27,439 nt of DNA from a virus: IMG/VR virus record IMGVR_UViG_3300023284_000316, positions 1 to 27,439 of that record. One strand, given 5' to 3'. A program made the position numbers and the translations under genes. This document shows positions 1 to 27,439 of the stretch, piece by piece. Under the pieces are notes generated by a model. That model made no database searches. It saw only the letters and a list, made by a program, of their open reading frames with translations, and had not been told where the DNA came from. Position 1 is the first letter of the stretch, and the number at the start of each line of letters is the position of its first letter.

Positions 1-4
1 ACTA

Positions 5-51
5 GCCCGCGAGCGATCGGAGTATTTCAAGGTTCGAGACCTTGCGCGGGC
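5..51 (+). ncRNA. tRNA-like minihelix (acceptor stem plus T-arm only)
   Basis: A perfect 7-bp stem (GCCCGCG at 5-11 with CGCGGGC at 45-51) encloses a textbook T-arm at 28-44 (CAAGG, loop TTCGAGA, CCTTG). Only 16 nt lie between the 5' stem and the T-arm, so there is no room for D and anticodon arms, and no CCA is encoded. It could be the 3' end of a true tRNA whose 5' half lies outside the window, but the perfect pairing with bases 5-11 argues for a self-contained minihelix. A second small hairpin (CCTCC/GGAGG, 55-69) follows. Confidence 0.4.
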
Positions 52-179
52 TCTCCTCCGATTTGGAGGGTACTGGGGGTAGGGGACAGGTCCAAACGTG
101 CGTTAGGCGTCAAGCCACGGCCCCTATTCGACGTGATTTCAAGCCAAGAGGCGACAAAACAATCAAGAGGTAAAAACCA

Positions 180-461
180 ATGACTGATTTCGAAAGATCC
201 GTAGAGACGTATTGCAAGGGACTAGACACGGTATCTATAGGGTGCCGGGGTTCGGAGTGTGAATATGCCGAAGAGGAGGAGGAGCACCAGTGCGAGTCCA
301 GCTTTAGTTGGGGACAGTGCGACTCCTGCGGTAGCACGTTAGGAGGCGACCGCGAGCCCGCGATAGGACTCTGGGAGGACGCAGGGACTATCCACACGAT
401 AGAGATGAGCGTGTGTGTAGATTGCGCCATGTTCCATGCGAATGGAGAGCTACCAGAATAG
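180..461 (+). CDS. small cysteine-rich protein, candidate zinc-binding
   Basis: An acidic protein of 93 residues with three cysteine groups: C-x4-C near residues 22-27, C-x2-C near 47-50 (QCDSCG) and C-x2-C near 79-82 (CVDC). The last two pairs are spaced like a zinc ribbon. It is the first gene of the left cluster and starts after the leader GAGGTAAAAACCA (167-179), a ribosome-binding sequence reused by several neighbours, which fixes this ATG. The ATG of the next gene lies 13 bases after the stop. Function unknown; probably a small early phage protein. No membrane segment or signal peptide is seen. Confidence 0.75.
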   Translation: MTDFERSVETYCKGLDTVSIGCRGSECEYAEEEEEHQCESSFSWGQCDSCGSTLGGDREPAIGLWEDAGTIHTIEMSVCVDCAMFHANGELPE

Positions 462-474
462 GAGGTAAAAACCG

Positions 475-648
475 ATGAGATGCGACCAGTGCGAAGCCTT
501 GATGATTAATGGCGTCTTCTGTCACGAGACAGGATGTCCGAACACGCGAGCGAGATATGACACGTTTGAGAAAGAGTGGATCAGGCAGTATGAGTGCTTC
601 ATCTGCGGGTACATGGCAGATGAGGGAACGATCTGCTGCGAATCGTAG
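475..648 (+). CDS. small zinc-finger-like phage protein
   Basis: A 57-residue ORF beginning MRCDQCEAL, with C-x2-C at 3-6, then C-x4-C in CHETGCPN, then CFIC near 44-47 and CC near the C-terminus. The CxxC ... HETGCPN layout recurs in small hypothetical proteins of many phages, from general knowledge. The start follows GGAGGTAAAAACCG (461-474), almost the same leader as the gene before it. Eight cysteines and one histidine in 57 residues make metal binding the obvious guess. Its biological role is not known. Confidence 0.75.
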   Translation: MRCDQCEALMINGVFCHETGCPNTRARYDTFEKEWIRQYECFICGYMADEGTICCES

Positions 649-787
649 AATCTACAATCCCCTGCTTTCAGCATGAGCAGGGGTGTATCCCGAAATCAAC
701 CGCGAGACCCATACGTCTCGCCCTAACGTGGTGAGTTAGCAACTTATGAATACAAGGCGACCAACCCTATACGGAGGTAAACAACCA
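649..787 (+). other. intergenic region with three hairpins
   Basis: Three consecutive inverted repeats lie between the zinc-finger gene and the gene at 788. They are CCCCTGCT/AGCAGGGG (659-666 with 676-683), GCGAGAC/GTCTCGC (702-708 with 715-721) and a weaker CTAAC/GTTAG just after. The first resembles a terminator stem, but the bases after it are not a T-run. An in-frame ATG at 746 exists upstream of the next gene, but the ribosome-binding site favours 788. Confidence 0.45.
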
Positions 788-1024
788 ATGACTAGGAAAG
801 AATGCGTAGAAGCAATAAACCATCCAGGGAAGTTTGAAGGCGAAGCAATCTACGTTCCCTATTTCTGGGAGGCATTTCTTAACGGATTTGCCGACCGCGA
901 CGATGGCACTGTCCTCGGTTTCGACGTTAGTGCCGAGGACCACGATATGTTCCCAGAACTGAAAGGCCGACACACCGTCAAATTGATAGAGACGGACCAC
1001 GGATTCGTGTCTGAAATCCACTAA
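788..1024 (+). CDS. conserved small phage protein of unknown function
   Basis: The start at 788 is chosen over the in-frame ATG at 746 because GGAGGTAAACAACCA (773-787) sits directly before it. The 78-residue product begins MTRKECVEAINHPGKFEGE and contains PYFWE, a pattern I recall from small hypothetical proteins in many phages. It is acidic, with no cysteine cluster and no membrane segment. It is followed 18 bases later by the next gene, which uses the same leader, so the genes are probably co-transcribed. Function unknown. Confidence 0.8.
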   Translation: MTRKECVEAINHPGKFEGEAIYVPYFWEAFLNGFADRDDGTVLGFDVSAEDHDMFPELKGRHTVKLIETDHGFVSEIH

Positions 1025-1042
1025 CTAAGAGGTAAACAACCA

Positions 1043-1450
1043 ATGATAGAGAGTACAACAGTAGAGAATCCGAAAGGCGGATCATGGACCGTCAAATCAG
1101 GACCGTGGTCTATCCCTGAAGGACACGAGCAACGTGCGGAGATAGAGACCACGGGGTACGGCTGGAACGTGGTGACGGGAGTCCGTGCGCTCGCTATGGC
1201 CATCGACTACCGCACGGCACCCGAGCACGTCTCCTGGGCAGCTACGGAAGGCGAAGTCTTCGGCATGAGAGCACTCTCAAACCCGAAGGAGTCTGGTTAC
1301 CAGATGGAGGGCTCGGTGAGTATCGGAGGAGTGAAGTATCGCGCACTTACCTCCTCCGCACTATTCGAGCGCGAAGACGGAACCCTATGTGACGTGGCTA
1401 CGTTGCACGTCTCAAACTATTTCCCCAGACCAGAGGTAAACAACCAATGA
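1043..1450 (+). CDS. hypothetical protein, left small-gene cluster
   Basis: A 135-residue protein, moderately polar and rich in Gly, Val, Thr and Ser, with no recognisable catalytic motif, signal peptide or membrane helix. The pattern of short hydrophobic stretches (VKYRALTSSALF) suggests beta structure, but this is weak. Its start follows GAGGTAAACAACCA (1029-1042). Its last codons (VNNQ) are the leader of the next gene read in frame, and the stop overlaps that gene's ATG as ATGA (1447-1450), so the two are translationally coupled. Confidence 0.75.
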   Translation: MIESTTVENPKGGSWTVKSGPWSIPEGHEQRAEIETTGYGWNVVTGVRALAMAIDYRTAPEHVSWAATEGEVFGMRALSNPKESGYQMEGSVSIGGVKYRALTSSALFEREDGTLCDVATLHVSNYFPRPEVNNQ

Positions 1451-1719
1451 AATGTGAACACACGCAAGGCGACTGGAAAGTGGTGACCGGCCAAGTGGTG
1501 ACCGAAGACGGACGACCACTGGCCAACATGGTACGCAACTATGCGGAGACCGGAGTCAGTCCAGTTGAGAGTGACTGCAACGCCTACGTCATGGCCGCAG
1601 CGTCGGAAATGTTATCAATACTAGAGGAGATACACGCCTCCGACGCGACGGGGAACTTTCACTGGTTTAAAGTCTATGATGTGATTGCCAAAGCCACAAC
1701 GAACCACGAAGACTTATAA
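1447..1719 (+). CDS. small phage protein of the HTPGPW...AAPELLEAL type
   Basis: A 90-residue protein. It starts MKCEHTQGDWKVVTG, then has EDGRPLANM, then ESDCNAYVMAAASEML with a short helix to the C-terminus. This layout matches a family widespread in phage genomes, normally read as H-T-P-G-P-W at the N-terminus, a middle strand, and an E-S-D-A-N-A-x-L-x-A-A-A-P-E-L motif. Here the motif residues are slightly changed (HTQGDW, AAASEM). No function is established. It is coupled to the gene before by an ATGA overlap and uses the GAGGTAAACAACCA leader. Confidence 0.8.
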   Translation: MKCEHTQGDWKVVTGQVVTEDGRPLANMVRNYAETGVSPVESDCNAYVMAAASEMLSILEEIHASDATGNFHWFKVYDVIAKATTNHEDL

Positions 1720-1734
1720 CCGATAAGGAGAACC

Positions 1735-1926
1735 ATGGCAGAAACAAAGCGCAAGACGTTCAGGAAGATCAAGAAACCGATCCTCACGAAGATGCCGTCG
1801 ATCTACACAGCGGACGAGGATCTAATCAAGTCGATCCGTGGCTATGCCGAACAAAGGGAATGGTCCTTCAGTAAGGCAGTGACAAAGCTCATCGGTATCG
1901 GATTGGAGGAGGAGGTGAGCGAGTGA
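1735..1926 (+). CDS. small ribbon-helix-helix-like protein
   Basis: 63 residues with a very basic N-terminus (KRKTFRKIKK), then SIYTADEDLIKSIRGYAEQ and SFSKAVTKLIGIGLEEE. One strand, a helix, a serine turn and a second helix is the shape of Arc/CopG ribbon-helix-helix DNA-binding proteins, in which the strand pairs across a dimer. An RBS (AAGGAG) lies just upstream. The stop overlaps the GTG of the next gene. A role as a small repressor is plausible, but the operator is unknown. Confidence 0.65.
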   Translation: MAETKRKTFRKIKKPILTKMPSIYTADEDLIKSIRGYAEQREWSFSKAVTKLIGIGLEEEVSE

Positions 1927-2120
1927 AATCATCTGCCACATCGTCGGAACACGTGACCATATCAATCACGTTCGACCGCCCGAAGCTCGAACGGCTCAAG
2001 AAGGCATACGCGAAGGTGAAGAGTGACGATATCATCTTCACCTTCGACGGTCGTGACTACCTGGGAGGCTATGCGAAGTACGTCATCGCATACCTCGAAA
2101 CCCAACTAAGGGGGAGGTGA
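1923..2120 (+). CDS. hypothetical protein, GTG start
   Basis: 65 residues starting at GTG inside the stop region of the preceding gene, with GGAGGAGGTGAGC just upstream as a strong RBS. The sequence begins with a polar stretch, then a strand (HVTISITFDR), a lysine-rich helix (LERLKKAYAKVK), a strand (DIIFTFDGRDYLG) and a helix (YAKYVIAYLETQL). The overlap with the RHH-like gene suggests co-regulation. No family recognised; a partner of the RHH-like protein is possible but unsupported beyond position. Confidence 0.65.
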   Translation: MKSSATSSEHVTISITFDRPKLERLKKAYAKVKSDDIIFTFDGRDYLGGYAKYVIAYLETQLRGR

Positions 2121-2123
2121 GCG

Positions 2124-2366
2124 ATGCGACGTGGTAAAGCAATCCGGAAATCCCGGTACACCAACGCAAACCGCAGCCGTTGGCTTGACGGTCTAGGAGG
2201 CCGTGCCCTCCACCCTAGAGGAACCCCCGCCGGAAAACAGTACAAAAATATGATCCGCGTAGCCAAAAAGAAGGCGGCTCTTAAAATGATACCAACAAGA
2301 GTCATAAACCGTCGAGAAAAGGAACTCGCCTTGCTCGATGAACTCAAAGACCTGCTCGAAGACTAA
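2124..2366 (+). CDS. small highly basic protein
   Basis: 80 residues. The N-terminal two thirds are rich in Arg and Lys (MRRGKAIRKSRYTNANRSR, RVAKKKAALK) and the C-terminus forms an acidic leucine-rich helix (ELALLDELKDLLED). The charge pattern would fit binding to DNA or RNA, but no named domain is visible. It starts three bases after the previous stop behind GGGGGAGGTGAGCG, one of the strongest RBS sequences in the window. Function unknown. Confidence 0.65.
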   Translation: MRRGKAIRKSRYTNANRSRWLDGLGGRALHPRGTPAGKQYKNMIRVAKKKAALKMIPTRVINRREKELALLDELKDLLED

Positions 2367-2380
2367 CTAAGGAGGTAACC

Positions 2381-2530
2381 ATGAAACGGGGCGATGACGT
2401 AAAAATTAGAACTCTCCTAGAGTTCCGACCACTAACACCAGAACTCGCTGCAACGCAAAAGTTTATTGATCTACTCAGGAAGAAGTTAAAGCGTAAGGTA
2501 AAACCCGAACGGAAGGAGGTGATCCATTGA
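2381..2530 (+). CDS. 49-residue basic hypothetical protein
   Basis: A short ORF starting MKRGDDVKIRTLLEFRPL behind AAGGAGGTAACC, the same leader type as the left cluster. The middle is a predicted helix (ATQKFIDLLRKKLKRKVK). The last codons (KEVIH) are encoded by the perfect anti-16S sequence that serves the next gene, and the TGA overlaps the next start (TTGA). The clear RBS and tight coupling on both sides support it as real despite its length. Function unknown. Confidence 0.55.
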   Translation: MKRGDDVKIRTLLEFRPLTPELAATQKFIDLLRKKLKRKVKPERKEVIH

Positions 2531-2652
2531 ACCCACGCATCAAGCCATTCATCGGCCGCTTCACCTGTACGTTCTGCGGTCAACGCTGGGCCTTCCTCCG
2601 CGCCATGTGCCGCCCATGCTTCAAAATAGTGGTGTGGCGCATCCAACGCTAG
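2527..2652 (+). CDS. 41-residue zinc-ribbon-like protein, TTG start
   Basis: The start is the TTG at 2527, placed by AAGGAGGTGATCC (2513-2525), which matches the full complement of the 16S rRNA 3' end. The product has two C-x2-C pairs, TCTFCG near residue 14 and MCRPCF near residue 32, with basic and aromatic residues between: a minimal zinc ribbon. It is the last gene before the terminator at 2689-2717, so it closes the left operon. Small zinc ribbons of this kind are common in phages; the target is unknown. Confidence 0.6.
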   Translation: MNPRIKPFIGRFTCTFCGQRWAFLRAMCRPCFKIVVWRIQR

Positions 2653-2688
2653 TAGGACGATCCGTGGTGACTCAGCCAGCCTGATTAT

Positions 2689-2717
2689 AGCCCCTCGGGT
2701 CCTCCGGGGGGCTTTTT
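2689..2717 (+). terminator. rho-independent terminator
   Basis: A 10-bp stem (AGCCCCTCGG, 2689-2698, with CCGGGGGGCT, 2704-2713) with a 5-nt loop is followed by a run of five T (2713-2717). It lies 36 bases after the last gene of the left cluster. This is the clearest intrinsic terminator in the window. Confidence 0.9.
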
Positions 2718-2739
2718 CACGCTCTAACCCATGGAATAC

Positions 2740-2810
2740 AGTTAACTCAAATTATTATGTATTACTAATACCTATCTTAGTATGTTAAGCTAATATACTC
2801 TATATACACT
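2740..2810 (+). promoter_or_regulatory. AT-rich promoter region
   Basis: The region between the terminator and the gene at 2842 is sharply richer in A and T than its surroundings. It contains TATACT (2794-2799, within TAATATACT) as a candidate -10 and further TATATA/TATACA steps at 2801-2808. I do not see a good -35 at 16-18 bp from either. Some promoter must restart transcription after the terminator, and this is the likely place. Confidence 0.4.
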
Positions 2811-2841
2811 GGGAACCTGAGTAAACCGATGGAGGGCAGAT

Positions 2842-3327
2842 ATGGCCAACGTGAAGACGAAAGACTTGGACATCGGACACAAGTGGGGAGCACTCCAGGT
2901 AATCGACCTGGAGAACAAGCTCCGTGAGGTACAGGACGGAGCGGTCAAGGACAAGTTCTACGAGATAGAGTATATCTTCAAGTGTAACTGTGGCGAGGAG
3001 TTCAAAGTGTGGGATCACGAGTTCCCCGGCAAGAAGGAGATGCGTGACTGCTCATGTGGTGCGGGTGGTGACCAAGAGTCTCCACTGAATGACACGATGC
3101 GGCTCGGCAGGCCGCCGAAGCCACAGAACCGAAAGAAGGTCACGGCTTCGGCAAGCATCGCCTTTGACACATGGGAATGGCTGCATACCTACTCCAGTGA
3201 CCGCAGCCGAACCATGTCATGGGTCATCGACAGGTTTCTAGCTAAAGGGATTGAGGCTCACCTTACGGAAGGTGAGGAGGCCGCTGTAGATTCTACAAAG
3301 GGAGAGAGAAATGAAACTGACAGGTAG
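2842..3327 (+). CDS. two-part protein: cysteine motif plus RHH/AT-hook-like C-terminus
   Basis: 161 residues. The N-terminal half contains CNCGEEF near 49 and CSCG near 71, two C-x-C pairs that could hold a metal. After residue 90 comes GRPPKPQNRKK, an AT-hook-like patch. Then TASASIAFDTWEWLHTYS and TMSWVIDRFLAKGIE follow a ribbon-helix-helix-like pattern. A DNA-binding regulator is the best reading, by inference. RBS GGAGGGCAG precedes the ATG. It is the first gene after the AT-rich promoter region, as expected of an early regulator. Its end overlaps the next gene by 17 bases. Confidence 0.6.
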   Translation: MANVKTKDLDIGHKWGALQVIDLENKLREVQDGAVKDKFYEIEYIFKCNCGEEFKVWDHEFPGKKEMRDCSCGAGGDQESPLNDTMRLGRPPKPQNRKKVTASASIAFDTWEWLHTYSSDRSRTMSWVIDRFLAKGIEAHLTEGEEAAVDSTKGERNETDR

Positions 3328-3490
3328 CGAAGTCGAAGCCATAGAGGCCGCATGGGAGCACTTTGATGCTATTCAGGACGGTGCCCCAGACAGCAACCGC
3401 GAGGCCCGAGTAGCAACCATACACGCACCCGTGCTCCGTGCTCTACTGCACAGGGTCGTGGAGGAGGAAGAGGGTTATGCCAAAGGATAA
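3311..3490 (+). CDS. 59-residue hypothetical protein
   Basis: A short ORF in another frame that overlaps the end of the previous gene and the start of the next. The product (MKLTGSEVEAIEAAWEHFDA ...) is largely helical and acidic and ends in EEEEGYAKG. Its RBS is GGGAGAGAG, weaker than its neighbours. It bridges a stretch from 3328 to 3476 that would otherwise be empty in an otherwise gapless operon, which is the main support. Function unknown. Confidence 0.5.
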   Translation: MKLTGSEVEAIEAAWEHFDAIQDGAPDSNREARVATIHAPVLRALLHRVVEEEEGYAKG

Positions 3491-3758
3491 GCCAAGAGAG
3501 GAGGAATACAGCCCTCCGCAACCAAACGAATTACTGGAGGCTCTGATTTCATGCAGTACAGCCTACGAGCTGTGCAAAGGATATATCTCCACTGGCAAGC
3601 TAGACGGAGACAAGTTCATATACTTGTGTCGCGCTCTGATAGACACCCGAGCCTCATTAGAATGTAATCCCAGCCCTAGCAAAGACCCATTCGAGACACG
3701 GATCGAGGAGTGCGAAGTACTCCAGAGCCGAAAGGAGAACCCACATGCCAAGAGTTAG
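3477..3758 (+). CDS. hypothetical acidic protein
   Basis: The start at 3477 is preferred to the in-frame start at 3438 because GGAGGAGGAAGAGGG sits immediately upstream. The 93-residue product begins MPKDKPREEEYSPPQ, then has a helical core (ELLEALISCSTAYELCKGYI, FIYLCRALIDTRASLEC) with four cysteines not in a metal-like spacing. It overlaps the gene before by 14 bases and the one after by 14 bases. No family recognised. Confidence 0.6.
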   Translation: MPKDKPREEEYSPPQPNELLEALISCSTAYELCKGYISTGKLDGDKFIYLCRALIDTRASLECNPSPSKDPFETRIEECEVLQSRKENPHAKS

Positions 3759-3999
3759 TTTCTCAAGCGAAGACTCAGCCCCCGAGCAATGGGAGCTAGA
3801 TCGTGATGAGGCCGAAGGACTGCTCAGTCTTTTGGAGGACTGCTCCATCGAGCTGAGTAAAGAAGAAGAGTTCGTAATCGACATGATGGATAGGTTCAAA
3901 CAGCGCGGTCGCAATATGCGGGTGACCGAGCCCCAACTAAGGTGGCTTAGAGATATTGAGGACCGGGGTGGATCGAGTCCATACCGGGATAAGAGGTAA
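3745..3999 (+). CDS. hypothetical protein with MPRVSF start and VTEPQLRWLRDI motif
   Basis: 84 residues. After MPRVSF comes an acidic helical region, and the C-terminus has VTEPQLRWLRDIEDR. This resembles the 'vTeKQ..wL..I..r' helix often found at the end of small phage proteins (general knowledge). Its translation start, AAAGGAGA plus 6 nt plus ATGCCAAGAGTYAGTTT, is shared almost exactly with the unrelated gene at 12566. Coupled to the preceding gene by overlap. Function unknown. Confidence 0.65.
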   Translation: MPRVSFSSEDSAPEQWELDRDEAEGLLSLLEDCSIELSKEEEFVIDMMDRFKQRGRNMRVTEPQLRWLRDIEDRGGSSPYRDKR

Positions 4000-4004
4000 A
4001 AACC

Positions 4005-4379
4005 ATGAAGGAGAAAGTGAGACCAAAGTGTACGGAGACGACCTGGGTGACACGAGAAGGTGAGGAGATACCTGTCGTGGACATGGAAGACTCCCACCTA
4101 TACAACACCGTCCGGTTCCTGCGTAGAAAGGTAGCAGAGCGGATCGCATCGGCAGAGATCGAAATGAAAGAGGTCAACGATGTACTGGCATGGGGTCCTC
4201 CTGCCTTTCAGGGGGAGATGGCTCAGTACCACGCGGAGGGGGAATACTACACGCTGTTTGAGCGCCTATGGACGCTTGAATGGCTATGTGGCACGGAACC
4301 CGATGCGTTATTGAGCGAACAGATACCCACATGGAACGCTCTCGTGCGGGAGGCGGATAGACGAGGGTTGGAGATATGA
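4005..4379 (+). CDS. conserved phage protein of the WT..G..I...DM..HL.N type
   Basis: 124 residues. The N-terminal part contains TTWVTREGEEIPVVDMEDSH followed by LYNTVRFLRRK. This matches a phage family recognised by a tryptophan, a short 'E-G-x-x-I-P' strand and an 'M-x-x-x-H-L-x-N-T' helix start. The remainder is helical and acidic. RBS leader GAGGTAAAAACC (3993-4004) is the left-cluster type. The stop overlaps the next ATG as ATGA. No biochemical role is known to me. Confidence 0.75.
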   Translation: MKEKVRPKCTETTWVTREGEEIPVVDMEDSHLYNTVRFLRRKVAERIASAEIEMKEVNDVLAWGPPAFQGEMAQYHAEGEYYTLFERLWTLEWLCGTEPDALLSEQIPTWNALVREADRRGLEI

Positions 4380-4750
4380 AGGGAATAGATGAGATGAAGA
4401 TCACTCAACTCATACGATGTGGGGATGAACAAGTGTGGGCTATAGTCTCCGATGGGGACGATTATGTCTACGCTGATCGGGTCCTCTACTGGGCAGTAGT
4501 CACCGGTCTTGAGGTGGACGAAGATGAGGATGCTGTACCACTGGTGCTCCCAGTCACGATGGATGAGCTGGTAGACGGGTGCGAACGCCTTGTACCGGGT
4601 AGCTATATGGTTCATCCGGGGAATCTGATACACGTTCACAAGGATGCCGAGCTGAACAGGTTCCCCAAGAGTTGGGAGAAGATCGGGCAGGATGGGGATA
4701 TCGTACATTATCGGGTACGTAGGGATGAGGAACCCCATATATTGGGGTAG
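4376..4750 (+). CDS. hypothetical acidic protein
   Basis: 124 residues, coupled to the gene before by ATGA. A second in-frame ATG lies six codons in (MKITQLIRCGDEQVWAIV), so the exact start is uncertain. The sequence is rich in Asp, Glu and Val with alternating strands and no recognisable motif. It ends at 4750, inside the left arm of the inverted repeat that overlaps the next promoter. It is the last gene of the second cluster. Confidence 0.6.
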   Translation: MKGIDEMKITQLIRCGDEQVWAIVSDGDDYVYADRVLYWAVVTGLEVDEDEDAVPLVLPVTMDELVDGCERLVPGSYMVHPGNLIHVHKDAELNRFPKSWEKIGQDGDIVHYRVRRDEEPHILG

Positions 4751-4797
4751 CATTTTTTTGTTGCAATGCCCCAATCAGATCCCTATTATGGTTGGGC
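4741..4797 (+). promoter_or_regulatory. sigma-70-type promoter with operator-like inverted repeat
   Basis: TTGCAA (4761-4766) and TATTAT (4784-4789) are separated by 17 bp, matching -35 and -10 boxes. ATTGGGG (4741-4747) pairs perfectly with CCCCAAT (4769-4775), and the arms extend inward through CATT/AATG, giving a strong inverted repeat across the -35 box. The predicted start of transcription (about 4796) is nearly at the ATG of the HTH gene (4798), so its mRNA may be leaderless. A second copy of the box lies at 12501-12520. Confidence 0.7.
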
Positions 4798-5058
4798 ATG
4801 TCTTTGAGGTTGGATCGATACAAACACACCGACGCACGCGGGGACCGCTCGACAGTGCTCCCCAGCGTGAACCTGTCACGACTGGCCAGGGATGTTGGAA
4901 TCAACCGGGGCCACATGAGTCTGGTTATCAACGGTAGGATCGTGGCCGGTCGAGAGCTGCTATTCAAGCTGGCCAAGGCGTTAGACGGTTCGGTGGAAGA
5001 GGTTGACCGATGGTTGCATCGGTTGAAGGCAAAGAACGACAGAAGGAGGGCGTCATGA
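4798..5058 (+). CDS. small HTH (Xre/Cro-like) transcriptional regulator
   Basis: 86 residues. SRLARDVGINRGHMSLVING (about 30-49) followed by ELLFKLAKALDGSVEEVDRW is the helix-turn-helix layout of Xre/Cro-type proteins. In that layout 'LA...GI....S...NG' marks helices 2 and 3. The C-terminus is basic. The ATG at 4798 follows the promoter by only a few bases with no SD, which is consistent with a leaderless transcript as for lambda cI. The inverted repeat over the -35 is a natural place for autoregulation (inference). Its stop overlaps the next ATG (ATGA). Confidence 0.8.
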   Translation: MSLRLDRYKHTDARGDRSTVLPSVNLSRLARDVGINRGHMSLVINGRIVAGRELLFKLAKALDGSVEEVDRWLHRLKAKNDRRRAS

Positions 5059-5273
5059 CAAGAGACGAGCATATTGAATGGGCCAAGCAGAGAGCCTTGG
5101 AATATATTGAGCGTGGAGAAATCAAAGAAGGTATCACTTCAATGTCTTCGGATCTAACGAAGCACCCAGAAACGGAGAAACACCCAGGCATCGATTTGGG
5201 CGTAATGCTGATGGTAACTGGTAAATTTCATCAGCTAGGAGAAGCCAAGCGGTTTATAGAGGGATTTCGTTAG
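5055..5273 (+). CDS. conserved phage/plasmid protein of the SDL.KHPET type
   Basis: 72 residues: MTRDEHIEWAKQRALEYIER, then a region containing SSDLTKHPETEKHPGIDLG, then a helix and EAKRFIEGFR at the C-terminus. The pattern 'M-T-R-x-E-H ... A-L-E-Y ... S-D-L-x-K-H-P-E-T ... F-I-E-G-F' recurs in small proteins of phages and plasmids. No function is established. RBS AAGGAGGG. It lies directly between the HTH gene and tatA, so it shares their transcript. Confidence 0.8.
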   Translation: MTRDEHIEWAKQRALEYIERGEIKEGITSMSSDLTKHPETEKHPGIDLGVMLMVTGKFHQLGEAKRFIEGFR

Positions 5274-5302
5274 CCAGGAACGTGAATAAGGAGGGCATCG
5301 TA

Positions 5303-5470
5303 ATGGGCATGATTGGATTACCAGAGATGGCCATCATCTTCGGGATTGTCATCATTCTCTTCGGAGTCAAGCGGCTCCCGGAGATCGGGAAGAACCTGGG
5401 TGAAGGTATCAAGAACTTCAAGTGGTCGATGAAGCAGATCACCACTGATGAGAATGGAGATGATCGATGA
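5303..5470 (+). CDS. tatA: TatA-like twin-arginine translocase subunit
   Basis: A 55-residue protein with the TatA/E layout. GLPE (5-8) precedes a single membrane helix (about 8-21) ending in FG (20-21). Then comes the amphipathic helix VKRLPEIGKNLGEGIKNF (22-39) and a short acidic tail (TTDENGDDR). Bacterial TatA oligomerises at the inner membrane with TatBC and opens the path for folded proteins with a twin-arginine signal. The ATG at 5303 is chosen over GTG 5282 because AAGGAGGG lies correctly before it. The tail is shorter than in most bacterial TatA. No tatC is visible, so host TatC would be needed. A Tat-signal protein lies downstream at 6212. Confidence 0.92.
   Translation: MGMIGLPEMAIIFGIVIILFGVKRLPEIGKNLGEGIKNFKWSMKQITTDENGDDR
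5444..5470 (+). repeat. TatA-tail repeat, copy 1
   Basis: The 27 bases coding TDENGDDR and the stop are repeated at 5735-5761 with 24 of 27 positions identical. In both places the stop codon overlaps the start of the next gene (ATGA here, GTGA in copy 2). Confidence 0.9.
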
Positions 5471-5724
5471 AGACTGGGTTCGCTATGAAGTATGACTTCT
5501 CTAAGCTCGAAGAACGGATCATAGCCGACTATTTAAGAGGCTGTCTGGATTCTGGGAGAGTTAATATTCCAGAGGAAGTCTTACCAGAGGAAATCTTAAA
5601 TGAGTGGATGAAGTCGTTCCCAACAGTTTTAGAGTGGATGAAGTCGAATGAACGCACAGTTACAGGCCGCACACCGTCCACTCCAAAGTTCCAGCAGGGG
5701 GTAGGTCATGATGGACCGTCGTAG
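5467..5724 (+). CDS. hypothetical acidic protein inserted between tatA and remnant
   Basis: 85 residues, coupled to tatA by ATGA. The sequence is a soluble helical protein (FSKLEERIIADYLRGCL, EEVLPEEILNEWMKSF) with a repeated WMKS element near 47 and 57. It ends in DGPS because its last codons read through the repeated 'Tat-signal head' sequence in another frame. The HD gene ends in the same DGPS for the same reason. No family recognised. It occupies the first cargo position of the repeated cassette. Confidence 0.6.
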   Translation: MKTGFAMKYDFSKLEERIIADYLRGCLDSGRVNIPEEVLPEEILNEWMKSFPTVLEWMKSNERTVTGRTPSTPKFQQGVGHDGPS

Positions 5725-5732
5725 ATTCCTTA
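5709..5732 (+). repeat. Tat-signal-head repeat, copy 1
   Basis: 24 bases coding the start MDRRRFL are repeated at 6210-6233, with 23 of 24 identical, where they code MDRRKFL of the Tat-signal protein. Confidence 0.9.
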
Positions 5733-5761
5733 TCACTGATGAGAACGGGGATGATCGGTGA
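5711..5761 (+). pseudogene. 16-codon hybrid remnant: Tat-signal head joined to TatA tail
   Basis: An ORF reading MDRRRFLITDENGDDR. Its first seven codons match the start of the Tat-signal protein (MDRRKFL at 6212) and its last nine match the end of TatA (ITTDENGDDR). The two pieces therefore come from genes on either side. It has no room for a hydrophobic core, so it cannot work as a signal peptide. It looks like a recombination scar, although it could still be translated. Confidence 0.75.
5735..5761 (+). repeat. TatA-tail repeat, copy 2
   Basis: Second copy of the sequence at 5444-5470, with three substitutions. It now ends the hybrid remnant and overlaps the GTG of the HD gene. Confidence 0.9.
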
Positions 5762-6225
5762 CCTATCCACTTGATCTTAGCAACATAAATGTTAAGACTG
5801 CCATACGTCTCGCTTTTACGAAGCACATCAATCAGGATGACAAGGATGGGTTGCCGTACGTTCTCCATTTGCAGGCTGTTGCCCAGTCATTCAAGTCCCC
5901 ATTAATGCAGACGGCTGGACTACTGCATGACATAGTGGAGGATACTGATGTCACTGTAGAACATCTGACTAAGCTGTTTCCAGGTCCAATTCCGATACTT
6001 GTAGACGCTGTATCAAGACGGCCCGATGAGGTATACGCGGACTACATCACTAGAGTCATAGCCGGTGGAGAAGCGGCTGTCGAATTGAAGCTGGCTGATG
6101 TACGGCACAATCTCAGAGCTGACCGTATCCATGCGATTACGCCGAGTCTGATCGACAGACTGGAAAAGACCATGGACAGGCTATTGGATGCACTAACAGA
6201 TAGAGGTACTGATGGACCGTCGTAA
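5758..6225 (+). CDS. HD-domain phosphohydrolase, MESH1/SpoT-hydrolase-like
   Basis: 155 residues starting at GTG (overlap GTGA with the remnant's stop). The HD-domain metal residues are visible: H37 in YVLH, HD at 57-58 in LLHDIVEDT, E61-D62, and D114 with N118 in KLADVRHNL. 'A..KH.nQ.DK.G.PY..H', 'LLHD.vEDT..T...L' and 'E.Y..YI.R' are the signature of small SpoT-like (p)ppGpp or NADPH hydrolases and relatives. A role in removing a host alarmone is attractive but inferred. It ends in DGPS at the second copy of the head repeat and overlaps the Tat-signal gene by 14 bases. Confidence 0.85.
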   Translation: MTYPLDLSNINVKTAIRLAFTKHINQDDKDGLPYVLHLQAVAQSFKSPLMQTAGLLHDIVEDTDVTVEHLTKLFPGPIPILVDAVSRRPDEVYADYITRVIAGGEAAVELKLADVRHNLRADRIHAITPSLIDRLEKTMDRLLDALTDRGTDGPS

Positions 6226-6233
6226 ATTCCTTA
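6210..6233 (+). repeat. Tat-signal-head repeat, copy 2
   Basis: The version of the repeat at 5709-5732 that begins the intact Tat-signal protein. Confidence 0.9.
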
Positions 6234-6868
6234 CCAATCTAGGCATCGGTAGTGCTGCCGTCACGACCGCTGCACTTGTAGATCCTACATCTCTATTCGA
6301 TATCGAGAAGGAGCTGTGGATACCGGGAGAGCGGAAGATATTCCTCCCGAACGAGATCGCTACGGGCACGTACTACAACGTGGACTTCCTCATACGTCGT
6401 GAGCACATCATGACGCCAGAGTTCAAGGAATCACTCAAAACTGGTAGACCGTTCATTCTGGACCAATCAGGGGATCGGCTCTACATCCCACCGGACAACT
6501 ACCAGCCACGGAACCAGCCGTGGGGTATGCAACTTGACAGGCCCAATCGGGACGGGAAAGGCTGGTTCAACCGTGGCACAGAAGGCTGGCAGAGAATACA
6601 CAAACGGATTCATATCCCACGTACTGCGGGAGTACAAGGTTTGACATCAATCCCGATGTCAAAGATCTTGGATGACACTCCACACCTCCTGAGACACAAC
6701 ATCAGGATCGCGGAGATCAGCATCCAAGAAGGTGGCCCCTCGCACGTCCTACTCGAACGCAAGGGTGCCATCATGCCACGGACCTTTGGAGGAGCACGAG
6801 TCGCTTCCTACGTAGGATTGAACGGCATCGTGCCATCCGATGGAGACGTGAAAGTCAATTTCCAATAA
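6212..6868 (+). CDS. phage protein with twin-arginine signal peptide
   Basis: 218 residues. The N-terminus MDRRKFLTNLGIG has the R-R-x-F-L core of a Tat signal at residues 3-7, followed by a weakly hydrophobic Ala/Gly/Thr core to about residue 22. After it comes LWIPGERKIFLP, a segment I recall following Tat-like N-termini in phage proteins from environmental genomes. The body is beta-rich and basic, contains QPWGMQLDRPNRDGKGWF, and has no enzyme motif I can name. It is probably exported or associated with virions. With TatA encoded about 0.75 kb upstream, it is the obvious client (inference). Confidence 0.8.
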   Translation: MDRRKFLTNLGIGSAAVTTAALVDPTSLFDIEKELWIPGERKIFLPNEIATGTYYNVDFLIRREHIMTPEFKESLKTGRPFILDQSGDRLYIPPDNYQPRNQPWGMQLDRPNRDGKGWFNRGTEGWQRIHKRIHIPRTAGVQGLTSIPMSKILDDTPHLLRHNIRIAEISIQEGGPSHVLLERKGAIMPRTFGGARVASYVGLNGIVPSDGDVKVNFQ

Positions 6869-6894
6869 ACAGCTAAACAGAAGGAGTCAGAACA

Positions 6895-7905
6895 ATGGCA
6901 GGTAAAGCAAAGACGACACCACCGGAGTTGGTAGGCGAACTGGTCTACCTGCTCCCTGAAGAGATCGAGTTGGACGAAGACACAAACGTGCGACCGTTCA
7001 GCACCGAGGCAACAGAGCGCGAGGTGGAAACGATTCAAGTATTGGCAGAGACCATCGATGAGGAAGGTCAGACACAGGCCGTAGAAGTACGGAAGGTACG
7101 AGACCAGTATCTCCTCGTGGACGGTCATCGGAGACGCGAAGCGATTCTGCTCATCAATGCTGGTAAGGATGCTGGCGAACTTCCTCTCAAGATCAAAGCC
7201 ATAGTCGAGGGTGATATGGGGGACGCACAGGCGTTTCGTCATGCACTCCTGGCAAACATCCATCGGGTGGATTTCACCCCCATGGACTTCGCCGCAGACG
7301 TGAAGGCCATCCGCGAACGGTTCCCAGATGCAAAGGGTAGACTGGGAACCAAGTGGGTCGCGGATTTCCTGAAGGTCTCTCCCGCCCAAGTGACCACGCA
7401 CGAGAAGCTCCTCAGACTGCCCAAGGACATACAGACGAAGATCCATGAAGGCATCTACAGTGCTGACTTCGGGTTCGAGCTGTCCAACGTCAAGCCAGAG
7501 GAACGGACGACGGTCTTGGCTGCTGCTGCGCGAGCACAGATAACCGAGAACGTGAAGGAAGGTGCGAAGGCTGCTGCTGGCAAAGCTGCTAAGAAGGCTG
7601 GGGCCACTAAGAAGGGTGGCGTGAAATCCAAGCACGTCCGCAAGGCTGCACGTGAGGCCGGTGCTCAGAAGAAGGTCAAGTCCCGTACTCGTGGCGAGAT
7701 CATCGAATACTTCACCATGCGCGATGCTCCCGACTGGGGCCTTGACGGATCTCTCACCCGAGAGTTCCTCCGAGTCTTCGCTGAGGAGTTCGTGACGGGT
7801 AAGTGCTCGGATGCTGCATTCGACACGGTGTTCGATCCGATGATTGAAGCTGCGATGAAGTGGGAAGAGTCTAAGAAACTCAAACGAAACAAAGAAGCAG
7901 CATAA
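6895..7905 (+). CDS. ParB-like N-terminal domain protein with Lys/Ala-rich linker
   Basis: 336 residues. VDGHRRREA (75-83) is the ParB/Srx nucleotide-binding box ('DGxRR'). It is preceded by LAETIDEEGQTQAVEV and followed by a segment ANIHRVDFTPMDFA like ParB 'NvqRedLtp.E.A'. LGTKWVADFLKVSPAQVTTH (about 143-162) is the HTH. Then comes a flexible Lys/Ala-rich linker (about 220-262) and a C-terminal helical domain. In chromosomes and plasmids ParB loads DNA with CTP; phage relatives may regulate transcription or cut DNA. No ParA is seen. RBS GAAGGAGTC. A partition role is therefore unlikely. Confidence 0.88.
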   Translation: MAGKAKTTPPELVGELVYLLPEEIELDEDTNVRPFSTEATEREVETIQVLAETIDEEGQTQAVEVRKVRDQYLLVDGHRRREAILLINAGKDAGELPLKIKAIVEGDMGDAQAFRHALLANIHRVDFTPMDFAADVKAIRERFPDAKGRLGTKWVADFLKVSPAQVTTHEKLLRLPKDIQTKIHEGIYSADFGFELSNVKPEERTTVLAAAARAQITENVKEGAKAAAGKAAKKAGATKKGGVKSKHVRKAAREAGAQKKVKSRTRGEIIEYFTMRDAPDWGLDGSLTREFLRVFAEEFVTGKCSDAAFDTVFDPMIEAAMKWEESKKLKRNKEAA

Positions 7906-7910
7906 CGAGA

Positions 7911-8008
7911 TTCCCGGTGCGGCGTGTACGCATACATGAGCCCGACTGTGAAAGCGCAGCGCGTTAGATTTTGCAAGGCAGGCCGGTATCGAATCCGGCC
8001 ACCGGGAA
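7911..8008 (+). ncRNA. structured RNA with T-arm-like hairpin and 9-bp closing stem
   Basis: TTCCCGGTG (7911-7919) pairs perfectly with CACCGGGAA (8000-8008). Directly inside lies a T-arm-like hairpin at 7982-7999 (GCCGG, 8-nt loop TATCGAAT, CCGGC) abutting the 3' strand as in a tRNA. About 62 nt lie between the 5' stem and this arm. I could not fold them into normal D and anticodon arms, so this is not called a tRNA. A run of five T follows (8013-8017), so the element may also terminate transcription after the ParB-like gene. Confidence 0.5.
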
Positions 8009-8079
8009 CACCTTTTTCCTTTCGGTTCTGCCACTCGGAGTGACACAGCCGATTTCACCCTCAAGTCTGTAGGGAGTCC

Positions 8080-9333
8080 ATGCGACGGAGTAAAAGCCGT
8101 AAGGGGAGCCTGTCTCAAAGCCCCCTTGCCGACCCACAGACTCTCATACACATGCTCGCGGTTCAGATGCAGGACTTCCTACACTTCCCCAACCCGGACC
8201 CCCTCTACGTGGTGCTCTCAGCCATTGCAGGCAACATGGTGAAAGGTGACCCGGTGTGGCTCATGCTGGTCGGTCCCTCCTCCTGTGGCAAGACCGAGAT
8301 CCTCCGCATGGTCTCCGACCTCCCTCGCATATATGACATCTCCGACCTGACCGGCCCAGCCTCACTGCTATCGGGCGTAGGTAAGAAGGACATCGAGAAA
8401 GGGGCCACGGGTGGACTGCTGCGGCAGGTTGGGAGCCGTGGAATACTGGTGCTCGAAGACTTCACCTCCTCGATCATGAGTATGCCCCAGGATCGCCGTA
8501 ACGAGATACTGACGGCCTTCCGTGCCCTATTCAATGGCAAGTGGGGACGGGACATCGGTACGGGTGGTGGAAGACGCCTGGAGTGGGAGGGCAAAATAGG
8601 GATGCTGGCCGGTGGCACTTCGGAGATCGACCGGCTGCACCGTCAGGCGGCAGCTCTGGGTGAGCGATGGGTGTTTTATCGATACGAGTCCTCCGATGGC
8701 AAGGCGCAGGCAAGGTCGGCTATCCGACGAAAGAACCCCCAGAAGCAGAGACAGGAGATCCGCGAGTGGATCGTGCATTTCTTCGAGACCCTGGAAATCA
8801 GGTGGCCATGCGAGCCGAAATGTCCAAAAAAGCACGAACACCTTGAGGAGATGGATCGGCGTACACCGACCGATTCCGAGTCTCAGCGCATAATAAGTAT
8901 GGCTACGTTGGTCGCTGCGGGCCGTTCGTCGGTGAGCAGGGCCTACCGTACCCATGAAGTCGAGTTCATAGACGAACCCGAGAACCCCTCCCGTTTATCC
9001 GCTTCCCTCTCTCAGATCTATGCCGGCATGGAGATCATCGGACTTGATGCGACCGAGCGATGGCCGTTGATTCAGAAGTTGGCATTCGACTCGATGCCCA
9101 AGTCCAGGGCCAAGGCTATTAGTCTGCTATGGAGTAAGGGCACACGGCTGTCACCCGACCAGATCGGCGCACAGATGGGTGGGCTCAGTAAGTCTACGGT
9201 GAAGAGGCTGGTCGAGGATCTGGAGATACTGGGGGTGGTGCATTGTAATGGGAGAGGGAAGTCCAAAGAGGTGAGACTGAGTAAGAAGTCGGTCGAGATG
9301 GCGGATGTGGGATGGAAGAGGAGGAAGAAATGA
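8080..9333 (+). CDS. AAA-type P-loop ATPase with C-terminal winged-helix domain
   Basis: 417 residues. Walker A GPSSCGKT is at 65-72 and the Walker B-like GILVLEDFT at 121-129. The middle has a sensor-like region (KIGMLAGGTSEID) and a CxxxC pair (CEPKCPKKHEH). The C-terminus has RLSPDQIGAQMGGLSKSTVK, which reads as a winged helix that would bind DNA. Phages carry such ATPases near replication genes. A helicase-like or loader role is possible, but no helicase motifs beyond Walker A/B are seen. RBS AGGGAG. The stop overlaps the next ATG. Confidence 0.8.
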   Translation: MRRSKSRKGSLSQSPLADPQTLIHMLAVQMQDFLHFPNPDPLYVVLSAIAGNMVKGDPVWLMLVGPSSCGKTEILRMVSDLPRIYDISDLTGPASLLSGVGKKDIEKGATGGLLRQVGSRGILVLEDFTSSIMSMPQDRRNEILTAFRALFNGKWGRDIGTGGGRRLEWEGKIGMLAGGTSEIDRLHRQAAALGERWVFYRYESSDGKAQARSAIRRKNPQKQRQEIREWIVHFFETLEIRWPCEPKCPKKHEHLEEMDRRTPTDSESQRIISMATLVAAGRSSVSRAYRTHEVEFIDEPENPSRLSASLSQIYAGMEIIGLDATERWPLIQKLAFDSMPKSRAKAISLLWSKGTRLSPDQIGAQMGGLSKSTVKRLVEDLEILGVVHCNGRGKSKEVRLSKKSVEMADVGWKRRKK

Positions 9334-9449
9334 TTGACTGGTTAACAGAAGATTTTGTGCTCGGATTCAGTCGCATCGAGTACGGCATACTCGTGTTCGC
9401 TTGGATCTTTGCCACTATTGCTTTCGGAATGAGGCTATGGAGACGATAG
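9330..9449 (+). CDS. 39-residue single-span membrane peptide
   Basis: A short ORF overlapping the ATPase stop by ATGA with GGAGGAAG upstream. Residues 18-36 (YGILVFAWIFATIAFGMRL) form one hydrophobic segment after an acidic N-terminus, and the tail ends RLWRR. That charge pattern predicts the C-terminus in the cytoplasm. Function unknown; small inner-membrane peptides of phages can be holin-like or modulate host proteins. Support is the RBS, the coupling and the clear membrane segment. Confidence 0.6.
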   Translation: MIDWLTEDFVLGFSRIEYGILVFAWIFATIAFGMRLWRR

Positions 9450-9452
9450 CTT

Positions 9453-9737
9453 ATGGCGAGATTCATATCGAAACGGAAGGAGATTGAGGCGTATCAGTTT
9501 ACCAAGAACTATCCCCTCCCTCCAGGGGTGTGTATTTGCGTTGGTATGCTGCGTCCTGGGCGAACGAACCCGCTTGGTCTGCATGTACATAGCTCGCCGA
9601 GTGAGACCATCGAATTGATAGGTGGGGAGTGGATCGTGGTCAAACCCGAAGGGGCTGGATACTACGTGCTCACCACAGAAGAGATAGAGGCAGATTGGGA
9701 GCCAATTTTGGAAAAAGGAGACAGACAATATGTTTAA
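9453..9737 (+). CDS. conserved phage protein with GGEWIV..PEGAGYYV motif
   Basis: 94 residues. It begins with basic ISKRKEIEAYQFTKN and then contains SSPSETIELIGGEWIVVKPE and GAGYYVLTTEEIEADWEPI. A common phage family reads 'K.v.VeA.Q ... GDWI..g..GE.Y.....F...Y', and this protein follows it with substitutions. The fold is probably a small beta barrel. Function unknown. A weak GGAG lies upstream. It overlaps the next gene by 8 bases. Confidence 0.75.
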   Translation: MARFISKRKEIEAYQFTKNYPLPPGVCICVGMLRPGRTNPLGLHVHSSPSETIELIGGEWIVVKPEGAGYYVLTTEEIEADWEPILEKGDRQYV

Positions 9738-10107
9738 TGAAATTGAAGAGCACAAAGGAGCGGTACTTGTCGCGGCGGGCATCAGCCCATACGTCTTACG
9801 GATGCTGGCTAAGAAGGCAGATGGACTAAGCAAATTATCTGGTCCAACAGTGGCCATAGCAATCCTGAAATTAAGAGTCAATGATCCAGCATTAGAGGCT
9901 CTTAGAAAGGCAACCGAAGATGGCAGGTATTCCAAAGAGGACCGTCTGGCCGTGGAAAGAGAAGTTGACTGGATGATAGCCCGCTACAAGGGCTTCGAGG
10001 CGACCACTCAGACCGAGGAGGAGTTCAGCAAGTTGTGGGGCGAAGAGAATACGGACTGGGTGTGGCGCGACACGCCATTCGGTAGAGCCCGCGTGAAGAT
10101 CAAGTAG
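9730..10107 (+). CDS. hypothetical soluble protein
   Basis: 125 residues, helical N-terminal half (AVLVAAGISPYVLRMLAKKA), then a charged region and a C-terminus rich in Trp and Glu (LWGEENTDWVWRD). Its ATG lies inside the end of the preceding gene with AAAAAGGAGAC as RBS, so it is translationally coupled. I recognise no family. The sequence has no cysteine cluster, signal or membrane segment. Confidence 0.65.
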   Translation: MFNEIEEHKGAVLVAAGISPYVLRMLAKKADGLSKLSGPTVAIAILKLRVNDPALEALRKATEDGRYSKEDRLAVEREVDWMIARYKGFEATTQTEEEFSKLWGEENTDWVWRDTPFGRARVKIK

Positions 10108-10114
10108 GTCAGTG

Positions 10115-10303
10115 ATGACTAAAAAGAAGAACAGAACAATCATATCGATACATCAGAGCCCGATGAACAGCAGGCAATTTCTAGTTGCACTTACTTGCGG
10201 CCATGCTATCTGGATCACCCGCTCACGCCGTCCACAGATAGGAGTCAAGGTCAAGGAGCCGTGTGGGGATTGTTTGAAAGAGGCATGGGATAGTGAGTGT
10301 TGA
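10115..10303 (+). CDS. small zinc-binding phage protein (TCGH ... CGDC)
   Basis: 62 residues. A strand-rich N-terminus is followed by LTCGHAIWITRSRRP and then EPCGDCLKEAW. The metal-binding set C-x-H ... C-x2-C is typical of a small phage family written 'lsCGH.....rp..g....C..C'. The ATG at 10115 is chosen over an adjacent in-frame GTG at 10112. It ends inside the start of the helicase gene. Function unknown; it is often encoded near phage replication genes. Confidence 0.7.
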   Translation: MTKKKNRTIISIHQSPMNSRQFLVALTCGHAIWITRSRRPQIGVKVKEPCGDCLKEAWDSEC

Positions 10304-11948
10304 CCTACTCGAAGACCTAGAACCTGCCGACCTGGATCTGTCCTTCGAGAAGTACCACCATGAACAGCTCGAAGCCATAGAGAAGGCTGCGTATGGAGAT
10401 AAGAGGTTCCAGGCTTTGGCCCTACCGACCGGAGGGGGCAAGAGTCTGGTCGGTATCTCCCTTCACAAGCTGCTGGGCCTACGATGCGTGGTGCTCACCT
10501 CGACCAAGGGACTTCAGCAACAGTACCTATCTGACTTCGAGCGTATCGGGATGGTGGACGTGAGGGGTAAGGCCAACTACGACTGCCATCACAACAAGGG
10601 GATGGACTGCGATGTGGGTGCAGCAATCGGCTGTCCGTTTACTAATGGCCACGGCTGTATGTACGAGATGGCCCGAGGCGTGGCCCGCGACTCAGAGCTG
10701 GTCATCACCAATTACAAGTATTGGATGGGCATCAATGAGGTAGGTCAGGGTAGGATCGAGCGCACGGCCAAAGACGCAAACATCTACGGTGACAATCCAG
10801 TTGAGCTGCTCGTAGTGGATGAAGCCCATCGGGCCGACCAGGAGGTGTCCTCCTATCTGGGTTGTAGAATCTACGAGAAAGACATCAAGGGATTCGGTGC
10901 CCCTAAGACCGACAAGATGACCGAGTGGACAAAGTTCACTGAGGATCAGGTTGATGATCTCGCCGAGGAGATGCACTACTTCACGCTGGAGATCCACCAC
11001 CTCCGCACCCGAGGAGAGCTGGAGAAAAAGCACACCATCGCATACCACCGCATGAAGATCCTGCTCCGCAATCTCAAGAGGATCTCGACAGCCGGTGATG
11101 ACTGGATCTGTGAGAAGCAGACAGACCCCCGATATGGCCGATACTGGCAGTTCGATATCGTGTGGCCGGGTCACCACACCGAGAATGTGCTGTTCAATGG
11201 TATAGGAAAGGTGGTCTTGATGTCGGCTACTATCCGTCCCAATACCATGGGGTTGCTTGGTATAGCAAAGGGTACGTACCAGTTCCACGAGTGGGACAGG
11301 ATCTTCCCTGCGGATCGGCACCGGATCTACTACCTGCCCGCGAAGACAGAGGGTGGCAAGGATATTCGGCTGCGCTACGGGATGCCCGAATCAGAGCTGG
11401 AATGCTGGGTAGAACACATCGATACGATCCTCGATGCCCGTGACGACCGTAAGGGTCTGATAGATACCGTCTCCTACGACCGCCAGCAATTCCTGATGGA
11501 CCACTCACGCAACGCTCACCGGATGATGGGCAACACCAACGACCCTGACAGTCCTACCGCCACCGATATGGCTGATCACTTCAGGGAGTCAAAGACCCAA
11601 CCTCCTCCCGTTCTGGTCTCCCCCTCGTTCGGCACGGGTTGGGATTTTCCTTTAACAGAATGTGAATTTATCATCGTGGCGAAGATCCCCTTCAAGCCAT
11701 CGACAGGCAAGGTGATGAAGGCCAGGGACAAGAAGTCGAACAAGAACTACGGCAAGGGTCTCACGATGCAGGATCTTATTCAGATCTGCGGCAGAGGGAT
11801 GCGGCTGTTTGTTGATCGGTGCGAAGTGTTCATCGTAGACGGGAATCTGCTGTGGTTCCTGTATAGCAATAAGAGACTGGCGTCACGGTGGTTTGTGAAG
11901 GCAGTGACCAAGATACAAAGGTTGCCGAAGAGACCGGAGAAACTATGA
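10293..11948 (+). CDS. superfamily 2 helicase, DinG/XPD-like
   Basis: 551 residues, GTG start overlapping the preceding gene by 11 bases. Motif I is PTGGGKS (45-51), motif Ia VVLTSTKG, motif II VVDEAH (174-179), motif III VVLMSATI, motif V SFGTGWDFP and motif VI QICGRGMR. Four cysteines between motifs Ia and II (98, 106, 114, 122) sit where XPD and DinG hold a 4Fe-4S cluster, and TNYKYW follows as expected. Such enzymes unwind 5'-overhang DNA or R-loops. It is the only full helicase in the window and so the likely replication or recombination helicase. Length fits a compact DinG. Confidence 0.9.
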   Translation: MSVDLLEDLEPADLDLSFEKYHHEQLEAIEKAAYGDKRFQALALPTGGGKSLVGISLHKLLGLRCVVLTSTKGLQQQYLSDFERIGMVDVRGKANYDCHHNKGMDCDVGAAIGCPFTNGHGCMYEMARGVARDSELVITNYKYWMGINEVGQGRIERTAKDANIYGDNPVELLVVDEAHRADQEVSSYLGCRIYEKDIKGFGAPKTDKMTEWTKFTEDQVDDLAEEMHYFTLEIHHLRTRGELEKKHTIAYHRMKILLRNLKRISTAGDDWICEKQTDPRYGRYWQFDIVWPGHHTENVLFNGIGKVVLMSATIRPNTMGLLGIAKGTYQFHEWDRIFPADRHRIYYLPAKTEGGKDIRLRYGMPESELECWVEHIDTILDARDDRKGLIDTVSYDRQQFLMDHSRNAHRMMGNTNDPDSPTATDMADHFRESKTQPPPVLVSPSFGTGWDFPLTECEFIIVAKIPFKPSTGKVMKARDKKSNKNYGKGLTMQDLIQICGRGMRLFVDRCEVFIVDGNLLWFLYSNKRLASRWFVKAVTKIQRLPKRPEKL

Positions 11949-12115
11949 CTGATAAAACCCCTGGAGACTTGATGGTAGAAGCAGTAGAGCAATTGGAGAC
12001 AGCCGTCTACCTATTGGAACAAGTAGTGGATGGCGGGTACGTAGATTCAAATGAGTTCTTCAAAAGCAACGTGCAGAGATTCATCGACAGGATGCGAAAG
12101 GAGACACCTGAATGA
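11945..12115 (+). CDS. 56-residue helical protein
   Basis: Starts at ATG 11945 (ATGA overlap with the helicase stop). A start at 11888 exists in frame but would lie inside the helicase gene without an RBS. The product is one or two acidic helices (LMVEAVEQLETAVYLLEQVV, then FFKSNVQRFIDRMRKE), possibly a coiled coil. The first residues MTDKTP resemble those of the next gene (MTDETP). Function unknown. Confidence 0.6.
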   Translation: MTDKTPGDLMVEAVEQLETAVYLLEQVVDGGYVDSNEFFKSNVQRFIDRMRKETPE

Positions 12116-12483
12116 CTGACGAGACACCGAAAGACGGGACAGCGAAACCGGAAAAGCTATCCGCCATAAAGATCGCCAAGCACTATGCCCTATGGCATGG
12201 AAATCTTCGAAAGGTCGAGGAAGTCATCCTAGACCTACAAGACAATCTCGGCGCTCTGTTCGGAGCCAACGAACAGGGCGTCATTAACCCTACCAAGATG
12301 CGGGAGTGGACCACCATGACGAATAAGATCCAGCACGCACTCCCCGCTAATCTTGATTCACGCGAGGTGATGTTCGTCGCATTGTCCATGGCTCGTGGAG
12401 CGATGATGCAGCTCGAAGGTAACATTCTAGAGCCGCTGGAGGAGGCTGAAGAGGGTCCTAAAGGTCCTAAGTTAGTGCAATAA
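12112..12483 (+). CDS. hypothetical helical protein downstream of the helicase
   Basis: 123 residues, ATGA-coupled to the gene before. The N-terminal 20 residues are polar, then come several amphipathic helices (YALWHGNLRKVEEVILDLQD, MREWTTMTNKIQHALP, MFVALSMARGAMMQLEGNIL) and an acidic end. No motif recognised. It is the last gene before the second TTGCAAT promoter box, so it closes the helicase operon. Confidence 0.65.
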   Translation: MTDETPKDGTAKPEKLSAIKIAKHYALWHGNLRKVEEVILDLQDNLGALFGANEQGVINPTKMREWTTMTNKIQHALPANLDSREVMFVALSMARGAMMQLEGNILEPLEEAEEGPKGPKLVQ

Positions 12484-12484
12484 T

Positions 12485-12530
12485 GGGGGTTGTATTTATG
12501 TTGCAATTTCCCGTACAGATAACTTACACT
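12485..12530 (+). promoter_or_regulatory. second copy of the TTGCAAT promoter/operator box
   Basis: TTGCAATnnCCCnnnCAGAT at 12501-12520 matches 4761-4780 exactly at all the fixed positions, and the upstream G-run and T-rich stretch are also alike. TACACT (12525-12530) is an acceptable -10 at 18 bp from TTGCAA. The gene at 12566, about 30 bases on, has a normal RBS, so unlike copy 1 this mRNA would have a leader. Confidence 0.65.
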
Positions 12531-12565
12531 GTCTGAGCCTTTTAACTCATCAAAGGAGATCGAAA

Positions 12566-13471
12566 ATGCCAAGAGTCAGTTTTGCGGTGAAGGATCAATC
12601 TTCATCGCTAGGTTTTGAAGAAGGGTACGGGCGCGTGGTCGAGGCCAGCGTCAAAATACACCAGTACACTAAGAGGGATGGGACCGAGCTGGACCCATTT
12701 GTGTGTATTCAGTTTGGCCTGCTCAGACTGGATGCCGAGCTAGACCCCATTGCGGGTGAGGATGAAATCATCTATGAGCAGTTCAGGATCGGTGGGGATT
12801 TCAGCAAGTGTCGGCCCGGTAACATGGACGGTGCGGATGATGACGCGCCCGATGATCTGGGAGAGGACCAGGACGAGGACGGCAACTGGCCCGAGGGTAA
12901 CTGCCTGTATGCGGATGAGGGCTACAAACCATGGCCGAAGTCTGCTACGTCAGCACTGATGAAGAGTCTTGAGTTGTGCAACGTCAAGGCCAGTATCAAT
13001 GCTCAAGGGTACATGCCCAACTACGTCGGGATGGAGTGCAAGTGGAAGTCCGAACCGAGTGGCAACAAGGATGATCAGGGCAGGGATTACATGCACCTTG
13101 TCGCTGAAGACGTGCCGACCAAACCGAAAGCCGGTGGTAAGGCGAAGCCTGCTGCCAAGAAGAAGACTTCGAAGAAAGCCTCCTCAAAGAAGAAGGACAC
13201 CGATGAGGATGGTGATGACGATGCACTGACCACAGCCAGATCCGAGATGGCTGAGTACGCCAATGCTCACAGAGGTGAGGAAGTTCCACGTAAGAAACTA
13301 CAGACGGCAGTGATGATGAGCTTGACCAAGCAGAAGGTGAACGTGAAGTTTCAGAAAGCCGTCGTGGATATCATCAAGGACGTTGAGCAGCTTGCAGCGA
13401 TGGGTGCCGATTTCAACTTCGCTGTGGACACGGACGATCAGACCATCACGTTCGCAGAGGAAGAGTCTTAG
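12566..13471 (+). CDS. candidate ssDNA-binding or recombination accessory protein
   Basis: 301 residues in three parts. The first is a beta-rich N-terminal domain (1-185). It has a strongly acidic insert around 86-110 and the phage-typical segment KPWPKSATSALMKSLELCN. Then comes a Lys/Ala/Ser-rich linker (about 188-212), and a C-terminal domain ends acidic (ITFAEEES). An acidic C-terminal tip after a flexible linker is usual for SSB-type proteins. The family it resembles sits beside Sak4-like ATPases and nucleases, as here. This remains an inference; no OB-fold motif can be proven by eye. RBS AAAGGAGA; start module shared with 3745. Confidence 0.6.
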   Translation: MPRVSFAVKDQSSSLGFEEGYGRVVEASVKIHQYTKRDGTELDPFVCIQFGLLRLDAELDPIAGEDEIIYEQFRIGGDFSKCRPGNMDGADDDAPDDLGEDQDEDGNWPEGNCLYADEGYKPWPKSATSALMKSLELCNVKASINAQGYMPNYVGMECKWKSEPSGNKDDQGRDYMHLVAEDVPTKPKAGGKAKPAAKKKTSKKASSKKKDTDEDGDDDALTTARSEMAEYANAHRGEEVPRKKLQTAVMMSLTKQKVNVKFQKAVVDIIKDVEQLAAMGADFNFAVDTDDQTITFAEEES

Positions 13472-13475
13472 AGAT

Positions 13476-13528
13476 CTGGGTGTCCCCAGCTTCCCTTCGC
13501 GCAAGGGGGAGGTTGTAAGTCCACCCAG
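13476..13528 (+). ncRNA. stem-loop element with two alternative pairings
   Basis: CTGGGTG (13476-13482) pairs perfectly with CACCCAG (13522-13528), but CTGGG can instead pair locally with CCCAG (13485-13489). An internal hairpin CCCTT/AAGGG (13493-13507) fills the middle. The mutually exclusive pairings start right after the stop codon of the candidate SSB gene and could act as a switch or terminator-like structure. Confidence 0.35.
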
Positions 13529-13647
13529 TAGGGGAGAGGGAGTATCTCAGCCCTACTTCGCCGGGTCCGCTGGCACCTGTTCCCTGAAAGCCAGCAGAGG
13601 GTGGGGGGTCGAATAGCCGCAAGGCTTGGCAGGTCCCCTGCCCCAGA

Positions 13648-13720
13648 GCCGCGTTCGTCTAACGGACTAGGACGCAAGGTTTTCGACCTTGTAATAGGAG
13701 TTCGATTCTCCTACGCGGTG
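13648..13720 (+). tRNA. tRNA-Glu (anticodon UUC)
   Basis: A complete 73-nt cloverleaf. The acceptor is GCCGCGT with ACGCGGT (13713-13719, one G-U pair) and the discriminator is G13720. The D-arm is GTCT/GGAC with GG in its loop. The anticodon arm is CAAGG, loop TTTTCGA, CCTTG, giving anticodon TTC after T33. The variable loop has 4 nt and the T-arm is AGGAG, loop TTCGATT, CTCCT. CCA is not encoded and would be added by the host enzyme. Phage tRNAs usually supplement host pools for their own codon use. Confidence 0.93.
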
Positions 13721-13721
13721 T

Positions 13722-13800
13722 GGACGGCAGAGGTTAACCAGATGCCATGCGCTGGCCAAGAGGGGTTCGACTCCCCTACATGAAGCCCTGGCTGTCGTCC
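13722..13800 (+). ncRNA. tRNA-like element with T-arm and 9-bp closing stem
   Basis: GGACGGCAG (13722-13730) pairs with CTGTCGTCC (13792-13800), with one G-U. Inside is a perfect T-arm at 13761-13777 (AGGGG, loop TTCGACT, CCCCT). In contrast to a tRNA, 14 nt separate the T-arm from the 3' closing strand, and CCAG/CTGG hairpins take the place of D and anticodon arms. It starts one base after the tRNA-Glu. Confidence 0.45.
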
Positions 13801-13805
13801 TTCAG

Positions 13806-13883
13806 TTGGGACCATCGCTTTCTGTCATGGCAGCGAACCGTGGAAGCCGGTTGACGGGATATATACCGGGAGATAGGTCCCAA
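13806..13883 (+). ncRNA. 78-nt cloverleaf-like element
   Basis: A perfect 8-bp stem, TTGGGACC (13806-13813) with GGTCCCAA (13876-13883), encloses TCGCT/AGCGA with a 12-nt loop, then AACCG-TGGAAGC-CGGTT (a 5-bp stem with a 7-nt loop like an anticodon arm), then a weak CGG/CCG arm. The size and order mimic a tRNA. However, U33 is replaced by G and the third arm lacks TTCGA, so it is at best a degenerate tRNA. Confidence 0.4.
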
Positions 13884-13889
13884 ACAGTT

Positions 13890-13972
13890 GGGGGGGGGTG
13901 TCCTGTGTGTCTACTACGCAGCGCACAGGGGGGTATTGGTTTCCCCACCTCGCCCCCCCATCGACGGGGGGC
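13890..13972 (+). other. G-run/C-run hairpins
   Basis: Nine consecutive G (13890-13898) can pair with seven C (13953-13959) around a CCTGTGTG/CGCACAGG arm and a GGGG/CCCC arm. Alternatively GCCCCCC (13952-13958) pairs perfectly with GGGGGGC (13966-13972). The two pairings exclude each other. No T-run follows, so this is not a standard terminator. It lies about 60 bases before the next gene. Confidence 0.4.
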
Positions 13973-14034
13973 TGTCTACCGGATGGTTTGAGAGGGCCGA
14001 GGCCGGGGGCAGCTCCCCTGACAAGGAGATTACT

Positions 14035-14514
14035 ATGGGTGGTATCAAATTCGAGCCATATAAGTATTCGAATCGTGTTCCTCCAGTGCCATGCTGCATC
14101 TTCATACGGCACGGACAGAGGCATGAAAACGGATACCGGGGCACTATCGCAGGTGTGCTGATAGAAAACCCGTTTGATCCTGGAGATCCCAGCGATCCAG
14201 ACAATGGATACTTCACGATGTACTACGGATTATCTATCTGTTCGCCCGAGGATGAGTTCCTCAAGGTCACCGGACGACACAAGGCATTAGGTCGTGCGTT
14301 TCGGGCTCACACCGCTAGGCACCTACCAGACAACATACGGTATGCATACTTTAAGGCCAAGTTCCAGCTCGATGAGGTTACGCAGAAGCGTGTGGGCATG
14401 TTCCTCGAAGGGCAACTAGAGGAGTCGGTCATTCGGGCCGGGGACACACACGACCAGTTCTTGGAAGACAGAGCCATGCGGAGACTCAATCGGAGACGTA
14501 ATCAGAAAACGTAG
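14035..14514 (+). CDS. hypothetical basic protein
   Basis: 159 residues. The start at 14035 is chosen because AAGGAG lies 6 bases upstream and longer frames run through the structured RNA island. The N-terminal half is beta-rich (CIFIRHGQRHENGYRG) with a Pro/Asp-rich loop (PFDPGDPSDPDNG). The C-terminal half is helical and ends in an Arg-rich tail (RRLNRRRNQK). The position directly before the nuclease gene suggests a part in DNA metabolism, but nothing in the sequence shows it. Confidence 0.65.
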   Translation: MGGIKFEPYKYSNRVPPVPCCIFIRHGQRHENGYRGTIAGVLIENPFDPGDPSDPDNGYFTMYYGLSICSPEDEFLKVTGRHKALGRAFRAHTARHLPDNIRYAYFKAKFQLDEVTQKRVGMFLEGQLEESVIRAGDTHDQFLEDRAMRRLNRRRNQKT

Positions 14515-14526
14515 GATCTACATTTC

Positions 14527-15183
14527 ATGAAGTTGCTCGAACAGACCGAAGTTCAAATCGAGTGGGACGACATTAATAAAATGGGCCGACACGAACGGCC
14601 AGACCTCCCACGCTCTCCCGGCATCCACCTGTCCGGGGTTCTGAAGTACATCGCAGTCAAGACAGAGATGCTGACCGCTGATGAAGTCCGCGAGGAGTTC
14701 TTCCCCATGCGGATGTTCCTCGGCATGGCATGGGAAGAATACTGTGTCGGCCTGTACTCAGATATCCACTGGCAACCTGGAGAGGTAGAACGTGATGACA
14801 TCACCGGCTCCCCTGATGGCGGCAGCTATCTAAAGGTCCCGAAGATCCGGTCGAAGGTCCCGGTGATCGAGGAGTGGAAGGGCACATGGAAGTCCGCGAA
14901 GATGAAGGGTACGTCAGTCCGTAGTGATGGCTCCTTCACGCATCGGGACATCCTGAACGACTGGCTCTGGCAGAGGCAGGTTATGGGGTATTGTGCGATG
15001 CACCCGGCAGAGTCACGGCACGCGAGGCTTCATGTTTGCTACTTCAATGGGATCTATGACTTTTATAGAGGTGGGGAGCCCAGATACTTCCGGTATCTGA
15101 TGCAGTACACCGATGAGGAGATCGAGCAGACGTGGGCAATGATCAAGAAGTATAAAAGGTTTGCAGAACCGGAGGTGGCCTGA
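14527..15183 (+). CDS. PD-(D/E)XK nuclease (RecB/Cas4-like exonuclease)
   Basis: 218 residues. The order of motifs fits a phage RecB-type nuclease: RSPGIHLSG near 29, the helix MRMFLGMAWEEYCVGLY near 62-78 with a catalytic-type Glu, then SPDGGSYL near 95 supplying the Asp. VIEEWKGTWKS near 113 is the E-x-K step, and WLWQRQVMGYC near 141 is the Q-x3-Y helix. These enzymes resect dsDNA ends to feed recombinases, which fits the Sak4-like ATPase and candidate SSB nearby. The four-cysteine Fe-S set of Cas4 is not visible. The RBS is weak. Confidence 0.8.
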   Translation: MKLLEQTEVQIEWDDINKMGRHERPDLPRSPGIHLSGVLKYIAVKTEMLTADEVREEFFPMRMFLGMAWEEYCVGLYSDIHWQPGEVERDDITGSPDGGSYLKVPKIRSKVPVIEEWKGTWKSAKMKGTSVRSDGSFTHRDILNDWLWQRQVMGYCAMHPAESRHARLHVCYFNGIYDFYRGGEPRYFRYLMQYTDEEIEQTWAMIKKYKRFAEPEVA

Positions 15184-15503
15184 TGTTCAACGAACTAATA
15201 CGGAGATATGTAGGAAGTCCAACAACTGAGAGTGACTTGATAACCGAAAGTGACTTGATAGAGATTGGCTTAAAAGTTGAGATCTCTACCAGTGGGTTTA
15301 GATGTTGCGAGTGCAGTAGGCTGATGACCTCTGAGACAAAGATAGTATGGGTTCCCGGATATAACACAGTCAGATCTGGAGCGTACCTATCGGATGTCCA
15401 CCAACATAACAAAGCTTTCATGTGGAATGGTGGGTACGACGGATGGTGTCTGCTCTGTGCTCTTACATTCAAGCACGGAGAAGAGGAGCGACATGCTGTA
15501 TGA
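15183..15503 (+). CDS. hypothetical cysteine-rich protein with internal repeat
   Basis: 106 residues, ATG sharing one base with the previous stop. Residues 15-26 contain TESDLI twice in tandem, coded by nearly identical 15-nt units, which marks a recent slippage. The body has CCECSRL near 41 and CLLC near 89, two C-x2-C pairs that could form a zinc ribbon around a central strand region. Function unknown. Confidence 0.65.
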   Translation: MFNELIRRYVGSPTTESDLITESDLIEIGLKVEISTSGFRCCECSRLMTSETKIVWVPGYNTVRSGAYLSDVHQHNKAFMWNGGYDGWCLLCALTFKHGEEERHAV

Positions 15504-15530
15504 GGAGCGACAGTGCAGGAAGGGGGAGTG

Positions 15531-15800
15531 ATGGAATTTGAAACCAAACCTGTTATTGACCCAAACAGACCGGAGAAGATATTCACGTCATCCCAGGTCG
15601 CCATGGCGATGATCGCTGCCGGTGAGAAGTTCCGTGAGGAGCTGCTGAAAACGGGTATGGAACCATCGTTAGCCAGTGTTGCCTTTCAGGCCACAGTCAT
15701 ACCGATCTGGACACTGCTGCAACACGAACTGGGTATCGAGGGAGAAGACGGGGCTTACATTGATGCGGATGAGAAGAAGAATGAAGGGAGGGGACGATAG
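15531..15800 (+). CDS. hypothetical protein
   Basis: 89 residues starting at ATG 15531, which follows AGGGGGAG at a proper distance; the in-frame GTG at 15513 has no RBS. The core is two helices (SSQVAMAMIAAGEKFREELL, SVAFQATVIPIWTLLQHEL) and the C-terminus is acidic then basic (DADEKKNEGRGR). No motif recognised. It ends before a short gap that may hold a promoter. Confidence 0.6.
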   Translation: MEFETKPVIDPNRPEKIFTSSQVAMAMIAAGEKFREELLKTGMEPSLASVAFQATVIPIWTLLQHELGIEGEDGAYIDADEKKNEGRGR

Positions 15801-15847
15801 TTAACTGTCTGTGATATTATACGGAAAACATCTAGGAGGTCTTTTCT
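15801..15847 (+). promoter_or_regulatory. possible weak promoter and strong RBS
   Basis: The 47-bp gap contains a good -10 (TATTAT within GATATTATAC, about 15814-15820) but no clear -35 at the right distance. TAGGAGGTC (15834-15842) is a strong RBS serving the TTG start at 15848. An internal promoter restarting the operon is possible. Confidence 0.35.
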
Positions 15848-16138
15848 TTGACGAGAGTTATCTGGAGGTTCCCCATAACTAAGATGTCCCACCGGCCTGA
15901 CACTGGGTACGTGCAAGGTGAGATCGAGCTACCACGGGGGTACAAGATCCTATCGTGGCAGGAGCAGGAAGGAATGCTCTGTATGTGGGCTGAGGTGTGC
16001 CCGGATATGGAGAAGACCACTTACAAATACTGCCTGCACTCGACCGGCTACGATACCTCCCACTTACAGGGGGCTTATTGGACCACGGTCCTGATGCACG
16101 GCGGCAAGTCAGTCATTCATATCTTCGGGGACTTCTAA
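15848..16138 (+). CDS. phage protein resembling DUF7352
   Basis: 96 residues, TTG start set by TAGGAGGTC. The order W-R-F-P near the N-terminus, IELPRGYKILSWQEQEGMLC, MWAEVCPD, CLHSTGYD and a C-terminal VIHIFGDF strand follows a small phage/bacterial family (DUF7352). That family reads 'KYpl...Q.i.lP.ga.iL....Q.g...lWa.Vd ... GTG ... vwHvf'. The assignment is from memory of the pattern. Function of the family is unknown to me. Confidence 0.7.
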   Translation: MTRVIWRFPITKMSHRPDTGYVQGEIELPRGYKILSWQEQEGMLCMWAEVCPDMEKTTYKYCLHSTGYDTSHLQGAYWTTVLMHGGKSVIHIFGDF

Positions 16139-16617
16139 TGACGTTGAAGTACAAACTACTCGATAAGTTCAAACCCTCGAAGCTCGACCGGGAGACCATC
16201 ACTGCCGAGTTCAAGGTGTGGCTGACGGAGCGTGGGATCAAGGGTACTGTGGATCATCCACACCAGCTCGTGGTCGCCGTGAAGACACCCAGCGAGACCA
16301 CGAACATGGCGACAGGACCGTACAAGGTGGCCTTGGAGTGGCACCGTGATGGGTTACAGGACGTGACCAATACTGACCCTCTACTGGTTCCAGTAGCACG
16401 TTGGTTCATGAGCTGGACAAACTCTACACCTACAGGGGTACGTCACCTTCCGTCATCTGAACACGGCAGTCGTGAGATTACCGTGGCCGAGCCGTATGAC
16501 GTACAGATATTTAATAATCGGATGATGCAGCATCGATGTCCACCCGAACAGTTAGAGGACGACAACAGGTGGTTGATCCGACTGCTCGATCCGATACTTC
16601 CAAAGGGGGTGATGTGA
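16138..16617 (+). CDS. hypothetical protein
   Basis: 159 residues. The start at 16138 overlaps the previous stop by one base. A longer in-frame start at 15997 would lie wholly within the previous gene. The sequence is mixed alpha/beta (TAEFKVWLTERGIKGTVDHP, LVVAVKTPSE, VALEWHRDGLQDVTNTDPLL) with a Trp-rich middle, no catalytic motif and no membrane segment. Its stop overlaps the next ATG by one base. Confidence 0.6.
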   Translation: MTLKYKLLDKFKPSKLDRETITAEFKVWLTERGIKGTVDHPHQLVVAVKTPSETTNMATGPYKVALEWHRDGLQDVTNTDPLLVPVARWFMSWTNSTPTGVRHLPSSEHGSREITVAEPYDVQIFNNRMMQHRCPPEQLEDDNRWLIRLLDPILPKGVM

Positions 16618-16805
16618 TGGATCTATCAGAGAGAAGCAGAATCATTCAGGCACTCCAGACCCGCGATGGCGTTCGGGTGTCCCGAGCCATAGCGTTCTTC
16701 CTATTCGCATTGAACATCTCGGTTTTGGTCCTCGGAATAAAGGTCATCGGTCAACTAGACCAGCTCATCGACCTGCTCATCAGGCTTGTGTTGTTACAGC
16801 CATGA
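16617..16805 (+). CDS. small single-span membrane protein
   Basis: 62 residues. Residues 23-46 (AIAFFLFALNISVLVLGIKVI region) form one membrane helix, preceded by a basic and polar N-terminus (MDLSERSRIIQALQTRDGVR). After the helix an amphipathic leucine-rich tail (LDQLIDLLIRLVLL) could lie along the membrane. The in-frame extension to 16536 lacks an RBS. Holin or membrane-anchor function is possible, but it lies inside the recombination operon away from any lysin. Confidence 0.65.
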   Translation: MDLSERSRIIQALQTRDGVRVSRAIAFFLFALNISVLVLGIKVIGQLDQLIDLLIRLVLLQP

Positions 16806-17035
16806 ACATAACCAGAGGCATCTTGAAGTGGGCACGGAAGAATCTCATCGAACACTCCGATCCGAACATCAAGCTGGAGGGTGAGGATAAGAAGTGGGTG
16901 GAGGATCACAACAAAAAGATAAAGTCGGCTAGGAAGACGGTGACCACGGAGCTGAAGAGGGTTGGTCGCAATAGGAACAAGAAGACGAAGGCTAAGAATA
17001 AAATGCAGAAAGCATCAAGGAGGGTGAATCGTTGA
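16802..17035 (+). CDS. small lysine-rich basic protein
   Basis: 77 residues, ATGA-coupled to the membrane protein gene. The first third is ordinary (ITRGILKWARKNLIEHSDP). From residue 35 it is overwhelmingly Lys/Arg (KKIKSARKTVTTELKRVGRN, NKKTKAKNKMQKASRRVNR) with almost no acidic residues, which points to nucleic-acid binding. Its stop overlaps the TTG start of the Sak4-like gene. Function unknown. Confidence 0.6.
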   Translation: MNITRGILKWARKNLIEHSDPNIKLEGEDKKWVEDHNKKIKSARKTVTTELKRVGRNRNKKTKAKNKMQKASRRVNR

Positions 17036-17850
17036 AGATTAAGAACGTAGAGTTTACATCCAACATCATGGCTTCGGTGGATCACCACCTCTGCATTGCC
17101 CTCCATGGCCTGGAAGGATCAGGCAAGACCCGGTTCATTGCCACGGCACCCGATCCCATAGGCGTCGTGGCCCTAGATAGGAAGACCCGGTACACCATTG
17201 CCGTAGTGGCCGAAGAGTTTGGCAAGAAGGTGTTCATGCCCACGGAGGATTTCATCCGGCACGGTGACCCGATCAAGCTGGCGTCGATGAATGAGCCCAC
17301 TGCTAAGAAGCACTACATGGATCACGTCAAGCGTGTGATGGAGGCGTGCTATCTGCTGCGGGACCACAAGGATATCAAGACCGTAGCTTTGGACACCGGC
17401 TCCCAGTTGTGGGAGGACATCATGATAGCTGAGTACGGTAGGAACCAGAGGGTACTGCCGAGGGATAGAGGGCCGGTCAATCAGATGATGATCGACTTTC
17501 TGAATGCGATGACCGGCAAGCATTTCATCATTACGCACAAGGCTAAGGAGCTATGGAAGAACGACAAGCCTACCGGGCAGTATGGACCTTCAGGATTCGG
17601 GCATGTCGGGTATCACGCCACGGTTATGTGCGAGATGAAGAGTAATGAGAAGTTTGGATCTGAGAAGAAGGGAGTGCCCGAGTGGCAGTTCGCTATGAGC
17701 GTGAAGAAGTGTCAGGCCAATGCGTTATTGCAGGGGGAGGATGGATTGGATTTACTGACGGAGCCGAGCGATGACCCGGACTATGATATTACGTTCAAGA
17801 ATCTGGCGAAGATGGTGTACCCGTTGATTGATGAGGAGGTATGGGACTGA
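17032..17850 (+). CDS. Sak4-like RecA-fold ATPase (phage recombinase)
   Basis: 272 residues, TTG start overlapping the previous stop. Walker A GLEGSGKT is at 26-33, followed by FIATAPDPIGVVALDRKT as in Sak4-type proteins ('GKT.....ap.P......D'). The Walker B-like strand VALDTGSQLW is near 118, and FIITHKAKE near 165 is the next strand. Phage Sak4 proteins are RecA-core ATPases that anneal single strands together with an SSB. Here a candidate SSB, a RecB-like nuclease and an ERCC4 nuclease are in the same block. Family membership is fairly clear; activity is inferred. Confidence 0.85.
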   Translation: MKIKNVEFTSNIMASVDHHLCIALHGLEGSGKTRFIATAPDPIGVVALDRKTRYTIAVVAEEFGKKVFMPTEDFIRHGDPIKLASMNEPTAKKHYMDHVKRVMEACYLLRDHKDIKTVALDTGSQLWEDIMIAEYGRNQRVLPRDRGPVNQMMIDFLNAMTGKHFIITHKAKELWKNDKPTGQYGPSGFGHVGYHATVMCEMKSNEKFGSEKKGVPEWQFAMSVKKCQANALLQGEDGLDLLTEPSDDPDYDITFKNLAKMVYPLIDEEVWD

Positions 17851-18143
17851 TGCGAGTGAATGTGTACGCGGAAGAAATGACAGATCGGATCGAACTGACG
17901 ACCAAGGAGATTGACGGACAGATATTCACCGGGTTGCGATTCTATCTATACCTGCCCGTTACGTTAAAGGAACATCCACGCGGCGGTGGTGGGAGGGAGG
18001 TTCGAGGACCGTTCATTCACCGACCAGGGGATGACGACTCTGCCGCTATCACGTTCTGGGGCAAGGAGGATCTCCGAACCATACTCCGAAAAGCCATTGA
18101 GCTATTAGACCATCACTATGGCGTGCCAGAGGAGAGAGATTGA
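17850..18143 (+). CDS. conserved phage protein of the YAEEMTD ... TFWG type
   Basis: 97 residues. GGAGGT (17835-17840) is correctly spaced for ATG 17850 and too close for the ATG at 17841. The sequence MRVNVYAEEMTDRIEL, then GQIFTGLRFYLYLP, then DDDSAAITFWGKEDL and a helix follows a small family common next to phage recombination genes. Function unknown. It starts on the last base of the Sak4-like stop and ends by overlapping the ERCC4 nuclease start. Confidence 0.75.
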   Translation: MRVNVYAEEMTDRIELTTKEIDGQIFTGLRFYLYLPVTLKEHPRGGGGREVRGPFIHRPGDDDSAAITFWGKEDLRTILRKAIELLDHHYGVPEERD

Positions 18144-18979
18144 TCCTCATTGATCCAAGACGTGGCAGCGGAGAGCTTGAGAATAGGTTCCGTCGCATGG
18201 GTCTGAAGCAAGACGTAGAGGTTGAAGTGCGCGATCTTGACGCAGGGGACTTCGCTTTCTGGGGCAACGGTCCCGAAGACATAGTTCTTGTAGGGTTCGA
18301 GCGCAAGATCATCTCCGACTTCTTCCAGAGTATGAGGAGCCACCGTCTCAGTGGGTTCCAGATCCCGGAGATGGTGAAGATGTACGACCTCTCCTTCCTG
18401 ATAGTGGAGGGGGAGTATCGCATCGGCAAGGGGGGTGCGCTCACGGTTCCACGGTTCAACAAGCGCATGAAGAGGACAGAGTACCGTGCGCTCAAGGCGG
18501 GTGGGGAATCGGCGGTCGTATATGGAGAGATGGCAGGGCACCGGGCCAGCATCAGTATGTTCACACCCTTGAGGGTGGAGCGTACCTATGGGGAGATCGA
18601 GACCGTGGCCCTGGTCATGAGCTGGTACAAGTGGTTCCAGAAAGACTGGGGTCAGCATCGATCGCACGAGGCGATCTATGCACCGTACACCGCACCGGAC
18701 GCTATGGGCCGGTCGCACCGTGGGAGCTTCATCCCTCGGAAGGTGAGTGTACTGGAGAAGATGATAGCCCAGCTACCGGGTATCGGAGCGAGAGCACAGG
18801 ATATTGCTAACTACTTCGGTACTGATGTGCCGGTAGACGTGGCCTTTGAGAAGGCTTTAGCTGCGGGCGTGGAGGAGTGGACGGAGATCCCTGTGGTGAT
18901 ACGCGGGAAGGATGGAAGGAAGAAGGGACGGTTGGGTCCTAAGAGAGCAGAGAACGTATGGAAGGAGCTACACGTATGA
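18140..18979 (+). CDS. ERCC4/XPF-type nuclease with helix-hairpin-helix
   Basis: 279 residues, TTG start. The nuclease core is LIDPRRGSGEL (3-13), then DAGDFAF near 34-40 and VGFERKIISDFFQSM near 51-65, which supplies the ERK-x3-D motif, then LIVEGEYR near 87. The C-terminal LPGIGARAQDIANYF (about 214-228) is a helix-hairpin-helix. XPF-family enzymes cut branched DNA such as flaps and Holliday-type intermediates, often as dimers; here one protein carries both parts. It fits resolution of recombination intermediates. It is coupled to its neighbours by 4-base overlaps. Confidence 0.88.
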   Translation: MILIDPRRGSGELENRFRRMGLKQDVEVEVRDLDAGDFAFWGNGPEDIVLVGFERKIISDFFQSMRSHRLSGFQIPEMVKMYDLSFLIVEGEYRIGKGGALTVPRFNKRMKRTEYRALKAGGESAVVYGEMAGHRASISMFTPLRVERTYGEIETVALVMSWYKWFQKDWGQHRSHEAIYAPYTAPDAMGRSHRGSFIPRKVSVLEKMIAQLPGIGARAQDIANYFGTDVPVDVAFEKALAAGVEEWTEIPVVIRGKDGRKKGRLGPKRAENVWKELHV

Positions 18980-19275
18980 GCAAAGAGATCCGTAACAGAA
19001 TCCTCACGCCGGGTGGTAATGATATCCGGCAACTCGAAGACACCAGTCATGGATGGGGCATCTTTCTCTCCAGGGATGGTGTTCGGTTCTACTCAGTGTT
19101 TAAGCCTACAGACATGATGGAGTTCGCTGTTGTAATACGGGATATCAAACCGGACAACAAACGGTACGCATTCATACTGAGCATTCAGTTGCCCGCGTAC
19201 AACTCCATCCTTGATTTGAAGATTACCGTACCCGAGCCGACCGAAGAACAACGGAAGAAGGGATTACAGAATTGA
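18976..19275 (+). CDS. hypothetical protein between ERCC4 nuclease and UDG
   Basis: 99 residues. ATG 18976 follows AAGGAG and overlaps the nuclease stop (ATGA). The sequence is beta-rich: NRILTPGGNDIRQLED, then HGWGIFLSRDGVRFYSVFKP, MEFAVVIRDIKP and AFILSIQLPAYNSILDLKI. No catalytic or metal motif is visible. Its position between two DNA-repair genes suggests, without proof, an accessory role. The stop overlaps the next start as TTGA. Confidence 0.6.
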   Translation: MSKEIRNRILTPGGNDIRQLEDTSHGWGIFLSRDGVRFYSVFKPTDMMEFAVVIRDIKPDNKRYAFILSIQLPAYNSILDLKITVPEPTEEQRKKGLQN

Positions 19276-20696
19276 ACCGTTGTGACACATGCCCTGGCAA
19301 CACCCGCTTCATACCCGGTGACGGACCCGACGACGCCGACGTGCTATGTGTAGGTGAAGCTCCTGGTAAGGAAGAAGATAAGACCGGCATCCCATTCATC
19401 GGAAAGGCTGGTCGCGAGTTCAACGAGAATTATCTGCCCCTAGCGGGATTGAAACGACCTAATGTGTACGTCACCAATGTACGCAAGTGCCGCCCCGAAC
19501 AAAACCGCACACCTACAGACAAGGAAGCACGATCATGTGCGACCGCATACCTCTCAGATGAACTCGAACGGGTTCAACCCACCTACCTGATACTCATGGG
19601 GGCTACCGCCTGTAAGCTGCTTCCAGACCCACTTGACCTGGAAACTCAGCACGGTATCCCCCTCCCATCCTCGGTGTTCGATTGGACCGGATGGGTCATC
19701 CCGATGTACCACCCGGCGGCAGGGTTGCATACCACGGCCATGATGCAGCCGATCCTTGAGGACTGGGCGAACCTGAGACAGTGGTTTGAGACCGGGGTCT
19801 GGCAGTGGGCCATGGACGAGTACGAGACCCACGACTACCGGCATTGCAAGTCGATGAATCAGGTGGATGAATACTTTGAGCAGTATTCTCCAATGGAGAT
19901 CATCGGTGGGGATACGGAGAGCCACGGTATAGAGGACTGGTCCATTCAGACATCCACGGCACCTGGCACCGGCATCATGATTCTTGAAAAGGACAAGGCC
20001 ACGATGGACCGGCTGGGTCTGTGGCTATACAAACACATCGTACTCTGGGGCAGCGATCCCCTCGGCTCCGAGCTGGCGCTACATAATGCACCGGTAGATT
20101 TGCGTCAGTTCGAGCGCATCATCGGGTGCCCGTTCCCTTATCGAGACACGATGCAGGAGGCATACCACCTCGGGAACCTGCCTCAAGGACTCAAGCCGCT
20201 AGCGTACAGGCTTCTGGGCGTCCGCATGACGAGCTGGAAGGAGACCGTACAAGGTGCCAGCCGTGACGCACTCTGCGCGTGGATTGTCCAGGCCAGTATG
20301 GAGGCCCAGGAGAAGCTCACGGTGATCAAGAAGAGGTTCCACAAAACAACGGGTAAACCACTTCAAGATGGGGTCACTAAGTCACTGGAAGAAAAGAAGT
20401 TAGATCACCTACTGACCTATGCAATCAAGAATGATGACTATGATGTCTGGTCACGGATTGATGAGTACCGGGATGAGTGGAACTTGTTGTTTGATAAGGA
20501 GATAGGGGAGATTCCGGTGCTTGGGATAGGGAACATGACCCTTGAAAACGCGAAAAACTATGCCGTTCTGGATGCTGATGTCGAGTTACGGGTGGCTTTG
20601 GCTCTGAAGACGCAGCGTAGGTACACCAGCGCGAATATTTGGGGTGTTTCGGAGGACGATATGGACCCCCTTTACACCCCTGAGATGGCCGGGTGA
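19272..20696 (+). CDS. uracil-DNA glycosylase fused to DnaQ-like 3'-5' exonuclease
   Basis: 474 residues, TTG start. Residues 1-175 are a family 4-type UDG with GEAPGKEEDKTGIPFIGKAG at 29-48, VTNVRKCRPEQNRTP and MYHPAA. Cysteines 4, 7, 73 and 89 are placed as in the 4Fe-4S enzymes. Residues 205-450 are a proofreading-type exonuclease: DTE at 214-216, HNAPVDLRQF near 271-280 and YAVLDADVEL near 430-440. It ends where the polymerase domain would normally begin; that domain is a separate gene at 22788. UDG removes uracil, and the exonuclease would serve the phage polymerase. A fused UDG-exonuclease is unusual. Confidence 0.9.
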   Translation: MNRCDTCPGNTRFIPGDGPDDADVLCVGEAPGKEEDKTGIPFIGKAGREFNENYLPLAGLKRPNVYVTNVRKCRPEQNRTPTDKEARSCATAYLSDELERVQPTYLILMGATACKLLPDPLDLETQHGIPLPSSVFDWTGWVIPMYHPAAGLHTTAMMQPILEDWANLRQWFETGVWQWAMDEYETHDYRHCKSMNQVDEYFEQYSPMEIIGGDTESHGIEDWSIQTSTAPGTGIMILEKDKATMDRLGLWLYKHIVLWGSDPLGSELALHNAPVDLRQFERIIGCPFPYRDTMQEAYHLGNLPQGLKPLAYRLLGVRMTSWKETVQGASRDALCAWIVQASMEAQEKLTVIKKRFHKTTGKPLQDGVTKSLEEKKLDHLLTYAIKNDDYDVWSRIDEYRDEWNLLFDKEIGEIPVLGIGNMTLENAKNYAVLDADVELRVALALKTQRRYTSANIWGVSEDDMDPLYTPEMAG

Positions 20697-21208
20697 GACC
20701 TCAAGCGGCCTCAATCCGGCGGTGGAGGGTGTATTTCAAACTCTTGGAGTCCACGGGAGGCTCCCTGGAGCTGTTCGACTTCGAGTTCTTGGCCCGAGAT
20801 GAGGGGGTCACGATGAGGACTATCAAGAGGGACTTGGAGATGTGGACCCGGATTACCGAGTTCAATGTAGAGGAGAGTCGGGTCTTGACTGGGGATAGTG
20901 GACAGGCACGAGCGACGTGGAGGGTGGTGATGCCGCCCAAGGCAGTCCTGAAGTGGTGGAGGGGGAAGATGGAAGTCCTACGTATGATCGAGGTGTCGGC
21001 TAAGTACTGCTCGAAGTGTGGTCGTACTCGGAGGGCCGACGAGTTCGGTAGGGATAGGTCGAAGAGAGATGGCCTACAGCATTACTGCGCGGAGTGTCTG
21101 AATAAGATCGCCAAGAAGGTTTACCAGAAGGACCTGAAGAAGTCACGACGGCAGAGGTTGGAGACTCAGAAGCGATACTTGAAGAGGCTCAAGAGGACAG
21201 AAAAATGA
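20693..21208 (+). CDS. winged-helix-like protein with HNH-type zinc motif
   Basis: 171 residues, GTG start overlapping the UDG stop. The N-terminal 90 residues (FKLLESTGGSLELFDFEFLA, TMRTIKRDLEMW) look like a winged helix. Residues 102-145 contain YCSKCGRTRRADEFGRD, then DGLQHYCAECL, the zinc motif C-x2-C ... C-x2-C that starts many HNH-type phage proteins. The tail is very basic. No complete H-N-H catalytic set is visible, so it may only bind DNA. Confidence 0.65.
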   Translation: MRPQAASIRRWRVYFKLLESTGGSLELFDFEFLARDEGVTMRTIKRDLEMWTRITEFNVEESRVLTGDSGQARATWRVVMPPKAVLKWWRGKMEVLRMIEVSAKYCSKCGRTRRADEFGRDRSKRDGLQHYCAECLNKIAKKVYQKDLKKSRRQRLETQKRYLKRLKRTEK

Positions 21209-21489
21209 GAGTGGTTGACTGGGATTACTACTCCGGGCACTGGAGCCTGACCATCGGGTTCACCAATCGCACGTTCATCATGTTCAGGTTAGCAGCTGGG
21301 CTGATGTTCTTCAGAATATGTGGACGTGGGCTGTGGTTTGCCAGCTACAGGTCACACCAGCCCCTGTTTAGTGAGAGGTATGGATACCGAGTCGTGCTGT
21401 TCCGATGGACGAATTGGTGGAGGGTGTGCTGGCTTGAAAACTTGAAGCCTATCAAAACCAAACCCCAATTACTGAGGCTGGTGAAATAA
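21205..21489 (+). CDS. conserved phage protein of the G.GL.F ... FSERYGYR type
   Basis: 94 residues, ATGA-coupled. FRICGRGLWFASYRSHQPLF followed by SERYGYRVVLF matches a small phage family written 'f.i.GrGl...r...plFSeRyG'. The protein is rich in Trp and Arg. The N-terminal hydrophobic segment (LAAGLMFFRI) is too short and interrupted for a clear membrane helix. Function unknown. It belongs to the string of small genes separating exonuclease and polymerase. Confidence 0.75.
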   Translation: MRVVDWDYYSGHWSLTIGFTNRTFIMFRLAAGLMFFRICGRGLWFASYRSHQPLFSERYGYRVVLFRWTNWWRVCWLENLKPIKTKPQLLRLVK

Positions 21490-21644
21490 TGGAACAAGTC
21501 AAACAAGAGTCTAACGTCTTGGACCCGGAGGAAGGCTACCCGTACAAGATAATGATCTGTGATTTTTGGGTGCTATGTACTGACCCGGAGGCGGTCATCC
21601 AACTAGCCGCAGCCTACGGCACGCCGAGAGGGAGTAAGAAATGA
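21489..21644 (+). CDS. 51-residue acidic hypothetical protein
   Basis: A short ORF starting on the last base of the previous stop and overlapping the next ATG (ATGA). The sequence MEQVKQESNVLDPEEGYPYK continues as a strand containing IMICDFWVLCTD and a short helix. No RBS better than CTGGTG is seen. Its fit in an otherwise gapless operon, using both neighbours' boundaries, is the main support. Function unknown. Confidence 0.5.
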   Translation: MEQVKQESNVLDPEEGYPYKIMICDFWVLCTDPEAVIQLAAAYGTPRGSKK

Positions 21645-21838
21645 TCCTCCTCCCCATAGGCGACATGATCCTCGTGGAAGGAAGGCCATACCTCTACGCC
21701 GTACTAACAGAGTGGGATGGAGATGGGCAGATATCTGCTTATCCCTTGACCGTGAGGAGAACCCCATTCTGGGAGTCACTACTGATCGAGTATCCCGATG
21801 GGCTAGTGGAGTTCACTACTGGGATATATCAATCATGA
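21641..21838 (+). CDS. hypothetical beta-rich protein
   Basis: 65 residues, ATGA overlap with the gene before. Strands alternate through the chain (MILLPIGDMILVEGRPYLYA, QISAYPLTVRR, LIEYPDGLVEFTTGIY), suggesting a small barrel. RBS AGAGGGAG. No family recognised. It overlaps the next gene's ATG by four bases. Confidence 0.55.
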   Translation: MILLPIGDMILVEGRPYLYAVLTEWDGDGQISAYPLTVRRTPFWESLLIEYPDGLVEFTTGIYQS

Positions 21839-22020
21839 AGATACACAGACACGCACCATGGACCCTCATCGTAGTCCGCAAACGTCGCTGGCTCTATACG
21901 TACTTCAACCGTAGGTTCTCCAAACACGAGCACCGATGGCCAGTCGTCATACTACCAGAGGAGACCTATGGGAAGGTGCTGGAGTATGCAGCTCGACATG
22001 GGAGGTTTCCATTAGGATGA
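21835..22020 (+). CDS. small basic hypothetical protein
   Basis: 61 residues starting at ATG 21835; the longer frame back to 21712 lies inside the previous gene. It is very basic and aromatic: HRHAPWTLIVVRKRRWLYTY, then FNRRFSKHEHRWPVVILPEE and a short C-terminal helix. Histidines and arginines suggest nucleic-acid binding, but nothing specific can be named. ATGA-coupled to both sides. Confidence 0.55.
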   Translation: MKIHRHAPWTLIVVRKRRWLYTYFNRRFSKHEHRWPVVILPEETYGKVLEYAARHGRFPLG

Positions 22021-22229
22021 GTCTCTTCGGTAAGTGTAAGGACGGAGCGGACTGCATTGTGATCTTTGTTTGTCAAAACGGTGTCAAATCTACACGGGGT
22101 TACTGCGAGAGGTGTGAGACCTTCTATACAATACAGTCCACCTGCCTCTACCCATTTGAGGACATCAGACCGTACACACCTTCCAGCTTGGAGAAGGAAG
22201 ACATACTAAATTCCATGAGGCGAACATGA
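22017..22229 (+). CDS. small cysteine-rich protein beginning MSLFG
   Basis: 70 residues. It contains CKDGADC, FVCQNG, CERC and a lone Cys, giving six cysteines in the first half. YCERCETFYT is a typical half of a zinc ribbon. Its first codons (ATGAGTCTCTTCGGT) match those of the polymerase N-terminal remnant at 22226 at 14 of 15 bases. GGGAGG lies upstream. Function unknown. Confidence 0.6.
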   Translation: MSLFGKCKDGADCIVIFVCQNGVKSTRGYCERCETFYTIQSTCLYPFEDIRPYTPSSLEKEDILNSMRRT

Positions 22230-22279
22230 GCCTCTTCGGTGACATAAACCTTCCAGGGGCACCGGACCTGTACCTATGA
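22226..22279 (+). pseudogene. remnant of a polymerase N-terminus
   Basis: A 17-codon ORF, MSLFGDINLPGAPDLYL, matches the start of the intact polymerase at 22788 (ALFGGIKLPGAPALEN) at 10 of 14 positions, with many synonymous differences. It ends where the HNH gene begins (ATGA overlap at 22276). It looks like the 5' end of an older or foreign polymerase gene cut off by, or carried in with, the HNH element. Confidence 0.75.
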
Positions 22280-22788
22280 AGAAACGTCGGCTGATTACAA
22301 TGACGGAGAAGGACAAAGATCGATTCTGGTCCAAGGTGGATAAGAGTGGTGGGCCTGATTCCTGCTGGCCATGGATGGCAGCTCGACTGAAACCACTTGG
22401 ATACGGGATTTTCATGTTGTCAGGAAAAACAGTCCGGGCCAACAGAGTCTCCCTAACATTAGAAATCGGCTCTATTCCAGATGAATTGAATGCCTGCCAC
22501 CACTGTGACAACCCACCCTGCTGCAATCAAGCCCATCTCTTCGCTGGGACTATGAAACAAAACCTACAAGATGCTTCATCCAAAGGCCGCTGTGCCGTAC
22601 AACGCTATCCGGGACTAACTCAGGGGGAAAATAATGGTTCCGCGAAGCTAAATGATCTACAGGTGCTTGAGATATTCCATTCCTCTAAGCAGTCGGTGGT
22701 GTTGGCCAAACAGTACGGTGTGGACCGGCAGAGCATAGAACGTATATGGGGTGGACGAACTTGGTCCCATCTGACAGGGGCACGATAG
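22276..22788 (+). CDS. HNH homing endonuclease
   Basis: 170 residues. The N-terminal catalytic part has RFWSKVDKSGGPDSCWPWMA, GYGIF, ANRVSLTLEIG, ACHHCDNPPCCNQAHLFAGT and QNLQDASSKGR. This is the HNH pattern of phage homing endonucleases (C-W-x-W, H-x-C-D-x-P-x-C, N-x2-H-L, G-T, N-x2-D). The C-terminal part (GENNGSAKLNDLQVLEIF, then LAKQYGVDRQSIERIWGGRTW) is the usual DNA-recognition helix-turn-helix. It sits between a polymerase N-terminal remnant and the intact polymerase gene, the classic niche of such mobile genes. Its TAG shares a base with the polymerase GTG. Confidence 0.92.
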   Translation: MKKRRLITMTEKDKDRFWSKVDKSGGPDSCWPWMAARLKPLGYGIFMLSGKTVRANRVSLTLEIGSIPDELNACHHCDNPPCCNQAHLFAGTMKQNLQDASSKGRCAVQRYPGLTQGENNGSAKLNDLQVLEIFHSSKQSVVLAKQYGVDRQSIERIWGGRTWSHLTGAR

Positions 22789-24227
22789 TGGCACTCTTTG
22801 GCGGGATTAAATTACCGGGGGCACCAGCTCTTGAGAACATCAGGCGTCTCGATCTAATGCCTATGGCCATGTCCGCTGAGATGACGACCTATGGCATGGC
22901 TATAGACAAGGAGTGGTTCGCCACGGTCACCGAGCAGCTCGATGAAGAGATGGAGGAGCTGAAGGCAGAGATCTGTCTGGAGATACCCTACTCCAAGTTG
23001 GACGAGTTCATTGCCCGATCCAAATTGGATGAGACTTCCCACCTCCCCATGAATGTAGAGTCTACAGATCAGATCCGGTATCTGATGTTCGACGTGCTGG
23101 GTATTGGTCGCGGTCGCAACCTGAAGCTGACTAAGAAAGGTGACAAGATCTCTACGGGGAAGAAGCAGCTTGAGAAGCTGAAGAGAGACCACCCGATGGT
23201 CCAGAAAGTTCTGGACTATAGAGAGCGGTCCAAACTAAAGGGGACTTATGGTGAGAAGCTCCCCCTCATTGCCAAGCACCACCCAAAGGATAATTGCTGG
23301 TGTGGCATCCCTCACTTCGATGAGACATGGAGGATACACAGTGAACTACTTTGGACTCGGACTTCTACTGGGCGCGGTGCTTCAAAGAACCCTAACCTCC
23401 AGAACATCCCAGCGAGAACGGAACTTGGAAGACAAATACGTCGCGGTTTCATTGCAAGCCCAGGGACGGAGATCGTCGGGTGTGATTACAGTCAGATCGA
23501 AATGCGGATGGGTGGACACTATAGTCAAGACGATAACCTTCTACGAATCTTCAGACTGGGGCTTGATCCTCACACCGATACCGCGAAGAGAGCCTTCCGA
23601 GTAGAGAAGCCGGATAAACTCACGCAGCGCGACCCCTGTAAGAACGTGAACTTCGGTGTGTTCTACGGGCTAGCTGCTGAGGGTCTGTTCGACCTGATGA
23701 TGGTGACCTACGCCACGGCAGGGATGGATATTCCTGATTGGTTGACGCTGGAGTGGTGCGACCAGTTTATTAAGGACTGGTTCAAGCTGTATCCCGGAGT
23801 GATGGAGTATCTGGAGGAGCAGTATTACCGCGCCAGGAGGTACGGGGTGGTGTGGACACTGTTCGGTAGGATCAGACGGGTGCCTGAAGTGAGGAGTGTT
23901 CATAGTTACGTACAGAGCCAGGGGTTGAGGCAGGCCGGGAACATGCCGATACAGGGGACGTGCGCGGATATCATGAGGCTGGCTATGGCCATGGTGCATG
24001 TGGAAGTGGTGCTGCCGTTAAGGAAGGAAGGGATATTTGTCAGGCCATTGATGACGATTCACGATGAGTTGCTGCTGGAAGTGGAGGCGAGGTACGGGGA
24101 TATCGTGCTGGCTATGGTGGAGGGCGTGATGAGTAAGGTGATGTTTGATAAGGATGAAGAGGTGGATAGGTGCGCGGTTCCTATAGTGGCTTCAGGCCAT
24201 GTTATGAATCGCTGGACGAAAGAATAA
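22788..24227 (+). CDS. family A DNA polymerase, polymerase domain only
   Basis: 479 residues from GTG 22788; an in-frame ATG at 22746 lies inside the HNH gene and is unlikely. Motif A is VGCDYSQIEMRM (Asp at about 233). Motif B is QRDPCKNVNFGVFYG (R281, K285, F289, Y293). Motif C is TIHDELLLEV (HDE at 425-427). Phe at 289 matches E. coli Pol I rather than T7. QGTCADIMRLAM near 390 is also conserved. CWCGIPHFDETW near 171 is a small insertion with a C-x-C pair. It has no 3'-5' or 5'-3' exonuclease; proofreading would come from the gene at 19272. It is the replicative polymerase of the phage. Confidence 0.92.
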   Translation: MALFGGIKLPGAPALENIRRLDLMPMAMSAEMTTYGMAIDKEWFATVTEQLDEEMEELKAEICLEIPYSKLDEFIARSKLDETSHLPMNVESTDQIRYLMFDVLGIGRGRNLKLTKKGDKISTGKKQLEKLKRDHPMVQKVLDYRERSKLKGTYGEKLPLIAKHHPKDNCWCGIPHFDETWRIHSELLWTRTSTGRGASKNPNLQNIPARTELGRQIRRGFIASPGTEIVGCDYSQIEMRMGGHYSQDDNLLRIFRLGLDPHTDTAKRAFRVEKPDKLTQRDPCKNVNFGVFYGLAAEGLFDLMMVTYATAGMDIPDWLTLEWCDQFIKDWFKLYPGVMEYLEEQYYRARRYGVVWTLFGRIRRVPEVRSVHSYVQSQGLRQAGNMPIQGTCADIMRLAMAMVHVEVVLPLRKEGIFVRPLMTIHDELLLEVEARYGDIVLAMVEGVMSKVMFDKDEEVDRCAVPIVASGHVMNRWTKE

Positions 24228-24239
24228 GGAGACTAAAAA

Positions 24240-24719
24240 ATGAACGACACCAGCAACCAGCAGTGCCACTACGATGCTAAAGCCGACGCTTGTTGGTGGG
24301 CAGACTGCCCGAGGGTACAGCCGGGGTTCAATATGAATAGCCCCTGTCCACTATCATGGGTGACGGAGGGCTGGAAGGGGACTCGCCTCGCCTTAGAGGA
24401 GGAGCGCAGGTCTGAGAGGAGGCGACACGAAGAGGCAGTACAGGCTGTACTAAATCAAGCGAAGGATGACGCGAACCACCCGTCACACTACACGTTCGGG
24501 CAGTATGAAGTGATCGACGTTCTAGATGACTGGTTCCCTACTGATCCCTACGAGTGGACGATCACCAAGTATGTCGCTCGGGCGAAGCATAAGGGGCAAC
24601 AGATTAAGGATTTGAAGAAGGCACAGTTCTATCTGAATAGACGGATAGAACAACTTGAAATGGAGGCAAACAGAGATGTCAAAGGCACAGACGAAGGCAC
24701 CGGCAGTCAACAAACGTGA
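24240..24719 (+). CDS. DUF3310-domain protein with cysteine-rich N-terminus
   Basis: 159 residues. The C-terminal part from about 78 is a DUF3310 domain: NHPSHYTFGQYEVIDVLDDW, then TKYVARAKHKGQQIKDLKKA and FYLNRRIEQLE. This domain is found in many phages (SaV-like) and described as nucleotide-kinase-like, though its activity is not settled. The N-terminal 40 residues carry four cysteines (CHYDAKADACWWADCP ... CPLSW), an added metal-like module. A charged helix (LEEERRSERRRHEEAV) links the two. RBS AAGGAGAC. Confidence 0.85.
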   Translation: MNDTSNQQCHYDAKADACWWADCPRVQPGFNMNSPCPLSWVTEGWKGTRLALEEERRSERRRHEEAVQAVLNQAKDDANHPSHYTFGQYEVIDVLDDWFPTDPYEWTITKYVARAKHKGQQIKDLKKAQFYLNRRIEQLEMEANRDVKGTDEGTGSQQT

Positions 24720-25074
24720 GCTGCCGGAACGGTATAAAGGTGCGAAGGGTGCTGCTGATCTCATCAAGGAGGGTATTGAACTCAAGCAGCAGTTGGATAA
24801 GAAGATCGAGGGCAGTCCCGCATGGAGGCTGGAGATCATCAAGGATGAACTGAACTCGATTCAACAGAGTAATGAACTGGAGGGGTTAAGGACAGGGAGG
24901 TTCGTGTTCATTGGCAAGCTGTTCGATGGGAGGGTGAGCACGAATCTCGAAGTGGTGAAGGTTACGCTGGTCGAGAGGGGTGTGGACATCAAGGTCGTGA
25001 AAGCAGCATTCGCTGCGGGCACGAAGGAGGGTAGTCCCTTCTGGAAGCGCGAGTTCTCAGAGATCAAGGAATAG
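24676..25074 (+). CDS. hypothetical protein ending the main operon
   Basis: 132 residues. ATG 24676 is preceded by GGAGGC at about 10 bases, and the frame overlaps the DUF3310 gene by 44 bases. Lys-rich helices dominate the first 65 residues (ADLIKEGIELKQQLDKKIEG, WRLEIIKDELNSIQQSNEL). Strands and a basic C-terminus follow (RFVFIGKLFDGRVSTNLEVV, FWKREFSEIKE). A coiled coil is likely. No family recognised. It is the last plus-strand phage gene before the convergent minus-strand genes. Confidence 0.65.
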   Translation: MSKAQTKAPAVNKRELPERYKGAKGAADLIKEGIELKQQLDKKIEGSPAWRLEIIKDELNSIQQSNELEGLRTGRFVFIGKLFDGRVSTNLEVVKVTLVERGVDIKVVKAAFAAGTKEGSPFWKREFSEIKE

Positions 25075-25195
25075 GCATTGTAGGGTGGTCTGGCTCGAAA
25101 GAGGGACAGGGAAGGTTACGGTAGGTCAATGTGCAACGGATTTAGTTGTACCAAGTCCAATCACTTCCTGAGAGAAGCTCTACGATAAGGTAGGC

Positions 25196-25247
25196 GGCTG
25201 GGTATTAGAGGGTGCTTGACAGCACTTTGTCAACTCGAACCCCAGCC
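25196..25247. terminator. nested hairpin between convergent operons
   Basis: GGCTGGG (25196-25202) pairs perfectly with CCCAGCC (25241-25247), and inside it TTGACA (25216-25221) pairs perfectly with TGTCAA (25228-25233). It lies between the end of the plus-strand operon (25074) and the end of the minus-strand lipoprotein gene (25259). That is where a bidirectional terminator would be, but there is no T-run on either side. The rest of 25075-25258 shows nothing else I can name. Confidence 0.45.
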
Positions 25248-25258
25248 ACTTACTGAAA

Positions 25259-25447
25259 CTAATTGGTCTCCTCCTCGGTCTCCTCTACTTCCTCCCCCGT
25301 CTCGACCGGAGCCGCCTCTTCTTCTACGACTTCCTCTTCTACGGCTTCTTCAACAACCTCTTCGGAAACCCCTTCAGTCTCAACCTCGGGCGCTCCTGGA
25401 CAACCTATCAGGAATACCAACATCAGAAAAACGATTGATAGTCTCAT
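25259..25447 (-). CDS. small lipoprotein with acidic tail
   Basis: 62 residues. The N-terminus MRLSIVFLMLVFLIGC has a short basic start, a hydrophobic core and the lipobox L-I-G-C with Cys16. It would be lipidated and, with Pro at +2, sent on to the outer membrane in Gram-negatives. The mature part is almost entirely Glu and Val (EEVVEEAVEEEVVEEE ...) with no structure of its own. GGAGG precedes the ATG on the minus strand. Small phage lipoproteins include receptor-blocking exclusion proteins and outer spanins. No spanin partner is seen here, and its place beside virion genes would suit exclusion (inference). Confidence 0.8.
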   Translation of the reverse strand: MRLSIVFLMLVFLIGCPGAPEVETEGVSEEVVEEAVEEEVVEEEAAPVETGEEVEETEEETN

Positions 25448-25454
25448 GATCCTC

Positions 25455-25479
25455 CTTATGGATCGGTCTTATGGATCGG
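25455..25479. repeat. 12-bp direct repeat, 13-bp period
   Basis: CTTATGGATCGG occurs at 25455-25466 and again at 25468-25479. It spans the stop of the virion-type gene and the RBS region of the lipoprotein gene on the minus strand. Confidence 0.8.
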
Positions 25480-26224
25480 GTATCAGGGCCAATGTAACCA
25501 TAGCCTTGGCAAGAGAGGTAGCTCCAATCCCCTGTGCTCTGACTTGTATGTCAGTGCCAGAAGGTATCTTGCGGAATGGAACTATACGGTTGAGTACGAT
25601 GGGTGCGCTCTGTACAAAGAACTCACCGACTGCGAGGAGCAGGCCACCATCCAGTCTGGATACGACCTGATACTCAGTAGTCTTGTTCGTCTCTCCAGTG
25701 AAGATCGCGTTGACCAGATACGCAGACATGCCGTATTGAATAGTATACAGACCGGAATGGGAGATGTTGATGCCGATCTCGACCACATCGTAGATCGTAG
25801 CCGGTACGCCTGCGGTGATCGAGCCTTCACCCACGTAGACTTTGCCCTCATTCGATCCGGTCGCTCCTGCGGACAGTCCGATCAAACGGAGAATCCGATA
25901 GAACTGATTAGTCAGGGTCACGCCCGTCTGACCATTGAGAGCCACGACCTCCCTGACATTATTGAAGTCCGTATCCAGACCATGCACCAGAACAGTACGA
26001 AGTCCGCTGCCGGATGGGTTGGCGTCGTTCGCGTCAGCCGAGGAGATGGTCATGGTGGTGAGCGCAGAGGGGTATACATAGATTCCTCCCTCCGGCCACA
26101 CCGTCTCGAATGTCCCATTAGGCAGACCGTCGTTGGAACCGATGAACGACACAAGACCATCGGGGTCCTGAAGACCCGAGTAGTTCAGGTATTGACGGTT
26201 GTGATCGTCTTGCGGAAGTGGCAT
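25469..26224 (-). CDS. virion-type structural protein (unassigned)
   Basis: 251 residues, beta-rich and Gly/Thr/Ser-rich, with no cysteine and no signal peptide. It contains GLVSFIGSNDGLPNGTFETV, RTVLVHGLDTDFNNVREVVA, LNGQTGVTLTNQFYRILRL and a C-terminal strand region ending MVTLALIPDP. The style (repeated short strands, VPF-K-IPSGTDIQVRAQG) is that of phage tail or capsid-surface proteins. A precise role is not shown. It starts right after the stop of the upstream gene, so the two are one operon transcribed towards the lipoprotein. Confidence 0.6.
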   Translation of the reverse strand: MPLPQDDHNRQYLNYSGLQDPDGLVSFIGSNDGLPNGTFETVWPEGGIYVYPSALTTMTISSADANDANPSGSGLRTVLVHGLDTDFNNVREVVALNGQTGVTLTNQFYRILRLIGLSAGATGSNEGKVYVGEGSITAGVPATIYDVVEIGINISHSGLYTIQYGMSAYLVNAIFTGETNKTTEYQVVSRLDGGLLLAVGEFFVQSAPIVLNRIVPFRKIPSGTDIQVRAQGIGATSLAKAMVTLALIPDP

Positions 26225-26863
26225 TTAGAACTGACCACCCAAGTCCGTAACTATACGGATCTCAATGTGGTCGTCATTGGGGAACGTCTCCGGTCCCCTG
26301 GCTCCACCGAAGTCCACCTCGAACTCCGCGAAGAACGTACCGGGAGTGTCCGTATCACCGGACTGCCACTTGTACTCGATGGTCGCGGGTGCCGTAACGC
26401 TGGTGATCGTGATCCCGGTAGGACCCGAGTCGATCTTGGCTACGGGTGCTGGTGGACCCTTGAGTGAGTCCTTCATGATGAAGCGTATGTCCGAGGTTGC
26501 TACACCAGCCAGAGTATCTCCAACCAGCTCGATCTCTATGGCCTTGGAGAGATCACCTTTCTTGATAAAGAAAATATCTGCCACGAATCCTCCTACTCCT
26601 CCTTCGGTATCGAGGAAGTCTACATCGTTCTCGCCACTCGACACCAGGGTGGTGTTGCGGGCATTGCCCAATATGGATGTGTTCGCTCCACCGGATGGCG
26701 TGGTGATGAACGATCCAGGTCCGGTGCCGTCCTGTACGGTGGTGACCAGAGCGTCTGTTACGGTATCAGCCGGTGGGGGTGTGACGATGACTGAACCGAA
26801 GGACGGCTCGAAATCGAAGACCGCTCCACCCATGATGACCTGATGCCTGGGCCATACCGGCAT
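26225..26863 (-). CDS. phage tail/baseplate-like protein with Ig-like domain
   Basis: 212 residues. The C-terminal half has DIRFIMKDSLKGPPAP, ITSVTAPATIEYKWQSGDTD, then PGTFFAEFEVDFGG and TFPNDDHIEIRIV. This fits the strand pattern 'f.l.D..g ... ytW..gDt..pG.y.aefev.....TfP....i.i.v' of an Ig-like domain common in tail-fibre and baseplate proteins. The N-terminal half is Gly/Thr/Ser-rich. The start is uncertain: ATG at 26863 lacks a clear RBS, and ATG at 26833 (MGGAVFDFEPSFG) is an alternative. The upstream sequence may no longer be phage. Confidence 0.7.
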   Translation of the reverse strand: MPVWPRHQVIMGGAVFDFEPSFGSVIVTPPPADTVTDALVTTVQDGTGPGSFITTPSGGANTSILGNARNTTLVSSGENDVDFLDTEGGVGGFVADIFFIKKGDLSKAIEIELVGDTLAGVATSDIRFIMKDSLKGPPAPVAKIDSGPTGITITSVTAPATIEYKWQSGDTDTPGTFFAEFEVDFGGARGPETFPNDDHIEIRIVTDLGGQF

Positions 26864-27377
26864 GAATAGACGAGGCTCCCATTTCGAGAGTTCATTGACC
26901 GGAGGCTCCGTACAACGACTGTATGGACCTGACTATAACGATCAGGAGAGGCTCCTCCATCTATACTTAGGTGAAGCATACGAACGTCTTGGGAACTACA
27001 CGGCAGCCGCCGCCGAGTATGCAAAGCGGCTGCCCAAGAAGCACCACGAAATCAACAGGATTTTGTTTGAGATAACGTCTGCTCTCCGGGTTCCGATAAT
27101 TGATGTTGAACAACTATTTATCGAAAATGCGGCGAATGGCATTGTTGGATATTCAAACTTCTTCGTCGATGGCGTTCACTTCACGCCCGCTGCTAATAAG
27201 GTTGTGGCAAAAGGCATCACTGATTTCATTTTAGAAAACGACCTGGTTCCCCATTGCAAGAACACTCGGCTATCCACGAATGCAAAAGGACAACAGAAAA
27301 TAGGGCCCTCCCCTAACGACCTCCCGCTCACGACGCGCGTTTTCGAGTTCCCCGAGTCTCGTGTAAACGTATCCTAA
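26862..27377 (+). CDS. C-terminal part of a bacterial SGNH hydrolase with TPR (truncated)
   Basis: Recognisable sequence begins about 26925 with ERLLHLYLGEAYERLGNYTA, a TPR-like helix pair. It then runs through EINRILFEITSALRVPIIDV to FFVDGVHFTPAANKVVAKGI, where D-x2-H is the catalytic Asp-His block of SGNH/GDSL hydrolases. The Gly-Asp-Ser-Leu and Asn blocks are missing upstream, so only the tail of a larger gene is here. The first 15-20 codons read through the start of the minus-strand tail gene and are probably not native. A gene of this kind is not expected in a phage; base composition from about 27040 is visibly richer in A and T. It points to a host boundary or a chimeric join. Confidence 0.65.
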   Translation: MNRRGSHFESSLTGGSVQRLYGPDYNDQERLLHLYLGEAYERLGNYTAAAAEYAKRLPKKHHEINRILFEITSALRVPIIDVEQLFIENAANGIVGYSNFFVDGVHFTPAANKVVAKGITDFILENDLVPHCKNTRLSTNAKGQQKIGPSPNDLPLTTRVFEFPESRVNVS

Positions 27378-27383
27378 TAATAA

Positions 27384-27439
27384 ATGAGCTTTGATATTGC
27401 TGGGGGCTCTGCCAACCGATCTCTGGCCGAAGTTAAGGG
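27384..27439 (+). CDS. possible start of a gene cut by the window end
   Basis: After the TAA at 27375-27377 and a short AT-rich spacer, ATG at 27384 opens a frame reading MSFDIAGGSANRSLAEVKG to the end of the window. No clear SD precedes it. Only 18 complete codons are visible, so this is a weak call. Confidence 0.25.
   Translation, partial: MSFDIAGGSANRSLAEVK

Follow-up and report, generated by a model that had tools for sequence, protein, structure and literature searches.

An element that inserts into coding sequence ordinarily depends on splicing. The free-standing homing endonucleases of T4-like phages, such as SegE/uvsW, SegF/56, SegG/32 and MobE, have in common a promoter-less nuclease gene adjoining the gene that is cleaved, start/stop overlaps and co-conversion of the flanks (PMC2988022). 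That review was found to describe neither a stranded gene start nor replacement of a 5′ end. For T4 intron homing it documents one-sided illegitimate break repair (PMC2988022); as it presents the 1999 work, one side is repaired through homology and the other junction falls at or near the cut, which is the mechanism proposed below, although the T4 case was a laboratory intron system whereas the present cases are natural genomes with intronless nucleases. In fungal mitochondria, endonuclease ORFs accompanied by a foreign gene end are described at Allomyces atp6 and at Glomus atp6, atp9, cox2 and nad3 (PMC3630166, citing Paquin et al. 1994). In the account given there, the endonuclease comes with a replacement gene piece, the native piece is stranded and the two copies differ at silent sites, as here. 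These elements replace the 3′ end (PMC3630166), whereas at the present locus the 5′ end is replaced, with other nucleases and in other genomes, and the locus therefore falls outside the fungal gene-end-replacing class. Because the start codon is part of the replaced 5′ end, the old start also passes to the nuclease. The ShiLan element, an out-of-frame HNH gene within a phage methylase, likewise invades a phage gene without splicing, but its host gene reads through the insert, whereas the polymerase studied here restarts after it (PMC11855218). A literature search, with few subscription journals within reach, found no phage report of stranded 5′ gene ends, and the layout described here is, as far as could be searched, a recurrent and previously unremarked variant of intronless homing.

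The window, meaning the whole stretch of DNA that was analysed, is the 27,439-nt virus record IMGVR_UViG_3300023284_000316. The features of the locus are as follows.

19272–20696, plus strand: gene for UDG and a 3′–5′ exonuclease, about 2.1 kb upstream of the polymerase
22017–22229, plus strand: 70-aa ORF that also begins MSLFG, directly before the mini-ORF
22226–22279, plus strand: mini-ORF of 17 codons (MSLFGDINLPGAPDLYL, then stop), with ATG at 22226 and TGA at 22277–22279
22276–22788, plus strand: free-standing HNH endonuclease of 170 aa, with an HNH_3 domain and a C-terminal part
22786–22790, plus strand: TAGTG, one-base overlap of the HNH stop and the polymerase GTG
22788–22832, plus strand: second copy of the polymerase start (VALFGGIKLPGAPAL), with silent divergence from the remnant dominating
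22788–24227, plus strand: intact family A DNA polymerase domain gene of 479 aa (PF00476 DNA_pol_A, E 4e-87)

The polymerase-homologous part of the mini-ORF spans 15 codons (22226–22270); its ATG overlaps the TGA of the preceding gene, and its own TGA overlaps the HNH ATG. The intact polymerase, read from the GTG at 22788, begins VALFGGIKLPGAPALENIRRLDLMPM. An ungapped alignment of the first 15 codons of the two starts gave 28 of 45 identical nucleotides (62%) and 10 of 14 identical residues after the start. The match scored 51, whereas the best of 100 shuffled versions of the 700 nt upstream scored 33. Silent differences were present at 7 of the 10 identical codons (pS 0.81, pN 0.22), so the two starts are diverged alleles and not a recent duplication. 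A sequence-only reading of the window had already described the upstream fragment as a polymerase start alike in protein and different at silent sites, and the alignment bears this out. The same reading pointed to the base shared by the HNH stop (TAG, 22786–22788) and the polymerase GTG at 22788, and called the precision of the border striking; the overlap is real, but it is partly ordinary, one-base overlaps being frequent among phage genes. A Shine–Dalgarno-like AGGGG lies at 22776–22780, within the 3′ end of the HNH gene.

With both start copies flanking the HNH gene, an insertion with target duplication was considered, in which the element copied 45 nt of its target on landing and the copies then drifted. 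The copies are only 62% identical in DNA yet conserved in protein, with mainly silent changes, whereas a dead copy would drift otherwise; on these grounds a transposon with target-site duplication was rejected, and the duplication reading in general appears highly improbable. The 70-aa ORF directly upstream adds a further likeness between consecutive genes: 22017–22031 (ATGAGTCTCTTCGGT) matches the remnant start at 22226–22240 (ATGAGCCTCTTCGGT) at 14 of 15 nt, and this ORF is possibly an earlier capture, or third copy, of the polymerase start.

The assignment of the nuclease rests on profile matches. Pfam HNH_3 matched with an E value of 6e-5, which is 1.8 bits below the Pfam cut-off, and the PHROG 1872 endonuclease matched with an E value of 1e-26, which places the protein among nucleases with a homing-type domain; a search of solved structures with the HNH profile gave no match. 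The gene lies outside any intron or intein, since no Rfam intron family was found at the gathering threshold and the HNH stop precedes the polymerase start. A group I intron-encoded HNH of the I-HmuI type was thus rejected, the polymerase start being duplicated and not exon-split, and an intein was rejected because stops separate remnant, HNH and polymerase.

A single-protein search for close relatives of the polymerase found none, the best polymerase having about 49% identity, so recipient and donor are not separable by direct comparison at the window locus. Known phages contained distant polymerases only, all below 60% identity to that of the window, and a search of viral contigs for the start motif LFG-I-LPG returned chance matches only. 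Closer kin were reached through the clade-specific polymerase motif ISTGKKQL. In relatives that lack the HNH gene, the polymerase starts belong to the same family as the mini-ORF (MLFGGIELPGHPDL, MSLYAGITLPGRP; L106, L109 and L097), which identifies the mini-ORF as a genuine polymerase start. These genomes, free of an HNH gene at the polymerase start, provide the empty site expected of a free-standing homing endonuclease. Their polymerases have a single start: MLFGGIELPGHPDLANVRALDLLPI in L106 and L109, MSLYAGITLPGRPAPANVQKLDLLPL in L097 and L099, and MYIPSRVRHPSFANTQALDRLPM in L098 and others. The sequence-only reading had named relatives without the HNH gene but with both N-terminal copies as the observation that would contradict it; no second polymerase start was present upstream in any of the 11 HNH-less loci, which represent three distinct lineages. 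The first bases of the window remnant (ACATGAGCCTCT) are identical to those of the functional polymerase start of HNH-less L097, where the polymerase ATG overlaps the stop of the preceding gene, as does the remnant ATG. The remnant therefore sits in a native start context; the GTG at 22788 is probably the newcomer, and the mini-ORF probably the 5′ end, now stranded, of the polymerase gene that was there originally.

In the 24 relatives examined, a single ORF encodes UDG, exonuclease and polymerase; in the window the UDG–exonuclease gene stands apart from the polymerase gene. The two are also separate in phages of the L015/L023 type, where other genes occupy about 2 kb between them (window span 19272–24227). 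Directly after the exonuclease gene of the window, the ORF at 20693–21208 has an endonuclease VII-like zinc region (phrog_1035) and may represent a further old nuclease insertion in the exonuclease–polymerase interval. The polymerases of two relatives contain long in-frame intein-like insertions (L097:3759–5993, minus strand; L109:5217–7544), in which an intein domain was not confirmed by Pfam. The L097 insertion harbours, nested in a different reading frame, an HNH_3 gene (E 7e-14), comparable to the hidden HNH of ShiLan (PMC11855218); the L109 insertion has a nested ORF of similar kind that no Pfam family matches.

A second polymerase case was found in L104/L111 (contig IMGVR_UViG_3300009551_000002). 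Here an ORF beginning MMAPSRPAIYMPGQPDLL continues in frame into an HNH gene, followed by an intact polymerase beginning MAVPKRPQITMPGEPCLENV. The HNH protein is 44% identical to that of the window, and the remnant shares 10 of 17 residues with the intact start on the same contig. Each of the two remnants is closer to the polymerase start of its own phage than to the remnant of the other, so the two insertions look independent. Both remnants diverge from the polymerase right after the Pro-Asp-Leu codons. A GIY-YIG/NUMOD3 homing endonuclease is present at L111:3940–4500, in the exonuclease–polymerase interval.

For a survey beyond the polymerase, HNH relatives were gathered from viral contigs and bacterial genomes, giving 177 non-redundant loci. 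The peptide after each start codon preceding the HNH domain was compared with the starts of the next gene; this start-anchored test was adopted because the unfiltered comparison was swamped by arginine-rich out-of-frame matches. At a score of at least 35, 7 of the 177 loci were positive against 0.03 expected from shuffled pairing, and a gapped version with a score of at least 45 gave 7 against 0.0 expected. In total, eight of the 177 loci, window included, carry a copy of the start of the next gene just before the HNH gene; a recognisable remnant is present in only about 4% of HNH loci. The genes concerned are as follows.

Window; L114/L111: polymerase (PolA)
L154: RusA
L173: NinB
L250: DUF5131
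L260: glycosyltransferase
L174; L284: genes without a Pfam family

The layout is therefore not specific to the polymerase and recurs at other genes in other phages. L257 is a doubtful case, and L135, L197, L158, L281 and similar loci were rejected as of low complexity or not start-anchored. No start remnant was found at T4 segE/uvsW, tested as the classical case. Among non-HNH genes in the same loci, 3 of 356 reached the same score (Fisher p 0.018), and none of these three was immediately adjacent on both sides, a criterion chosen post hoc. At five loci (L111, L173, L174, L250 and L260), the HNH gene is in frame with the start codon of the remnant, so the HNH is able to use the start of the gene that it interrupted.

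The direction of the event could be followed in Vibrio phages, where empty-site relatives exist for phage 1.191.O, which has an HNH gene between ssb and helicase. In the empty-site phages, 59 nt separate ssb from a helicase that begins ATGTTCAAACTCCGCTACTACCAACAGGACGCGGTTGAT (MFKLRYYQQDAVD). Phage 1.191.O retains this 59-nt leader together with the initial 35 nt of the resident helicase, up to GACGCGG, these 35 coding nucleotides being identical to those of the empty-site phages; the HNH gene follows, and then a foreign helicase start, MKLTARPYQEDAIEAV. Over its first 1.2 kb this helicase has no relative above 77% identity, and from 1,200 nt it is 88–100% identical to relatives. The upstream piece therefore belongs to the recipient, and the HNH gene and the next 1.2 kb are foreign, which also speaks against target duplication. 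Phage 1.225.O has the same layout with a different nuclease, HNH-AP2, a foreign helicase tract of about 240 nt and a remnant that extends to about nt 40, its start codon decayed to ACG. In 1.246.O, a NUMOD3-HNH gene is followed by the same foreign helicase start as in 1.225.O, and no start remnant was found; because these two phages share one helicase 5′ allele, two events and not three are counted at this locus. A foreign helicase start accompanies all three nuclease insertions at this one slot, whereas a remnant is absent, and the helicase start is the resident one, at the three empty sites and with the four Vibrio cassettes that gave no nuclease match. Flanking donor sequence was thus co-converted in the Vibrio phages. 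Wherever it could be tested, the upstream start is resident and the downstream start foreign; the right edge is a homologous crossover, and the left edge falls within coding sequence and shows no homology. For the Vibrio phages, the view of the stranded start as a recipient remnant carries greater confidence than the mechanism proposed for the window.

The decayed start codon of 1.225.O also bears on the possibility that the mini-ORF is a functional leader peptide, its polymerase likeness retained by selection for translation of HNH or polymerase. The ATGA overlaps couple upstream gene, mini-ORF and HNH, and the in-frame remnant starts at five loci fit such a role; the mini-ORF may serve as a leader for HNH translation. 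With ACG in place of the start codon in 1.225.O, and with a leader function accounting for retention but not for origin, this explanation is considered very unlikely. Still less credible is a chimera of two strains produced in metagenome assembly. The window belongs to a virus record, and most of the relatives compared are metagenomic contigs, but several unrelated contigs and sequenced isolates share the layout, with clean ORFs throughout.

For the window, one-sided intronless homing at the 5′ end of the polymerase gene is the probable explanation, the remnant being the recipient's and the HNH gene and replacement start the donor's. A free-standing HNH endonuclease of a related phage would have cut the recipient polymerase gene just after codon 15. 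The downstream broken end would then have been repaired from the donor by homologous recombination within the polymerase, copying in the HNH gene of the donor along with the polymerase start that comes directly after, while the upstream end, for which the donor offered no matching sequence, would have been fused by illegitimate joining to the 5′ side of HNH. The product would have 15 recipient codons stranded, the HNH gene on the old translation start and a full polymerase with a donor start codon; since that codon restores the full polymerase, the insertion would be close to harmless to it. We infer that this HNH did the cutting, where the cut fell and that a related phage was the donor. HNH would be translated by coupling to the mini-ORF through the ATGA overlap, and the polymerase from AGGGG...GTG, where the HNH gene ends. 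The sequence-only reading had offered two options, an older polymerase allele cut by the HNH gene or an HNH gene arriving with flanking polymerase sequence; both find support as halves of one event, directly at two Vibrio helicase loci and by extension in the window, where the upstream fragment would be the recipient's own start and the HNH gene would have come together with the new one.

Nuclease-independent illegitimate recombination was weighed against this, whereby phages with different accessory genes in one slot have their cassettes joined head to tail, the stranded start being a scar and HNH one possible cassette. A non-nuclease HD-domain gene in the same window (5758–6225) is also flanked by a similar start remnant: 5703–5735 copies 6204–6236, the start of the gene at 6212 (MDRRRFLI / MDRRKFLTNLG; 33 nt, 88%), and 5734–5761 copies 5443–5470, the tail TDENGDDR of the preceding gene (28 nt, 89%). 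To judge from these repeats, the scar at 5703–5761 resembles a head-to-tail junction of two cassette variants formed without a nuclease. Two nearby ATG 15-mer pairs occur in the window and none in shuffles. Start remnants can therefore arise without a nuclease, which keeps nuclease-free recombination alive for the window. The HD scar, however, includes a piece of the end of the upstream gene, and the HNH junction has no such second scar; start remnants are rarer around non-HNH genes; and non-nuclease cassettes in the Vibrio slot are accompanied by neither remnant nor altered helicase start, which favours a role for the nuclease. Nuclease-free recombination is accordingly judged unlikely. Elsewhere in the window, the ribosome site and first codons are common to a pair of distant genes (3731–3761 and 12552–12582; MPRVSF, 84% over 31 nt).

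One-sided homing as proposed here means that an invaded gene gains a new start instead of needing splicing. A further and more tentative suggestion, possible but doubtful at present, is that start capture is a selected strategy, in which some phage HNH endonucleases target the first codons of conserved genes, use the captured start codon and ribosome site, travel with a nuclease-resistant replacement start and so gain entry to essential genes with no need of splicing, mirroring the fungal mitochondrial elements at the 5′ end. A stranded start records the identity of the recipient, the position of the joint and the divergence of the donor in one sequence, so that large-scale reading of genomes could recover homing events and cut sites. 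For annotators, odd short ORFs before HNH genes become interpretable. For the phages themselves, nucleases swap 5′ parts of essential genes between lineages, the helicase tracts being 0.24 and 1.2 kb.
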